From contig NZ_JAPWHE010000007.1 of assembly GCF_027214045.1 (NCBI RefSeq), positions 62,001 to 126,000 on the forward strand: a stretch of DNA of 64,000 nucleotides. The letters are read 5' to 3'. A model generated the notes under the pieces. That model did no database searches and was not told where the DNA came from. It saw only the letters and a list, made by a program, of their open reading frames with translations. Both the position numbers and the translations under genes were made by a program. The stretch is from Castellaniella denitrificans (GTDB taxonomy: Bacteria; Pseudomonadota; Gammaproteobacteria; Burkholderiales; Burkholderiaceae_B). Shown here one piece after another: positions 1 through 64,000 of this stretch (positions are counted from its first letter, which is position 1; every line of letters starts with the position of its first letter).

Positions 1-2
1 TG

Positions 3-245
3 AGCGTCGAGCGCGACGGAGAGCGGGTCCGGGTGCGGATCGAGGATAACGGGCCGGGCATCGATCCGGCGGCGCGCGAGCGCCTGTTCACGCCTTTTTT
101 CACCACCCGGGCGCAGGGTGTGGGGCTGGGTCTGGTGATCTCGCGCGACATCCTGGCCGAGTTCGGCGGGACACTGGCGGCGCTTGATGTCGCGGCGGGC
201 GCGGCGTTCGAGGTGACGCTGGAAGCGATGGAGGAGTCGCAATGA
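3..245 (+). CDS. Sensor histidine kinase, C-terminal fragment (DctB-like)
   Basis: This is the 3' end of a sensor kinase cut by the window edge. The visible 80 residues are the ATP-binding HATPase domain: a G1 box (EDNGPGID), an F box (LFTPFFTT) and a G2 box (GVGLGLVIS). The frame is open from the first base. The stop codon overlaps the start of the next gene as ATGA, so kinase and response regulator are translationally coupled. The sigma-54 regulator partner points to a DctB-type kinase sensing C4-dicarboxylates or another carbon source, but the sensing domain lies outside the window, so the ligand is unknown. Confidence 0.85.
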
Positions 246-1575
246 GTCCGATGGAAGTGCTGTTCGTGGACGATGATGAGGACGTGCGCGACGCCAACGC
301 GCAAGCGCTCGATCTCCAGGGCGTGTCCGTGCGGGCTTGCGCGAGCGCGCACGAGGCGCTGGACATCCTCACGGACGCCTTCTCCGGCGTGCTGGTCACG
401 GACGTGCGCATGGCCGACATGGACGGCCTGACGCTGTTCCGCCATGTGCGGCGCCTGGATCCGGAAATTCCCGTGATCCTCATCACCGGCCATGGGGACA
501 TCGAGATGGCGGTGGGCGCCATGCGCGAGGGCGCCTACGATTTCCTGTCCAAGCCCTATGCGCCCGAACGGCTGCTGGCCGCCATCCGCCACGGCACCGC
601 GCAGCGGCGGCTGGTGCTGGAAAACCGACGGCTGCGGGCGCAGGCCTCGGATTCCGGGGATGCCGCCGAATCGTTGCTGATCGGCAATGCGCCCGCCATC
701 GTGCGGATCCGCGAACTGCTGCGGCACGTGGCCGATGCCGACGTGGACGTGCTGGTGCGCGGCGAGACCGGCAGCGGCAAGGAAGTCGTGGCCCAGGTTC
801 TGCATCGGCTCAGTCGCCGGCGGGACGCGCCTTTCGTCGCCATCAATTGCGGCGCGTTGCCCGAATCCGTCATCGAAAGCGAACTGTTCGGTCACGAGGC
901 GGGCGCTTTCACCGGTGCGCAGAAACGCCGCGTGGGACGCATCGAGCATGCCGGCGGCGGCACGCTCTTCCTCGACGAGATCGAGAGCATGTCGCCGGCG
1001 ATGCAGGTGCGGCTGCTGCGGGTGCTGGAAACACGCCAGGTTGCGCCGTTGGGCACCAACGAGCAGCGCACCGTGGACCTGCGGGTGATCGCGGCCACCA
1101 AGGCCGACCTGGGCGATCCCGCCATGCGCGCGCGGTTCCGAGAGGACTTGTACTACCGGCTCAATGTCGTGACGGTGCACATCCCGCCTCTGCGGGAGCG
1201 GCGCGAGGACATTCCGTTGCTGTTCGCGCACTTCGCCGGCCTGGCCGCACGCCGCTTCGGCTGTCCGGTGCCGCCGGCGGATCCCGCGTTGTGGCGCCAT
1301 CTGATGAACCACGATTGGCCGGGCAATGTGCGTGAACTGGCCCATTTCGCCGACCGCTGCGTGCTGGGCGTGCAGCAGGCGCCGGCGGCGGTCTCTGCGG
1401 GGCCGGCGCCGGACGCCGGCAGCCTGCCTGAAAGAGTGGAGCGCTACGAGGCCGGACTGATCCGCGAGGCCCTGGCGGCTCATGGGGGCGAGATCCGGGC
1501 AACGCTCGAAACCCTGGGGCTGCCGCGCAAGACGCTTTACGACAAGCTGCGGCGCTACGGGATCGACCGGCAGAC

Positions 1576-4734
<3,159 letters not shown>

Positions 4735-4766
4735 GGCGTCCTCCAGGGATTGGGCCAATATCCGCG

Positions 4767-4799
4767 AAATGTACATTTTTAAAAAATAAAAGTCCATTC
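4767..4799. promoter_or_regulatory. AT-rich divergent operator/promoter region with palindrome and shared box
   Basis: The interval holds a perfect 12-bp palindrome AAATGTACATTT (4767-4778), an A/T tract, and the box AAAAGTCCATTC (4788-4799) that recurs upstream of pobA. It is much more AT-rich than its surroundings, as expected of a regulated divergent promoter. Assignment to the AraC protein is inferred. Confidence 0.42.
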
Positions 4800-4885
4800 T
4801 CCGGCGGCGCGCCCAGGCTCATCATGAGTCTGTCCGTACCCGCCGCGACATCGGCGCGGCGGCATCGATCCCAAGGAGACACCCC

Positions 4886-5245
4886 ATGACAGCAGCCACA
4901 CGCAAGCGCCGGCGGGAAATTCCAGGCACCGTGATCTTCGACGGCGACCTGGCCCGCATCGGCTATGCATTGAACCGCATGTGCTTCAGTTTCAATGCGG
5001 CCGAAAACCGCGAGGCCTTCCAGCGCGACGAGGAAGCCTACATGACGCGCTACCACCTGACGGAAGCTCAGAAAGAGGCCGTCCGCAGCCGCCAGGTCCT
5101 GCGCATGATCGCCGCCGGTGGGCATCCGTACTATCTGGCCAAGCTGGCCGGGATCTTCGGCCTGGACATGCAGGACATCGGCGCCCAGCAGACGGGCGTC
5201 ACCAAAGAGGCCTTCCAGGCCAGACTCATCGCGGCGGGAGCTTGA
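4886..5245 (+). CDS. LigA-like subunit of an extradiol aromatic ring-cleavage dioxygenase
   Basis: This 119-residue helical LigA-family protein contains the family core (NRMCFSFNAAENREAFQRDE ... YYLAKLAGIFGLDMQDI). LigA caps the active site of the LigB catalytic subunit in class III extradiol dioxygenases. ATG 4886 is preceded by AAGGAG. The LigB-like gene starts 2 bp after its stop, so the two form one enzyme. This is the first of two ligAB sets; the second (17899-19160) lies in the pathway operon. The divergent AraC regulator suggests separate induction and perhaps a different substrate, such as gallate or 3-O-methylgallate, which is inference. Confidence 0.85.
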   Translation: MTAATRKRRREIPGTVIFDGDLARIGYALNRMCFSFNAAENREAFQRDEEAYMTRYHLTEAQKEAVRSRQVLRMIAAGGHPYYLAKLAGIFGLDMQDIGAQQTGVTKEAFQARLIAAGA

Positions 5246-5247
5246 TC

Positions 5248-6108
5248 ATGGCGCACATCATCGGCAGCATCAGCACGTCCCACGTGCCGGCCATCGGCGG
5301 GGCGCTGGCCCGCCAGAAACAGCAGGATCCTTACTGGAAGCCCTTTTTCGACGCGTATGGCAAAGCGCGCGAATGGCTGGGCCGTGAGCGCCCGGATGTG
5401 GTGGTCATCCTGCACAATGACCATGGCCTGAATTTCTTCCTCGACAAGATGCCGACGTTCGCAGTGGGCGCCGCGGACGTCTACAGGAACGCGGACGAGG
5501 GTTGGGGCATCCCGCCGCTGGCGGCGGCGCGCGGCTGTGTGGACCTGTCCTGGCATATCGTCGAGACGCTGGTCGAGGACGAGTTCGACATCACCACCTG
5601 TCAGGAAGCCCTGATCGATCATTCGGTGTCGTTGCCCCTGGCGCTGCTCTGGCCGGAAGGCAAGGACGCCGGCGAGTGGCCGGTGGAAATCGTGCCAGTG
5701 TGCATCAACACCGTTCTGGCGCCGTACCCCTCGGCCTCGCGCTGCTACCGGCTGGGGCAGTCGTTGCGGCGCGCGATCGAGTCCTGGGACGACGGCCGGC
5801 GCGTGCTCGTCATTGCCAGCGGGGGCCTGTCGCACCAGCTCGATGGCGAACGCGCCGGCTTTATCAACAAGCCCTTCGATCTGCAGTTCATGGACAGCCT
5901 GGTGGACGATCCGACCTGGATCACCCAGTACGCCAACGAAGATCTGGTCGAGCTCACCGGGACGCAGGGGATCGAGTTGCTGATGTGGGTTGCGGCGCGC
6001 GGCGTGCTGGACGACATGCCGGTCAAGCGCCACCATGCGCACTATCACGTGCCGATCTCCAATACGGCCACCGGACTGCTGGTGCTGGAACCGGCTCAGG
6101 CCGGCTGA
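5248..6108 (+). CDS. LigB-like catalytic subunit of a class III extradiol dioxygenase (divergent paralogue)
   Basis: This 286-residue protein has the expected LigB fold motifs. Fe(II) ligands correspond to His12 (STSHVPAI), His59 (HNDHG) and Glu243 (GTQGIELLMW), and the acid-base His is His196 (SGGLSHQLDG). It is clearly less like characterised LigB/PmdB than the second copy at 18288-19160. For example, the canonical [10 protein letters not shown] loop is replaced by IDHSVSLPLA, and the VNVVQYP substrate region by INTVLAP. It therefore may be a protocatechuate 4,5-dioxygenase isozyme or act on a related catechol such as gallate or a methylgallate. It forms an operon with the LigA-like gene. 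Confidence 0.85.
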   Translation: MAHIIGSISTSHVPAIGGALARQKQQDPYWKPFFDAYGKAREWLGRERPDVVVILHNDHGLNFFLDKMPTFAVGAADVYRNADEGWGIPPLAAARGCVDLSWHIVETLVEDEFDITTCQEALIDHSVSLPLALLWPEGKDAGEWPVEIVPVCINTVLAPYPSASRCYRLGQSLRRAIESWDDGRRVLVIASGGLSHQLDGERAGFINKPFDLQFMDSLVDDPTWITQYANEDLVELTGTQGIELLMWVAARGVLDDMPVKRHHAHYHVPISNTATGLLVLEPAQAG

Positions 6109-6112
6109 ATCC

Positions 6113-6144
6113 GAACCCGGGTTCCGAACCCGGTCCGGCCGGGT
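6113..6144. terminator. Overlapping hairpins between convergent genes
   Basis: GAACCCGGGTTC (6113-6124) is a perfect palindrome. ACCCGG and CCGGGT (6128-6144) form a second stem around a 5-nt loop. They fill the gap between the convergent ligB-like and hydrolase genes, as expected of a bidirectional terminator. No clear T tract follows. Confidence 0.4.
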
Positions 6145-6863
6145 CAGGCAACCAGCCCCCGCCGTGCCAGCCAGTCCATGATCACGGACAGGCAGGCCTC
6201 GGGCGCCTCGAAGGGTGCCATGTGGCCGGCGCCCTCGACCGCCTCCAGAACCGCGTCCGGCACTCTGGAGGCCATGTCCGCGTGGCGGTCGAGCGGGCTC
6301 CAGCGGTCCTCGGTGCCGCTCATGAACAGGACGGGGCAGGCGATCCGGCCCAGCAGATCCGTCGCGTCGGGCCGTTCGATCAGGGCCTGGATCTGACCGG
6401 CGAAGGATTCCGGCGTCGAGCGCAGGACCATGGCGCGCATCCGGGCCATCAGGGTGGCATCGCTCCGGGTCCGGTGCGCGATCATGCCGTCCAGCCAGTC
6501 CTCGACGATGGCCTGGACGCCCCCCGCCCGGGCGGCGCGCACCAGGGCCATGCGCTTTTCGGCCTCGCTTTCGCCCAGGCCCTGGTAACCCGTGTTCATC
6601 AGGACCAGGGCATGGCAGCGTGCCGGCGCCTGGCGCACCATTTCCAGCGCGACGCGTCCGCCCATCGAATGCCCCAGGACGATCAGCGGTCCCGACGCGC
6701 GCGCCAGCACGTCCCGCGCCGCGTCGGGCAGGGCGCCGATGCCGCTCAGATTCGCGGCCAGGACGTGCCCCAGACGCGAGAGCGTGCCGATGAAATCGGC
6801 CCAGGTGTCCGCATCGCACAGCAGGCCGTGCAGCAGGACGAAGGTGGGACGCGTGTTGCTCAT
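6144..6863 (-). CDS. Alpha/beta hydrolase
   Basis: This 239-residue single-domain alpha/beta hydrolase has the oxyanion HG motif (LLHGLLCD), the nucleophile elbow GHSMGG, the acid in GTEDRWSP and the catalytic His in GAGHMAPFE. It lacks a signal peptide and is therefore cytoplasmic. ATG 6863 has a good AGGAG upstream. It resembles small-ester or enol-lactone hydrolases such as PcaD, but the 4,5-cleavage pathway here needs no enol-lactonase, so its substrate is unknown. An ester of an aromatic acid is possible. It is divergent from a MarR regulator. Confidence 0.8.
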   Translation of the reverse strand: MSNTRPTFVLLHGLLCDADTWADFIGTLSRLGHVLAANLSGIGALPDAARDVLARASGPLIVLGHSMGGRVALEMVRQAPARCHALVLMNTGYQGLGESEAEKRMALVRAARAGGVQAIVEDWLDGMIAHRTRSDATLMARMRAMVLRSTPESFAGQIQALIERPDATDLLGRIACPVLFMSGTEDRWSPLDRHADMASRVPDAVLEAVEGAGHMAPFEAPEACLSVIMDWLARRGLVA

Positions 6864-6985
6864 GGAATCTCCTTCTGAAGGATAATCGGGATCATCGAAA
6901 TCATCATCGCACGAGGACGCGGGGGCGGCGTCCGCCCATGTCTTTTTCCGGCCGCGCGCCCGGCGGTCTCCGGCGAGATGTCCGC

Positions 6986-7504
6986 ATGCCCGATCCGATC
7001 CTGCGAGAACCCCTCTATACCCAGCCTGGCCACTTGCTGCGCCGTGCGCAGCAGATTTCCGCCTCGATCTTCCACGACGAGATCGGCAGCCTGGTCACGC
7101 CCATGCAGTATGCCGTGTTGTGCGTGCTGCTGGACAATCCCGGGATCGACCAGGTTTCCGTGGCGGGGCTGGCGGCCATCGACACGTCCACGGCGGCCAG
7201 CGTGGCGATGCGCCTGGAAGAAAAGGGCCTGCTGTCCCGGCGGGTCGATCCGGCGAACCGTCGCCAGCGGATTCTGACCCTGACCGATCAGGGACGGGAT
7301 CTTCTGTTGTCGCTCAACGAGGCCATCGGCCGGTTGCACCGACGCATCTTCGAAAAGTTCTCGCCCCGGGAAGAAGCCCGGTTCATGGCACTGCTGCAGA
7401 AACTGGTCGATGTCAACAATCACCAGAGCCGTGCGCCGTTGACGGCGGTGCGGCCCGGGGCTTCGGGGGGCTCCGTCGATGATCCTGCGTCCGGTCGGGG
7501 ATAG
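6986..7504 (+). CDS. MarR-family transcriptional regulator
   Basis: This 172-residue winged-helix protein shows the MarR core: VTPMQYAVLCVLLDNPGID, recognition-helix region DTSTAASVAMRLEEKGLLSRR and wing (DPANRRQRILTLTDQGRDLL). Such dimers usually repress their targets and are released by phenolic ligands. It lies between a divergent hydrolase and vanAB, so vanillate or a related aromatic acid is a plausible effector; vanAB control is inferred. The start is uncertain: ATG 6986 is used because family similarity begins soon after it, but ATG 6938 is also in frame and neither has a strong Shine-Dalgarno. Confidence 0.8.
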   Translation: MPDPILREPLYTQPGHLLRRAQQISASIFHDEIGSLVTPMQYAVLCVLLDNPGIDQVSVAGLAAIDTSTAASVAMRLEEKGLLSRRVDPANRRQRILTLTDQGRDLLLSLNEAIGRLHRRIFEKFSPREEARFMALLQKLVDVNNHQSRAPLTAVRPGASGGSVDDPASGRG

Positions 7505-7530
7505 GGACCCTCCGGACTCTGGAGGATCCC
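7504..7530. terminator. Hairpin directly after the MarR gene
   Basis: GGGACCCTCC and GGAGGATCCC pair over 10 positions with one mismatch around a 7-nt loop, starting at the last base of the MarR stop codon. It has no T tract, so it could be a weak terminator or part of the vanA control region. Confidence 0.35.
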
Positions 7531-7601
7531 TAAGGGTAAGCACGGATATGGCATCGTCGTCCGAGAAAATAGGATATCCCTAAATATTCAGTGTGCTGAA
7601 T
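7526..7601. promoter_or_regulatory. vanA control region: direct repeats and an inverted repeat
   Basis: ATCCCTAA occurs at 7526-7533 and 7576-7583, 50 bp apart (about five helical turns). The second copy overlaps the palindrome GGATATCC (7572-7579). ATTCAG-TGTG-CTGAAT (7586-7601) is a perfect inverted repeat 62 bp before the vanA start. Such clustering suggests an operator, plausibly for the neighbouring MarR protein. Confidence 0.4.
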
Positions 7602-7663
7602 GTTAATCCGAACGATGCACGACCGGGCCGCGTCACTGCGGGCGGTCTCCCAGGAGGTTGACG

Positions 7664-8692
7664 ATGTTTCCCAAGAATGCCTGGTACGTGGCCTGCACGC
7701 CCGACGAGATCGCGGACAAACCCCTGGGCCGCACGATCTGCGGCCAACCCGTCGCGCTCTACCGGGGCGCGGAGGGCAGGGTTGCGGCGCTCGAGGATTT
7801 CTGTCCTCATCGGGGCGCGGCCCTGTCCCTGGGCGCGGTCGTGGACGGCAACCTGATGTGCGGCTACCATGGCCTGGTCATGGGCTGCGACGGCAAGGCC
7901 GTCTCCATGCCCAAGCAGCGGGTGGGCGGGTTCCCCTGCATCCGCAGCTACCCGGTGGTAGAGCGGCACGGCTTCGTCTGGATCTGGCCGGGCGATCCCG
8001 AACGCGCCGACGAGGCGGCCATCCCCGACCTGTTCTGGGCCCACCATCCCGAATGGGCATACGGCGGGGGGCTTTATCATATCGGCTGCGATTACCGGCT
8101 GATGATCGACAACCTGATGGATCTGACTCACGAAGCCTACGTGCACACCGACAGCATCGGCCAGGGCGAAATCGACGAGGCGCCGGTCCAGACCCGGGTT
8201 GAGGGCGATCAGGTCGTCACCAGCCGCGTCATGCAGGGCATCGTCGCGCCGCCTTTCTGGCAGGCCGCCATGCGGGCCCACGGCCTGGACGACCAGGCGC
8301 TGGTCGACCGTTGGCAGATGTCGCGTTTCACCGCGCCGGGCCACGTGCTGATCGATGTCGGCGTGGCGCTGGCGGGCAAGGGCGGCTTCGAGGCCGATGC
8401 CCGGGACAAGGTTTCGGCGATCGTCGTGGACTTCATGACGCCCGAGACCGAGTCCTCGCACTGGTATTTCTGGGGCATGGCCCGTCATTTCCAGCCCGAT
8501 GACGACGCCCTGACCGATGCGATCCGCGCCGGGCAGGGCAGGATCTTCAGCCAGGACCTGGCCGTGCTGGAGGCGCAGCAGCGCAACCAGCGCAATTTCC
8601 CCGGTCGCCGGCTGCTGGCCTTGAACATCGATGCCGGCGGCGTGCGGGCGCGGCGCATCCTCGACGATTTGATTCAGGCGGAGGCCGCCTGA
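7664..8692 (+). CDS. vanA: Vanillate O-demethylase, oxygenase subunit
   Basis: This Rieske non-haem iron oxygenase subunit demethylates vanillate to protocatechuate with release of formaldehyde. It has 342 residues. The N-terminal Rieske domain binds [2Fe-2S] through Cys47, His49, Cys66 and His69 (CPHRG ... CGYHG). The mononuclear iron site is recognisable in NLMDLTHEAYVH. The opening MFPKNAWYVACTPDEI matches the VanA family closely. ATG 7664 lies 6 nt after AGGAGG; an in-frame TTG at 7658 is less likely. vanB follows after 53 bp. No formaldehyde oxidation gene is seen nearby. Confidence 0.93.
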   Translation: MFPKNAWYVACTPDEIADKPLGRTICGQPVALYRGAEGRVAALEDFCPHRGAALSLGAVVDGNLMCGYHGLVMGCDGKAVSMPKQRVGGFPCIRSYPVVERHGFVWIWPGDPERADEAAIPDLFWAHHPEWAYGGGLYHIGCDYRLMIDNLMDLTHEAYVHTDSIGQGEIDEAPVQTRVEGDQVVTSRVMQGIVAPPFWQAAMRAHGLDDQALVDRWQMSRFTAPGHVLIDVGVALAGKGGFEADARDKVSAIVVDFMTPETESSHWYFWGMARHFQPDDDALTDAIRAGQGRIFSQDLAVLEAQQRNQRNFPGRRLLALNIDAGGVRARRILDDLIQAEAA

Positions 8693-8745
8693 AGGCTTTA
8701 TGGAAGGTCCGGCATGCCCGCCGGGCCGATTGGAAAGAGAAAGAC

Positions 8746-9720
8746 ATGATCACCGAATCCCTGTCCGTGCGGGTCGCCGGCAAGCATCAGGCGGCCCAGG
8801 ACGTCGTGAGCCTCGAGCTGGTGGACCCCGATGGCGGCCCGCTGCCGGAATTTTCCCCCGGGGCGCACATCGATGTGCACCTGCCGGGCGGTTTCATCCG
8901 CCAATATTCACTGCTCAACGACTGCCTGCAGCGGTCCCACTTTCTGATCGGCGTGCTGCGCGAGCCGCGGTCGCGCGGGGGCTCGGCGGCGGTGCACGAC
9001 CAGGTGCGCGTGGGGGATCTGCTGCGCATCAGTCCGCCGCGCAACCGTTTCCCGCTGGTGCCGGCCGAACACAGCCTGCTGTTCGCCGGCGGGATCGGGA
9101 TCACGCCGCTGCTGTGCATGGCGCGCCGCCTGCGGGCGACGGACGCCGCCTTCGACCTGCACTACAGCTGCCGGTCCCGCGCTCGCGCCGCTTTCCTGGA
9201 CGAGATCCTGGGGCCGGCCCTGGCGGGGCATGCCCAGGCGCATTTCGACGACGAACCCGGAACCGCCCTGGACGCGCGGGCCGTGCTGGCGGCGGCCGAC
9301 GCCCGGACTCATGTCTACGTCTGCGGGCCGTCGGGCTATATCGATTTCATCCTCGCGCAGGCGCGCGCGGCCGGCGTGGACGAGGCGCGCATCCACTTCG
9401 AGCGCTTCGCCCTCGGCGAGGACGAGCATCCCTCGGCGCCGGTCGAGGGGGACGTGGCCTTCCAGGTCAAATTGGCCAGCACCGGCGAGGTCTTCGACAT
9501 TCCGGCCGACGAGACCGTCACATCGGCGCTGGACCGGCAGGGGGTGTTCATCCCTGTCTCCTGCGAGGAAGGGATCTGCGGCACCTGTCTGACGGGCGTG
9601 CGCGAAGGCGTCCCGGACCACCGCGACAGCTATCTCACAGATGCGGAGCACGCGGTGAACGATCAGTTCACGCCATGCTGCTCGCGCGCCCGGACCCCCA
9701 TGCTGGTGCTGGATCTGTAG
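8746..9720 (+). CDS. vanB: Vanillate O-demethylase, ferredoxin reductase subunit
   Basis: This 324-residue reductase passes electrons from NAD(P)H to VanA. Domains in order are an FMN/FAD-binding ferredoxin-reductase domain (RQYSLLND), an NAD-binding domain (FAGGIGITPLLCMA ... YVCGPSGYIDFI) and a C-terminal plant-type [2Fe-2S] ferredoxin (CEEGICGTC followed by CC near the end). This phthalate-dioxygenase-reductase layout is typical of VanB. It is preceded by GAAAGAGAAAGAC and forms an operon with vanA. The third ferredoxin cysteine pattern ends in PCCSRA, as in family members. Confidence 0.93.
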   Translation: MITESLSVRVAGKHQAAQDVVSLELVDPDGGPLPEFSPGAHIDVHLPGGFIRQYSLLNDCLQRSHFLIGVLREPRSRGGSAAVHDQVRVGDLLRISPPRNRFPLVPAEHSLLFAGGIGITPLLCMARRLRATDAAFDLHYSCRSRARAAFLDEILGPALAGHAQAHFDDEPGTALDARAVLAAADARTHVYVCGPSGYIDFILAQARAAGVDEARIHFERFALGEDEHPSAPVEGDVAFQVKLASTGEVFDIPADETVTSALDRQGVFIPVSCEEGICGTCLTGVREGVPDHRDSYLTDAEHAVNDQFTPCCSRARTPMLVLDL

Positions 9721-9763
9721 GCCCGGCGCCTTCATTTCACGATGACAAGACAAGGAGACACAC

Positions 9764-10933
9764 GTGAAGCATACGATCGGTAAATTGCTGGCCGCCTGCG
9801 TTTTCGCGGCGGCAGGGGCGGGCGCCGCCCAGGCCCGGGATCTGAAGGTCGGCATGATCCTGCCGCTGTCGGGGCCGTTCGCCTCGACCGGTCAGCAGAT
9901 GGTGAACGGCGCGAAGCTCTATCTGAAGGAGCACGGCGACACGGTGGCGGGCCGCCGGATCGTGCTGATCGAGAAAGACGACACTGGTGTCTCGCCTTCG
10001 ATCAGCAAGCGCCAGGCGCAGACCTTGCTGATCCAGGACAAGGTCGAGGTGCTGGCCGGTTTTGGCCTGACGCCGGGCGCATTCTCGGTCGCGCCCCTGG
10101 CCACCGAGGCCAAGGTGCCGATGGTCGTGATGAATGCCGCCACGTCCTCGATCACGGAAAAGTCGCCCTACATCGTGCGCACGTCCATGACGCTGCCGCA
10201 GGTGGCTGCGCCGATGGCGGGCTGGGCGGCGGCCAACGGCATCCACAAGGTGTACATCGCCGTGGCCGACTATGGGCCGGGCCATGACGCGGCGGCTCAG
10301 TTCAAGAAGACCTTCACCGCCGCGGGCGGCGAGGTGGTGGGTGAGGTCCAGACGCCGCTCACCAGCCCGGATTTCGCGCCGTTCCTGCAGAAGATCAAGG
10401 ACGCCAGGCCGGACGCGATCTTCCTGTTCGTGCCCAACGGCGAACAAGGGGTCGCCTTCGCCAAGAGCTACAAGGAGCGCGCCCTGGCCGACGCCGGCAT
10501 CCGGCTGCTGGCCACCGGCGATGTGGTTACCGAGGACGTGCTCGCGGCCATGGGCGACAACGCCCTGGGCATGATCACCTCGTTCCACTATTCCCAGGCG
10601 CACGATTCGCCTGAGAACAAAGCCTTTGTCCAGGCCTATGCCCGGGCCTATCCCGGCACGCGGCCCAACATGGTGGCCGTGGCGGCTTACGACGGCATGA
10701 GGCTGATCCGCGAAGCGCTGGAAAAAACCAAGGGCGATGCCGGCGGCGATGCTTTCATCGCGGCGGTCAAGGGGCTGAAATGGACTAGCCCGCGCGGCCC
10801 GGTTGAAATCGACTCCCAGACTCGCGACATCATCCAGAACGTCTACATCCGCAAGGTCGAGAAGGTGGGCGGCGTGCTGCAGAATGTGGAGTTCGCCACG
10901 GTCCAGGCCGTCAAGGACCCCGGGAAGATGTAG
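9764..10933 (+). CDS. ABC transporter substrate-binding protein (branched-chain/aromatic acid type), lone copy
   Basis: This 389-residue periplasmic protein has a Sec signal peptide (MKHTIGKLLAACVFAAAGAGAAQA) and a Peripla_BP_6/LivK-type two-lobed binding domain starting at DLKVGMILPLSGPFA. It starts at GTG with AAGGAG upstream. It is strikingly similar to the SBP at 20173-21348, including the near-identical tail WTSPRGPVEID and YIRKVEKV. No permease or ATPase follows it, so it probably docks on the LivHMGF importer encoded 11 kb away. Its place after vanAB suggests vanillate or another aromatic acid as ligand; this is inferred. Confidence 0.88.
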   Translation: MKHTIGKLLAACVFAAAGAGAAQARDLKVGMILPLSGPFASTGQQMVNGAKLYLKEHGDTVAGRRIVLIEKDDTGVSPSISKRQAQTLLIQDKVEVLAGFGLTPGAFSVAPLATEAKVPMVVMNAATSSITEKSPYIVRTSMTLPQVAAPMAGWAAANGIHKVYIAVADYGPGHDAAAQFKKTFTAAGGEVVGEVQTPLTSPDFAPFLQKIKDARPDAIFLFVPNGEQGVAFAKSYKERALADAGIRLLATGDVVTEDVLAAMGDNALGMITSFHYSQAHDSPENKAFVQAYARAYPGTRPNMVAVAAYDGMRLIREALEKTKGDAGGDAFIAAVKGLKWTSPRGPVEIDSQTRDIIQNVYIRKVEKVGGVLQNVEFATVQAVKDPGKM

Positions 10934-10967
10934 CGCCGGGCACGCTGTATCCGGATACCATAGCAAT

Positions 10968-10985
10968 CCGGCATAGCTGTTAGTG
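10968..10985 (+). promoter_or_regulatory. Candidate LysR-type site upstream of the aldo/keto reductase
   Basis: CCGGCATAGCTGTTAGTG lies 52 bp before the aldo/keto reductase start. The core recurs as CGGCATAGCTGATAGTG at 13943-13959 before the protocatechuate operon, one mismatch in 17. Both sites flank the LysR gene at 12963-13877, so it is the likely common regulator. Confidence 0.45.
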
Positions 10986-11036
10986 ACGCGCCCGGTCTTA
11001 CCGGGCCGTCCCGTTTATGGGGATAATCGGGTCACC

Positions 11037-12035
11037 ATGACGACGAAAACGACGACGCGCGCGCTGGCCGGCACCCCGGTCTTTCCCATCGGCCTGGGCT
11101 GCATGAGCCTGAGCCACGGCTACGGACCGGCGGCTTCGCCGGCCCACGCAGAGGCGCTGTTGCTGGGCGCGCTGGACCGGGGCGTGACGCTGTTCGACAC
11201 GGCGGCGCTCTATGGTTTCGGCCATAACGAGGAACTGCTGGGCCGGGTGCTGGCCCCGCACCGAGGCCGTTTCATGCTGGCCAGCAAATGCGGGATCTTT
11301 CGCGAGAACGGCCAGCGCCACATCGACGGCCGGCCCGAAACCCTGCGTCGCACCTGCGAGGATTCCCTGCGCCGCCTGCGCACCGATGTGATCGATCTGT
11401 ACTACCTGCATCGCTGGGACAAGTCCGTGCCCATCGAGGACAGCGTGGGCGCTCTGGCGGATCTGGTCCGCGCGGGCAAGATCCGTGCCATCGGACTGTC
11501 CGAGGTCTCGGCCGAGACGCTGCGGCGGGCGCACGCCGTGCATCCGGTCGCCGCCGTCCAGAGCGAATATTCCCTGTGGTCGCGCGAAGTCGAGATCGCC
11601 GTCCTGCGGGCCTGCCGCGAACTGGGGGCGGCGCTGGTCGCATTCAGCCCGCTGGGGCGGGCGTTCCTGGCCGACGGCCTGCCCGACATGGCGATACTGG
11701 ACGCCGGCGACTTGCGGCGGCGGATGCCGCGTTTCCAGCCCGAGGCCTTCGCGCGCAACCAGGCGCTTCTGGAGCCGATGCGGCGCATGGCACGGGATCA
11801 TGGCTGCACGCCCGGCCAACTGGCGCTGGCCTGGCTGCTGCGCCAGGGCGATGACATCATTCCCATCCCCGGGACGACCCGGCTGGCGCACCTGGAGGAA
11901 AACCTCGGCGCGGTCGACGTGCGGCTGGATGCGGCGGCCTGCGAGGCGCTGGCGCGGCTGTTCGACCGCGGGCGGGTCGCGGGGGAACGCTACGGCCCCG
12001 CCGCGCAGGCGGAAGTCGACACGGAACAGTTTTAA
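11037..12035 (+). CDS. Aldo/keto reductase
   Basis: This 332-residue NAD(P)H-dependent oxidoreductase has a TIM-barrel AKR fold. The catalytic tetrad is visible: Asp and Tyr in FDTAALYGFGHNE, Lys in LASKCG and His in YYLHRWD. The C-terminal cofactor loop is IPIPGTTRLAHLEENLGA. ATG 11037 is used because family similarity starts directly after it; an in-frame GTG at 10983 would overlap the candidate operator. The gene is followed 17 bp later by a 6-phosphogluconate-dehydrogenase-like gene, forming a two-gene unit that shares a promoter motif with the protocatechuate operon. Its aromatic or aldehyde substrate is unknown. Confidence 0.85.
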   Translation: MTTKTTTRALAGTPVFPIGLGCMSLSHGYGPAASPAHAEALLLGALDRGVTLFDTAALYGFGHNEELLGRVLAPHRGRFMLASKCGIFRENGQRHIDGRPETLRRTCEDSLRRLRTDVIDLYYLHRWDKSVPIEDSVGALADLVRAGKIRAIGLSEVSAETLRRAHAVHPVAAVQSEYSLWSREVEIAVLRACRELGAALVAFSPLGRAFLADGLPDMAILDAGDLRRRMPRFQPEAFARNQALLEPMRRMARDHGCTPGQLALAWLLRQGDDIIPIPGTTRLAHLEENLGAVDVRLDAAACEALARLFDRGRVAGERYGPAAQAEVDTEQF

Positions 12036-12052
12036 AAGGAGCTTCGAAAGCG

Positions 12053-12946
12053 ATGCAAGGCACTCGACTGGGTTTGATCGGCTATGGCGAGGTCGGCGGC
12101 ATTTTCTGCGCCGGCCTGAAAACGCAGGTGGACAGCGTCCATGCCTGGGACCTGAAACTGGCCGATGCGGCCTCGGCGGCGTCGCTGCGTGAGCGCGCGG
12201 CGCGCGATGGCGTCGTCCTGTGCGATTCGGCGGCGGCGCTGTGCGCGGCCGCCGATCTGGTGATTTCCGCCGTCACTGCCTCGAACACGGTGGCGGTGGC
12301 GCGCGAGGCGGCCTCGCATCTGCGGCCGGGCACCGCCTTCCTGGACCTGAACTCCGCTTCGCCGGGGGCCAAACGCGAGGCCGCCGGGCTGATCGAGGCC
12401 GCGGGCGGACACTACGTCGAGGCGGGCGTGATGACCTCGGTCCCGCCCTACGGCATCCGGGTGCCGATGCTCCTGGGCGGGCCGCACGCCGAAGTCCTCG
12501 CGCAAAGGCTGCGCGCCTTCGGCATGGACGCCAGCGCCGTGTCGCCCGAGCTGGGCGTGGCTTCGGCGATCAAAATGTGCCGCAGCGTGATGATCAAGGG
12601 CCTGGAGGCCCTGGTGATCGAAAGCTACACGGCCGCGCGCGCCTACGGCGTCGAGGACTACGTGCTGCCCACGCTGCAGGAGACCTTTCCGTCCATCGAC
12701 TGGACGGAGCAGGGGCGCTATTTCTACAGCCGTGTCGTGCAGCACGGCCGTCGCCGCGCCGAGGAAATGCGCGAGGTCGCCAATACCGTGCGCGAGGCCG
12801 GGTTCGAGCCCTGGATGGCCGCCGCGACCGCCGAAAAACAGGACTGGGTCGCGGGGCTGGCCGCCCAGGGCCTGTTCGCGGACGTCGAGGCTGCGGGCGG
12901 CTGGCAGGCCTACGCGGACCGGCTGATCGCCCAGGCCCGTTCCTGA
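12053..12946 (+). CDS. NAD(P)-binding 6-phosphogluconate-dehydrogenase-like protein (DUF1932 type)
   Basis: This 297-residue protein has an N-terminal Rossmann domain (GLIGYGEVGGIF, then LDLNSASPGAKR as in beta-hydroxyacid dehydrogenases) and a C-terminal helical domain of the DUF1932 kind. The catalytic-Lys region appears as GVASAIKMCRSVMIKG. It starts after AAAAGGAG, 17 bp behind the aldo/keto reductase. The family as a whole oxidises beta-hydroxyacids, but this branch has no well-described reaction. Its position beside, and apparent co-regulation with, the 4,5-cleavage operon suggests a hydroxyacid side product or alternative intermediate. Confidence 0.75.
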   Translation: MQGTRLGLIGYGEVGGIFCAGLKTQVDSVHAWDLKLADAASAASLRERAARDGVVLCDSAAALCAAADLVISAVTASNTVAVAREAASHLRPGTAFLDLNSASPGAKREAAGLIEAAGGHYVEAGVMTSVPPYGIRVPMLLGGPHAEVLAQRLRAFGMDASAVSPELGVASAIKMCRSVMIKGLEALVIESYTAARAYGVEDYVLPTLQETFPSIDWTEQGRYFYSRVVQHGRRRAEEMREVANTVREAGFEPWMAAATAEKQDWVAGLAAQGLFADVEAAGGWQAYADRLIAQARS

Positions 12947-12962
12947 GTGTCCCGCGCCCGGT

Positions 12963-13877
12963 TCAGGCGGTCTGGGTCATCGCCGGTGGGTAGACCTGGC
13001 GTACCGTGGTGCGGATCAGCTCCAGCATGGCCTTCTGGGTCAGGGTCGTGATCCGGCCCGCCGCCGTCGCCAGATACAGGCGGCTGCGCAGTTCTGGCTG
13101 GACGATGGGCCGGATGTGGTAGCGGTCCGGCTGGGCCGAGGTGAGGACGGCGTGCTCCGTCAGGATGGCGTAGCCCGTGCCGTCGGCCACCAGGTCCAGG
13201 ATCGCCTGGACACTGTCGATTTCCAGGCGGATGTTCGGGCGGGCGCCGATGAGCGCCATGTCCGATTCCAGCAGCATGCGCACGGTGTGGGGCCGGTTCG
13301 GAATGATCAGCGGGATATTGACCAGCGCGTGCAGGGGCAGCGGCTGGTCCGACGGGTGCGGCCCCCGGGTGCCGACGAGATACAGCCTTTCGCTGGTCAG
13401 CGGCGACAAGTCCAGCTCGGCCGAGGGTGACGGGTTGTACATCAGGGCGATGTCCAGGCGGCCCGCCAGCAGCCATTCCTGCATGACCAGGGACAGGCCC
13501 TCGCTGATCGACAGACTGGCGTTCGGCAGCCGCTTGCGGAATTGCCGCGTCAGTTCCACCGCCATCATCTTCGAGGCGCTGGGCGCGATGCCCAGGGCCA
13601 CCCGGCCCGCCAGTGCGCCTTGCACACGGCCCATGTCTTCCTTGGCGCGCTCGACCTGGTGCAGGATGCCGCGGCAGTGCTCCAGCAGCAGCTTGCCGGC
13701 CTCGGTGGTGGTGACGCCGCGCCCGTTGCGGTTCAGCAGGTTCTGGCGCAGCTCGACCTCCAGCATGCGGACTTGACGGCTGAGGGCCGGCTGCGCGATG
13801 TTCAGCGCGTGCGAAGCCTGGGTGAAGCTGCCCAGTTCTGCGACGCGCATGAAGTATTCCAGTTGTTTCAGATCCAT
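12963..13877 (-). CDS. LysR-family regulator of the protocatechuate 4,5-cleavage operon
   Basis: This 304-residue LysR protein has an N-terminal winged helix-turn-helix (FTQASHALNIAQPALSRQVRMLE) and a C-terminal periplasmic-binding-like effector domain (VALGIAPSASKMM ... LDLVADGTGYAILTE). It is divergent from the tautomerase gene across 149 bp, the classical LysR arrangement. LysR regulators such as LigR control the equivalent genes in Sphingobium. The effector here may be protocatechuate or a pathway intermediate. A repeated 17-bp motif at 10968 and 13943 is its likely binding site. Confidence 0.85.
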   Translation of the reverse strand: MDLKQLEYFMRVAELGSFTQASHALNIAQPALSRQVRMLEVELRQNLLNRNGRGVTTTEAGKLLLEHCRGILHQVERAKEDMGRVQGALAGRVALGIAPSASKMMAVELTRQFRKRLPNASLSISEGLSLVMQEWLLAGRLDIALMYNPSPSAELDLSPLTSERLYLVGTRGPHPSDQPLPLHALVNIPLIIPNRPHTVRMLLESDMALIGARPNIRLEIDSVQAILDLVADGTGYAILTEHAVLTSAQPDRYHIRPIVQPELRSRLYLATAAGRITTLTQKAMLELIRTTVRQVYPPAMTQTA

Positions 13878-13921
13878 GACGTCCGCCTCATGCTAGGGTT
13901 TACCCTCTAATCCGGCATTGA

Positions 13922-13959
13922 ATGATGGGCATCATATCATTTCGGCATAGCTGATAGTG
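13922..13959. promoter_or_regulatory. Divergent LysR/operon control region
   Basis: The region contains the inverted repeat ATGATG-GG-CATCAT (13922-13935) and the motif CGGCATAGCTGATAGTG (13943-13959), shared with the aldo/keto reductase promoter. The distance from the motif to the first operon start is 68 bp, suited to LysR activation. Confidence 0.45.
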
Positions 13960-14026
13960 GACCCGAGCGCTTATGCGCGGGGCGTCCCGCGTCCATAATA
14001 GGCCTCATCAAGCACAGCGTGGTGAC

Positions 14027-15166
14027 ATGATGCAGAAACCCATTCCGGCCTTGTTCATGCGCGGCGGTACATCGCGCGGGCCGTTCTTCCTGGAATCCGA
14101 GCTGCCATCGGACACGGCGGCGCGCGACCGCGTGCTGCTGGCGGTCATGGGTTCTCCCGACCGGCGCCAGATCGACGGCCTGGGCGGCGCCCATCCGCTC
14201 ACCAGCAAAGTCGGCATCGTGCGGCCCGGCACGACGCCGGGCGTGGATCTGGAATTCCTGTTCGCGCAGTTGCAGCCCGACCGCGACACGGTCGACACGA
14301 CGGCCAATTGCGGCAACATGCTGGCGGCGGTCGTGCCCTTCGCGCTGGAGCGCGGCCTGATCAAGGCCCAGGGCGACGAGACCACCGCCCGCGTGCTGAC
14401 CCGCAACACCGGCATGCAGTGCGACATCACCGTCCTGACCCCGATGACGCCCGAGGGCCGGCAGGTGTCCTACGAGGGCGATGCGCGCATCGACGGCGTG
14501 CCCGGCCGTTCGGCGCCGATCACCATCAATTTCCTGGACACGGCCGGCTCGGTGTGTTCGGGGCTGTTGCCTACCGGCCGCGTGCGTGACCGGGTGCGCG
14601 TCGAGCCGCCGGCCGGCGCCGATTTCGAGGCTTTCGAGATCGAGGTCACCTGCATCGACAACGGCATGCCGCTGGTGCTGTTCCGGGCCGCCGACGTGGG
14701 TTGCACCGGGCATGAAACCCCGGCCGAACTGAACGCCGACCTGGGGCTGAAGGCCCGCATCGAGGCCCTGCGGTTGCGCACGGGCGAACTGATGGGCCTG
14801 GGGGACGTGTCGGGGCGCAATTACCCCAAGATGACCCTGGTGTCCGCTCCCCGACAAGGCGGGGCGGTCAATACCCGCAGCTTCATCCCGCATGTCTGTC
14901 ACGAGGCCATCGGCGTGCTGGCGGCGGTGACGGTGGGTACGGCCTGCGTCCTGGAGGGCTCCGTGCCGCACGACCTGGCGCGCCTGCCCCAAGGCGCGCG
15001 CAAGGCGGTGTCGATCGAACACCCCAGCGGCGAGTTCACGGTCGAACTGGAAATCGATCCCCAGGATCCCCAGAAGGTCGTGCGCGCGGCGCTGCTGCGG
15101 ACCGCGCGGCTCATCATGCGCGGCGAGGCGATGGTGCCGGCCTCGACCTGGGCCCAGGCGTGCTGA
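14027..15166 (+). CDS. galD: 4-oxalomesaconate tautomerase (PrpF/GalD family)
   Basis: This 379-residue PrpF-fold isomerase is expected to convert the keto form of 4-oxalomesaconate to the enol form used by the hydratase. It opens with the family motif FMRGGTSRGPFF and has the duplicated diaminopimelate-epimerase-like halves, including a Cys in TTANCGNML. Two adjacent ATGs (14027, 14030) are possible starts and the ribosome-binding site is weak. It is the first gene of the operon, equivalent in position to pmdU of Comamonas. PrpF relatives also isomerise aconitate, but the operon context strongly favours the oxalomesaconate role. Confidence 0.88.
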   Translation: MMQKPIPALFMRGGTSRGPFFLESELPSDTAARDRVLLAVMGSPDRRQIDGLGGAHPLTSKVGIVRPGTTPGVDLEFLFAQLQPDRDTVDTTANCGNMLAAVVPFALERGLIKAQGDETTARVLTRNTGMQCDITVLTPMTPEGRQVSYEGDARIDGVPGRSAPITINFLDTAGSVCSGLLPTGRVRDRVRVEPPAGADFEAFEIEVTCIDNGMPLVLFRAADVGCTGHETPAELNADLGLKARIEALRLRTGELMGLGDVSGRNYPKMTLVSAPRQGGAVNTRSFIPHVCHEAIGVLAAVTVGTACVLEGSVPHDLARLPQGARKAVSIEHPSGEFTVELEIDPQDPQKVVRAALLRTARLIMRGEAMVPASTWAQAC

Positions 15167-15208
15167 TCTGCCTGGTTACGTCGTCACACAGAAAAGGAAT
15201 CGTAGGAC

Positions 15209-16252
15209 ATGAGCAGAAAACCCCTGATCATCGATTGTCACGGCCACTACACGACCGCGCCGCAGGCGCTGGCCGATTGGCGCGACCGGCAGATCGCCGG
15301 CATCCAGGATCCGGCGCAGCGGCCCAGCCCGTCGGACCTGCGCATCGACGACGATGCGCTGCGCGAAAGCATCGAAGCCAATCAGTTGCGCCTGATGCGC
15401 GAACGCGGCTCCGACCTGACGATCTTCTCGCCGCGCGCCAGCTTCATGGCCCACCACATCGGGGACTTCCAGGTGTCCAGTACTTGGGCGGCGATCTGCA
15501 ACGAACTCTGCCACCGGGTCGCGACGCTGTTCCCCGACCAGTTCGTCATGGCCGCGATGCTGCCGCAGTCGCCCGGCGTGGACCCGGCCACCTGCATCCC
15601 GGAACTGGAAAAATGCGTCAAGGAATATGGCGCTGTGGGGATCAACCTGAACCCGGACCCGTCGGGCGGTCACTGGACTTCTCCGCCGCTGTCGGACCGG
15701 TCCTGGTACCCCATCTATGAAAAGATGGTGGAATACGACATCCCGGCGATGATCCACGTGTCCACCAGTTGCAACCCGTGCTTCCACACCACGGGCTCGC
15801 ACTACCTGAATGCCGACACCACGGCCTTCATGCAGTGCCTGACCTCGGACCTGTTCAAGGACTTCCCGACCCTGCGCTTCGTGATCCCGCATGGCGGCGG
15901 CGCGGCGCCCTACCATTGGGGCCGTTTCCGCGGGCTTGCCCAGGCGCTGAAAAAGCCGCTGCTCGACGAGCACCTGCTGAACAATGTGTTCTTCGATACC
16001 TGCGTCTATCACCAGCCGGGCATCGACCTGCTGACCCGCGTGATTCCGGTGAAGAACGTGCTGTTCGCTTCCGAGATGATCGGCGCGGTGCGCGGCATCG
16101 ATCCCGAGACCGGGCACCATTTCGACGACACGAAACGCTATATCGAGGCGGCCGCGACGCTCAGCGACGCCGACCGTTTCCAGATCTACGAGGGCAACGC
16201 GCGCCGCGTGTATCCGCGCCTGGACGCCGCCCTGAAGGCCAAGGGCCTGTAA
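15209..16252 (+). CDS. ligJ: 4-oxalomesaconate hydratase (LigJ/PmdE)
   Basis: This 347-residue amidohydrolase-fold enzyme hydrates 4-oxalomesaconate to 4-carboxy-4-hydroxy-2-oxoadipate. The N-terminal metal motif [11 protein letters not shown] is characteristic of LigJ. Further metal and active-site segments are [24 protein letters not shown] and [11 protein letters not shown]-type strands near the C terminus. It lacks the usual amidohydrolase HxH, replaced by HGH as in LigJ. It begins 42 bp after the tautomerase and is followed 20 bp later by the aldolase. Pseudomonas GalB performs the same step with an unrelated fold, so this cluster uses the Lig/Pmd version. Confidence 0.92.
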
Positions 16253-16272
16253 ACCCCAGGAGAAAGACGGAC

Positions 16273-16968
16273 ATGAGCATTCCCCTCAACCAGCTCGGCA
16301 TCGTCCATCGCACGATCCAGCGCGCCGATCCCGCCGCCGTCGAACAGCTTGCGCGCTTCGGCGTGGCGACCATCCACGAGGCCATGGGACGCGTCGGCCT
16401 GATGAAGCCCTACATGCGTCCGGTCTGGCGCGGCGCGCGGATGTGCGGCACGGCGGTGACCGTGCTGCTGCAGCCGGGCGACAACTGGATGCTGCACGTG
16501 GCCGCCGAACAGATCCGGCCTGGAGACGTGGTCGTGGCCGGCTGCACCGCCGACAGCACCGACGGCTTCTTCGGCGACCTGTTGGCCACTTCGTTCAAGG
16601 CGCGCGGCGCGCGCGGTCTGATCATCGACGGCGGTGTGCGCGACGTCGACACCCTGGAATCCATGGACTTTCCGGTGTTCAGCCGCGCCATCAGCTCCAA
16701 GGGCACCATCAAGGCCACCCTGGGCTCGGTCAACATCCCGGTGGTATGCGCCGGAGCGCCGGTGAATCCGGGCGATGTGGTGGTGGCCGACACCGATGGC
16801 GTGGTCGTCGTGCCCGCCGCCGTCGCCGCCCAGGTCGCCGCCAAGGCCCAGGCCCGCGAAGACAACGAAGGCGCCAAGCGCGAGATCTTCGCTTCGGGGG
16901 TGCTGGGACTAGATTACTACAAGATGCGCGAAGGCCTGGAAAAGGCCGGGCTGAAGTACATCGACTGA
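16273..16968 (+). CDS. ligK: 4-hydroxy-4-methyl-2-oxoglutarate / 4-carboxy-4-hydroxy-2-oxoadipate aldolase
   Basis: This 231-residue RraA-fold class II aldolase splits 4-carboxy-4-hydroxy-2-oxoadipate to pyruvate and oxaloacetate, the last step of the pathway. The catalytic Arg-Asp pair is in [10 protein letters not shown], and the metal- and substrate-binding segment is [17 protein letters not shown] 16273 follows AGGAGAAAG. The equivalent gene in Comamonas is pmdF. Spacing to the next gene is 6 bp, so it is embedded in the operon. Confidence 0.93.
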
Positions 16969-16974
16969 GGACTC

Positions 16975-17895
16975 ATGATGACGACCGTCGAAACCTTCAC
17001 CAAGACTCCGGGCTGGCTGGATTATTACGATGGCCCGAGCCGGCCGCGTTTCCGCCTGCCCGCCGGCGCGGTGGACGCCCATTGCCATGTGTTCGGCCCC
17101 GGCGCGGTGTTCCCCTACGCGCCGGAGCGCAAGTACACGCCTTGCGACGCGCCCAAGGAAGCCTTGTTCGCCCTGCGCGATCACTTGGGCTTCGAGAAGA
17201 ACGTGATCGTGCAGGCGACCTGCCACGGCTCCGACAATCGCGCCCTGGTCGACGCGCTGCGCGCGTCCGGTGGCCGGACGCGCGGGGTGGCGACCGTCTC
17301 GCGCGACGTCACCGACGCCGAACTGCGGGACATGCACGAGGCCGGCGTGCGCGGCACGCGCTTCAATTTCGTCAAGCGCCTGGCCGATTTCACGCCGCGC
17401 GAAGTGCTCGCCGAGATCGCCGCGCGCATCGCCCCGCTGGGCTGGCACGTGGTGGTCTACTTCGAGGCCCAGGACCTGCCAGAACTCTACGATTTCTTCA
17501 CCACGCTGCCGACCACGGTGGTGGTCGACCATATGGGCCGGCCCGATGTGACGAAACCCGTGGACGGTCCGGAGTTCGGCCTGTTCATGCGGATGATGCG
17601 CGAGCACCCGAACGTCTGGAGCAAGGTCAGCTGCCCCGAACGCCTCAGCCAGTCCGGCCCGCCGGCCCTGAACGGCGAGCAGGACGCCTATCGCGACGTC
17701 GTGCCCTTCGCCCGGCGCCTGGTCGAGACCTTTTCCGACCGTGTGCTGTGGGGCACCGACTGGCCGCACCCGAACCTGAAGTCCCACATGCCCGACGACG
17801 GGCTGCTGGTCGATTACATCCCGCGGATCGCGCCGACGGCCGAACTGCAGCGCAAGCTGCTGGTGGACAATCCGAACCGCTTGTACTGGAGTTGA
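16975..17895 (+). CDS. ligI: 2-pyrone-4,6-dicarboxylate hydrolase (LigI/PmdD)
   Basis: This 306-residue amidohydrolase opens the lactone 2-pyrone-4,6-dicarboxylate to 4-oxalomesaconate. It has the N-terminal metal motif DAHCHVFGPG, a conserved VVVDHMGRP strand and the C-terminal catalytic Asp in WGTDWPHPN, as in LigI. The LigI PDC-binding arginines are plausible in RGTRFNF and elsewhere. It lies 6 bp after the aldolase and 3 bp before the dioxygenase alpha subunit. Confidence 0.93.
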   Translation: MMTTVETFTKTPGWLDYYDGPSRPRFRLPAGAVDAHCHVFGPGAVFPYAPERKYTPCDAPKEALFALRDHLGFEKNVIVQATCHGSDNRALVDALRASGGRTRGVATVSRDVTDAELRDMHEAGVRGTRFNFVKRLADFTPREVLAEIAARIAPLGWHVVVYFEAQDLPELYDFFTTLPTTVVVDHMGRPDVTKPVDGPEFGLFMRMMREHPNVWSKVSCPERLSQSGPPALNGEQDAYRDVVPFARRLVETFSDRVLWGTDWPHPNLKSHMPDDGLLVDYIPRIAPTAELQRKLLVDNPNRLYWS

Positions 17896-17898
17896 GCC

Positions 17899-20131
<2,233 letters not shown>

Positions 20132-20172
20132 TCCATCCTTCCATCCCTATCCATACCAACAGGAGCGAGACC

Positions 20173-21348
20173 ATGAAATTCAGCAAAACCCTAGGGGCGG
20201 CGGCCTTGGCCTTCGGCCTGACCACGGCCTTTGGAGCGGCCCGGGCCGCAGACCTGAAGATCGGCATCGTGATGCCGATGTCCGGACCTTTCGCCGCCCA
20301 TGGCAAGCAGATCCAGCATGGCATCGATCTGTACCTTGCCGAGCATGGCGATACGGTCGCCGGCCGCAAGGTCAAGATCCTCATCAAGGACGACACGGGC
20401 ATCGCCCCGGCGGTGGCCAAGCGCCAGGCGCAGGAACTGCTGATCAAGGACAAGGTCGACATCCTGGCCGGCTTCACCCTGACGCCCAACGCCTTCTCCG
20501 TCGCGCCCCTGGCGACCGAGGCCAAAGTGCCGATGGTCGTGCTGAACGCGGCCACGTCCTCGATCACCGAGAAATCCCCCAACATCGTGCGGGTTTCCAT
20601 GACCCTGCCGCAGGACACGGCGCCGATGGCGCAGTGGGCCTACAAGAACGGCATCCGCTCGGTCTACACCCTGGTGTCCGACTACGGTCCGGGACATGAC
20701 GCCGAGCAACAGTTCCAGAAGACCTTCACCAGCCTGGGCGGCAAGATCGTGGGCGAGGTCCGCACCCCCGTCAACACGCCGGATTACGCGCCGTTTCTGC
20801 AGCGCGTGAAGGACGCCCAGCCCGACGCCGTGTTCTTCTTCGTGCCCAATGGCGAACAGGGCGTGGCTCTGGCCAAGGGTTACAAGGAACGCGGCCTCGA
20901 CCAGGCCGGCATCAAGGCGCTGGCCACGGGCGACGTGACCGACGAAGACGTGCTCGACGCCATGGGCGACGCGGCGATCGGCATGATCACGTCCTTCCAC
21001 TATTCCGCCGCGCACGACTCGCCGGAAAACAAGGCCTTCGTGGCCGCCTATCACAAGGCCTTCCCCAAGGATCGTCCCAACTTCGTGGCAGCCGCGGGCT
21101 ATGACGGCATGAACCTGATCTACAAGGCCCTCGAAAAGACCAAGGGCGACGCCAGCGCCGATGCCTTCATGGCGGCGGTCAAGGGCATGAAGTGGACCAG
21201 CCCGCGCGGCCCGGTGGAAATCGATCCGGAAACGCGCGACATCGTACAGAACGTCTACATCCGCAAGGTCGAGAAGGTGGACGGCGTGCTGCAGAACGTC
21301 GAGTTCGACAAGATCGAGGCCGTCAAGGACCCCGGCAAGCAGAAGTGA
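20173..21348 (+). CDS. ABC transporter substrate-binding protein of the aromatic-acid importer
   Basis: This 391-residue periplasmic binding protein has a Sec signal peptide (MKFSKTLGAAALAFGLTTAFGAARA) and a LivK-type domain beginning DLKIGIVMPMSGPFA. ATG 20173 follows AGGAGCGAG. It heads the transport half of the operon and is followed by LivH, LivM, LivG and LivF components. The ligand is probably an aromatic acid such as protocatechuate, vanillate or 4-hydroxybenzoate rather than a branched-chain amino acid, judged from context. A strong hairpin (21355-21400) separates it from the permease gene. Confidence 0.9.
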   Translation: MKFSKTLGAAALAFGLTTAFGAARAADLKIGIVMPMSGPFAAHGKQIQHGIDLYLAEHGDTVAGRKVKILIKDDTGIAPAVAKRQAQELLIKDKVDILAGFTLTPNAFSVAPLATEAKVPMVVLNAATSSITEKSPNIVRVSMTLPQDTAPMAQWAYKNGIRSVYTLVSDYGPGHDAEQQFQKTFTSLGGKIVGEVRTPVNTPDYAPFLQRVKDAQPDAVFFFVPNGEQGVALAKGYKERGLDQAGIKALATGDVTDEDVLDAMGDAAIGMITSFHYSAAHDSPENKAFVAAYHKAFPKDRPNFVAAAGYDGMNLIYKALEKTKGDASADAFMAAVKGMKWTSPRGPVEIDPETRDIVQNVYIRKVEKVDGVLQNVEFDKIEAVKDPGKQK

Positions 21349-21354
21349 TCGCCG

Positions 21355-21400
21355 GCCCGGGCGCGGCCCCCGTCCCGATGGCGGTGGCCGGCGCCCGGGC
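21355..21400 (+). promoter_or_regulatory. Intercistronic GC hairpin between binding protein and permease
   Basis: GCCCGGGCGC (21355-21364) and GCGCCCGGGC (21391-21400) are perfect complementary arms with a 26-nt loop, starting just after the binding-protein stop. Such hairpins often protect the upstream mRNA or partly terminate transcription, giving more binding protein than permease. That role is inferred. Confidence 0.5.
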
Positions 21401-21438
21401 GGTCCGGAACCGGATCCCTCCCAGTCCTGGAATCAATC

Positions 21439-22293
21439 ATGACTATTCTCTTTGACGGCATCGCCGCAGGCATGCTGCTGTTCCTGATCAGCGTCGGCCT
21501 GTCGGTGACGCTGGGCCTGATGAATTTCGTCAACCTGGCTCATGGCGCTTTCGCCATGCTGGGAGGCTATGCCTGCGTCGTGCTGCTCAACGACTACGGC
21601 GTCCCGTTTCTGGCGACGCTGCCGGCGGCCATCCTCGTGCCCGCCCTGGCCGGCATCGTGCTGGAACGCACCCTTTACCGTCGCCTGTACGCGGCCTCTG
21701 ATCTGGACCAGGTGCTGTTTTCCATCGGCCTGGTGTTCATGTCCGTGGCGGCCGCCCACTATTTCTTCGGCGCCCAGCAGCAGCCGCTGCACCTGCCGGA
21801 ATTCCTGAGCGGCCAGATCCATCTGCCCGGCGTGGACGTCGGCGTCTATCGCCTGTTCCTGATCGCGGCCGGCCTGGCGGTGGCCGTGCTGCTGCAGTGG
21901 TCCGTGATCCGCACGTCTTTCGGCGCGCGCCTGCGCGCGGCCGTGGACAACCAGCGCGTCGCGCGCGGCATGGGCATCGACGTCAATCGCGTCTTCAGCC
22001 TGACCTTCGCCCTGGGCTCCGCACTGGCCGGCCTGGGCGGGGCGCTGGGGGTCGAGATGCTGGGGCTGGATCCTGAATTCCCCGTGAAATACATGGTGTA
22101 CTTCCTCATCGTCGTTTCCGTGGGGGGCAGCGGCAACATCCTCGGCTCGCTGTATGCCGCCATCCTGCTCGGCGTGGCCGACGTCGCCGGCAAATACTAT
22201 GTGCCGCAGATCGGCGCCTTCATCATCTATGCCGTCATGGTGGCGACGCTGATCTTCCGCCCCCATGGCCTGTTCGGCCGTCCTCACAAATAG
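21439..22293 (+). CDS. ABC transporter inner-membrane permease, LivH type
   Basis: This 284-residue integral membrane protein opens with LFDGIAAGMLLFLISVGLSVTLGLMNFVNLAHG-type LivH sequence, has about eight hydrophobic segments and carries the family loop GSALAGLGGALGVEMLGLDPEF. It pairs with the LivM permease encoded 8 bp later to form the import channel. Genes downstream supply the two ATPases. The substrate is inferred to be an aromatic acid from the operon. Confidence 0.9.
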   Translation: MTILFDGIAAGMLLFLISVGLSVTLGLMNFVNLAHGAFAMLGGYACVVLLNDYGVPFLATLPAAILVPALAGIVLERTLYRRLYAASDLDQVLFSIGLVFMSVAAAHYFFGAQQQPLHLPEFLSGQIHLPGVDVGVYRLFLIAAGLAVAVLLQWSVIRTSFGARLRAAVDNQRVARGMGIDVNRVFSLTFALGSALAGLGGALGVEMLGLDPEFPVKYMVYFLIVVSVGGSGNILGSLYAAILLGVADVAGKYYVPQIGAFIIYAVMVATLIFRPHGLFGRPHK

Positions 22294-22301
22294 GCCCCGA
22301 C

Positions 22302-23354
22302 ATGACGACCTCCAACCCGATCGGGACGCCGTCCCATCCCCATCCCGGCGCGGCGGCCGCGCTCGACCGCTATCGCCGCTCGGCCCGCTGGAAGCCGCTG
22401 GAATACCTGTTCTGGTGCCTGCCGGTCCTGGCGTATTTCGCCTTCCCGGGCAATTATCTGCTGCTCAGCCAGATCGCCATCACCAGCCTGTTCGCCCTGT
22501 CGCTGGACCTGATCTTCGGCTATGCGGGGATCATTTCACTGGGCCACGCCGCCTTCTTCGGTGTGGGCGCCTACACTGTGGGCCTGCTGGGCTCGAACGG
22601 CTACGGGGACCCCCTGCTGGGCCTGGTTCTGGCGGCTGCGGCCGCCGCCGCGCTGGGTTTTCTCAGCAGCTTCCTGCTGCTGCGCGGCAGCGATCTGTCG
22701 CGCCTGATGGTGACGCTGGGCGTTGCGCTGATGCTCTACGAACTGGCCAACAAGTTCACCAGCGTCACCGGCGGGGTGGACGGCATGCCGGGCGTCGAGA
22801 TCAAACCGATCCTGGGCCTGTTCGACTTCGACATGTTCGGCCGCGTCGGCTATGTCTATTCGGTCATCGTGCTGTTCGTGCTGTTCTGGTTCGCCCGCCG
22901 TCTGGTGCATTCGCCATTCGGCCAGAGTCTGCGCGGGATTCGCATGAATGCCCTGCGCATGCCGGCGCTGGGCGTGCCCGTGAACCGCCGCCTGGTCACG
23001 GTCTACACCATCGGCGCGGGCTATGCCGGAGTGGCCGGCGCGCTCCTGGCGCAGACGAATGCCTTCGTCTCGCTGGACGTGCTCAGCTTCCAGCGTTCGG
23101 CCGACCTGCTGCTGATCCTGATCCTGGGCGGGGCGGGACATCTGTACGGCGGATTGCTGGGCGCCATCGTCTTCGTCATCGCCAACTATCTCTTGTCGGA
23201 CATGAATCCCCAGTACTGGCAGTTCTGGCTGGGCCTGATCCTGGTGCTGGTGGTGCTGTTCGCCCGGGGCGGCATCCTGGGGACGGCAAGACTATGGATC
23301 GAATCTTCACGCCAACGCGCCCAGTCGCGCGCCCGCACGGAGTCCCCCTCATGA
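22302..23354 (+). CDS. ABC transporter inner-membrane permease, LivM type
   Basis: This 350-residue permease has an N-terminal cytoplasmic tail and many hydrophobic segments. The LivM hallmark SLGHAAFFGVGAYTVGLL and the EAA-like loop GVPVNRRLVTVYTIGAGYAGVAGALLAQ are both present. Its stop overlaps the ATG of the next ATPase gene (ATGA). It forms the second half of the membrane channel with the LivH-type protein. Confidence 0.9.
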   Translation: MTTSNPIGTPSHPHPGAAAALDRYRRSARWKPLEYLFWCLPVLAYFAFPGNYLLLSQIAITSLFALSLDLIFGYAGIISLGHAAFFGVGAYTVGLLGSNGYGDPLLGLVLAAAAAAALGFLSSFLLLRGSDLSRLMVTLGVALMLYELANKFTSVTGGVDGMPGVEIKPILGLFDFDMFGRVGYVYSVIVLFVLFWFARRLVHSPFGQSLRGIRMNALRMPALGVPVNRRLVTVYTIGAGYAGVAGALLAQTNAFVSLDVLSFQRSADLLLILILGGAGHLYGGLLGAIVFVIANYLLSDMNPQYWQFWLGLILVLVVLFARGGILGTARLWIESSRQRAQSRARTESPS

Positions 23355-24100
23355 GCCCCGTCCTGCAGACCCACGGCCTGGTGCGCCGCTTCGGCGGTTT
23401 CGTGGCCACCGACCATGTCGACCTGTCGATCGCGCCCGGCGCGCGACATGCCCTGATCGGACCCAATGGCGCCGGCAAGACCACCCTGATCAACCTGCTG
23501 ACCGGCTACCTGGAGCCCAGCGAAGGCCGGGTCGAACTGATGGGGCGCGACGTCACGCGTATGCCGCAGTACGAGCGCGCCCGCCTGGGGCTGGTGCGCA
23601 CCTTCCAGATCAACCAGTTGTTCATGGACATGACGGTGCTCGAATCCGTCGCGCTGGCCGTCAGCGAGCGCAGCGGGCTGGGCACGCGCTGGTGGCGTCC
23701 GCTGTCCGCACGGGGTGAGGTCATCGATGAAGCCGCCGCCATCCTGGAGCGTCTGAAGCTGTTGTCCGACGCGCATGCGACCACGCGCAACCTCGCCTAT
23801 GGCCGCCAGCGCCTGATCGAGATCGCCTTGGCCCTGGCGCTGCGGCCCAAGGTCCTGCTGCTCGACGAGCCCGCGGCGGGCGTGCCGACCGGTGAGAGCC
23901 AGGAACTGTTCGAGACCATCGCCCAGTTGCCGCGCGACGTCACCATCCTGCTGATCGAACACGACATGAACCTGGTTTTCCGCTTTGCCGAACGCATTTC
24001 CGTCCTGGTGTCGGGCGCGCTGCTGCTCGAGGATGCCCCCGAGGTGATCGCGCATCACCCGCGCGTCAAGGAAGTCTACCTGGGAGAAGCCCATGTCTGA
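23351..24100 (+). CDS. ABC transporter ATPase, LivG type
   Basis: This 249-residue ATPase has Walker A (GPNGAGKTT), a Q-loop region (VRTFQINQLF), Walker B (LLLDEPAAG) and the H-loop (LIEHDMNLVF). The usual LSGGQ signature is altered: at its position the sequence reads NLAYGRQRLIEIA, as in many LivG proteins. ATG 23351 overlaps the LivM stop. It partners with the unusual LivF-hemerythrin protein encoded next, with an 8-bp overlap. Confidence 0.92.
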   Translation: MSPVLQTHGLVRRFGGFVATDHVDLSIAPGARHALIGPNGAGKTTLINLLTGYLEPSEGRVELMGRDVTRMPQYERARLGLVRTFQINQLFMDMTVLESVALAVSERSGLGTRWWRPLSARGEVIDEAAAILERLKLLSDAHATTRNLAYGRQRLIEIALALALRPKVLLLDEPAAGVPTGESQELFETIAQLPRDVTILLIEHDMNLVFRFAERISVLVSGALLLEDAPEVIAHHPRVKEVYLGEAHV

Positions 24101-25412
24101 GCTCTTGCGCCTGGAAAACGTCTGGGCGGGCTACGGCGACGCCGTGGTCCTGGAGGACCTGTCCCTGTCGCTGGCGGCCGGCGAGAGTCTGGCGCTGCTG
24201 GGGCGCAACGGCATGGGCAAGACGACGCTGCTGGCCACCCTGATGGGCGCCACCCGGTTGCGTCGCGGCCGCATTGTCTTCCAGGGCGAGGACATCGCCC
24301 ACGTGCCCAGCCATCGTCGCGCCCGGGCCGGCCTGGGCTGGGTGCCGCAGGAACGCGATATTTTCCGTTCCCTGACCGTCGAGGAAAACCTGACCGTGGT
24401 CGCCCGTCCGGGCGAGTGGACCCTGGAGCGGGTCTACGCCATGTTTCCCCGATTGCGAGAACGCCGCGCGAACCTGGGCAGCCAGTTGTCGGGCGGCGAG
24501 CAACAGATGCTGGCCATGGGCCGGGCGCTGATGCTCAACCCCAAGGTCCTGCTGCTGGACGAGCCTCTCGAAGGCCTGGCGCCCCTGATCGCCCAGGAAC
24601 TGCTGCACATCATCGACCGCATGGTCTCGGAAGGCCGCATGACCGTCATCCTGGTCGAGCAGCACGCCCGCCAGATCCTGCCGATCACGCGCCGGGCCCT
24701 GGTGCTGGAGCGCGGCCGGGTGGTCTATTCGGGAGACAGCGCGGAACTGCTGCGCGATGGCGCGGCGCTGGATCGCTGGCTGGGCGCGGGCTCCACGGAA
24801 GCGGATGCCGCGCCACGCAAGGCCCCGGCCGAGCGCATTCCCGCCATCGAGGCGATTCATGACGAGCACCGGGCCCTCGCGGCCATCCTGAACGGCCTGT
24901 CGCACATCGTGCAGGACATCGAGGACGGCAAGCTCGAGCCGGACTATACCCTGTTGGCCAGCATGATCGAATACATCGCCGAGATGCCCGACAAGCTGCA
25001 CCATCCCAAGGAAGACCGGATTTTCGCCCTGCTGCGGACCAAGACGCGGGACGAGGACGAGTACCTGGACCGGCTCGAGGCCGAGCACCGGGACACGGTC
25101 CACGCCACGGGGCGCCTGGATCGCGCCCTGGTCAGCTATGTACAGGGCGGGGCGGCGAACTTCCCGGGTTTCCGGGACGCCGTGCGCGCCTATATCGCCG
25201 ACGAATGGGTGCACCTGAACACCGAGGAGCGCCATATCCTGCCGGCGGCCCGAAGACTGTTCGACGCGGACGAATGGGATGCGATCAACGCCGACTTCGT
25301 GCGCAATGGAGATCCCTGGTCCGGTCCGGGCAATCGCTATGCGGATCTGTTCCGGCGCATCACCAGTCTGGCGCCGGCGCCCATCGGCGTGGGCGGCCAG
25401 CCGCCGCGTTGA
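24093..25412 (+). CDS. LivF-type ABC ATPase fused to a C-terminal hemerythrin-like domain
   Basis: This protein has 439 residues, against about 235 for ordinary LivF. Residues 1-232 form a complete ATPase with Walker A GRNGMGKT (37-44), signature LSGGE (132-136), Walker B LLLDEP (153-158) and VEQH at the H-loop. After a short linker (about 233-250), residues 251-400 look like a hemerythrin/HHE di-iron domain: HDEH (256-259), LHHPKE (302-307), EHRDTVH (331-337) and HLNTEERH (374-381). No stop or frameshift separates the parts. The domain may bind iron and O2 or NO and couple uptake of aromatic acids to O2 availability; that function is inferred. Confidence 0.9.
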   Translation: MSELLRLENVWAGYGDAVVLEDLSLSLAAGESLALLGRNGMGKTTLLATLMGATRLRRGRIVFQGEDIAHVPSHRRARAGLGWVPQERDIFRSLTVEENLTVVARPGEWTLERVYAMFPRLRERRANLGSQLSGGEQQMLAMGRALMLNPKVLLLDEPLEGLAPLIAQELLHIIDRMVSEGRMTVILVEQHARQILPITRRALVLERGRVVYSGDSAELLRDGAALDRWLGAGSTEADAAPRKAPAERIPAIEAIHDEHRALAAILNGLSHIVQDIEDGKLEPDYTLLASMIEYIAEMPDKLHHPKEDRIFALLRTKTRDEDEYLDRLEAEHRDTVHATGRLDRALVSYVQGGAANFPGFRDAVRAYIADEWVHLNTEERHILPAARRLFDADEWDAINADFVRNGDPWSGPGNRYADLFRRITSLAPAPIGVGGQPPR

Positions 25413-25418
25413 GCGGGG

Positions 25419-25441
25419 CGGATCGGGCTGCGCCCGATCCG
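25419..25441. terminator. Strong hairpin ending the protocatechuate/transport operon
   Basis: CGGATCGGG and CCCGATCCG pair perfectly over 9 bp around the loop CTGCG, 6 bp after the LivF-hemerythrin stop and 23 bp before the convergent benE end. It probably serves both strands. No T tract is present, which is common in GC-rich betaproteobacteria. Confidence 0.55.
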
Positions 25442-25464
25442 AAAGGACTGTCCTGCGTCCAGGC

Positions 25465-26652
25465 TCATTTCCGGCGGTGCAGGGTCAGATGGCAGAGGCC
25501 GCCCAGCACCAGCCCCCAGAAGGCGCTGCCGATGCCCAGCAGGCTCATCCCCGAGGCCGTCGCCAGGAACGTCACCAGCGCCGCGTCACGGTGTTCGGGC
25601 GCCTGCAGCGCGTCGTGGATGCTGCCGCCCAAGGTGCCCAGCAGGGCCAGTCCCGCGATGGCGGCGACCAGCTCGTGCGGGAAGGCGGCGAACAGTGCCA
25701 CGACCGTGGCGCCGAAGAGGCCCGTGAACAGGTAGAAGATGCCCGCCCAGACCGAGGCCTTGTAGCGTTGGGTCGCGTCCGGATCGGCGTCGGGGCTCAT
25801 GCAGATGGCGGCCGTGATGGCGGCCAGGTTGAAGGCGAAGCCGCCGAAAGGCGCGAGCAGCATGCCCGTCGCCCCCGTCCAGGAGATGAGCGGCGAGGCG
25901 GGTACGTGCGTATAACCGTTGGCGCGCAGCACGGCCAGGCCGGGGACGTTCTGAGAGGTCATGGTGACGATGAACAGCGGCAGCGCCACGCCCACGAAGG
26001 CGGGGAATGAAAATTCGGGCGGCATCCAGACCGGCCGGGCGGGCGTCCAGTCGAGCCCGGACAGGGACAGTCCGCCCTGCAGGGCGGCGCAGACGATCCC
26101 GGCGGCCAGGGCCAGGGGGACGGCGTAGCGTGGCAGGGCGCGCCGGGCCAGCAGAAAAGCGGCCAGCATCACGCACACCAGCAGGGGACGGCCCTGCATG
26201 GAGACGAACAGATCCATGCCGAAGCGCAGCAGGATCCCCGCGAGCATCGCCGAGGCCAGGTGCCGGGGCACCCAGTCCATGATCTTCTGGAACCAGCCCG
26301 TGAGGCCGCACAGCGTGATCAGGGCCGAGCAGGCGAGGAAGGCGCCGATCGATTGCGCCAGGCCGATGTCGCCCAGGCTGGTCGCCAGCAAGGCGGCCCC
26401 GGGGGTGGACCAGGCCGTCAGTACGGGGGCACGCCAGGCCAGCGCCAGGCCGATGCACGTGACACCCATGCCGATGCCCAGTGCCCACATCCAGGAGGCC
26501 AGCTGGGCGCCGTGCGCGCCGGCGGCGCCGGCCGCCTGGAACACGATGGCGACGGAGCTGGTGTAGCCGACCAGGACGGCAATGAAGCCGGCCGAGATGT
26601 GCGAGATCCGTAGCCAGCCAGCGATCCCTCCGGCTGTCGTGTCCGCGTTCAT
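25465..26652 (-). CDS. benE: Benzoate/H+ symporter family transporter (BenE)
   Basis: This 395-residue membrane protein has about twelve hydrophobic segments and matches the BenE family: SAGFIAVLVGYTSSVAIVF at the start, AWSTPGAALLATS, VTMTSQNVPGLAVLRANGY and APFGGFAFNLAAITAAICM. It would import benzoate or a related aromatic acid with protons. No benzoate dioxygenase genes are in the window, so the physiological substrate may be another aromatic acid. ATG 26652 has AAGGAAA upstream; the frame remains open further upstream through repeat DNA, but that stretch is not protein-like. Confidence 0.88.
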   Translation of the reverse strand: MNADTTAGGIAGWLRISHISAGFIAVLVGYTSSVAIVFQAAGAAGAHGAQLASWMWALGIGMGVTCIGLALAWRAPVLTAWSTPGAALLATSLGDIGLAQSIGAFLACSALITLCGLTGWFQKIMDWVPRHLASAMLAGILLRFGMDLFVSMQGRPLLVCVMLAAFLLARRALPRYAVPLALAAGIVCAALQGGLSLSGLDWTPARPVWMPPEFSFPAFVGVALPLFIVTMTSQNVPGLAVLRANGYTHVPASPLISWTGATGMLLAPFGGFAFNLAAITAAICMSPDADPDATQRYKASVWAGIFYLFTGLFGATVVALFAAFPHELVAAIAGLALLGTLGGSIHDALQAPEHRDAALVTFLATASGMSLLGIGSAFWGLVLGGLCHLTLHRRK

Positions 26653-26675
26653 GCGTTTCCTTGTATGTGGGTGCG

Positions 26676-26955
26676 GCAAGCAGGCGCAAGCCTGCACGGC
26701 GGGGTTTTTTTTGCCGCAGGGCCGCTCCAAGGCAAAAAACGCCCCCTTGGGGGATGAGCCTGGACATGGGGCAGTCCCTGCGGACTGCGCCATGCCAGAC
26801 GAATCCAAGCGGCATGCAGGCCGCGAGGTGGACAGCAAGCAGGCGCAAGCCTGCGCGGCGTGGGGGCCTCTTTTTGCCGCAGGGCCGCCCCAAGGCAAAA
26901 AGCGCCCCCTTGGGGGGCAGCAAGCAGGCGCAAGCCTGCGCGGCGTGGGGGCCTT
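26676..26955. repeat. Patch of dispersed GC-rich repeat elements
   Basis: No gene is seen between benE and the HDOD gene. The unit GCAAGCAGGCGCAAGCCTGC, itself a hairpin, occurs at 26676-26695, 26835-26854 and 26920-26939. The first two are followed by TTTTTGCC...GGCAAAAA and CCCCCTTGGGGG stems; the third is truncated at the HDOD stop. Between copies 1 and 2 lies a different 81-bp element (26752-26832) with the stem GCAGTCC-CTGC-GGACTGC. That element recurs inverted at 52461-52541. The layout resembles REP/BIME-type dispersed palindromes. Confidence 0.75.
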
Positions 26956-28236
26956 TTACGGCGCAGCCTGGGTGATGCTGTGGGCCCAGGTGAAGGCCTG
27001 CTGGACCAGCGGGTCGAGCTGCTCGGCGGTGACCCCCAGCTCCCGCAGCAGGGGCGCGGGGTCTTCTTCCGCGTCGCGGTCCGAGGGGAAGATCAGGGTG
27101 GCCAGGCGCAGGTCCGGACCCAACGCGCCTTCGCGCCGCAGCAATGCCTCGCGCACCGGGACGTCGACGCGGACCTGCGACAGCAGATCCTGCATGGTGC
27201 CCTGGAATAATTGGTCCATGATGGACAGGATGCCGGTGGTGAAGGCGGCCTCCGCGCGCACGGTCTGCTCGGGGTGGACCAGGGTGGACAGGGCTTCCAT
27301 CAGGTGCGCCCGCGCGCTGGCCTGCAGCAGGATGGGCGACAGGTAGCCTGCCGGTCTGCCGGCTTCGGTGTACATCAGCACCTGGATCCAGCGCTGCAGT
27401 TGTCGGCGGCCCAGCAGCATGATGGCCTGACTCAGGGATTCGACCTCCTGGCTCAGGCCGAAGGCCGGGGTGTTGACCATGTCCAGCAGCGTCTTGACCA
27501 GTTCGGGGTCCTGCTGCAGGCAGGCCTGGATTTCCGGCGCCTCGCCTTCGCCCATGATCAGCGTGACCAGGCGCAGCAGGGTCTTCTGGCGTGGCGTGAG
27601 GGCCGTCGTCGGCGTCAGGTCCATGGGCCAGTGACCCTGGAACAGGGTGAAGCCCAGCAGCATGAAATTGTCGTGCGTCGCCTTGTCGGGCGTGTCCACG
27701 GCCATCAACTGGCGGCCGGCCTGCTTGTGCTGGAAGCTCTGGCGGAAGATATCCGCCTTGGTGCTCAGTTTGGGGTCGAAGCGCACGACCTTGCAGAACG
27801 GCAGGATCGCCTCGCGGCCGGGCTGGGCCGCGAGATCGCCGCGGATGGAAAATTTCGTGCCGCCGTGGGCCAGGCTTTGCAGCGTCTGGATCAGTTCGGG
27901 CGTGATCTCGAGCGGGTCGGGGAATTCGAGAAAGGTCCGGTGGCGCGGCAGCATGTGCGCGAAGGTGTTTTGCAGCAGGCCCGGCGTGCCGTCGATCCAG
28001 TGCGGGGCGTAGGCGAAGAAAGCGCTGGCGCCGTGCGCGCGCGCGGTCTCGATCAGGGCGGCTCCGGTGTCCATGTCGGGCTCCTGCGGCTCGGCCCACA
28101 GGACACGCAGCCGGTAGCCGGCCAGGCCACGGTTCTGATCCAGGATCGGTTCGCGCCGGATCAGGCAGGGGGGTGGGGGGGCGGATGCGTCGGCCGCGGC
28201 TTCCGTGGACGAAGCGGTCGTCAGGTCGGGTTCCAT
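26956..28236 (-). CDS. Degenerate EAL plus HDOD domain signalling protein
   Basis: This 426-residue protein has an N-terminal EAL-related domain (LIRREPILDQNRGLAGYRLRVLW) in which the catalytic EAL glutamate motif is absent, so cyclic-di-GMP hydrolysis is unlikely. The C-terminal half is an HDOD domain (LLRLVTLIMGEGEAPEIQAC ... LLDMVNTPAFGLSQEVESLSQAIMLLGRRQLQRWIQVLMYT). This architecture is known as the YuxH type; such proteins act as signalling adaptors, sometimes in motility or stress control. ATG 28236 follows AAAGGAG. The neighbouring genes do not reveal a pathway. Confidence 0.85.
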   Translation of the reverse strand: MEPDLTTASSTEAAADASAPPPPCLIRREPILDQNRGLAGYRLRVLWAEPQEPDMDTGAALIETARAHGASAFFAYAPHWIDGTPGLLQNTFAHMLPRHRTFLEFPDPLEITPELIQTLQSLAHGGTKFSIRGDLAAQPGREAILPFCKVVRFDPKLSTKADIFRQSFQHKQAGRQLMAVDTPDKATHDNFMLLGFTLFQGHWPMDLTPTTALTPRQKTLLRLVTLIMGEGEAPEIQACLQQDPELVKTLLDMVNTPAFGLSQEVESLSQAIMLLGRRQLQRWIQVLMYTEAGRPAGYLSPILLQASARAHLMEALSTLVHPEQTVRAEAAFTTGILSIMDQLFQGTMQDLLSQVRVDVPVREALLRREGALGPDLRLATLIFPSDRDAEEDPAPLLRELGVTAEQLDPLVQQAFTWAHSITQAAP

Positions 28237-28499
28237 CGAATCTCCTTTTCTGCGGCTGCGGCGCTTCCCGCGAGATTGGATCGCGCGCAGGGACGGTCTT
28301 GTCTTTTGTATTGTTGAAACGGGAATCTTGAACTGTACGGGAGCCGTCTGGCCGATAGCGGTTCGGGTACCGTCAAGGATTGTACTGTGCCCGCCGTCCC
28401 AGGTCAGCATCGCATCGTGGCTTTATCGACACGGCGCATGGTGACGGCCCTGGACCGGTGCTGGACTACAATCGGCGCATCGTTCCGTTGGAGAAAACC

Positions 28500-29630
28500 A
28501 TGCCTGGATTGCTGCCCAATGTCGACCCCGAGGGGTTGCTGGAATATTCGGTGGTTTACACCGACCGCGCCCTGAACCACATGTCCGCGTCATTCCAGCA
28601 GGTGATGCGCGACATCTCGCGCACCCTCAAGTCCGTTTACGGGGCGCAGGCCGCCATCGTGGTGCCGGGCAGCGGCACCTTCGGCATGGAGGCTGTCGCG
28701 CGCCAGTTCGCCACCGGCCGGCGCTGCCTGGTGATCCGCAACGGCTGGTTCAGCTATCGCTGGAGCCAGATCTTCGAGGCCGGCCGCATTCCGTCCGAGG
28801 AACGCGTGCTCAAGGCCCGTCCGGTCGAGGCAGGGGACCAGCCTTTCTTTGCGCCGCCGCCCGTGGACGAGGTCGTCGCCGCGATCCGCGAATTCAAACC
28901 CGAAGTCGTCTTCGCCGCGCACGTCGAAACGGCCTCCGGCATCATGCTGCCCGACGACTACATCCGCCAGGTCGCGGATGCCGCACACGAAGCGGGCGGC
29001 CTGTTCGTCCTGGACTGCATCGCTTCGGGCACGATGTGGGTAAACATGCGTGACGTACACGCGGACGTGCTGATTTCGGCGCCGCAAAAAGGCTGGACCT
29101 CGTCGGCCTGCTGCGGCCTGGTGATGCTCGGCGAGGCCGCCCGCAAACAGATCGAAACCACGCAGAGCACCAGCTTCGCCTGCGATCTGCGCAAGTGGCT
29201 GGGCATCATGGAAGCCTACGAAAAGGGCGGTCATGCCTACCATGCCACCTTGCCCACGGACTCCTTGACCGTATTGCGCGATGTGATGGCGGAAACCGAG
29301 GCCTACGGCACCGACCGGGTCAAGGCCGAACAACGCCAGCTGGGCGGGGCCGTGCGCGCGCTGCTGCGCGAACGCGGCTTCAAGAGCGTCGCCGCGCCGG
29401 GTTTCGAGGCCCCGGGCGTGGTGGTCAGCTACACCACCGACGACGGCATCCACACGACGCGCAAGTTCGCCGAGGCCGGGCTGCAGGCCGCCGCCGGCGT
29501 GCCGCTGGCCTGCGACGAGCCCGCGGGCTTCAAGACTTTCCGCCTCGGGCTGTTCGGCCTGGACAAGCTGCACAATGTCCAGCGCACCGTGGACACCCTG
29601 GCCGCGGCGCTGGACCGGATACGGATCTAG
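28500..29630 (+). CDS. Class V aminotransferase (alanine-glyoxylate/serine-glyoxylate type)
   Basis: This 376-residue fold-type I PLP enzyme has an N-terminal active-site glycine-rich segment VPGSGTFGMEAVARQF, the PLP-binding Asp region FVLDCIASGTMW and the Schiff-base lysine in SAPQKGWTSS. It resembles alanine-glyoxylate and serine-glyoxylate aminotransferases. ATG 28500 is preceded by GGAG. The 263-bp gap upstream, divergent from the HDOD gene, must hold both promoters; no clear consensus was identified there. Substrate specificity cannot be read from context. Confidence 0.82.
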   Translation: MPGLLPNVDPEGLLEYSVVYTDRALNHMSASFQQVMRDISRTLKSVYGAQAAIVVPGSGTFGMEAVARQFATGRRCLVIRNGWFSYRWSQIFEAGRIPSEERVLKARPVEAGDQPFFAPPPVDEVVAAIREFKPEVVFAAHVETASGIMLPDDYIRQVADAAHEAGGLFVLDCIASGTMWVNMRDVHADVLISAPQKGWTSSACCGLVMLGEAARKQIETTQSTSFACDLRKWLGIMEAYEKGGHAYHATLPTDSLTVLRDVMAETEAYGTDRVKAEQRQLGGAVRALLRERGFKSVAAPGFEAPGVVVSYTTDDGIHTTRKFAEAGLQAAAGVPLACDEPAGFKTFRLGLFGLDKLHNVQRTVDTLAAALDRIRI

Positions 29631-29634
29631 GGCT

Positions 29635-30321
29635 TCAGGCGCCGGCGCCGTCCAGCCCCATTTGCCAGAAGTCGACCTCCAGGCGGACGGCGTCGCGGAA
29701 CGTGGCCGCCAGGCCGTCCAGGCGTCCGGCGGTCTGGCCGCTCAGGCGGGCGTCCAGCCAGTCGCGCTCGGCCTGAGCCGCCGCCTGGAATTCCTCGCTG
29801 GCGTACATCGCGATCCAGGCTTCGTAAGGGTTGGCCGGCCCCCGCACGGTGAATGCCTGGGTTTCGATCCAGCGGGCGATGTCCGCGTAGCCGACCAGGC
29901 AGGGGGCCAATGCCACGTGCAGGTCCAGCAGATCGCCGCGGTGGCCGGCGTCCAGGACATAGCGAGTGTAGGCCATGGTTTCGCGCGCTTCGGGCAGCGC
30001 TTCCAGTTCGGCCTCGTCGATGCCCCAGCGGGCGCAGTAGTCCACGTGCAGGCCCATCTCCAGGTCCACGATGGCCTTCAGACTGTCCAGTCCCTGGCGC
30101 AGCTCGGCGATCGTGCGGCTCTTGTAGACCGCCAGTCCCCAGGCGCGGGCGAAGTGCACCAGGAACAGATAGTCCTGTCGCAGATAGCGGCGAAAGGCCT
30201 CGGCCGGCAGGGTGCCGGCCGCCAGTCCACGCACGAATGCGTGCTGGCGATAGGCCTCCCATTCGGGGGCGCAGCGGCTCAGCAGCGTGGCGAAGGGCGT
30301 CGGATCGGTTGAAGTCGTCAT
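29635..30321 (-). CDS. tenA: TenA-family thiaminase II / aminopyrimidine aminohydrolase
   Basis: This 228-residue all-helical TenA/PqqC-like protein has the expected active-site residues: Asp in RQDYLFLVHFARAW, Cys in ALAPCLVGYADI and the late Glu in RLEVDFWQMGL. TenA hydrolyses 4-amino-5-aminomethyl-2-methylpyrimidine to HMP, salvaging broken thiamin. No other thiamin gene is nearby. ATG 30321 is preferred over ATG 30333 because GGAG lies 6 nt before it. It is convergent with the aminotransferase, with a gap of 4 bp. Confidence 0.88.
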   Translation of the reverse strand: MTTSTDPTPFATLLSRCAPEWEAYRQHAFVRGLAAGTLPAEAFRRYLRQDYLFLVHFARAWGLAVYKSRTIAELRQGLDSLKAIVDLEMGLHVDYCARWGIDEAELEALPEARETMAYTRYVLDAGHRGDLLDLHVALAPCLVGYADIARWIETQAFTVRGPANPYEAWIAMYASEEFQAAAQAERDWLDARLSGQTAGRLDGLAATFRDAVRLEVDFWQMGLDGAGA

Positions 30322-30447
30322 GCGGGTCTCCATGGGCGTGCGGACCCGAGTGTAGCCCGTGGGAGGCATGTCGCCGTCCGGAGCCGGCCTACGGTACGAT
30401 AGTGCGGACGGCGGGGACCGCCTTCCCGCTTGCGGACAAGACCCTCC

Positions 30448-31875
30448 ATGCGATCCAGCATCACCCTCAAGCTGTTCCTGGCCATCCTGGCGACCTGCAT
30501 CGTCGTGGCGCTCGCCATGGGCATGGCCGTGCGCTACAGCTTCGACAGCGGGTTCGACGATTACATCCGGGAACGCGAGAATCAGCGGCTGGACAGCCTG
30601 GCGCTGACGTTGGCGGCCGACTACGTTGAAACCGGTGGCTGGGGTTTCCTGGCCGGGCGTGGCGATCGCTGGGAACGCAGCCTGCGCCTGTCGCGCTACG
30701 CGCGGCCGGGCGACCGCGATCGCCGCGGGGCGCCGCCGGGTCCGCCGCCCCGCGTCACGCTGGTGGACGCCGAGGGCGGCTGGCTCGCAGGGCCGCGCGT
30801 GCGCCCCGGCGCGGAGCGGATCCGTCATCCCGTCACCGTGGACGGCCGGTCCGTGGGCTGGCTGCTCAGTCCCCCGCCCAGACTCATGGCCGTCAACGAC
30901 GAGATCGACCAACGCTTCCAGTCCCGGCAACTGCGGGCGACCTGGGTGATCGTCGGGCTGTCCGTCCTGCTGGCGGCCCTGGTCAGCCTGCTGCTGGCGC
31001 GCCTGCTGCTGGTGCCGGTGCGGCGTCTCGCCCAGGCCACCCGCCGCCTGGCCGACGGCGATTTCGACATCCGGGTGCGTGTCGGTGCGCCCGACGAACT
31101 CGGGCGCCTGGCCCGCGACTTCAACCGCCTGGCGCACAGTCTGGCGCGCAACGCCCGCCTGCGGCGGGAACTGATGGCGGACATGTCCCACGAACTGCGG
31201 ACGCCGCTGGCCATATTGCGTGGCGAGATCGAAGCCTTGCAAGACGGTCTGCGCGCGCCCGACGAGGCCGCGCTGGCCTCGCTGGCTCACGAGATCGGGC
31301 GGCTGCACCGGCTGGTGGACGACCTGCGCGAACTGTCGCTGGCCGATGCGGGCGCCCTGGATTACCGCATGCGGCCGCTGGACCTGTCGGCACTCGTCGA
31401 GCGGGCGCTTGACGCGGTGCAGGACCGGTATGCCCGAGCCGGCCTGGCGCTGGAGCGGGACATCGAGCCCGGCCTGCGATTGTCCGGCGACGAACGCCGC
31501 CTGGAACAACTGCTGGCGAACCTGCTGGAAAACAGCCTGCGCTATACAGACAGTCCCGGACGCGTACGCCTGCGGGCGGGCCGGCGCGATGGGCGCATCG
31601 TGCTGGAGGTCGCCGATACTGCGCCTTCGGTGGCCCCCGACCAATTGCCCCGCTTGTTCGACCGCCTGTACCGGGTGGAGTTCTCGCGCAGCCGGCTCCA
31701 TGGCGGATCGGGCCTGGGCCTGGCGATCTGCCGCTCCATCGTCCAGGCCCACGGCGGCGAAATCTCGGCGATGCCGTCCGACCTGGGCGGACTGGCGATC
31801 CGCGTCGAATGGCCTCTGGCGGATGATCGTGGGGCGGACGCGGCGGACGGTTTTACCGCGATGGACGAGGAGTGA
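30448..31875 (+). CDS. Sensor histidine kinase, BaeS-like
   Basis: This 475-residue membrane kinase has an N-terminal transmembrane helix (LKLFLAILATCIVVALAMGMAV), an Arg/Pro-rich periplasmic domain of about 120 residues and a second helix (WVIVGLSVLLAALVSLLLARLLL). A HAMP domain, the phospho-acceptor His in DMSHELRTPLA and an ATPase domain (LLENSLRYTD; GSGLGLAIC) follow. The G1 box reads DTAPSV, like the DSAPGV of E. coli BaeS rather than the usual DxGxG. With the regulator encoded 3 bp later and a Spy-like protein beyond it, the system likely responds to envelope stress. Confidence 0.87.
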   Translation: MRSSITLKLFLAILATCIVVALAMGMAVRYSFDSGFDDYIRERENQRLDSLALTLAADYVETGGWGFLAGRGDRWERSLRLSRYARPGDRDRRGAPPGPPPRVTLVDAEGGWLAGPRVRPGAERIRHPVTVDGRSVGWLLSPPPRLMAVNDEIDQRFQSRQLRATWVIVGLSVLLAALVSLLLARLLLVPVRRLAQATRRLADGDFDIRVRVGAPDELGRLARDFNRLAHSLARNARLRRELMADMSHELRTPLAILRGEIEALQDGLRAPDEAALASLAHEIGRLHRLVDDLRELSLADAGALDYRMRPLDLSALVERALDAVQDRYARAGLALERDIEPGLRLSGDERRLEQLLANLLENSLRYTDSPGRVRLRAGRRDGRIVLEVADTAPSVAPDQLPRLFDRLYRVEFSRSRLHGGSGLGLAICRSIVQAHGGEISAMPSDLGGLAIRVEWPLADDRGADAADGFTAMDEE

Positions 31876-31878
31876 GGC

Positions 31879-32577
31879 ATGCGGATTCTGGTGGTCGAGG
31901 ACGAACCCAAGCTGGCCGAGGTGCTGCGGACCTACCTGCAGGCGGCCGGCTATGAGGTGCGCTGTGCGGACGACGGCCTGGCCGTCATGCCGCTGGTCAT
32001 GGACTGGTCTCCCGACCTGGTCCTGCTGGACCTGATGCTGCCCGGGCGCGATGGCCTGGACTTGTGCCGCGACATCCGCGCTAGTCGGTCGATTCCGGTC
32101 ATCATGGTCACCGCGCGGACCGAGGAGATCGACCGACTGCTGGGCCTGGAACTGGGCGCCGACGATTACATTTGCAAACCCTACAGCCCCAGAGAGGTCG
32201 TGGCCCGCGTCAAGGCGGTCCTGCGGCGCAGCGCGGCGGACCCGGCACCGGCCAGGACGCGCGTAGCCGCGGGGTTGGACATCGACGAGGGCGCCTGGAG
32301 CGCACGCCTGGATGGCGTGCCGCTGGACCTGACGCCGGTGGAATTCCGCCTGCTGGCGTTGCTGGCCAGCCAGCCGGGACGCATTTTTTCCCGCGATCAG
32401 GTGCTGGACGGCCTGTACGACGACCGCCGCGTCGTCACCGACCGGGCCGTGGACAGCCATGTGAAAAACCTGCGCCGCAAGCTGGCCGCCGTGCGGCCGG
32501 ACGGGGAATTGATCCGTTCCGTCTATGGCGTGGGGTACCGGCTGGACCTTGCAGGATCCGCTGACGCTTCTCCATGA
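31879..32577 (+). CDS. OmpR-family response regulator, BaeR-like
   Basis: This 232-residue regulator has a receiver domain with acidic residues in VVEDEP, phospho-acceptor Asp51 ([13 protein letters not shown]) and the conserved Lys in [13 protein letters not shown] winged-helix DNA-binding domain ends in [31 protein letters not shown]. It starts 3 bp after the kinase stop and is co-transcribed with it. Its most likely local target is the Spy-like gene at 32680. Confidence 0.9.
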
Positions 32578-32679
32578 AATCTTCACGATTCGCCCATTTT
32601 TTCGCCGCAGTCGGTCCGTAATCTGTCTTCATCGCAGCCCCATCGGGGGGCCGCCGGAAATGAAGAAAGGAAGACCGAC

Positions 32680-33186
32680 ATGCACTTTGATCACCTCACC
32701 CGCGCCCGTTCGCTCTCCGCCCTGGCCATGGCCACCGCCCTGGTCGCCGCGCCCCTGGCCGCCTCGGCGGCTCCCGGCATGCCGGACGAAGGCGGTCCCC
32801 GCCATCACCAGAAGGGCGGCTTCGGCCACCACGGCGCTGATTCCGGCCGTTTCGGCGCGGCCCACGGCCTGCGCGCCCTGGACCTCAGCCAGGACCAGCA
32901 GGACCGGATCTTCAAGATCCGCCATGACCAGGAGCAGGCTTTCTACGACAGTGAAAAGGCCTTGCGCGCCGCGCGCGAATCGCTGCGTGACATCGGCCGC
33001 GCGGACACTTTCGACGAGGCCAAGGCCAGACAGGCGGCCGACGCCCTGGGTCAGGCCCAGTCCCGGATGGCTCTGCTGCGCGCCCAGACCGACGCGCAGA
33101 TCCGTGCGGTACTGACGCCCGACCAGCGCCAGAAACTGGCCGACCTGCGCGCGCCCAGGCGCGCCGGGCAGTCCGGCAAATCCTGA
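32680..33186 (+). CDS. Spy/CpxP-like periplasmic protein
   Basis: This 168-residue exported protein has a Sec signal peptide (ALAMATALVAAPLAASA, cleavage near AASA-APG). A His-rich segment (RHHQKGGFGHHG) and a helical LTxxQ-type region (LDLSQDQQDRIFKIRHDQE ... LTPDQRQKLADLR) follow. Spy and CpxP are periplasmic chaperones or regulators induced by BaeSR/CpxAR, so the neighbouring two-component genes fit. The His cluster may bind metals such as zinc or copper; this is inferred. Confidence 0.82.
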   Translation: MHFDHLTRARSLSALAMATALVAAPLAASAAPGMPDEGGPRHHQKGGFGHHGADSGRFGAAHGLRALDLSQDQQDRIFKIRHDQEQAFYDSEKALRAARESLRDIGRADTFDEAKARQAADALGQAQSRMALLRAQTDAQIRAVLTPDQRQKLADLRAPRRAGQSGKS

Positions 33187-33232
33187 TCGTTCTGGATTTT
33201 CACGGCGCCCGCCCTGATCCGGCGGCCGCCCT

Positions 33233-33769
33233 TTATCGCGCGAACAGCGTGCCCACCGACTGGAAATGGCGCCGGTAGTAGGGGTTGTCCAGCCGGTCGA
33301 TGCGGACTTGGCCGCCGGTGGACGGCGCGTTGATGAAACGCCCGTCGCCCAGATAAATGCCCATGTGCGAGTTCGGACGGCCCAGCGTGTCGAAGAACAC
33401 CAGGTCGCCCGCCCGCAGTTCCCGGCGCGGTACGGGCCGGCTCATGCGGGCGATCTGCTCGGTGCTGTGGGGCAGGGTGGCGCCGGTGGCCGTGCCGAAC
33501 ACGTATTTCACCAGGCCGCTGCAGTCGAAACCCTGGTGGGCCTGCGATCCGCCGTAGCGGTAGCGAGTATCCAGCAGGCTCAGCGCCGTCATGATGACCT
33601 CGGTGCGCTGCGCCGGGTCGATGTCGGGGTTGGGCATGGCCGGTCCCCGGCTGCCGGGGCCGGCGCAGGCCGCCAGCCACAGGCACAGCAGGCCGGCCGC
33701 CAGCATGCGGATGGAGGTCCATTCCGGGCATGGGCCGGTTCGGTACGCGATGAAGGGCGGGCTGGCCAT
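33233..33769 (-). CDS. NlpC/P60 peptidoglycan hydrolase, probable lipoprotein
   Basis: This 178-residue protein has a hydrophobic leader ending in a lipobox (LWLAACAG) and a NlpC/P60 cysteine peptidase domain: Cys in GFDCSGLVKYVFG and His in NSHMGIYLGDG. The third catalytic position, usually His, is Asn (FINAPSTGG), which the family tolerates. It probably cleaves peptide cross-links in peptidoglycan from the outer membrane side. The start is uncertain; a shorter form from the Met just before LAAGLL would give a more normal signal peptide. Neither start has a clear ribosome-binding site. Confidence 0.83.
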   Translation of the reverse strand: MASPPFIAYRTGPCPEWTSIRMLAAGLLCLWLAACAGPGSRGPAMPNPDIDPAQRTEVIMTALSLLDTRYRYGGSQAHQGFDCSGLVKYVFGTATGATLPHSTEQIARMSRPVPRRELRAGDLVFFDTLGRPNSHMGIYLGDGRFINAPSTGGQVRIDRLDNPYYRRHFQSVGTLFAR

Positions 33770-33789
33770 GGGCGGTGGTGGTCAGGGCC

Positions 33790-34575
33790 TTAGCCGGCCT
33801 TGCCTTCGGGCCAGTAATGGCTGTCGGACAGGGCGCGCGCACCGAAGATCGCCTGGCCCACGCGCACAGTGGTGGCGCCTTCTTCGATCGCCCACTCGAA
33901 ATCCCCGGACATGCCCATGGACAGCTCGGCGAAGTCCGCGCCCTGCGGGGCGTCCTGACGCAGCCGATCGCGCAGGTCGCGCAGCAGCCGGAAGCAGGGG
34001 CGTACACGATTTTCGTCCGGAGAGAACAGGGCCAGCGTCATCAGGCCGCGCACCCGCAGCGCGCCGTAGGCGGGCAGGGCGCGGGCGAAGTCCAGCACCT
34101 GTTCGGGCGCCAGGCCGAACTTGCTGGTCTCGCCGGATGTGTTCACCTGGACGAAGACGTCCAGGTCGCGGCCTTCTTCCTGGAGGCGCCGGTCCAGAGC
34201 CTCGGCCACGCGCAGGTTGTCCAGGGCCTGGAATTCCCGGGCGAAGCGGGCGACGAATTTGGCCTTGTTGGTCTGCAAGTGGCCGATCACGGCCCAGCCC
34301 AGGTCGTCCAGGTCGGCCATGGCTTCCCATTTGGCATAGGCTTCCTGGACCTTGTTCTCGCCCAGCAGGCGGCAACCGGCCGCGTAGGCCATGCGGATGC
34401 GGGGTTCGTCCACGGTCTTGCTGACGGGCAGCAGGCGGACTTCGGCCGGATCGCGGCCGGACCGCGCGCAAGCCGCGTCGATGCGCGAGCGGATGTCGGC
34501 CAGGTTGGCCTGGATTTCCTCCGGGGTTTCGGCCGTCTGGTAGGCGGGCCGGACGGGGGATGGCACAGCGTTCAT
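33790..34575 (-). CDS. yggS: YggS-family PLP homeostasis protein
   Basis: This 261-residue PLP-binding protein has a single-domain alanine-racemase-like barrel. Visible motifs are the PLP lysine in LLPVSKTVD, GENKVQEA, WAVIGHLQTNKAK, VQVNTSGETSKFG and the C-terminal LSMGMSGDFEWAIEEGATTVRVGQAIFG. It buffers cellular pyridoxal phosphate and affects amino-acid pools. It is divergent from recC across 130 bp. Confidence 0.94.
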   Translation of the reverse strand: MNAVPSPVRPAYQTAETPEEIQANLADIRSRIDAACARSGRDPAEVRLLPVSKTVDEPRIRMAYAAGCRLLGENKVQEAYAKWEAMADLDDLGWAVIGHLQTNKAKFVARFAREFQALDNLRVAEALDRRLQEEGRDLDVFVQVNTSGETSKFGLAPEQVLDFARALPAYGALRVRGLMTLALFSPDENRVRPCFRLLRDLRDRLRQDAPQGADFAELSMGMSGDFEWAIEEGATTVRVGQAIFGARALSDSHYWPEGKAG

Positions 34576-34705
34576 TGCAAAGGTCTCGGTCAAGGTCGAG
34601 GATGGGTCGAAGACAGTCCCTAGGATAACCCCAACGCGCGCCGAGCCCAATGCGGCGGGGCCGAAAGCCTTTTATGATGCTGTCTGGTCAATCAAAGGAG
34701 CAGGC

Positions 34706-37700
34706 GTGGCGGAACTCACTCCGGGGCTGATGCTGGTCCACGGCAATCGCGCGGAACAACTGCGCGAGGTGCTGGTCGCGTGGCTGCGCCATTCGCCGCT
34801 CGACCCCCTGGAAAACGAGTGCCTGCTGGTGCACAGCAATGGCATCGCGCAGTGGCTGCGGCTGGCCCTGGCCGAGCGCGACCAGGGTTGCGGCATCGCG
34901 GCCGCGCTGGATTTCCTGCTGCCTTCGCGTTTCATGTGGCAGGCCTATCGCGCCGTGCTGGGCGCCGGTGCGGTGCCCGAGCAGTCTCCCCTGGACAAGG
35001 ACCCGCTGGCCTGGCGCCTGATGCGGCTGCTGCCGTTGCTGGCCGGCCGGCCCGGCTTCGAGCCGGTGGCGCGCTTTCTGGCGGACGACGCCGGTGTGCG
35101 CAAGCGCCACCAGCTGGCCCACCGGCTGGCGGACCTGTTCGACCAGTACCAGGTCTATCGGGCCGACTGGCTGGACGCCTGGAGCCGGGATGAAATCGTC
35201 CTGCCCGACGCGCTTGGCCGGGACCAGCCCCTGCCCGAGACCGAGGCCTGGCAGGCCCGCCTGTGGCGCGCCCTGCTGCACGACCTGGGCGCGGCCGGCG
35301 GCGAGCCGGTCGGCCGCGCAGCCGTCCACGCGGCCTTCATGGCGCGCGTCCGGGCACCGGGCGACGCCCCGCGCCCTGCCGGGCTGCCGCGCCGCCTGCT
35401 GGTCTTCGGCATTTCCGCCATGCCGCGACAGACCCTGGAGGCCCTGTCCGGGTTGTCCCGCTGGGTCCAGATCCTGGTGTGCGTGAACAATCCCTGCGCC
35501 CATTACTGGGCAGACATCCTGGGCGACCGCGACCTGCTGCGGGCGCGATTCCGACGTCAGGCGCGCCGACCCGGCATGCCGGAAGTCCTGGACGAGCACG
35601 CGCTGCACCAGCAGACCCATCCGCTGCTGGCCTCCTGGGGCCGCCAGGGGCGCGACTTTATCGGCCTGCTCGACGACATCGATGACCCGGCGCACCGGGC
35701 CCGCTGCGGTCTGGCCTTCGAGGCCCTGCACCAGCGGATCGACGCCTTCGAGGCCTTGCCTGGGCGCACACTGCTGGAGCAACTGCAGGACGACATCCGC
35801 GATCTGCGGCCCCTGGCCGAGACGCGCGAACGCTGGCCGGCGGTGGACCCGGCGCGCGACGATTCGCTGCGCTTCCACATCGCCCATGGCGCCCAGCGCG
35901 AGGTCGAGATCCTGCACGACCAGTTGCTGGCGGCCTTCGCCGCCGATCCCGGGCTGCAGCCTCGCGACGTGATCGTGATGGTGCCCGACATCGAGGCCTA
36001 CGCGCCTCACGTCCAGGCGGTCTTCGGCCAGTACGGTCCCGGGGACCGGCGCCACGTGCCCTATGCGCTGGCGGATCGCGGGCAACGTCGCGCCGACCCG
36101 CTGGTCATCGTTCTGGAGCAGTTGCTGTCCCTGCCGCGCCTGCGGCTGGGCGTCCAGGAAGTCCTGGAATGGCTCGACGTGCCGGCGCTGCGTGCCCGCT
36201 TCGGCATCGAGGCTGCGGATCTGCCGCTGCTGCAGGCCTGGGCGCGGGACGCCGAGGTGCGCTGGGGGCTGCACGCCGAGCATCGCGCCGCCTTCGGCCT
36301 GGAGCAGGCGCCGGCGGCGGCCCATGGGCACACCTGGCGCTTCGGTCTGGAACGCATGTTGCTGGGCTACGCGGCCGGCCCCGACGCGCCCGCCTGGGAC
36401 GGTATCGAGCCTTATGGCGAAACCGGCGGCCTGCAGGCCCAGGCGCTGGGCGCGCTGGCCCGGCTGCTCGACACGCTGGACCGCCACTGGCGGCTGCTGA
36501 GCCAGGACGCCGCGCCCGCGCAGTGGGTCGCGTCCTTGCGCACGCTGCTTGACGATTGTTTCCTGCCGGTGTCTGACGCCGACGAGCACACGCTGGCGCG
36601 TTTCCAGGAAATCCTGCAGGATTGGTCGCAACTGTGCGAGGCCGCCGGGGTGGGCGAACCCCTGCCGGTGTCCATCGTCGCCGAGCATTGCCTCGGACGG
36701 CTGGACCAGGCCGGCCTGTCGCAGCGGTTCTTTGCGGGCGCGGTGACCTTCGCCACGCTCATGCCCATGCGCGCCATTCCGTTCCGGCGCGTGTGCCTGC
36801 TGGGCATGCAGGACGGCGCCTTTCCACGCCAGCGGGTGCCGGTCGACTTCGATCTGATGGCGCTGCATCCACGCCCCGGCGACCGCTCCCGGCGCGAGGA
36901 CGACCGCTACCTGTTCCTGGAAGCCCTGCTGTCCGCGCGCGACCAGTTGTACCTGTCGTGGGTCGGCCACAGCATTCACGACAACACGCCGCAGCCGCCT
37001 TCCGTGCTGGTGTCCCAGCTCATGGATCACCTGGACCGGGGCTGGCGATCCGCGGATGGCGCCGGAACCCTGTCGCGCGGCCTGAGCCTGCATCACCCGC
37101 TGCAGCCGTTCAGCCGGCGCTATTTCCCTGAACGGGCGCAGACGGGCCCCGGCGCGCTGTTCACCTATGCCGCCGAATGGCGCGGCGCCCGCGAACCGGC
37201 GTCTGTCGCTGCGTCCGCGGCGGCGCCCTTGTCCGCGTCGGCGCCGTTGCCGCCGCCGCGACGGGATGCCGCCGTTCGGCTGGAGGATCTGCGCCGGTTT
37301 CTGAAGCACCCGGTGCGCGCCTTCTTCCAGCAGCGCCTGCAGGTGTTCTTCGAGGCGCCCGATCCCGATCTCGACGAAGGAGAACCCTATGTCCGGGACG
37401 GGCTGGGGCAGTGGCATCTGCGCGCCGAACTGATCGAGGCCCTGCGGCGGTCGCCCGATCCCGCCGATGCCGGGCCGGCGATCCAGGCGTGCCTGGATCG
37501 GATGCGCCGGCGCGGCGCCCTGGTCGCCGGCGGGCTGGGCGAGGCCGCGGCGCGGGCCTTGCATGACAGTGTGCGGGAAGCGGTCGACCCCTATCGCCAG
37601 GCCTGCGAGGCCTGGCCCCTGGCAGCCGATGCGCCCCTGCGCATGGGAAGCGCCGTTCCGGACACCAGCCTGGTGTTCGAGGATACGCTTGCCGGCTGGC

Positions 37701-38209
37701 GCGGGGACGGGCGGGGCGGGTGGGGCCGGATCGTGCTGCTTGCCAGCCATCTGGTGCGCGACAGACATTACCGCATCGCGCCCATGATGCCGGCCTGGCT
37801 GGATCATCTGGCGGCGCACGCGCACGGCCGGTCTCTGACGACAGTGCTGGTCAGCCCCCAGGGCTGCGTGCGCTTCGGCCCGCTGGAACCGGACCATGCC
37901 GCCGCGCAATGGCAGGCCCTGTGGGCGGCCTGGCGGGCGGGCATGCGCGCGGCGCCGCCCGTGGAGATCGACACGGCGGGCGCCTGGCTGCGGGCGGGTG
38001 CGGGTACGGACCCCGGGGGCAAGGCCTGGCGGGCGGCCGAGGACATGTACCGCAAACGGGTGGACGACGACCTGTATCTGCGGCGCTGCTATCCCGATTT
38101 CCACAGCTTGTGCGCGGATGACGGCTTCTTCCGTTGGGCCGAGACCCTGTACGGCGCGGCGTCGCGGGCGATCCTGCCGTACCCGGCCGCCGACGAGGCC
38201 GAAGCATGA
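34706..38209 (+). CDS. recC: Exodeoxyribonuclease V gamma subunit
   Basis: This 1167-residue RecC starts with GTG after AAGGAG. It shows the RecC features LMLVHGNRAEQLREVL, ENECLLVHSNGIAQWL and RLLVFGISAMPRQTLEALSGLSRWVQI, plus the C-terminal nuclease-like fold. RecC recognises Chi and splits the DNA strands in RecBCD. It is slightly longer than E. coli RecC (1122). Its stop overlaps the recB ATG, so the subunits are translationally coupled. Confidence 0.95.
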   Translation: MAELTPGLMLVHGNRAEQLREVLVAWLRHSPLDPLENECLLVHSNGIAQWLRLALAERDQGCGIAAALDFLLPSRFMWQAYRAVLGAGAVPEQSPLDKDPLAWRLMRLLPLLAGRPGFEPVARFLADDAGVRKRHQLAHRLADLFDQYQVYRADWLDAWSRDEIVLPDALGRDQPLPETEAWQARLWRALLHDLGAAGGEPVGRAAVHAAFMARVRAPGDAPRPAGLPRRLLVFGISAMPRQTLEALSGLSRWVQILVCVNNPCAHYWADILGDRDLLRARFRRQARRPGMPEVLDEHALHQQTHPLLASWGRQGRDFIGLLDDIDDPAHRARCGLAFEALHQRIDAFEALPGRTLLEQLQDDIRDLRPLAETRERWPAVDPARDDSLRFHIAHGAQREVEILHDQLLAAFAADPGLQPRDVIVMVPDIEAYAPHVQAVFGQYGPGDRRHVPYALADRGQRRADPLVIVLEQLLSLPRLRLGVQEVLEWLDVPALRARFGIEAADLPLLQAWARDAEVRWGLHAEHRAAFGLEQAPAAAHGHTWRFGLERMLLGYAAGPDAPAWDGIEPYGETGGLQAQALGALARLLDTLDRHWRLLSQDAAPAQWVASLRTLLDDCFLPVSDADEHTLARFQEILQDWSQLCEAAGVGEPLPVSIVAEHCLGRLDQAGLSQRFFAGAVTFATLMPMRAIPFRRVCLLGMQDGAFPRQRVPVDFDLMALHPRPGDRSRREDDRYLFLEALLSARDQLYLSWVGHSIHDNTPQPPSVLVSQLMDHLDRGWRSADGAGTLSRGLSLHHPLQPFSRRYFPERAQTGPGALFTYAAEWRGAREPASVAASAAAPLSASAPLPPPRRDAAVRLEDLRRFLKHPVRAFFQQRLQVFFEAPDPDLDEGEPYVRDGLGQWHLRAELIEALRRSPDPADAGPAIQACLDRMRRRGALVAGGLGEAAARALHDSVREAVDPYRQACEAWPLAADAPLRMGSAVPDTSLVFEDTLAGWRGDGRGGWGRIVLLASHLVRDRHYRIAPMMPAWLDHLAAHAHGRSLTTVLVSPQGCVRFGPLEPDHAAAQWQALWAAWRAGMRAAPPVEIDTAGAWLRAGAGTDPGGKAWRAAEDMYRKRVDDDLYLRRCYPDFHSLCADDGFFRWAETLYGAASRAILPYPAADEAEA

Positions 38210-41200
38210 ACCCGGTGTCGATGATTCCCCAGGTCGATCCGCTGCGCTTCCCTCTGCGCGGCAGCCACCTGATCGAAGCCAGCGCCGGGACGGGCAAGAC
38301 CTGGACGATCGCCGCGCTGTACGTTCGGCTGGTGCTGGGACATGGCGGGCAGCGGCCTTGCCTGCCTACCGAGATCCTCGTGCTCACCTTTACCGAGGCC
38401 GCCGCCCAGGAACTGCGGGACCGGATCCGTGGCCGTCTGGCCGAGGCCGCCGTCTGGTTCGCCCAGGACGCGGACGACGGCCCCGGCCCCGATCCGTTCC
38501 TTGCGTCCCTGCGCCGGGACTGGCCACGGGAGCAATGGGCGGCGTGCGCCCGGACGCTGGACCTGGCGGCACAGTCCATGGACGAGGCCGCCATTTCCAC
38601 CATCCATGCCTGGTGCGCCCGGGTCCTGCAGGAACACGCCTTCGACAGCGGCAGCCTGTTCGAGCAGCGGCTGGAACCGGACCTGGGTGCCGAGATCCGG
38701 CAGGCGGCCTGGGACTACTGGCGCGCGCACGTGGCGCCGCTGGAACCGGATCTGCTGGATGGCGTGCTGGCCATCTGGCCCGGGCCGGACGCCTTGCTGG
38801 GCCTGTCGGCGCTGTTGACCCGTGAATCCCTGCCCGAGGCCGTCGATGAGAGTCTGGCCGCCGTGCTGACGCGTCATCGGACCTTGCGGCGGGAGCGCCT
38901 GGCCGTCCTGAAAGCGTCCTGGGTCGAGGGCGCGGACGCGCTGGAGGACTGGCTGGTCCCGTTGGGCAAGGACACGAAGATCCGGCCGGCCGACCTGCGC
39001 CGCTGGACGCAGGCGCTGCGGGACTGGGCACGGGATCCCGACCGTGAGGTCCCCGATCTGAAGACCGGCTGGGACCGCCTGACGCCGCAAGGCATCCGGG
39101 AGAAGTGGCAAGGCGTCGGCCCCGCACCGTCGCACCCCGCCAGCGACGCGCTGGCGGGTCTGCGCGCCGATCTGGACGCGCTGCCCGCCGTGCGCGCGGT
39201 CCTGCTGCGCCATGCCCTGGCCTGGATGGCCAGGCGCTTGCGCCAGGCCCTGTCCAGCGCCGCGCTGCTGGGCTTCGACGGCTTGCTGGCGAACCTGGAC
39301 ACCGCCCTGGAGGGCGCCTCGGGTGCCCGGCTTGCCCAGACCCTGCGGCGACAGTTTCCCGTCGTGCTGATCGACGAGTTCCAGGATACCGACCCGGTGC
39401 AGTACCGGATTTTCGACCGGGTCTACCGGGTGGCCGACGACGACCCCGACACCGCGCTGGTCTTCATCGGCGATCCCAAACAGTCCATCTACGGCTTCCG
39501 GGGGGCCGATGTGCACACCTACCTGCGGGCGAACCGGGCTTGCGCGGGGCGGGTGCGGACTCTGGGACGCAACTACCGTTCCTCGGAAGCCATGGTCGAG
39601 GCGGTCAACCGGTGCTTCACCCAGGGAGGCGCCCGGGCCTTTCCCACCGGGGTGCCGGAGGTGGGCATTCCGTTCCATCCCGTCGAGGCCCGGGGGCGTG
39701 CCGAGCGCTGGGAGGTTCTAGGCTCCCCGGCACCGGCCATGAGCGCCTGCTGGATCGAACCGGCGACGGAAGGCAAGCCGCTGTCATCGGCCCAGTACGA
39801 ACAGGAGGCCGCCGAGCGATGCGCGCTGCGGGTGGCTTCAATCCTGGCGCGTGGCCGGCGCGGCGAGGCGGGCATGCGCGACGCGGACCGCTGGACGCCG
39901 GTGCGGCCCGTCGATATCGCCATCCTGGTCAACACCCACGCCGAGGCGCGCGCCGTGCGCCAGGCGCTGGCCCGGGCCGGGGTGCGCAGCGTGTATCTGT
40001 CGGAACGTGACTCCGTCTATGAATCGCCGCAGACGGCGGAAATCGCGCTGTGGCTGGATGCCTGCGCGCATCCCGAGGATGAACGCGCCGTGCGGGCGGC
40101 TCTGGCTGCGCCGGCGCTGGGCCTGGACTGGCGTGCGCTGGACCGGCTGGTGGAGGACGAGCGCGCCTGGGACGCGGAAGTCGAGCGCTTCCAGGCTTAC
40201 CATCAGCTCTGGCGGCGGCGCGGCGTGCTTCCCATGTTGCGCCGGCTGCTGCACGATTTCGATGTGCCGGCCAGGCTGCTGGCCGATGGCTACGAGGGCG
40301 AGCGGCGCTTGACCGATTTTCTGCACCTGGCCGAACTGCTGCAACAGGCCGCCGCCCACCTGGACGGTGAGCAGGCCGTGCTGCGGTACTTGCGCCGCCA
40401 GTCCCAGGCGCCGCAGGGCGAGGATGGCCGCCGCCTGCGTCTGGAAAGCGACGAAGGCCTGGTGCGGGTCGTGACCGTGCACAAATCCAAGGGCCTGGAG
40501 TATCCCCTGGTCTTCCTGCCTTTCGTCTGCAGGGCGCGTCCTGTCGAAGCGGGGCGGGGGCCTTACCTGCTGCCCGGGGAAACGGAGCGGGAATGGATCA
40601 TGGAGGCCGACGCCGGTCAGTTGTTGCGCCTGGACGGCGAGCGCCTGGGCGAGGACGTGCGCAAGCTTTACGTGGCGCTGACGAGGGCGCGCCATGCCGT
40701 CTGGATGGCGCTGGGGCCGCTCAAGGCGGGTGGCGGCAGCGGCATCGGCCATCTGCTGGGCGAGGATCTGCGCGCTGGCTGGGACGGCCTGGCGATGGCC
40801 CATCCCGGCTTGATGGCCTGGGATGCGGCTCCGGCGGACGACGCCGATCCTGCGCCGCCCGCCGACGTGACGTCCGAGGCGCTGGGAACGGCCCGTCGCC
40901 TGAGCGCGCCGGTGGTCGGACAGCACTGGTGGATCTCCAGCTATTCCGCCCTGTGCCTGGCCGACGCCGCCGCGCCCGAGACGGCCGCCGAGGATGTGTT
41001 GCGCGAAGGCCGCCAGACCGAACCTGTGCCGACGCGCGGGGCGGCGGATACCGCATCTCCCTTGATCGGTTCGAGCCTGCGGGATTTTCCGCGCGGCAGC
41101 GAGGCCGGGACGTTCCTGCACGGCTTGCTGGAATGGGCGGCGCGGCGCGACTTTCGCGATCTGGACGAGGCGCGCGACTTGATCGCCCGGCGCTGCGCCG

Positions 41201-41811
41201 TGCGCGGCTGGGAAGCGCACATCGATGCGCTGCATGACTGGCTGCTGCGCCTGGCGCGCACCGAGTGGCGGCCGGACTTGCCGGGCGGTCCTGTCCTGCG
41301 CCTCGACGGCCTGCAGGCCTGCCTGCCGGAAATGGAGTTCTGGTTGCCGGCGCATCGGGTGGACATCGGGCGTCTGGACGGGCTGTTGCGCCGGGGGACC
41401 TTCGGGGGCGGCGCCCGCCCGGCCCTGGCGGCAGGGCGGCTGAACGGCATGTTCAAGGGCTTCATCGACCTGGTCCTGCAGGCCGATGGCCGTTATTACC
41501 TGGTCGATTACAAGTCGAATGACCTGGGACCCCGCGAGGCCGATTACGCGCCCGGGGCGCTGGCGGCGGCCATGCTCGCGTCCCGCTACGACGCGCAGAT
41601 GCTGATGTACGCGCTGGCGCTGCACCGGCAACTGCGTGCCCGCCTGGCGGACTACGATTATGCGCGTCACATGGGCGGCGCGCTGTACCTGTTCCTGCGT
41701 GGTCAGGAGGCGCCCGGCCAGGGCCTGGTGGCGCTGCGGCCCGCGCAGGACCTGATCGAGACGTTGGACGCGCTGTTCGACGGAGCGCCCGAGGAGGCGG
41801 ACGATGACTGA
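38206..41811 (+). CDS. recB: Exodeoxyribonuclease V beta subunit
   Basis: This 1201-residue UvrD-like helicase and nuclease has Walker A at EASAGTGKTWT near residue 25 and helicase motifs LTFTEAAAQELRDRI, LIDEFQDTDPVQYRIF, GDPKQSIYGFRGAD and VTVHKSKGLEYPLVF. The C-terminal nuclease motif YYLVDYKSNDLGP is intact, so both activities are expected. ATG 38206 overlaps the recC stop. recD follows with an 8-bp overlap. Confidence 0.95.
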   Translation: MNPVSMIPQVDPLRFPLRGSHLIEASAGTGKTWTIAALYVRLVLGHGGQRPCLPTEILVLTFTEAAAQELRDRIRGRLAEAAVWFAQDADDGPGPDPFLASLRRDWPREQWAACARTLDLAAQSMDEAAISTIHAWCARVLQEHAFDSGSLFEQRLEPDLGAEIRQAAWDYWRAHVAPLEPDLLDGVLAIWPGPDALLGLSALLTRESLPEAVDESLAAVLTRHRTLRRERLAVLKASWVEGADALEDWLVPLGKDTKIRPADLRRWTQALRDWARDPDREVPDLKTGWDRLTPQGIREKWQGVGPAPSHPASDALAGLRADLDALPAVRAVLLRHALAWMARRLRQALSSAALLGFDGLLANLDTALEGASGARLAQTLRRQFPVVLIDEFQDTDPVQYRIFDRVYRVADDDPDTALVFIGDPKQSIYGFRGADVHTYLRANRACAGRVRTLGRNYRSSEAMVEAVNRCFTQGGARAFPTGVPEVGIPFHPVEARGRAERWEVLGSPAPAMSACWIEPATEGKPLSSAQYEQEAAERCALRVASILARGRRGEAGMRDADRWTPVRPVDIAILVNTHAEARAVRQALARAGVRSVYLSERDSVYESPQTAEIALWLDACAHPEDERAVRAALAAPALGLDWRALDRLVEDERAWDAEVERFQAYHQLWRRRGVLPMLRRLLHDFDVPARLLADGYEGERRLTDFLHLAELLQQAAAHLDGEQAVLRYLRRQSQAPQGEDGRRLRLESDEGLVRVVTVHKSKGLEYPLVFLPFVCRARPVEAGRGPYLLPGETEREWIMEADAGQLLRLDGERLGEDVRKLYVALTRARHAVWMALGPLKAGGGSGIGHLLGEDLRAGWDGLAMAHPGLMAWDAAPADDADPAPPADVTSEALGTARRLSAPVVGQHWWISSYSALCLADAAAPETAAEDVLREGRQTEPVPTRGAADTASPLIGSSLRDFPRGSEAGTFLHGLLEWAARRDFRDLDEARDLIARRCAVRGWEAHIDALHDWLLRLARTEWRPDLPGGPVLRLDGLQACLPEMEFWLPAHRVDIGRLDGLLRRGTFGGGARPALAAGRLNGMFKGFIDLVLQADGRYYLVDYKSNDLGPREADYAPGALAAAMLASRYDAQMLMYALALHRQLRARLADYDYARHMGGALYLFLRGQEAPGQGLVALRPAQDLIETLDALFDGAPEEADDD

Positions 41812-43780
41812 ATTTCCAGGCTGGCTGGCGTTCGGACAGCCCGAGGAAGGCCTGCGTGACCTGGATGTGGCTTTCGGCCGCCTGCTGATCCGCCAGGCGC
41901 CGCGGGCGCCCGAGTTCGCCTTGCGCCTGGCCGTTCTGTGCAGCGCCCGGCTGGCGCATGGCCATCCCTGTCTGGACCTGAAGATCCTGTGCGAGCCCGG
42001 CGGCAGCATACCGGCGGGCGAAGCGGAAGCCGGGGACGGATGGGCGGGACCGCCGGCCTGGGTGGAGGGCGGGCTGGACGGTTGCCTGGCGGCGCTGGCG
42101 GCGGCCGATTTCGTGGGCGACGGCGGCGGTCCTGAGCCGCTGGTTCTCCAAGGGCACCGGCTGTACCTGGGGCGCTACTGGCGCGCCGGGCGGCGCATCC
42201 GCGAGGACCTCGGCCGGCGTCTCGCGCTGGAACCGCCGGAGGCGCGCGACCCAGCCGCCGTCCGGGTCTGGCTGGACACGGTTTTCGACGAGCCCGCCGC
42301 CGAGCCGCCGGACTGGCAGAAGATCGCCTGCGCCACGGCGCTGCTGCACGGCTTCGCCATCATCACGGGGGGGCCGGGGACGGGCAAGACCACCACAGTC
42401 GTCCGCCTGCTGGCGGTCCTGCAGGGCCTGGCCAGGGCGCGTGGGCTCGAACGCGGCCTGCGCATCCGTCTGGCGGCGCCGACGGGCAAGGCGGCGGCGC
42501 GCCTGAACGAATCCATCGCCGGCGCCCTGGATCGCCTGGCGGCCAAGGCCGATGCCGATTTGCGCGCCGCGCTGGAACGCGTGCCGGCCGAAGTCCTGAC
42601 CCTGCATCGCCTCCTGGGCAGCCGGCCAGACACCCGCCGCTTGAAGTTCCACGCCGACAATCCACTGGACCTGGACGTGCTGGTGGTGGACGAGGCTTCG
42701 ATGATGGATATCGAAATGATGGACGCCGTGCTGGCCGCGCTGCCCGCCCATGCGCGCCTGGTGCTGCTGGGAGACAAGGACCAGCTGGCTTCGGTGGAGG
42801 CGGGCGCGGTGCTGGGCGAACTGTGCGGGCGGGCCGAGGACGGTCATTACACGCCGGCTCAGTGCGATCGCCTGCTTGAGTGCAGCGGCGAGACGGTGCC
42901 CGTGGCATACCGGGATCCGGCCGGTGCCGCGCTGGATCAGGCCGTGGTCATGTTGCGTCGCAGCCACCGCTTCCAGGCCGACAGCGGCATCGGCCGGTTC
43001 GCCGCCGCCGTGAACCGGGGCGACGTCCCGGCCGTGGCCGGATTGTTGCGCGATCCTCCGGACGGCCTGAGCCTGGTGCGTACCGGGCCGTCCGCCGCGT
43101 CCAGCGAAGCCTGGCTGCGCGACAGCGGCGCCCTGGGCGAGGCGGGCTACCCCGCGCTGTTCCGCGCCGTGCGGGACGGCCGGCCCGAACGGGCGGCGCC
43201 ACCTCCGGCCTGGGACTGCTGGGCCCGCGTCGTCCTGGCGAGCCAGGCCCGCTTCCAGGTGCTGTGCGCCTTGCGCGATGGCCCCTGGGGCGCGCGCGGG
43301 CTGAATCGCCGCATCGAATCCCATCTGCGGGCGGCGGGCTGGATCGCGGCCTCGGAAGAGGCCTGGTATCCCGGCCGGCCGGTACTGGTGCTGCGCAACC
43401 ATGCCGCTCTGGGTCTGGCCAACGGCGACATCGGTGTGGCCTTGCCCGTGCCGGACCCGGAACAGGAGGACGCCTGGATGGTCCGGGTGGCCTTCGCCGG
43501 CGCCACCCGGGACGCCGTGCGCTGGGTGTCGCCCGCGCGCCTGCCGGAAGTCGAGACCGTCTATGCGCTGACCGTGCACAAATCCCAGGGCTCGGAGTTC
43601 GATCGTGTCGCGCTGGTGTTGCCTGACCGGAGATCCCCCCTGTTGACGCGGGAGTTGCTCTACACCGGCGCGACCCGCGCGCGCCGTGCCCTGGCCCTGG
43701 TGCTGCCGGGAGAGGATGCCCTGTTGAACGACGCCGTGCGCCGCGGAACCCGGCGCGCGGGCGGGATATGGACTCTCTGA
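41804..43780 (+). CDS. recD: Exodeoxyribonuclease V alpha subunit
   Basis: This 658-residue superfamily 1B helicase is a little longer than E. coli RecD (608). It has Walker A at TGGPGTGKTTTV, VVDEASMMDIEMMDA, LLGDKDQLASVEAGAVLGEL and the C-terminal VHKSQGSEFDRVALVLP motif. It completes RecBCD for double-strand break repair and degradation of foreign linear DNA. The gene overlaps recB by 8 bp and ends in a hairpin. Confidence 0.95.
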   Translation: MTEFPGWLAFGQPEEGLRDLDVAFGRLLIRQAPRAPEFALRLAVLCSARLAHGHPCLDLKILCEPGGSIPAGEAEAGDGWAGPPAWVEGGLDGCLAALAAADFVGDGGGPEPLVLQGHRLYLGRYWRAGRRIREDLGRRLALEPPEARDPAAVRVWLDTVFDEPAAEPPDWQKIACATALLHGFAIITGGPGTGKTTTVVRLLAVLQGLARARGLERGLRIRLAAPTGKAAARLNESIAGALDRLAAKADADLRAALERVPAEVLTLHRLLGSRPDTRRLKFHADNPLDLDVLVVDEASMMDIEMMDAVLAALPAHARLVLLGDKDQLASVEAGAVLGELCGRAEDGHYTPAQCDRLLECSGETVPVAYRDPAGAALDQAVVMLRRSHRFQADSGIGRFAAAVNRGDVPAVAGLLRDPPDGLSLVRTGPSAASSEAWLRDSGALGEAGYPALFRAVRDGRPERAAPPPAWDCWARVVLASQARFQVLCALRDGPWGARGLNRRIESHLRAAGWIAASEEAWYPGRPVLVLRNHAALGLANGDIGVALPVPDPEQEDAWMVRVAFAGATRDAVRWVSPARLPEVETVYALTVHKSQGSEFDRVALVLPDRRSPLLTRELLYTGATRARRALALVLPGEDALLNDAVRRGTRRAGGIWTL

Positions 43781-43800
43781 GCCGGCGTCCGGGCCGGCTC
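43779..43800 (+). terminator. Hairpin at the end of recCBD
   Basis: GAGCCGGC and GCCGGCTC pair perfectly over 8 bp around GTCCGG. The stem begins inside the recD stop codon. It is a likely transcription end for the recCBD operon, though only ATTG follows instead of a T tract. Confidence 0.45.
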
Positions 43801-43928
43801 ATTGACCTTGAACAGGATCCCGCGCCGAAAGCGCTCATGCCGACGCGGCTCCCCGCTAAAATGAAAAGTGGCGGACGCTGGCGGCATGGCCGGCCCGGAA
43901 CACCCCTGATTGACGGATGGAGACCCGC

Positions 43929-45575
43929 ATGACCTCGATATATGACCAGGACCTGTCCCGGAACCCGGCCAACTTCGCGCCGCTCACGCCTTTGCTTTAC
44001 CTGGAACGGGCTGCGGAAGTCTATCCCGACCGGCTGGCGGTCGTGCATGGATTGGGCGACGCCGTCATCCGCCATACCTGGGCCGATCTGTACCGGCGTT
44101 GCCGCCGCCTGGCGGGCGCCCTGGCCGCGCACGGCATCGGCAGGGGGGACACGGTGGCCGTGATGCTGCCCAATGTGCCCGCCATGGTCGAGGCGCATTT
44201 CGGCATTCCCATGAGCGGAGCCGTCCTCAACACCCTGAACACCCGGCTGGATCCGGCCACCATCGCCTTCATGCTCGACCACGGCGAGGCGCGCGCCATC
44301 CTCGTCGACCGGGAATTTTCCCGCGTCGTGGGCCAGGCGCTGGCGCTGCGCACGCGCGCCGAGCCCATCCTGGTGGTGGACGTGGACGATCCCCTGTACG
44401 ACGGCCCGGGCGAGACCGTCGGCACGCTGGACTACGAGGCGCTGCTGGCTTCGGGGGATCCGGCGTTCGCCTGGCGGATGCCGGACGACGAATGGGATGC
44501 GATCTCCCTGAACTACACCAGCGGCACCACCGGCAACCCCAAGGGCGTGGTCTATCACCACCGGGGGGCGGCGATCAACGCCGTGTCGAACATCCTCGAA
44601 TGGGACATGCCCAAGCACGCGGTCTACCTGTGGACGCTGCCCATGTTCCACTGCAACGGCTGGTGCTTCCCCTGGACCGTGGCGGCGCGCGCCGGGGTGA
44701 ACGTCTGCCTGCGGCGGGTCGATGCGGCGGCCATGGTCGCGCTGATGCGCGAGCACGGCGTCACCCATTATTGCGGTGCGCCCATCGTCCAGAGCATGCT
44801 GGTCAACGCGCCGCAGGCCTTGCGCGACACGATTCCGTCCGGCATCCGGGCCATGGTGGCGGGCGCCGCGCCCCCGGCCTCGATGATCGAAGGCATGGAA
44901 GCCCTGGGCATCGACCTGACGCATGTCTACGGCCTGACCGAGGTCTACGGGCCGGCCACGGTGTGCGCCAAGCACGTCGCCTGGGATGATCTCGACATCG
45001 GCAAGCGGGCCGAACTCAACGCCCGTCAGGGTGTGCGCTACCACCTGGAGAAAGCCGCGACGGTGCTGGATCCGGAAACTCTGCGGCCGGTGCCGGCCGA
45101 CGGCGAGACCATGGGCGAGATCATGTTCCAGGGCAACATCTGCATGAAAGGCTACCTGAAGAACCCGCAGGCGACACAGGCGGCTTTCGCGGGCGGCTGG
45201 TTTCACAGCGGCGATCTGGCGGTGATCTACCCGGACGGCTACATCAAGATCAAGGACCGGAGCAAGGACATCATCATCTCCGGCGGGGAAAACATCTCCT
45301 CGATCGAGGTCGAGGATGTCCTCTACCGCCATCCCGCCGTGCTGGCGGCCGCCGTGGTCGCGCGGCCCGACGAACGCTGGGGCGAGACGCCCTGCGCCTT
45401 CATCGAGCTCAAGCCCGACGCCCAGGTCGGCGCCGAGGACATCATTGCCCATTGCAAGGCCCACCTGGCCGGCTACAAGGTCCCGCGCCACATCGTGTTC
45501 GGCGAATTGCCAAAGACCTCCACCGGCAAGATCCAGAAATTCGAATTGCGCCAGCGGGCGGCGCAGTCCGCCTGA
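43929..45575 (+). CDS. Fatty acid/acyl-CoA synthetase (AMP-binding, AlkK-like)
   Basis: This 548-residue ANL-family ligase activates a carboxylic acid to its acyl-CoA through an acyl-AMP. Visible core motifs are LNYTSGTTGNPKGVVYHH (P-loop), VYGLTEVYGP, WFHSGDLAVIYPDGYIKIKDRSKDII and the catalytic Lys near the end in PKTSTGKIQKFELR. The overall pattern resembles medium-chain fatty-acyl-CoA ligases such as AlkK. ATG 43929 is preferred over in-frame ATG 43917 because GGAG precedes it by 6 nt. An aromatic acid substrate cannot be excluded. Confidence 0.87.
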   Translation: MTSIYDQDLSRNPANFAPLTPLLYLERAAEVYPDRLAVVHGLGDAVIRHTWADLYRRCRRLAGALAAHGIGRGDTVAVMLPNVPAMVEAHFGIPMSGAVLNTLNTRLDPATIAFMLDHGEARAILVDREFSRVVGQALALRTRAEPILVVDVDDPLYDGPGETVGTLDYEALLASGDPAFAWRMPDDEWDAISLNYTSGTTGNPKGVVYHHRGAAINAVSNILEWDMPKHAVYLWTLPMFHCNGWCFPWTVAARAGVNVCLRRVDAAAMVALMREHGVTHYCGAPIVQSMLVNAPQALRDTIPSGIRAMVAGAAPPASMIEGMEALGIDLTHVYGLTEVYGPATVCAKHVAWDDLDIGKRAELNARQGVRYHLEKAATVLDPETLRPVPADGETMGEIMFQGNICMKGYLKNPQATQAAFAGGWFHSGDLAVIYPDGYIKIKDRSKDIIISGGENISSIEVEDVLYRHPAVLAAAVVARPDERWGETPCAFIELKPDAQVGAEDIIAHCKAHLAGYKVPRHIVFGELPKTSTGKIQKFELRQRAAQSA

Positions 45576-45583
45576 GGCCGGAC

Positions 45584-47140
45584 ATGTCCACCGGACACCC
45601 TTCCGTCGATGCGCGCGCAGGCCATGGCGCGCCGGCGCGCCTGTCGCCGCATGCGCTGCTCAGTCCGGCGCAGATGGGCGTGGCCGATCGGGCCGCTCCG
45701 GCGGCCGGAGTGTCCGGGGCGCGGCTGATGGAGGCGGCGGGCGCGGCCGTGGCCCGGGCGATCCGCGAGCGCTGGGCGCCGACGCCGGCATGGGTGTTGT
45801 GCGGGCCGGGCAACAATGGCGGCGATGGTTTTGTCGCCGCGCGTCGGCTGCGGGACGCCGGCTGGCCGGTGCGGGTCTTCCTGTGGGGAGAACGCGGCGC
45901 CTTGCGCGGGGACGCGGCCCGGGCGGCCGAGGCCTGGGCCGGGCCGGTCGAAGCCGCCATGCCCGCCTGTCTGGACGGCGCCGGCCTGATCGTCGACGCC
46001 CTGCTGGGCGCGGGCCTGAGCCGGGCGCCGGCCGGCGATCTGCGGACGCTGATCGATGCCGTGAACGCAGCCGTCGCGCCGGTGTGCGCCATCGATGTGC
46101 CCACGGGCCTGGACGGCGCCAGCGGACGCTGCCCGGGCGCCGCCGTCCGGGCCGACCTGACGGTCACGTTCTGCCGTCGCAAGCCCGGCCATCTGCTGTT
46201 GCCGGGACGCGCGCTGTGCGGCGCGCTGATCTGCGCCGACATCGGCATGCCCGACGCCGCGCTGGGCGCGATCGTCCCGGCAGCCCATGCCAACCATCCG
46301 GACCTCTGGGCAGCCCTGTTTCCGTGGCCGCGTTCGGACGGCCACAAATACCGCCGGGGCCATGCGCTGGTCGTGGGCGGCGAACGGATGCTGGGCGCCA
46401 GCCGCCTGGCCTGCCTGGCGGCGGCGCGCATCGGCGCCGGTCTGGTGACGCTGGCGACGCCGCCGGCCGCCTGGGCGATCCAGGCGGGCGCCCTGACTTC
46501 GGTCATGGTCGAGGCGCTGCCGCCGGACGGCGCGCTGGATCAGGCGCTGGCCGACCCGCGCCGCAACGCGCTGCTGATCGGCCCCGGGCTGGGTCGCGCG
46601 CCGCAGGCGGGACGGCAGGTTCTCGACCTGCTGACGGCCGGGCGCCCCTGCGTGCTGGACGCCGACGCGCTCAGCGTGTTCGCCGCTCGGCCGGCCGCGC
46701 TGCTGGACGCCCTGCACGGGCTGTGCGTGCTGACGCCCCACGAGGGCGAATTCGCCCGCCTCTTCGGTCCCGCGCCGGGCGCCGGGGACGATGCCACGCC
46801 AGGGACGGAAGACGACAAACTGCGGCGCGCGCGGGCCGCCGCCCGGCGCGGCGGCGCGGTCGTGGTGCTCAAGGGCGCCGACACCGTGATCGCGGCGCCC
46901 GACGGCCGCTGCGTCATCAACGACAATGCGCCGCCGACGCTGGCGACCGCCGGTTCGGGGGATGTGCTGGCGGGCTGCGTCGCCGGCCTGCTGGCGGCCG
47001 GCATGCCGGCCTTCGAGGCGGCCTGCGCAGCCGTCTGGCTGCACGGCCTGGCGGCCGACCGGCTGGGCCCGGGGCTGCTGGCCGAGGATCTGCCGGGCGC
47101 CTTGCCCGGGGCGCTGGCCGTTCTGGCCGGCATGGATTGA
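45584..47140 (+). CDS. nnrD: Bifunctional NAD(P)HX epimerase/dehydratase
   Basis: This 518-residue YjeF-type repair enzyme has an N-terminal epimerase domain (WVLCGPGNNGGDGFVAARRL; DALLGAGLSR) and a C-terminal ribokinase-like ADP-dependent dehydratase domain (HKYRRGHALVVGG; LLIGPGLGR; VLTPHEGEFARLFG; NDNAPPTLATAGSGDVLAG). It repairs hydrated NADH and NADPH. It starts 8 bp after the acyl-CoA ligase, suggesting co-transcription, and is followed 19 bp later by a HAD phosphatase. Confidence 0.93.
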   Translation: MSTGHPSVDARAGHGAPARLSPHALLSPAQMGVADRAAPAAGVSGARLMEAAGAAVARAIRERWAPTPAWVLCGPGNNGGDGFVAARRLRDAGWPVRVFLWGERGALRGDAARAAEAWAGPVEAAMPACLDGAGLIVDALLGAGLSRAPAGDLRTLIDAVNAAVAPVCAIDVPTGLDGASGRCPGAAVRADLTVTFCRRKPGHLLLPGRALCGALICADIGMPDAALGAIVPAAHANHPDLWAALFPWPRSDGHKYRRGHALVVGGERMLGASRLACLAAARIGAGLVTLATPPAAWAIQAGALTSVMVEALPPDGALDQALADPRRNALLIGPGLGRAPQAGRQVLDLLTAGRPCVLDADALSVFAARPAALLDALHGLCVLTPHEGEFARLFGPAPGAGDDATPGTEDDKLRRARAAARRGGAVVVLKGADTVIAAPDGRCVINDNAPPTLATAGSGDVLAGCVAGLLAAGMPAFEAACAAVWLHGLAADRLGPGLLAEDLPGALPGALAVLAGMD

Positions 47141-47159
47141 GACTCTACTGGATGCGCAT

Positions 47160-48008
47160 ATGGCGGATGTGATCGCGCTGGTCTTCGATTTCGACGACAC
47201 GCTGGCGCCGGACAGCACCTCGGGCTTCCTCCAGGAAATCGGCGCGGACGTGCCGGCCTTCTGGCACGACCGGGTCGATCCCCTGCTGGATCACGAGGAC
47301 TGGGATCCGGTTCCGGCCTATCTGTACCAGATGCTGGCCTTGTCCCGTTCGGGGCGCCACGGTCCCATCACCCGCGACCGCCTGCGCGACTGGGGGCGGC
47401 GGTTGCCGCTGCATGACGGCGTGCCGACCCTGTTCGAACGCCTGAGGACGCGGTTGCGCCATGCCCACCCGACCGTGCAACTGGAGTTCTACCTGATTTC
47501 CAGCGGCATCGGCGATGTGCTGCGCGAGACGTCCATCGCGAGCTGGTTTTCCGACATCTGGGCCTCTGAATTCCACTATGGCGCCGATGGCGCCATCGAA
47601 TTCCCTCGTCGCGTGGTCAGCTTCACCGACAAGACCCGCTATCTGTTCCACATCCAGAAGGGCATCATCGGTCCCGAAGCACGCAACAAGCCCTTCGAGG
47701 TCAACCGCAAGGTCGATGCCGACAGGCTGCGCGTGCCCTTCGAGCAGATGATCTTCGTCGGCGACGGCTATACCGACATTCCCTGTTTTTCCCTGATCCG
47801 GCGCTCGGGCGGGGTCGCGTTCGGCGTCTGGGATCCGCGCCACAAGGAAAAACGCAGCCGCGCCTGGGGCTTCATCGAGGACGGGCGCGTGTCCAACCTG
47901 AACCAGGCGCGCTTCGGCGAGGACGCCGAGCTTTACCAGTGGCTGGAGGCCGCCGTGGAAAGCCTGGCCTCCAAGATCGTGCTGCGTGCGCGGATGTACC
48001 GTGGCTGA
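47160..48008 (+). CDS. HAD-superfamily hydrolase
   Basis: This 282-residue HAD phosphatase has motif I FDFDDTLAP near residue 9, motif II in EFYLISSGIGD, a conserved Lys in SFTDKTRYLF and motif III/IV MIFVGDGYTDIPCF. These features suit a phosphoserine-phosphatase-like fold with a sizeable cap, but the substrate is unknown. The start is the ATG directly before ADVIALVFDFDD. Its end overlaps the start of the TadA-LdcA gene by 8 bp. Confidence 0.78.
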   Translation: MADVIALVFDFDDTLAPDSTSGFLQEIGADVPAFWHDRVDPLLDHEDWDPVPAYLYQMLALSRSGRHGPITRDRLRDWGRRLPLHDGVPTLFERLRTRLRHAHPTVQLEFYLISSGIGDVLRETSIASWFSDIWASEFHYGADGAIEFPRRVVSFTDKTRYLFHIQKGIIGPEARNKPFEVNRKVDADRLRVPFEQMIFVGDGYTDIPCFSLIRRSGGVAFGVWDPRHKEKRSRAWGFIEDGRVSNLNQARFGEDAELYQWLEAAVESLASKIVLRARMYRG

Positions 48009-49608
48009 TTCCCGTCCGGTTCGACTGGCGGCGGCCCCGTCCGCCGACGCGGCGGCCGATCTCCTGGACGACGAAGGCGCCATGGCGCTGGCGCTCGACC
48101 TGGCCCGCCAGGCCGCGTCCCTGGGCGAAGTGCCCGTGGGCGCCGTGGTGCTGGATGCCGCCGGCCATCTGCTGGCGACCGGGCACAACCGCACGATCCT
48201 GGACCGCGACCCGACCGCGCACGCCGAGGTCGTGGCCCTGCGCGCCGCCGCCCGCAGCCTGGACAACTATCGTCTGACCGGCGCGCGCCTGTATGTCACG
48301 CTGGAACCCTGCGCCATGTGCCTGGGCGCCATGTTCCATGCGCGCCTGGCCGAAATCGTCTATGGCGCGCCCGACCCCAAGACCGGCGCTTGCGGCGGCG
48401 TGGTCGATCTGTCCGTCCAGCCGCGCCTGAACCATCACGCCCGCGTCCGGGGCGGGGTGCGGACGCAGGCCTGCGGCGATCTGCTGCGCGATTTCTTTCG
48501 CGCCCGGCGCGAAGCCGCCCGCGCGGCGCGGGGCCGGGCGGCACCCGCAACCGTTTCCGGCGGCCGTCCGGCCGCACCCCTCTTTTTCCAGGATGATCCT
48601 TCCATGCCCAAGCAGAAATCCGATTCCGCCGCGCCGTCCCGTCCGGCTCCCGGCGGCGAACACACGCACCTGGTCTGCGATGACCCGGAGTGCGGCGTGC
48701 ATCACGTGCACGAACAGCCCTCGGGGATCTATCTGATCTCTCCTTCCGGGGCCGTGGCCGATCCCGCCGCGCTGGACTTGGCCATGGAACGGCTGCGCGC
48801 CATGGGCTTTCGCGTCGCCGCCGACCGCACGGCCCTGGCCGTGCACGAACGCTTCGCCGGCACCGACAAGCAGCGCCTGGCGGCGATCCAGCGGGCGCTC
48901 AAGCAGAAGCACCCGGTCGTCATGGCGACCCGGGGCGGCTACGGCCTGAGCCGCCTGCTGCCGCAGATCGACTGGCGGGCGGTGGCCGACAGCGGCAAGA
49001 CCTTCCTTGGCCAGAGCGATTTCACCGCCTTCAACCTGGCGCTGCTGGCGCGCACCGGCGCGGTCAGCCTGGCCGGCCCCACCGCGATCTTCGATTTCGG
49101 CGGCAAGAAAGTGGATGACCTGACCCAGGCCCTGTTCCAGGAAACCCTGTCCGGCGAGCTGGAAATCCTCAGTTTCGAGTCCCCCGGCGCCGATCCGGTG
49201 GACGCGCGCGGCATCCTGTGGGGCGGCAATCTGGCGATGGTGGCCTCGCTGGTCGGCACACCCTATCTGCCCGACGTGAAGGGCGGCATCCTGTTCCTCG
49301 AAGACGTGTCCGAACATCCGTTCCGCATCGAGCGCATGCTGACCCAGCTGTGGCATGCGGGCGTGCTGGAAAAGCAGCACGCCATCGTGCTGGGCCAGTT
49401 CACCGATTACCGCCTGGCGCCGCATGACAATGGCTACGACCTGGATTCCGTGGTGCGCTGGCTGCGTCAGACGGTGCGCGTGCCGGTCGTCACGGGACTG
49501 CCCTATGGCCATGTCAAGGTCAAGGCCACCCTGCCGGTGGGTGCGCGCGTGGGCATCGCCACCGAGGACGGCATGGCGCACCTGGTGTTGCGGGAACACC
49601 CGCACTGA
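48001..49608 (+). CDS. tadA: Fusion of tRNA adenosine(34) deaminase TadA and LD-carboxypeptidase LdcA
   Basis: One uninterrupted 535-codon frame carries two enzymes normally separate. Residues about 25-170 are TadA with zinc ligands in HAE (74-76) and PCAMC (103-107), which makes inosine at the tRNA-Arg wobble position. Residues about 240-535 are an S66 LD-carboxypeptidase with nucleophile Ser339 in GQSD, Glu434 and His504, acting on cytoplasmic murein tetrapeptides. The linker holds a Cys/His cluster (CDDPECGVHHVH). An internal ATG at 48604 (codon 202) with AGGA upstream could yield LdcA alone. The GTG at 48001 overlaps the upstream stop. Confidence 0.88.
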   Translation: MADSRPVRLAAAPSADAAADLLDDEGAMALALDLARQAASLGEVPVGAVVLDAAGHLLATGHNRTILDRDPTAHAEVVALRAAARSLDNYRLTGARLYVTLEPCAMCLGAMFHARLAEIVYGAPDPKTGACGGVVDLSVQPRLNHHARVRGGVRTQACGDLLRDFFRARREAARAARGRAAPATVSGGRPAAPLFFQDDPSMPKQKSDSAAPSRPAPGGEHTHLVCDDPECGVHHVHEQPSGIYLISPSGAVADPAALDLAMERLRAMGFRVAADRTALAVHERFAGTDKQRLAAIQRALKQKHPVVMATRGGYGLSRLLPQIDWRAVADSGKTFLGQSDFTAFNLALLARTGAVSLAGPTAIFDFGGKKVDDLTQALFQETLSGELEILSFESPGADPVDARGILWGGNLAMVASLVGTPYLPDVKGGILFLEDVSEHPFRIERMLTQLWHAGVLEKQHAIVLGQFTDYRLAPHDNGYDLDSVVRWLRQTVRVPVVTGLPYGHVKVKATLPVGARVGIATEDGMAHLVLREHPH

Positions 49609-49659
49609 TTGGCTGCCGGCCTGACCGATCACGGGGCGGGCGGGGCTGAAAGTCGGCCC

Positions 49660-49678
49660 ACCTGCTAAAATAGCAGGT
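49660..49678 (+). promoter_or_regulatory. Inverted repeat and probable -10 element upstream of the ABC-F gene
   Basis: ACCTGCTA-AAA-TAGCAGGT is a perfect 8-bp inverted repeat with a 3-nt spacer. Its centre contains TAAAAT, a good -10 hexamer about 40 bp before the GTG start. It may be a promoter overlapped by an operator; no good -35 was seen. Confidence 0.4.
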
Positions 49679-49709
49679 TGTTTTGACTTCATTTTTTCCC
49701 GCCACCACC

Positions 49710-51311
49710 GTGATCTCCACCAACAACCTCACCATCCAGTTCGGCTCCAAGCCCCTGTTCGAGAATGTCAGCGTCAAATTCGGCGACGGCAACCGCTACG
49801 GGCTCATCGGCGCCAACGGCTCGGGCAAGTCCACCCTGATGAAGATCATCGGCGGCGACCTGGAGCCGACTTCGGGCAACGTCGCGCTGGAACCCGGCCT
49901 GCGGCTGGGCAAGCTGCGTCAGGACCAGTTCGCCTTCGAGGATGTGCGGGTGCTGGACGTGGTGATGATGGGCCACGCCGAGATGTGGCAGGTCATGGCG
50001 GACCGGGACGCCATCTATGCCAACCCGGAGGCGACCGAGGACGACTACATGCGCGCCGCCGAACTGGAAGGCAAGTTCGCGGAATACGACGGCTACACGG
50101 CCGAGGCCCGCGCCGGCGAACTGCTGCTGGGCCTGGAAATCCCCGTCGAACAGCACCAGCTACCGATGCGCGAGATCGCCCCGGGCTGGAAGCTGCGCGT
50201 GCTGCTGGCCCAGGCGCTGTTCTCCAACCCCGATGTGCTGCTGCTCGACGAACCCACCAACAACCTGGACATCAACACCATCCGCTGGCTGGAGACCGTG
50301 CTCAACGGCTACGACAGCACGATGATCATCATCAGCCACGATCGCCATTTCCTGAACGAAGTCTGCACCCACATGGCCGATCTGGATTATGGCGAACTGC
50401 GCGTGTATCCGGGGAACTACGACGACTACATGCTGGCCTCCACCCAGGCGCGCGAGCGCCAGGTGGCCGCCAATGCGCGCGCCAAGGAACGCGTCAGCGA
50501 ACTGCAGGACTTCGTGCGCCGTTTCGCCGCCAACAAGTCCAAGTCGCGCCAGGCCACATCCCGCCTGAAACAGATCGACCGCATCAAGGCCGATACCGTC
50601 CAGGTCAAGCCGTCCTCGCGCCAGAATCCCTATATCCGCTTCGAGGTCAACAAGGTCCTCCACCGCCAGGCCGCGCACATCGAGGATCTGTCCAAATCCT
50701 ACGACCGCCCCATCATCAAGGGGCTGTCCACCATGATCGAGGCCGGCCAGAAGGTCGCCATCATCGGTGCCAACGGCGTGGGCAAGACGACCCTGCTGCG
50801 CTTGCTGGCCGGCAATCTGCCGCCCGACGAGGGGACAGTGCGCTGGTCGGAAAACGCCGACATCGGCTACATGGCCCAGGACGTGTCCGATCAGTTCGAC
50901 TCCGATCGCGACCTGTTCGACTGGATGACCGACTACCGCCAGCCGGGCGACGAGGATCAGTCGATCCGCTCGGTGCTGGGCCGGCTGTTGTTCTCGGGCG
51001 ACGAAATCACCAAGGCCGTGCGCGTGCTGTCCGGCGGGGAAAAGAACCGCATGAGTTTCGGCCGCCTGATGCTGGGTCGTCACAACGTCATGCTGATGGA
51101 CGAGCCCACCAACCACCTGGACATGGAATCCATCGAGTCGCTGCAATATGCGCTGGAGCAATACCGGGGCACGCTGGTGTTCGTTTCGCACGACCGCCAG
51201 TTCGTGTCGGGCGTGGCGACGCGGGTGATCGAAATCCTGCCCGACGGCCGTTTGAACGACTACCCTGGCACCTACGAGGAATACCTCGCGTCCCAGGGCA
51301 TCGAGGCCTGA
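49710..51311 (+). CDS. ybiT: ABC-F family ATPase, YbiT type
   Basis: This 533-residue soluble protein has two ATP-binding cassettes and no membrane segments. It has Walker A sites GANGSGKST and GANGVGKTT, Walker B sites [11 protein letters not shown] and [10 protein letters not shown], and signature [10 protein letters not shown] in the second half. A linker of the P-site-interaction type is rich in charged residues ([21 protein letters not shown]). ABC-F proteins act on ribosomes, resolving stalls or regulating early elongation. GTG 49710 aligns with the family N terminus ([16 protein letters not shown]); an in-frame TTG at 49683 has a weak upstream AGCAGG. Confidence 0.9.
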
Positions 51312-51343
51312 GCCATGGCGGGGCGCGGGGGGCGGGCGGACGC

Positions 51344-51937
51344 ATGCCGCACACCCTGACCGCCCCGGTCCGGCACGAGGCCGACGTCCGCAAGAGCCGT
51401 TTCCTGGCCCTGGCGGCCCCCATCGAATCGCCCGAGGCCGCCCAGCTTTTCCTGGACGCGTCCCGCGATCCCCAGGCGACGCACAACTGCTGGGCCTGGC
51501 GTTTCGGGGCGCAGTACCGCTTTCATGACGACGGCGAGCCCGGCGGCACGGCGGGGCGGCCGATCCTCCAGGCCATCGAGTCCCAAGGCTATGACCGCGT
51601 GGCGGTGATGGTGGTCCGCTGGTTCGGCGGGATCAAGCTGGGCACGGGCGGCCTGGCGCGCGCCTACGGCGGCACGGCCGCCGAATGCCTGCGTCTGGCG
51701 GACCGGACGGAACTGCGCGAGGAATGCCGGGTGCTGTGCGATTGTCCCTATGCGGACATGGACCGGGTGCAGGCGCGCCTGCTGGCGGCGGGCGCGCGCA
51801 TCGAGCACGCGGCATTCGATGGCCAGGGCGTGAACTGGCGTCTGGTCGTGGCGCGCGCCGATGTGGCCGCGCTGGAGGCCCTGTACACCGATCAGACCCG
51901 GGGACAGGGCCGGTTCGAAGTCGAACCCGGCGCTTAG
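51344..51937 (+). CDS. yigZ: YigZ/IMPACT family protein
   Basis: This 197-residue protein has an N-terminal UPF0029/IMPACT domain (SRFLALAAPIESPEAA; HNCWAWRFGAQYRFHDDGEPGGTAGRPIL; VVRWFGGIKLGTGGLARAYGG) and a C-terminal ferredoxin-like domain. The GEPGGTAG and GGIKLGTGGL motifs are diagnostic. Its biochemical role in bacteria is unclear, possibly linked to translation. It lies 32 bp after the ABC-F gene and its end overlaps the thioredoxin gene on the other strand by 3 bp. Confidence 0.9.
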   Translation: MPHTLTAPVRHEADVRKSRFLALAAPIESPEAAQLFLDASRDPQATHNCWAWRFGAQYRFHDDGEPGGTAGRPILQAIESQGYDRVAVMVVRWFGGIKLGTGGLARAYGGTAAECLRLADRTELREECRVLCDCPYADMDRVQARLLAAGARIEHAAFDGQGVNWRLVVARADVAALEALYTDQTRGQGRFEVEPGA

Positions 51938-52314
51938 TGCGTCGTCGCGCCGCCTTTTTCCTGGGCCGCGATTTCCGCGTGGACCTGGGCCATGTCCACG
52001 GCCTTCACCTGGGTGACGAGCTCTTCCAGCTGAGAGGCGGACAGCGCGCCGGCCTGCTGGAACAGCAGCACGTTCTCGCGGAAGACCATCAGGGTCGGGA
52101 TGGAGCGGATGCGCAGGGCCGCGGACAGTTCCTGTTGCTCTTCGGTGTTGATCTTGGCGAAAGTGACGTCCGGATGCTTTTCGGCGGCGGCCTCGAAGGT
52201 CGGGCCGAACTGGCGGCAGGGGCCGCACCAGGGCGCCCAGAAATCGATGATGAGGGGTTGCTTGGCCTCGGTGGCGGCCTGGAAGGTGTCTTGGGTGAGT
52301 TCGATGACGCTCAT
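51934..52314 (-). CDS. Thioredoxin
   Basis: This 126-residue thioredoxin-fold protein has the active site FWAPWCGPCRQFGP and the cis-proline loop IRSIPTLMVFRENVLL. It has no signal peptide, so it is cytoplasmic and acts as a disulfide reductase. It is slightly longer than standard thioredoxin 1 (about 108), with a C-terminal helix ending in EKGGATTH. ATG 52314 is the natural start before SVIELT. Confidence 0.9.
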   Translation of the reverse strand: MSVIELTQDTFQAATEAKQPLIIDFWAPWCGPCRQFGPTFEAAAEKHPDVTFAKINTEEQQELSAALRIRSIPTLMVFRENVLLFQQAGALSASQLEELVTQVKAVDMAQVHAEIAAQEKGGATTH

Positions 52315-52410
52315 GGGGTCTCCGGGTCGGGAGGGGGCGGCAGGATGCCGCCCGGATTTCCTGTCATATGGGGACGAGGCGCTGGTTTGCAAGCCGGGCT
52401 TGGAGCGTGG

Positions 52411-52535
52411 CATCCCTCCACCTCGCCGCCTGCAAGCGGCTGGGATTCGATCGTCATCCCTCCACCTCGCCGCTTGCAAGCGGCTCGGATTCGACAGGCG
52501 CGGAACAGTCCGCAGGGACTGTTCCACGTCCTGTC

Positions 52536-52541
<6 letters not shown>
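52411..52541 (-). repeat. Dispersed repeat element with tandem 40-mers and a hairpin
   Basis: Two 40-bp units (52411-52450 and 52455-52494) differ at two positions and are separated by TCGT. They are followed by a perfect 10-bp hairpin GGAACAGTCC-GCAG-GGACTGTTCC (52502-52525). Read on the minus strand, 52461-52541 matches the element at 26752-26832 at roughly four of five positions by eye. The hairpin lies just after the purine-permease stop and may terminate its transcript. Confidence 0.7.
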
Positions 52542-53828
<1,287 letters not shown>

Positions 53829-53922
53829 GGTGTCTCCTCTCGGGTGAGCGTCGGTGTTCACTGCTTGTTTTTTGACCACGCCATTCTAAATCCCTTTCGG
53901 GGCGGGGTGTGCGGAGATCGGT

Positions 53923-53930
53923 TGTAAACT
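53923..53930 (+). promoter_or_regulatory. Possible extended -10 directly before tsaD
   Basis: TGTAAACT fits an extended -10 (TGTAAACT) and lies 8 bp before the tsaD ATG. If used, the transcript would be leaderless or nearly so. No clear -35 or Shine-Dalgarno is visible. Confidence 0.3.
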
Positions 53931-53938
53931 GGCGCCCT

Positions 53939-54985
53939 ATGCTGATCATCGGATTCGAAAGCTCCTGCGACGAGACCGGCGTGGCCGTGGCGTGCACTGA
54001 ACGCGGCCTGCTGGCGCACGCCCTGCACAGCCAGGTCGCCATGCATCGGGACTACGGCGGCGTGGTGCCTGAATTGGCCTCGCGCGATCACATCCGCCGC
54101 ATCGTGCCGCTCACGCGGCAGGTGCTGGACGAGGCCGGTGTGCGGCCGGACGATCTCGATGCGGTGGCCTATACGGCAGGCCCCGGTCTGGCCGGGGCCC
54201 TGCTGGTGGGGGCGGGTTTCGCCCGGGCCTTCGCCTGGGCCCGGGATCTGCCCGCCATGCCCATCCATCACCTCGAAGGCCATCTGCTGTCGCCCCTGCT
54301 GGCCGACGAGACACCCGGTTTCCCGTTCGTGGCGCTGCTGGTGTCGGGCGGCCATACCCAGTTGATGCGGGTCGAGGGCGTGGGCCGCTACGAATTGCTG
54401 GGCGAGACCCTGGACGATGCGGCGGGCGAGGCCTTCGACAAAAGCGCCAAGCTGCTGGGGCTGGGTTATCCGGGCGGACCGGAGCTGTCGCGCCTGGCCG
54501 AGGCCGGCGACCCGCGCGCCCATGCGCTGCCTCGCCCCATGCTGCACAGCGGCGATCTGGATTTCAGCTTCAGCGGCCTGAAGACGGCCGTGCTGACCCG
54601 GATGCGGTCCCTGCGGGACGCGGGCCTGGATACCGACCACGCGGCCCGCGCCGATCTGGCGGCTTCGACCGAAGCGGCCATCGTCGATGTGTTGGCGTCC
54701 AAATCCCTGGAGGCGCTGCGCCGCACGGGGCTGAGGACTCTGGTCGTGTCGGGCGGCGTGGGCGCCAACCGGCATTTGCGTGCGCGGCTGCGCGAAGCGC
54801 TGGGCGCCTTGGGCGGGCGGGTGTACTTTCCGCCTTTGCACCTGTGCACCGACAATGGCGCGATGATCGCCTGGGCGGCCGTGCTGCGGGTACGCGCCGG
54901 TCTGGTCGATCTGCCGTCCTTGCGCGGCGATGCCGCCTTCGCGGTGCGGCCCCGCTGGGATCTGCGGGATGTCTGCGCCGCCTGA
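53939..54985 (+). CDS. tsaD: tRNA N6-threonylcarbamoyladenosine transferase
   Basis: This 348-residue ASKHA-fold enzyme transfers the threonylcarbamoyl group to A37 of ANN-decoding tRNAs, together with TsaB and TsaE. It has the metal motif HHLEGH, nucleotide-binding [31 protein letters not shown] and [14 protein letters not shown]. The ATG at 53939 begins the conserved [12 protein letters not shown]. It is divergent from the purine permease. Other Tsa genes are not in the window. Confidence 0.96.
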
Positions 54986-55012
54986 AACGCCCCCGGCGGG
55001 GCTGGGGCGCGC

Positions 55013-55654
55013 CTACTTTTTCTTCGCCCCGATCCTGCTTTCCTTGCCCGCCAGCAGCCGGGCGATGTTTTCCCGATGACGGGCCAGCAGCAGGACGCTG
55101 ATCAGCACGATGACCGAAATGGTCAGCGCGTCCGTGCGCCAGGCCACCTTGTCCCCCAGGATGTAATAGAACGGCGCGAAGACGGCCGCGAGGATCGCCG
55201 CCAGGGACGAATACCGCGTCACCCAGGCCACGATCAGCCAGGTCAGCGCGGTGGCCAGGGCCAGCCAGGGTTGCAGGGCCAGCAGCACGCCCAGGGCCGT
55301 GGCGACGCCCTTGCCGCCGCGAAAGCCCAGAAACAACGGGTACAAGTGGCCCAGGAATGCGCCAAGGCCGGCCAGGGGAATCGCGGTGTCGGGCAGCAGG
55401 CCGCGCTGCGCGGCCCAGGCGGCCAATGTCACGGCCAGCCAGCCCTTGGCGGCGTCGCCGAGCAGGGTCAGGACGGCCGCCGGCTTGTTGCCGCCACGGA
55501 GCACGTTGGTCGCACCGGGATTGCCCGAGCCGAAGCTGCGCGGGTCTTTCAGCCCCATGACGCGGCTGACCACGACGGCGAAGGAGACGGAGCCCATCAG
55601 ATAGCCGATGAACAGGGCGGTGGCCACGCCGAGCACGGAGGTGAAAAGAGTCAT
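55013..55654 (-). CDS. plsY: Acyl-phosphate glycerol-3-phosphate acyltransferase
   Basis: This 213-residue inner-membrane protein has several hydrophobic helices and the three PlsY motifs: [11 protein letters not shown] then [13 protein letters not shown], the phosphate loop [21 protein letters not shown], and the [10 protein letters not shown] region. It makes lysophosphatidate from acyl phosphate. The C terminus is basic ([11 protein letters not shown]). It is convergent with tsaD and divergent from surE. Confidence 0.95.
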
Positions 55655-55746
55655 GGCGAAGGGAAGCGGCGGGGCGGCCCGCTCGAGGTGGGTGACGAGG
55701 GCATTTTAAAGGAAGCGCCGCACAAGTCCTCGCGGCGGGGCGCGGG

Positions 55747-55752
55747 TACAAT
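55747..55752 (+). promoter_or_regulatory. Probable -10 element of surE
   Basis: TACAAT lies 34 bp before the surE ATG in a region otherwise very GC-rich. It is a near-consensus -10 hexamer. A matching -35 was not recognised. Confidence 0.35.
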
Positions 55753-55786
55753 TCGCACCATCCGGTTTCAGGCGGGAACGAAGAAA

Positions 55787-56533
55787 ATGCGCATCCTGGT
55801 GTCCAACGACGATGGCTACAACGCGGCGGGGATCGAAGCCCTGGCCGCGGCGCTGCGGCCTCTGGGCGACGTCACGGTGGTGGCGCCGGAGACCAATTGC
55901 AGCGCCGCGTCCAATTCGCTGACGTTGCGCCGGCCCCTGTCGGTGCGCCAGGCGGCCAACGGTTTTCATTTCATCAATGGGACGCCCTCGGACTGTGTCC
56001 ATGTGGCGTTGACCGGCCTCCTGGGATTCAGGCCCGATCTGCTGGTCTCGGGTATCAACAACGGGGCCAACATGGGGGACGACACCCTGTATTCGGGCAC
56101 GGTGGCGGCCGCGATGGAAGGTTACCTGTTCGGCGTGCCGTCCATGGCCTTTTCCCTGGTGGACCGCGAATGGCGGCACCTGGACTGCGCCGCCCGGGTG
56201 GCCCACGATCTGGTGGCGCGGTTCCGCGACCGCCCCTGGGACGAGCCGCTGCTGCTGAATGTCAATATTCCGGCGGTGCCCCATCGCGATCTGACGGGCC
56301 TGCGCACCACCAGGCTGGGGCGCCGCCATCCCGCCGAACCCGTCATCCGCAGCATCACGCCCTACGGCGATACCGTCTACTGGATCGGCCCGGTGGGACG
56401 GGCGCTGGACGGGGGTGCCGAGACGGATTTCGGCGCCATCGAGGCACGCGCCGTGTCGATGACCCCCTTGCGCGTCGATCTCACGGATCACGCGCGGACC
56501 GATGCGATCGCCCGCTGGATGGAAGACCAATGA
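55787..56533 (+). CDS. surE: 5'/3'-nucleotidase SurE
   Basis: This 248-residue metal-dependent nucleotidase removes phosphate from nucleoside monophosphates. The Asp-Asp metal site is in [12 protein letters not shown], and other conserved segments are [28 protein letters not shown] and [27 protein letters not shown]. The stop overlaps the pcm ATG as ATGA. The surE-pcm-nlpD order is the classical stationary-phase cluster. Confidence 0.96.
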
Positions 56534-57351
56534 ACAAGCCCCGCCATCCGCTGGACAAGCCTTCCCGCAGCGCGCGGGTTTCCCCGACGGGCTCCGCGCT
56601 GGGGCCCGGCTATTCGGCCGCCAACAGCAATACGCGCATTCACGGGCCGCGTCCGTTCACCCTGCCGTCATCCCCGGCCCGGACGTCCGAGGCGCCCGCC
56701 GCCAATCTGGGCCTGAATTCCGACCGGTTGCGCCTGCAGATGGTGCAGCGCCTGCGCGAACAGGGCATTGTCGACGAGCGTGTGCTGTCGGCCATGCAGG
56801 CGGTGCCGCGCCACCTGTTCGTGGACCAGGGACTGGCCAGCCGGGCCTACGAGGACGCCGCCCTGCCGATCGGTTACGGCCAGACGATTTCCCAGCCTTG
56901 GGTGGTGGCGCACATGCTGTCCGTCATGTGCGAGGGCCGTACGCCCGGAAAGGTTCTGGAGATCGGCGCCGGCTGCGGTTACCAGGCCGCCGTGCTGGCC
57001 CAGTTCGTGCCCGAGGTCCATGCCATCGAACGGGTGCGCGGCCTGTACGAGCAGGCGCGATTGAATCTCGCCCAGGGCCGGTCGCGCGGGCGGGTGCGCC
57101 TGACCTTCGGCGACGGGATGCAGGGGCTGGAACGTCGCGCGCCCTTCGATGGCATTGTCGTCGCCGCCGCGGGGGTTAAAATCCCTGAAGCCTTGCTGCA
57201 TCAATTGGCCGTTGGGGCGCGTCTGATCGCCCCGGAAGGCTCGGCGCATCAAAGGCTGATCCTGATCGAGCGCACCGGGCCGTCATCCTGGCACCGGCGC
57301 GAGCTCGAAGATGTCCGATTCGTACCGCTGCGTCCCGGCACGCAGACCTAA
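56530..57351 (+). CDS. pcm: Protein-L-isoaspartate O-methyltransferase
   Basis: This 273-residue SAM-dependent methyltransferase repairs isoaspartyl damage. Core motifs are [37 protein letters not shown] and the SAM motif [16 protein letters not shown]. It carries a Ser/Pro-rich N-terminal extension of about 60 residues beyond the E. coli enzyme (208 aa), consistent with betaproteobacterial members. It overlaps surE by 4 bp, and nlpD follows after 13 bp. Confidence 0.95.
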
Positions 57352-57364
57352 GTAGGAGAACCAC

Positions 57365-58234
57365 ATGCTCGATGGGACGCTGGTGACAGATGCTCCGTTC
57401 ACCCAACCGCCGCGCACCGGGCGTTTTTTGTCGCATCGCCGTCCCAAGGCGAAAACGGCCCTGCTGCTGGCCGTCCTGCTGTCGGCCGCCGTCCTTTCAG
57501 GCTGCGCCTCGCGCTCCGCGCGCGCGCCCGTTTCCGACCACTCCCGCGGCGGCGCCGCCTCCACGGCGGGCGCCCAGGCCAAGGGCACCTACGTCGTGCG
57601 GGCGGGCGACACGCTCTACAAGATCGCTCAGGATCACGGGATGGAGGTCTCCCGCCTGGCGCAGTTGAACAACATCGGTGATCCGACCCAATTGGCCATC
57701 GGTCAGGTCCTGCGTCTCGACAGCGGCACGCCGATGCCTGCTGCTGGCTCGACGGCCACGACGACCCCGGGCAAGGCCGCGGCGACTCCGGCCGGTGGCG
57801 AAAGCGCCGGGACCGCCGCCAGCGCGCCGGCGCCGGCCGAGACATCGGCGTCGCGTGCCGGCGACGCGGGCCTGATTTCCTGGGGCTGGCCCAGCAATGG
57901 CAAGATCATCCAGGGCTTCAACGCCACCACCAAGGGCATCGACATCGAGGGCGCGGTGGGTGCGCCCGTGACGGCCGCCGCCGAGGGCAAAGTCATGTAC
58001 GCGGGCAACGGCGTGCGCGGCCTGGGCAACCTGATCCTGTTGGGTCACAGCAACGGCTTCATCACGGCTTACGCCCACAACCAGTCCCTGCTGGTCAAGA
58101 CCGGCGAATCCGTGAAGAAGGGCGCTAAGATCGCCACGCTGGGCCAGAGCGACACCACTTCGCCGCGCCTGCACTTCGAGATCCGCCGCCGCGGCACGCC
58201 CGTTAACCCCCTGTCCTACCTGCCGTCGCGATGA
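57365..58234 (+). CDS. nlpD: NlpD-like LysM/M23 murein hydrolase activator lipoprotein
   Basis: This 289-residue lipoprotein has a lipobox (AAVLSGCAS), a LysM domain (TYVVRAGDTLYKIAQDHGMEVSRLAQLNNIGDPTQLAIGQVLRL), an Ala/Thr-rich linker and a C-terminal M23-type domain ([63 protein letters not shown]). Several M23 zinc ligands are replaced (for example NATTKGIDIEG), as in NlpD, which activates amidase AmiC rather than cleaving. The 31-residue basic stretch before the hydrophobic core is unusually long and partly matches the dispersed repeat at 26707. No rpoS follows. Confidence 0.93.
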   Translation: MLDGTLVTDAPFTQPPRTGRFLSHRRPKAKTALLLAVLLSAAVLSGCASRSARAPVSDHSRGGAASTAGAQAKGTYVVRAGDTLYKIAQDHGMEVSRLAQLNNIGDPTQLAIGQVLRLDSGTPMPAAGSTATTTPGKAAATPAGGESAGTAASAPAPAETSASRAGDAGLISWGWPSNGKIIQGFNATTKGIDIEGAVGAPVTAAAEGKVMYAGNGVRGLGNLILLGHSNGFITAYAHNQSLLVKTGESVKKGAKIATLGQSDTTSPRLHFEIRRRGTPVNPLSYLPSR

Positions 58235-59010
58235 TCCCGACGCTGGTCTTCGACCTGGAAACGATCCCGGATGCGGACGGTCTGCGGCGTCTGGATCCGC
58301 AGTGGGCCGACCTGTCTGACGCGGACCTGATCGAGGCCGCGCTGGCCCGGCGCCGCGAGACACACGGCAACGATTTCCTGCCCCTGCACCTGCAGAAAAT
58401 CGCCGTCATCGGCTGTGTGTTCCGAGACGACCAGGGTTTTCGCGTCCGTACCCTGGGCCAGGCCGACGACCCTGAGGAAACCCTGATCGCGGGGTTTTTC
58501 AAGACCATAGGCCATTACACGCCCACCCTGGTCAGCTGGAACGGTTCGGGCTTCGACCTGCCGGTCCTGCACTATCGCAGCCTGATCCACGGCGTGGCCG
58601 CGCCGCGCTATTGGGACACGGGCGAAGACGACCGTGATTTCCGTTTCAACAACTACCTGAACCGCTATCACACCCGTCACGTCGACCTGATGGACGTACT
58701 GGCGAAGTTCAATGGCCGCGCCAACGCGCCGCTGGACCAGCTGGCAAAACTGTGCGGCTTTCCCGGCAAACTCGACATGGACGGCGGCCAGGTCTGGCAG
58801 GCCTGGCACGCGGGGGACCGGGATCACGTGCGCAACTACTGCGAGACCGACGTGGTCAACACCTGGCTGGTGTATTGCCGTTACCGCCTGATCAAGGGTG
58901 AACTCGATGCCGCTGCCTATGCGGCCGAACTCGCGCTGGTGCGCGACACCCTGACGGCGATCGACGCGCCGCACTGGAAAGCATTTCTCTCCGCCTGGCC
59001 TCATGACTGA
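58231..59010 (+). CDS. 3'-5' exonuclease, DEDDy type (PolB-like predicted exonuclease)
   Basis: This 259-residue stand-alone exonuclease has ExoI FDLETIPD, Exo[17 protein letters not shown] and ExoIII-like [13 protein letters not shown], the last containing the Tyr that marks DEDDy enzymes. It likely degrades single-stranded DNA or RNA 3' ends. ATG 58231 overlaps the nlpD stop as ATGA, and rlmD overlaps its own end by 8 bp, so nlpD, this gene and rlmD are translationally coupled. Confidence 0.87.
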
Positions 59011-60325
59011 ACCCATCCTGTTGTCCCTGGACGTCGAATCGCTGGATCTCGAAGGCCAGGGCATTGCCCACCACGAGGGCAAAGTCGTCTTCATCGAGGG
59101 GGCGCTGCCCGGCGAGCGGGTGCTGGCCCGCGTGACGCGGCGCAAGCCGTCCTTCGACAAGGCCAAGGTCGAGCGCGTGCTGCGCGCTTCTTCGCAGCGC
59201 ACCCGGCCTCCTTGCCCCCATTTTGGCGTCTGCGGAGGCTGCGCCATGCAGCACCTGGAGCCGGCGGCCCAGATGGCCGTCAAGCAGCGTTCACTGGAAG
59301 ACGCCCTGGCGCACATCGGCAAGGTCAGGCCGATGCAGATCCTGCCTGCATTGCAGGGACCGACTTTCGGCTACCGCCACCGCGCCCGCCTGTCCGTGCG
59401 CCTGGTGCCGAAAAAGGGCGGCATGCTGGTGGGTTTCCGCGAACGCGGCAGCAGCTATGTGGCCGACATGCAGTCCTGTCTGGTGCTGCCGCCGCATGTC
59501 TCGGCCCTGCTGATGCCGCTGCGGGAATTGATCGGCGGTCTGTCGCGTCCCGACCGCATGCCGCAGATCGAGGTGGCCGTCGGCGACGAGGCCACCGTCT
59601 TTTGCCTGCGTCACCTGGAACCCCTGACGCCTTCCGATCTGGACAGTCTGCGCGGTTTCGGCGCGCGGCACCACATTGATTGGTGGCTGCAGCCGAAGGG
59701 GCCGGAAACGGCCCATCCCCTGGACCCGGCACGCGCCGATGTCCTGGCTTACGCATTGCCGGCCTATGGCTTGCGCATGCATTACCGACCGGCCGATTTC
59801 ACCCAGGTCAATCCGCACATCAACCAGGCGCTGATCGGGCGCGCGCTGAGCCTGCTGGAAATCCAGCCCGGCGACCGCGTGGCCGACCTGTTCTGCGGTC
59901 TGGGCAATTTCAGTCTGCCGCTGGCTACGCAGTGCCGCGCGGTCGTCGGTGTCGAGGGCAGTGCCACGCTGGTGACCCGCGCCCGAGAGGATGCCGCCCG
60001 CCAGGGCCTGGCGGACAAGGCCGACTTCACCGAGCTCAATCTGTTCGAGATCGACGCCGGCTGGCTGCGTGGCCTGGGCTATTTCGATCGCATGCTGATC
60101 GATCCTCCGCGCGAGGGCGCCCTGGCCGTGGCGCAGGCTCTGGCCGATCTGGCGCCCAGGGAACGTCCGCGCCGTGTCGTGTATGTGTCCTGCAATCCCG
60201 CCACGCTGGCCCGCGATGCCGGCCTGCTGTGTCATGTGGGCGGATGGACACTGAAGGCCGCAGGCGCGGTCAATATGTTCCCGCACACGGCGCACGTGGA
60301 GTCGATCGCGGTCTTCGAACCCTGA
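59003..60325 (+). CDS. rlmD: 23S rRNA (uracil(1939)-C(5))-methyltransferase
   Basis: This 440-residue enzyme has an N-terminal TRAM domain ([34 protein letters not shown]), the iron-sulfur cysteines in [10 protein letters not shown] and a later CLVLP, SAM motif [16 protein letters not shown], the IDPPREGA loop and the catalytic Cys in [13 protein letters not shown]. This matches RlmD (RumA), which makes m5U1939 in 23S rRNA. Confidence 0.95.
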
Positions 60326-60335
60326 AGGGCGTCGT

Positions 60336-61553
60336 ATGGGCCATGGGAATGCCGCTCCGGATGCTCAAGGCAAGCGAGCCATCCCGCGCACGGTCTGGAT
60401 GCTGGGCCTGGTCAGCCTGTTCATGGATCTTTCGTCGGAACTGATCCACAGCTTGCTGCCGATCTTCCTGGTGTCGGGCCTGGGCGCCAGCATGTTGGCC
60501 GTCGGCGTCATCGAAGGCGTGGCCGAGGCGTCCGCGCTGATCGTCAAGGTTTTCTCCGGCGCGATCAGCGACTGGCTGGGCCGGCGCAAGGGCCTGCTGC
60601 TGGCGGGTTACGGTCTGGCGGCCTTGAGCAAGCCCCTGTTCCCTCTGGCGCATTCGGTGGGCACAGTGTTCGCCGCCCGTTTTGTCGACCGGATCGGCAA
60701 GGGCATCCGGGGCGCGCCGCGCGATGCCCTGGTGGCGGATGTGACACCGCCTGAAATCCGCGGCGCGGCCTTCGGTCTGCGCCAGTCCATGGACACGGTG
60801 GGCGCGGTCCTGGGACCGGGTCTGGCGGTCGTGCTGATGCTGGTCTTCACGGACATCCGGCATGTCCTGTGGTTCGCCGTGGCGCCCGGCATCGTCGCCA
60901 TGGCCCTACTGTTCTGGGGGGTGCGCGAGGCGCGTTCCGATCGGGGCGAGGCCAGGCCGTTCCGCTCGCCCATCCGCTGGAACGCGGCGCGCGGCTTCGG
61001 CGCCGCCTATTGGCGGGTCGTGGCGATCGGCGCCGTGTTCACGCTGGCGCGTTTCAGCGAGGCTTTCCTGATCCTGCGCGGTCAGGACATGGGCCTGAGC
61101 GCCGCCTGGGCGCCCGCCGTGCTGATCGTGATGTCGCTGTTCTTCATGTTGTCGGCCTATCCGGCCGGCTGGCTGTCGGACCGTGTGCCGCGTACCGCTG
61201 TCCTGGCGGTCGGCCTGGTCCTGCTGGTGCTGGCGGATCTGGCGTTGGCGGCCACGGGCGGCGGCGCCTGGGCGCTGCTGGCGGGCTCGGCGCTGTGGGG
61301 GTTGCACATGGGCTTCAGCCAGGGGATCCTGTCCGCCATGGTGGCGGACACGACACCCAAGGATATGAAGGGCACGGCCTTCGGGGTCTTCAACCTGGCC
61401 AGTGGCGTCTGCATGCTGCTGGCCAGCGTCCTGGCCGGCTGGTTATGGCAGGATTGGGGGGCGTCCGCGACCTTCCTGGCCGGCGCGGCCCTTGCCGCAG
61501 TGGCGTTGCTGGGGCTGGGGATGCCGGTGTGGCGTCTGAAAAAGGCCGGTTGA
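60336..61553 (+). CDS. Major facilitator superfamily transporter
   Basis: This 405-residue membrane protein has about twelve hydrophobic segments and the MFS motif-A variants GAISDWLGRRKGLLLAGYG and AYPAGWLSDRVPRTAVL. The conserved segment ARFVDRIGKGIRGAPRDALVAD is typical of a large group of uncharacterised MFS efflux-type proteins. Its substrate is unknown. It starts 10 bp after rlmD with a weak AGGG, so it may be in the same transcript. Confidence 0.83.
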   Translation: MGHGNAAPDAQGKRAIPRTVWMLGLVSLFMDLSSELIHSLLPIFLVSGLGASMLAVGVIEGVAEASALIVKVFSGAISDWLGRRKGLLLAGYGLAALSKPLFPLAHSVGTVFAARFVDRIGKGIRGAPRDALVADVTPPEIRGAAFGLRQSMDTVGAVLGPGLAVVLMLVFTDIRHVLWFAVAPGIVAMALLFWGVREARSDRGEARPFRSPIRWNAARGFGAAYWRVVAIGAVFTLARFSEAFLILRGQDMGLSAAWAPAVLIVMSLFFMLSAYPAGWLSDRVPRTAVLAVGLVLLVLADLALAATGGGAWALLAGSALWGLHMGFSQGILSAMVADTTPKDMKGTAFGVFNLASGVCMLLASVLAGWLWQDWGASATFLAGAALAAVALLGLGMPVWRLKKAG

Positions 61554-61593
61554 TCCCGCAGGCTGGCGGTGCGGGCTGTTTGGCGCATGGACG

Positions 61594-62478
61594 CTATGTG
61601 CGGGCGTGCTCGCGGAGAAAATCCACAAAGGCCATCACGCGAGCGGAGTGTCGCCGTTCGGGGCTGAGCACCGCGCTGACAGGCAGCGCGGTGGTCTGAT
61701 AATCATCGAGCACAGTGAGCACCTTGCCCTGTGCGACATCGGCTGCAAACAGCCACTCCGGCGACAGGGAAATGCCCAACCCGGCGAGCACCATCTCGCG
61801 AATCGCTTCGCTGCTGTTGCTGGTCAGGTTGCCTTTGATTGAAACGTCAATTTCTTCCGAGGCGCGCTTGAAGCGCCACCTGTCATAGTGCTCCAGCAAA
61901 GTGAAGCCGATGCAGTTGTGATCTGAGAGCCCGTCGGGCTCGCGCGGTGTCCCGCGACGATGCAGATAGGCAGGCGCCGCATAGACATACCGGGTGCTGG
62001 CGCCGAGCGGCACCGCCACCAATCCCTCGCTTCTGACCGCGCCGATCCGGATGGCCAGGTCGATATTTTCCTTGAGCAGGTCTTCGTTGTGATCGCTCAG
62101 GCGCAGGTCGATCGCGACATCGGGATGACGCTTCATGAATTCTCCGATCAGGGGCACTGCGCACAGTCGCCCGTAACTGACGGGCGCTGCGAGCCGGATG
62201 GGACCGGCGATCCGTTCATGGCCGCTGGAGAAGCTGAGCGTCGCAGCCTCGACGTGGGCGAGAATTTCTCGGCATTGATCGTAGAACCGTCGTCCCTGGT
62301 CGGTCAGGGACAACTGCCTGGTGCTGCGGGCGAACAACGGCCCACCGAGATATTGCTCCAGCGCGCGAACCTGTTTGCTGACCGACGGCTGCCCCATGCC
62401 CAACTCCCGTGCAGCCGCGGAAAAAGAACCGCGCTCCACGACGCGGACAAAGGCGCCCATGTTTTCAAGCAGGTCCAT
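61594..62478 (-). CDS. LysR-family regulator
   Basis: This 294-residue LysR protein has the winged helix-turn-helix FSAAARELGMGQPSVSKQVRALEQYLG and the effector domain (GPIRLAAPVSYGRLCAVPLIGEF ... MVLAGLGISLSPEWL). It is of the CrgA-like type often paired with oxidoreductases. It is divergent from a quinone oxidoreductase gene across 107 bp of AT-rich DNA, so it most likely controls that gene. Codon use looks somewhat less GC-biased than its neighbours by eye. Confidence 0.87.
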   Translation of the reverse strand: MDLLENMGAFVRVVERGSFSAAARELGMGQPSVSKQVRALEQYLGGPLFARSTRQLSLTDQGRRFYDQCREILAHVEAATLSFSSGHERIAGPIRLAAPVSYGRLCAVPLIGEFMKRHPDVAIDLRLSDHNEDLLKENIDLAIRIGAVRSEGLVAVPLGASTRYVYAAPAYLHRRGTPREPDGLSDHNCIGFTLLEHYDRWRFKRASEEIDVSIKGNLTSNSSEAIREMVLAGLGISLSPEWLFAADVAQGKVLTVLDDYQTTALPVSAVLSPERRHSARVMAFVDFLREHART

Positions 62479-62585
62479 GGGTATTCAGGCCTCTAAAGGA
62501 ATAAATGATATGCCAACTGTGCCTCTTATCAGAATATATAAAGCACGGCAAGCTATCCGTGTTCATTTCACAGAGGTCCTACATC

Positions 62586-63605
62586 ATGAATCACACCATG
62601 CTTGCCGCGATCGCGGAATCCGCCCAGACACCGCTGGCCTTGCGTCATATCCCCAGCCCCTCCCCGGCCAAAGGGCGGGTGCTGGTCAAAGTCCATGCCG
62701 CAGGGGTCAATCCTCTCGATGTCAAGATCGCAGCGGGCGCCGCCGCCCATGCCCGTCAGGCGTTGCCCGCGGTGCTTGGCCTGGATCTGGCCGGCACCGT
62801 CGTCGAGTCGGGAGAAGCGGTCAATGACTTTTCCCCGGGCGACGAGGTCTTCGGGATGGCGGGCGGGATTGGCGGCGCCCAGGGCGCCATGGCCGAATAC
62901 ATTGCGGTCGACGCACGGCTGCTGGCGCTGAAGCCTCGTACATCGGACATGCGCGAGGCGGCCGCATTGCCTCTGGCATTCATCACCGCGTGGGAAGGCC
63001 TGGTGGATCGCGCCAATGTCCGTGCCGGCCAGCGTGTGCTGGTTCATGGCGGCGCGGGCGGAGTCGGTCATGTCGCCGTGCAACTGGCCAAGGCCCAAGG
63101 CGCCGACGTCTATGCCACCGGGTCGGCGGACAGTCTCGACTTCATCCGCTCATTGGGGGCCACGGCAATCGACTATCAGCTGGAGAGTCCGGATGATTAC
63201 ATCGAGCGGCATACGGCGGGAGAAGGTTTCGACATCGTCTACGATACGGTTGGAGGCAGTACGCTGGACGCGTCGTTCAAGGCCGTGAAGGCCTATTCGG
63301 GGCATGTCGTGAGCTGTCTGGGATGGGGGCGGCACAGTCTTGCACCGCTGTCGTTCAAGGGCGCGACCTACTCGGGCGTATTCACTTTGATGCCATTGCT
63401 GACCGGCAAGGGGCGTGGACACCATGGCGCGATATTACGCGCCGCGGCCGCGTTGGTGGATGCCGGGCGGCTGAAGATCAGGGTGGATCGGCATCCTTAT
63501 CAACTGCACGAGGTCAACGAGGCATTTCGCCAGGTCGAGGAAGGCAGGGGCAAGGGCAAGACGGTCATTTCGATGCCGGCAGACCGTTCCGCCGCGCCGC
63601 AATGA
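62586..63605 (+). CDS. Zinc-type alcohol dehydrogenase-like / quinone oxidoreductase
   Basis: This 339-residue medium-chain dehydrogenase/reductase has a GroES-like N-terminal domain (GRVLVKVHAAGVNPLDVKIAAG; LGLDLAGTVVESG) and a Rossmann NADP-binding domain (VLVHGGAGGVGHVAVQLAKAQGADVYATG). The zinc-binding cysteines of alcohol dehydrogenases are absent, placing it with quinone oxidoreductase-like enzymes. ATG 62586 is 11 nt after AGAGG. A divergent LysR gene probably regulates it in response to a quinone or electrophile; the substrate is not known. Confidence 0.85.
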   Translation: MNHTMLAAIAESAQTPLALRHIPSPSPAKGRVLVKVHAAGVNPLDVKIAAGAAAHARQALPAVLGLDLAGTVVESGEAVNDFSPGDEVFGMAGGIGGAQGAMAEYIAVDARLLALKPRTSDMREAAALPLAFITAWEGLVDRANVRAGQRVLVHGGAGGVGHVAVQLAKAQGADVYATGSADSLDFIRSLGATAIDYQLESPDDYIERHTAGEGFDIVYDTVGGSTLDASFKAVKAYSGHVVSCLGWGRHSLAPLSFKGATYSGVFTLMPLLTGKGRGHHGAILRAAAALVDAGRLKIRVDRHPYQLHEVNEAFRQVEEGRGKGKTVISMPADRSAAPQ

Positions 63606-63684
63606 GCCGCGACCGGCCTGTCCGGCGCGCGCCCGGCAAGCGGACCCATCCGGGTCAGCCCGCCGTGGCGGTTCCCCGGCCTGG

Positions 63685-64000
63685 CTATTCCTTGCGCGCC
63701 GTCTGATCCAGCACCCGCTGCGCCTCGATGCGCACGCGTTCGGGCGCGGTGCCGCCGATGTGCTTGCGGGCGGCGACCGAACCCTCGAGCGTCAGCACCT
63801 CGAACACGTCGTCCTGGATGTCGGCATGGAAGCCGCGCAGTTCGTCCAGGGACAGGTCGGCCAGATCGCAGCCGCGCTGTTCGCAGGAACGCACCGCCAG
63901 CGCCACGGTCTCGTGCGCGTCGCGGAAGGGCACGCCGCGCTTGACCAGGTAGTCGGCCAGATCGGTGGCGGTCGCGTAGCCCTGCAGCGCGGCGGCGCGC
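63685..64000 (-). CDS. argH: Argininosuccinate lyase, C-terminal fragment
   Basis: The last 105 codons of a gene entering from the right edge read [22 protein letters not shown], then [29 protein letters not shown], which is the C-terminal domain of ArgH. The enzyme splits argininosuccinate to arginine and fumarate in arginine synthesis. The start and catalytic signature are outside the window. The 79 bp between it and the convergent oxidoreductase gene show no clear feature. Confidence 0.93.

Follow-up and report, generated by a model that had tools for sequence, protein, structure and literature searches.

A LivF-type ABC transporter ATPase fused to a hemerythrin-type HHE domain in a protocatechuate operon of Castellaniella denitrificans, with reverse-order fusions and adjacent gene pairs in relatives

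The association of a hemerythrin-type gene with aromatic-acid transporters has been described before. PMC6449761 (2019), in the part available, reports that in BenR, AphS or BoxR regulons of the studied Rhodocyclales and of Rhodoferax ferrireducens a COG3945/HHE gene accompanies putative transporters of the ABC type for benzoate, calls the role of the gene unclear, and proposes protection or the storage or scavenging of O2; the words 'fusion' and 'fused' are absent from its main text as available. The locus analyzed here resembles that system, as far as the available part describes it, in that an HHE domain is encoded with an aromatic-type HAAT operon in the same kind of setting, but the HHE is a gene of its own there and part of LivF here. 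The first-pass annotation of our locus knew of no described system of this kind, a statement that, as worded, is not supported in view of the pairing of HHE and benzoate ABC transporter in the available part of PMC6449761. The pairing itself is thus already published there, and what is new here is the occurrence of fusions in opposite orders, their separate origin and the recurrence of the operonic pairing. A survey of hemerythrin architectures (PMC4919030) does not contain 'ABC' or 'transporter' in its main text as available, and PMC12844201 names, as a stress candidate in Rhodopseudomonas palustris, a hemerythrin-domain protein that the passage concerned does not connect with a transporter. 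In the open-licence literature we found no report of a LivF-HHE or HHE-LivF fusion.

ABC ATPases of the HAAT/LivF kind serve importers of branched-chain amino acids, urea and aromatic acids, and the present protein shares their motifs and their livK-H-M-G-F operon; an ordinary LivF, in contrast, has about 235 residues (237 in the Castellaniella genome G006) and no extra domain. Like MalK, ModC and MetN, the protein has an additional domain behind the ATPase, which could have a regulatory role, but the C-terminal regulatory domains of those proteins have other folds and sense protein or substrate, and are not di-iron bundles.

The fusion gene, its operon and a proposed role

The window, which is the whole analyzed stretch of 64,000 nucleotides (contig NZ_JAPWHE010000007.1, positions 62,001 to 126,000), contains a tight run of genes at 13973-25412 with gaps of -8 to +90 bp, in the order PrpF-type isomerase, LigJ-, LigK- and LigI-type enzymes, LigA, LigB, LigC, LivK, LivH, LivM, LivG and, last, LivF-HHE:

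13973..17895, + strand: PrpF/PmdU-type isomerase, LigJ- and LigI-type amidohydrolases and LigK-type aldolase (PrpF and Amidohydro_2 Pfam matches; the Lig/Pmd names are our presumption, that of LigK from position and sequence only)
17899..20131, + strand: ligA and ligB (protocatechuate 4,5-dioxygenase) and a dehydrogenase that we take to be of the ligC type (family matches; the dehydrogenase by Pfam domains)
20170..21348, + strand: livK, periplasmic binding protein (Peripla_BP_6)
21439..23354, + strand: livH and livM, permeases (livH by BPD_transp_2; livM by position and 78-97% homologues in relatives)
23351..24100, + strand: livG, ATPase (PF00005; 8-bp overlap with the fusion gene)

The first-pass annotation had placed VanA, LigAB and PobA near the fusion, and all three are there: LigAB within the operon (17899-19160), VanA upstream of it (7664-8689, with a Fer2 reductase and another periplasmic binding protein behind it as far as 10930) and PobA at 2630-3793. 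The setting is one of O2-dependent aromatic catabolism. A BenE-type transporter is encoded on the opposite strand just downstream of the fusion gene. The importer is probably one for aromatic acids from plants and pollutants. The second liv-type binding-protein gene (9764-10930), which adjoins VanA and the reductase, has no permease among the scanned neighbours, and its product may share the pmd-liv importer. Between PobA and VanA there is also a second LigB-family ring-cleavage dioxygenase (4981-6105, a 375-aa frame).

The fusion gene (24093-25412, + strand) is a single open reading frame of 439 aa without an internal stop. Pfam scanning of the protein identified ABC_tran (PF00005) at residues 20-159 (E = 1.9e-31) and Hemerythrin (PF01814) at residues 252-386 (E = 3e-12; 47.6 bits against a cut-off of 25.3); three further PF01814 matches occur in the genome. 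The parts of the gene are as follows:

24093..24785, + strand: LivF-type ABC ATPase domain, residues 1-231 (PF00005; fold match; conserved motifs)
24786..24839, + strand: flexible linker, residues 232-249 (pLDDT below 50 at 232-246; low identity)
24840..25259, + strand: HHE (hemerythrin-type) helical bundle, residues 250-389 (PF01814; predicted model)
24867..25226, + strand: putative di-iron ligands H259, H303, E307, H332, H374 and E378 (conservation; by analogy)
25260..25394, + strand: C-terminal helices, residues 390-434 (conserved in the HHE family past the end of the Pfam domain)

The assignment of the N-terminal part to the LivF/HAAT ATPases follows from the ABC_tran match, from Walker A (37-44), the LSGGE signature (132-136), Walker B (153-158), the Q-loop and the H-loop, and from the co-encoded livK, livH, livM and livG. 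The three motif positions are those given in the first-pass annotation, and its reading of LivF and HHE in a single frame is confirmed by the 439-aa frame, both Pfam domains and their conservation in the genus. Walker A and B, the signature, Q86, E157 and H191 are invariant in eight aligned fused orthologues including the window copy, and the top PDB fold match is 1ji0 (40% identity). The domain scored below the cut-offs of the NCBIfam equivalog models for LivF (195.3 bits against 441) and UrtE (224.1 against 285.8); by its sequence, it is a HAAT-type ATPase outside both curated equivalogs.

Our best guess, still a tentative one, is that the HHE domain is an O2/redox-responsive module that tunes the importer. 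The fusion protein would serve a HAAT-type ABC importer as its LivF ATPase and would carry a di-iron HHE domain at the C-terminus, and the importer would probably take up one or more aromatic acids of the protocatechuate 4,5-cleavage pathway, as the operon suggests. The HHE site would bind or react with O2, the resulting state of the tethered domain would tune ATP hydrolysis or the LivFG dimer, and uptake would thereby be matched to the O2 needed by VanA, PobA and LigAB. Here we infer the substrate, the binding of iron, O2 as the ligand, and the effect on transport with its direction. In a wider wording, the HHE is best read as a di-iron O2/redox module by which O2-dependent aromatic uptake would be tuned or protected. 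If this is true, no ABC importer known to us before would be gated by a gas or redox sensor with bound iron, and the HHE gene of the benzoate operons, as the available part of PMC6449761 describes them, would gain a partner and a role that can be tested. The natural fusions would allow ATPase activity and di-iron spectroscopy to be measured in one polypeptide, and the question bears on the low-oxygen degradation of lignin products and pollutants.

The HHE domain and its putative iron site

The structure model of the full-length protein (mean pLDDT 86.6, pTM 0.55; pLDDT below 50 at residues 232-246) predicts two well-formed domains joined by a flexible tether, and the pTM value together with the disordered linker gives no sign of a fixed inter-domain contact. 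Modelled alone, the HHE domain reached a pLDDT of 91.2 and a pTM of 0.86. The full-length model also predicts helices at 392-404 and 412-426, beyond the Pfam domain, where W395, F402, P408, G411 and P428 are identical in 94 or 95 of the 95 aligned HHE rows.

The His/Glu site reported in the first-pass annotation appears intact as a putative site of six residues. H259, H303, E307, H332, H374 and E378 are each invariant in 95/95 rows, two of which are copies; the first three were contained in the seeds of the pattern search described below, and the last three lay outside them. We take these residues to be iron ligands by analogy. The predicted model and the conserved residues together describe a four-helix bundle with His/Glu ligands, and the domain likely holds two irons. 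Given such a putative di-metal site and several iron enzymes in the neighbourhood, the domain could instead hold or deliver Fe(II) for the ring-cleavage and Rieske enzymes, or sense iron; a tether to a transporter ATPase would then have no obvious purpose, and we consider iron handling the least likely of the alternatives.

Comparison of the HHE model with the PDB by Foldseek gave no match at E <= 0.001. The first rank was 3cax (PF0695; probability 0.99, E = 0.18) and the fourth 2p0n (NMB1532; probability 1.00, TM 0.65/0.77, E = 0.57), both presumably HHE proteins, with designed and unrelated bundles ranking between and after them; a sequence search of the PDB at E = 1 matched the window domain to no HHE protein. 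The ligands of O2-carrying hemerythrin and bacteriohemerythrin number seven, with HxxxH in the third helix among them. Position 336, the site of the seventh ligand, is variable across the 95 rows, so this ligand is not conserved in the HHE family. The window domain shares the HHE fold, and a possible role with O2, with bacteriohemerythrin and with the hemerythrin-type O2 sensors of chemoreceptors, but it differs from bacteriohemerythrin in that seventh ligand and in matching neither of the models NF033749 and TIGR02481 at E = 5; the related domain of locus L088 scored 17.2 and 13.8 bits against their cut-offs of 84 and 51.75. The only match of the window domain in the NCBIfam model test was to a PA2171-family persister protein (14 bits against 190).

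YtfE-type proteins have the ligand pattern H / HxxxE / H / HxxxE, and the six residues of the window domain follow this pattern, which would speak for an NO-responsive or YtfE/RIC-like repair module that protects the pathway or shuts it under denitrification. Weak matches to the RIC model TIGR03652 in three of five HHEs tested (two standalone and one in a reverse-order fusion), NirK over the cut-off in 10/10 genomes of the genus, and one NnrS gene among the neighbours of related HHE genes without livF point the same way. However, the window domain, unlike the YtfE/RIC proteins, did not match this model at E = 5, and the weak matches reached at most 21.2 bits against a cut-off of 204.7. Outside the genus, a clear nitrite reductase was found in 2/7 genomes with the module (NirK in G134 and NirS in G271, a NirS match being counted as clear if nearly full-length and of at least 490 bits, as PF02239 also lists many short weak matches), and the background in the whole family is NirK over the cut-off in 103/268 genomes. 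As nitrite-reductase genes are not associated with the module outside the genus, NO is not favoured, and we regard such a module as improbable.

Recurrence and separate origins of the LivF-HHE pairing

The first-pass annotation had allowed for the fusion being absent from all relatives. This is not the case, since 8/10 Castellaniella genomes encode it, counting the window genome and a copy in G007 that ends at a contig end, and the six other fusion genomes opened have kept the operon in full, with all genes between PrpF and LivF-HHE. Against six relatives, dN/dS (NG86) was 0.06-0.18 for LivF and 0.11-0.26 for HHE, indicating purifying selection on both domains, and the linker drifts (11-67% identity). 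An artefactual or frameshift fusion is ruled out by the several genomes and by this selection. In G006 the halves lie apart in the same operon, as a livF of 237 aa, a phenol-2-monooxygenase-type gene and an HHE gene of 199 aa that keeps all six putative ligand residues. This copy (L040) is nested in the fused clade on both the HHE tree and the LivF tree, so it appears to result from a fission after which the HHE persisted; it looks like a split of the fusion with an inserted gene. The tenth genome, G004, has solely the reverse HHE-LivF fusion (hereafter N-fusion, as opposed to the C-fusion of the window). C-fusions also occur in metagenome-assembled genomes labelled Comamonas (L037), Oxalobacteraceae (L043), Burkholderiales (L041) and Pseudomonadota (L035). 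In G006, a second LivK gene follows the separated HHE gene (L009, 12107-15506).

We searched for the architecture and its neighbourhoods, as the first-pass annotation had suggested, and found the fusion in relatives together with N-fusions and adjacent gene pairs. A pattern-seeded contig scan gave 122 loci; the best 80, a set biased towards close kin because the seeds were drawn from the fused family, comprised 10 in-frame LivF-HHE fusions, 61 loci where the HHE is a gene of its own directly downstream of livF (same strand, match-to-match distance -60 to 300 bp), one split and eight without a livF link. A rough reckoning puts the chance that a random gene directly follows one of the LivF type well below 1%. 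A profile search of 268 genomes at the family level found any HHE match in 22 genomes, a close one (E < 1e-30) in only 17, and ten N-fusion loci. Searches of 399 and 398 genomes at the order and phylum levels added 56 HHE loci, of which nine are N-fusions, three have a LivF match just upstream and 44 have no LivF match, as judged in flanks of about 1.5 kb. The N-fusions thus amount to 19 loci in five families (f1, f17, f20, f48 and f62). At the order level, 19 of the 28 top HHE loci (window and sister left out) have no LivF match in such flanks. The fusion and its recurrence are solid; the 44 of 56 loci without a livF neighbour rule out an HHE family always tied to livF and mean that the link is recurrent, not general. 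Among these loci, L165 (LivF match upstream) has a 452-aa frame at a contig edge and may be an N-fusion, and near L155 (no LivF match) there is a gene for a different kind of ABC ATPase.

The domain was also sought where the nearest relatives of the window LivF outside the genus (52-65% identity) are encoded. The 16 liv operons concerned, 14 from the family and two from the order, had no HHE match in stretches of 7-18 kb (in L023 reaching only 0.4 kb behind livF), so the domain is accessory and dispensable for such transporters. Among the plasmid matches listed, up to 5000 records, no fused copy was found; the one record that covers 80% of the query encodes livF and the HHE as separate neighbouring genes. 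In the three plasmid HHE loci opened, the HHE gene of Azospirillum oryzae lies directly after liv genes, that of B510 is about 2-7 kb away from a liv operon of the opposite strand, and that of KH32C has no liv operon within the stretch viewed.

On the HHE tree the N-fusions cluster together and the C-fusions cluster together, and a single clade of all fusions was not rejected (AU; p = 0.26, 32 rows including the split L040 and L165). On the LivF tree the single clade was rejected (AU; p = 3.2e-7, 84 rows of which 21 are fused, including ten of the 19 N-fusions). The copies L120 and L121 were left out of the large HHE tree, and L107, L120 and L121 of the LivF test. The window LivF is 69-76% identical to several unfused LivFs with HHE as a separate next gene and 42-44% identical to the N-fused LivFs, and the LivF tree indicates that the reverse-order fusion has a separate origin. 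The C-fusions adjoin unfused livF-HHE pairs in both trees, as would fit a neutral loss of the stop between neighbouring genes without functional coupling, and the unconstrained linker and the HHE tree taken alone are also compatible with it. Such a loss yields one order only, however, so the reverse order needs another cause; purifying selection persists on both domains, and the association recurs with different LivF groups. We consider a neutral fusion unlikely, about as much so as an NO module. In Sheuella amnicola (L079), an HHE of the Aromatoleum/Rhodoferax type stands beside a LivF of the N-fusion type, which looks like a swap of HHE partners among transporters.

The existence of a reverse-order fusion of separate origin, together with adjacent separate genes, lends further weight to a joint action of the HHE and the transporter ATPase. 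A local store or scavenger of O2, or a protectant of the Fe(II) ring-cleavage enzymes, with no effect on the ATPase, is nevertheless possible and ranks closely behind O2/redox tuning. This role is the one proposed for the separate gene in the available part of PMC6449761, and it agrees with the flexible linker, with the separate HHE gene in 61/80 of the pattern-selected loci and with its retention after the fission in G006; it does not account for the repeated fusion with LivF, in either order, when an oxygenase would be the expected partner. The two fusion orders and the frequent side-by-side genes suggest, in favour of the tuning reading, that the probably iron-binding domain may contribute to adjusting uptake to the O2 used in ring opening. 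A bolder form of that reading is somewhat more doubtful: the ATPase would have its own di-iron O2/redox sensor, through which the co-substrate of ring opening would itself switch uptake post-translationally, and the arrangement would have been invented at least twice in opposite orders, with a two-gene version in many aromatic degraders.

Genomic settings of the related HHE domains

Several LivF-linked forms stand in O2-dependent settings, a point in favour of the proposed tuning; the phenol-2-monooxygenase-type gene between the split halves in G006 is one example. The operons of relatives with LivF-linked forms also contain lig genes. The N-fusion of G003 adjoins an FAD-dependent oxidoreductase over the cut-off (PRK08132; of the aromatic-hydroxylase kind), in a locus with PaaX, PaaN and PaaG over their cut-offs and a BenC/PaaE-like reductase below its cut-off; this setting rules out a confinement of the fusion to the pmd operon. 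On the A. oryzae plasmid, a cupin protein, a fumarylacetoacetate hydrolase family protein, 3-hydroxybenzoate 6-monooxygenase, maleylacetoacetate isomerase and liv-type genes are followed by a 'hemerythrin domain-containing protein'. Other LivF-linked forms lie near meta-cleavage enzymes (L107 and L088, in the latter a partial gene just below the cut-off), benzoylformate decarboxylase (L041) or PaaN (G122). Scanning of 78 of the 102 genes called downstream of the module (24 left out) revealed no common theme, and some of these genes, such as those of L056, are not aromatic.

Several points thus speak against the proposed tuning of the importer: the flexible linker, the split in G006, the liv operons without HHE, the unlinked kin, the lack of a downstream theme, the rarity of the domain and the absence of the seventh ligand.

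Around the HHE kin without livF, the Pfam domains in 61 open reading frames from 25 loci (59 of 82 flanking frames and two HHE frames; not all independent) were E1-E2 ATPase (5), intradiol Dioxygenase_C (4), Usp (3), FixG_C (3), P450 (1) and NnrS (1). The HHE genes without livF at L186, L187 and L188 adjoin long frames; FixG-type and E1-E2 ATPase domains are among the pooled neighbours, a hint of a cbb3-type low-oxygen setting for which the assignment of the domains to these three loci is a guess. At L106 (1317-4301), a frame of about 995 aa without a LivF match carries an HHE match at its C-terminal end. In Azoarcus sp. KH32C (L213, 5533-6558), a gene annotated as universal stress protein is not part of a transporter, but it contains an HHE match and so places a related domain in another module.
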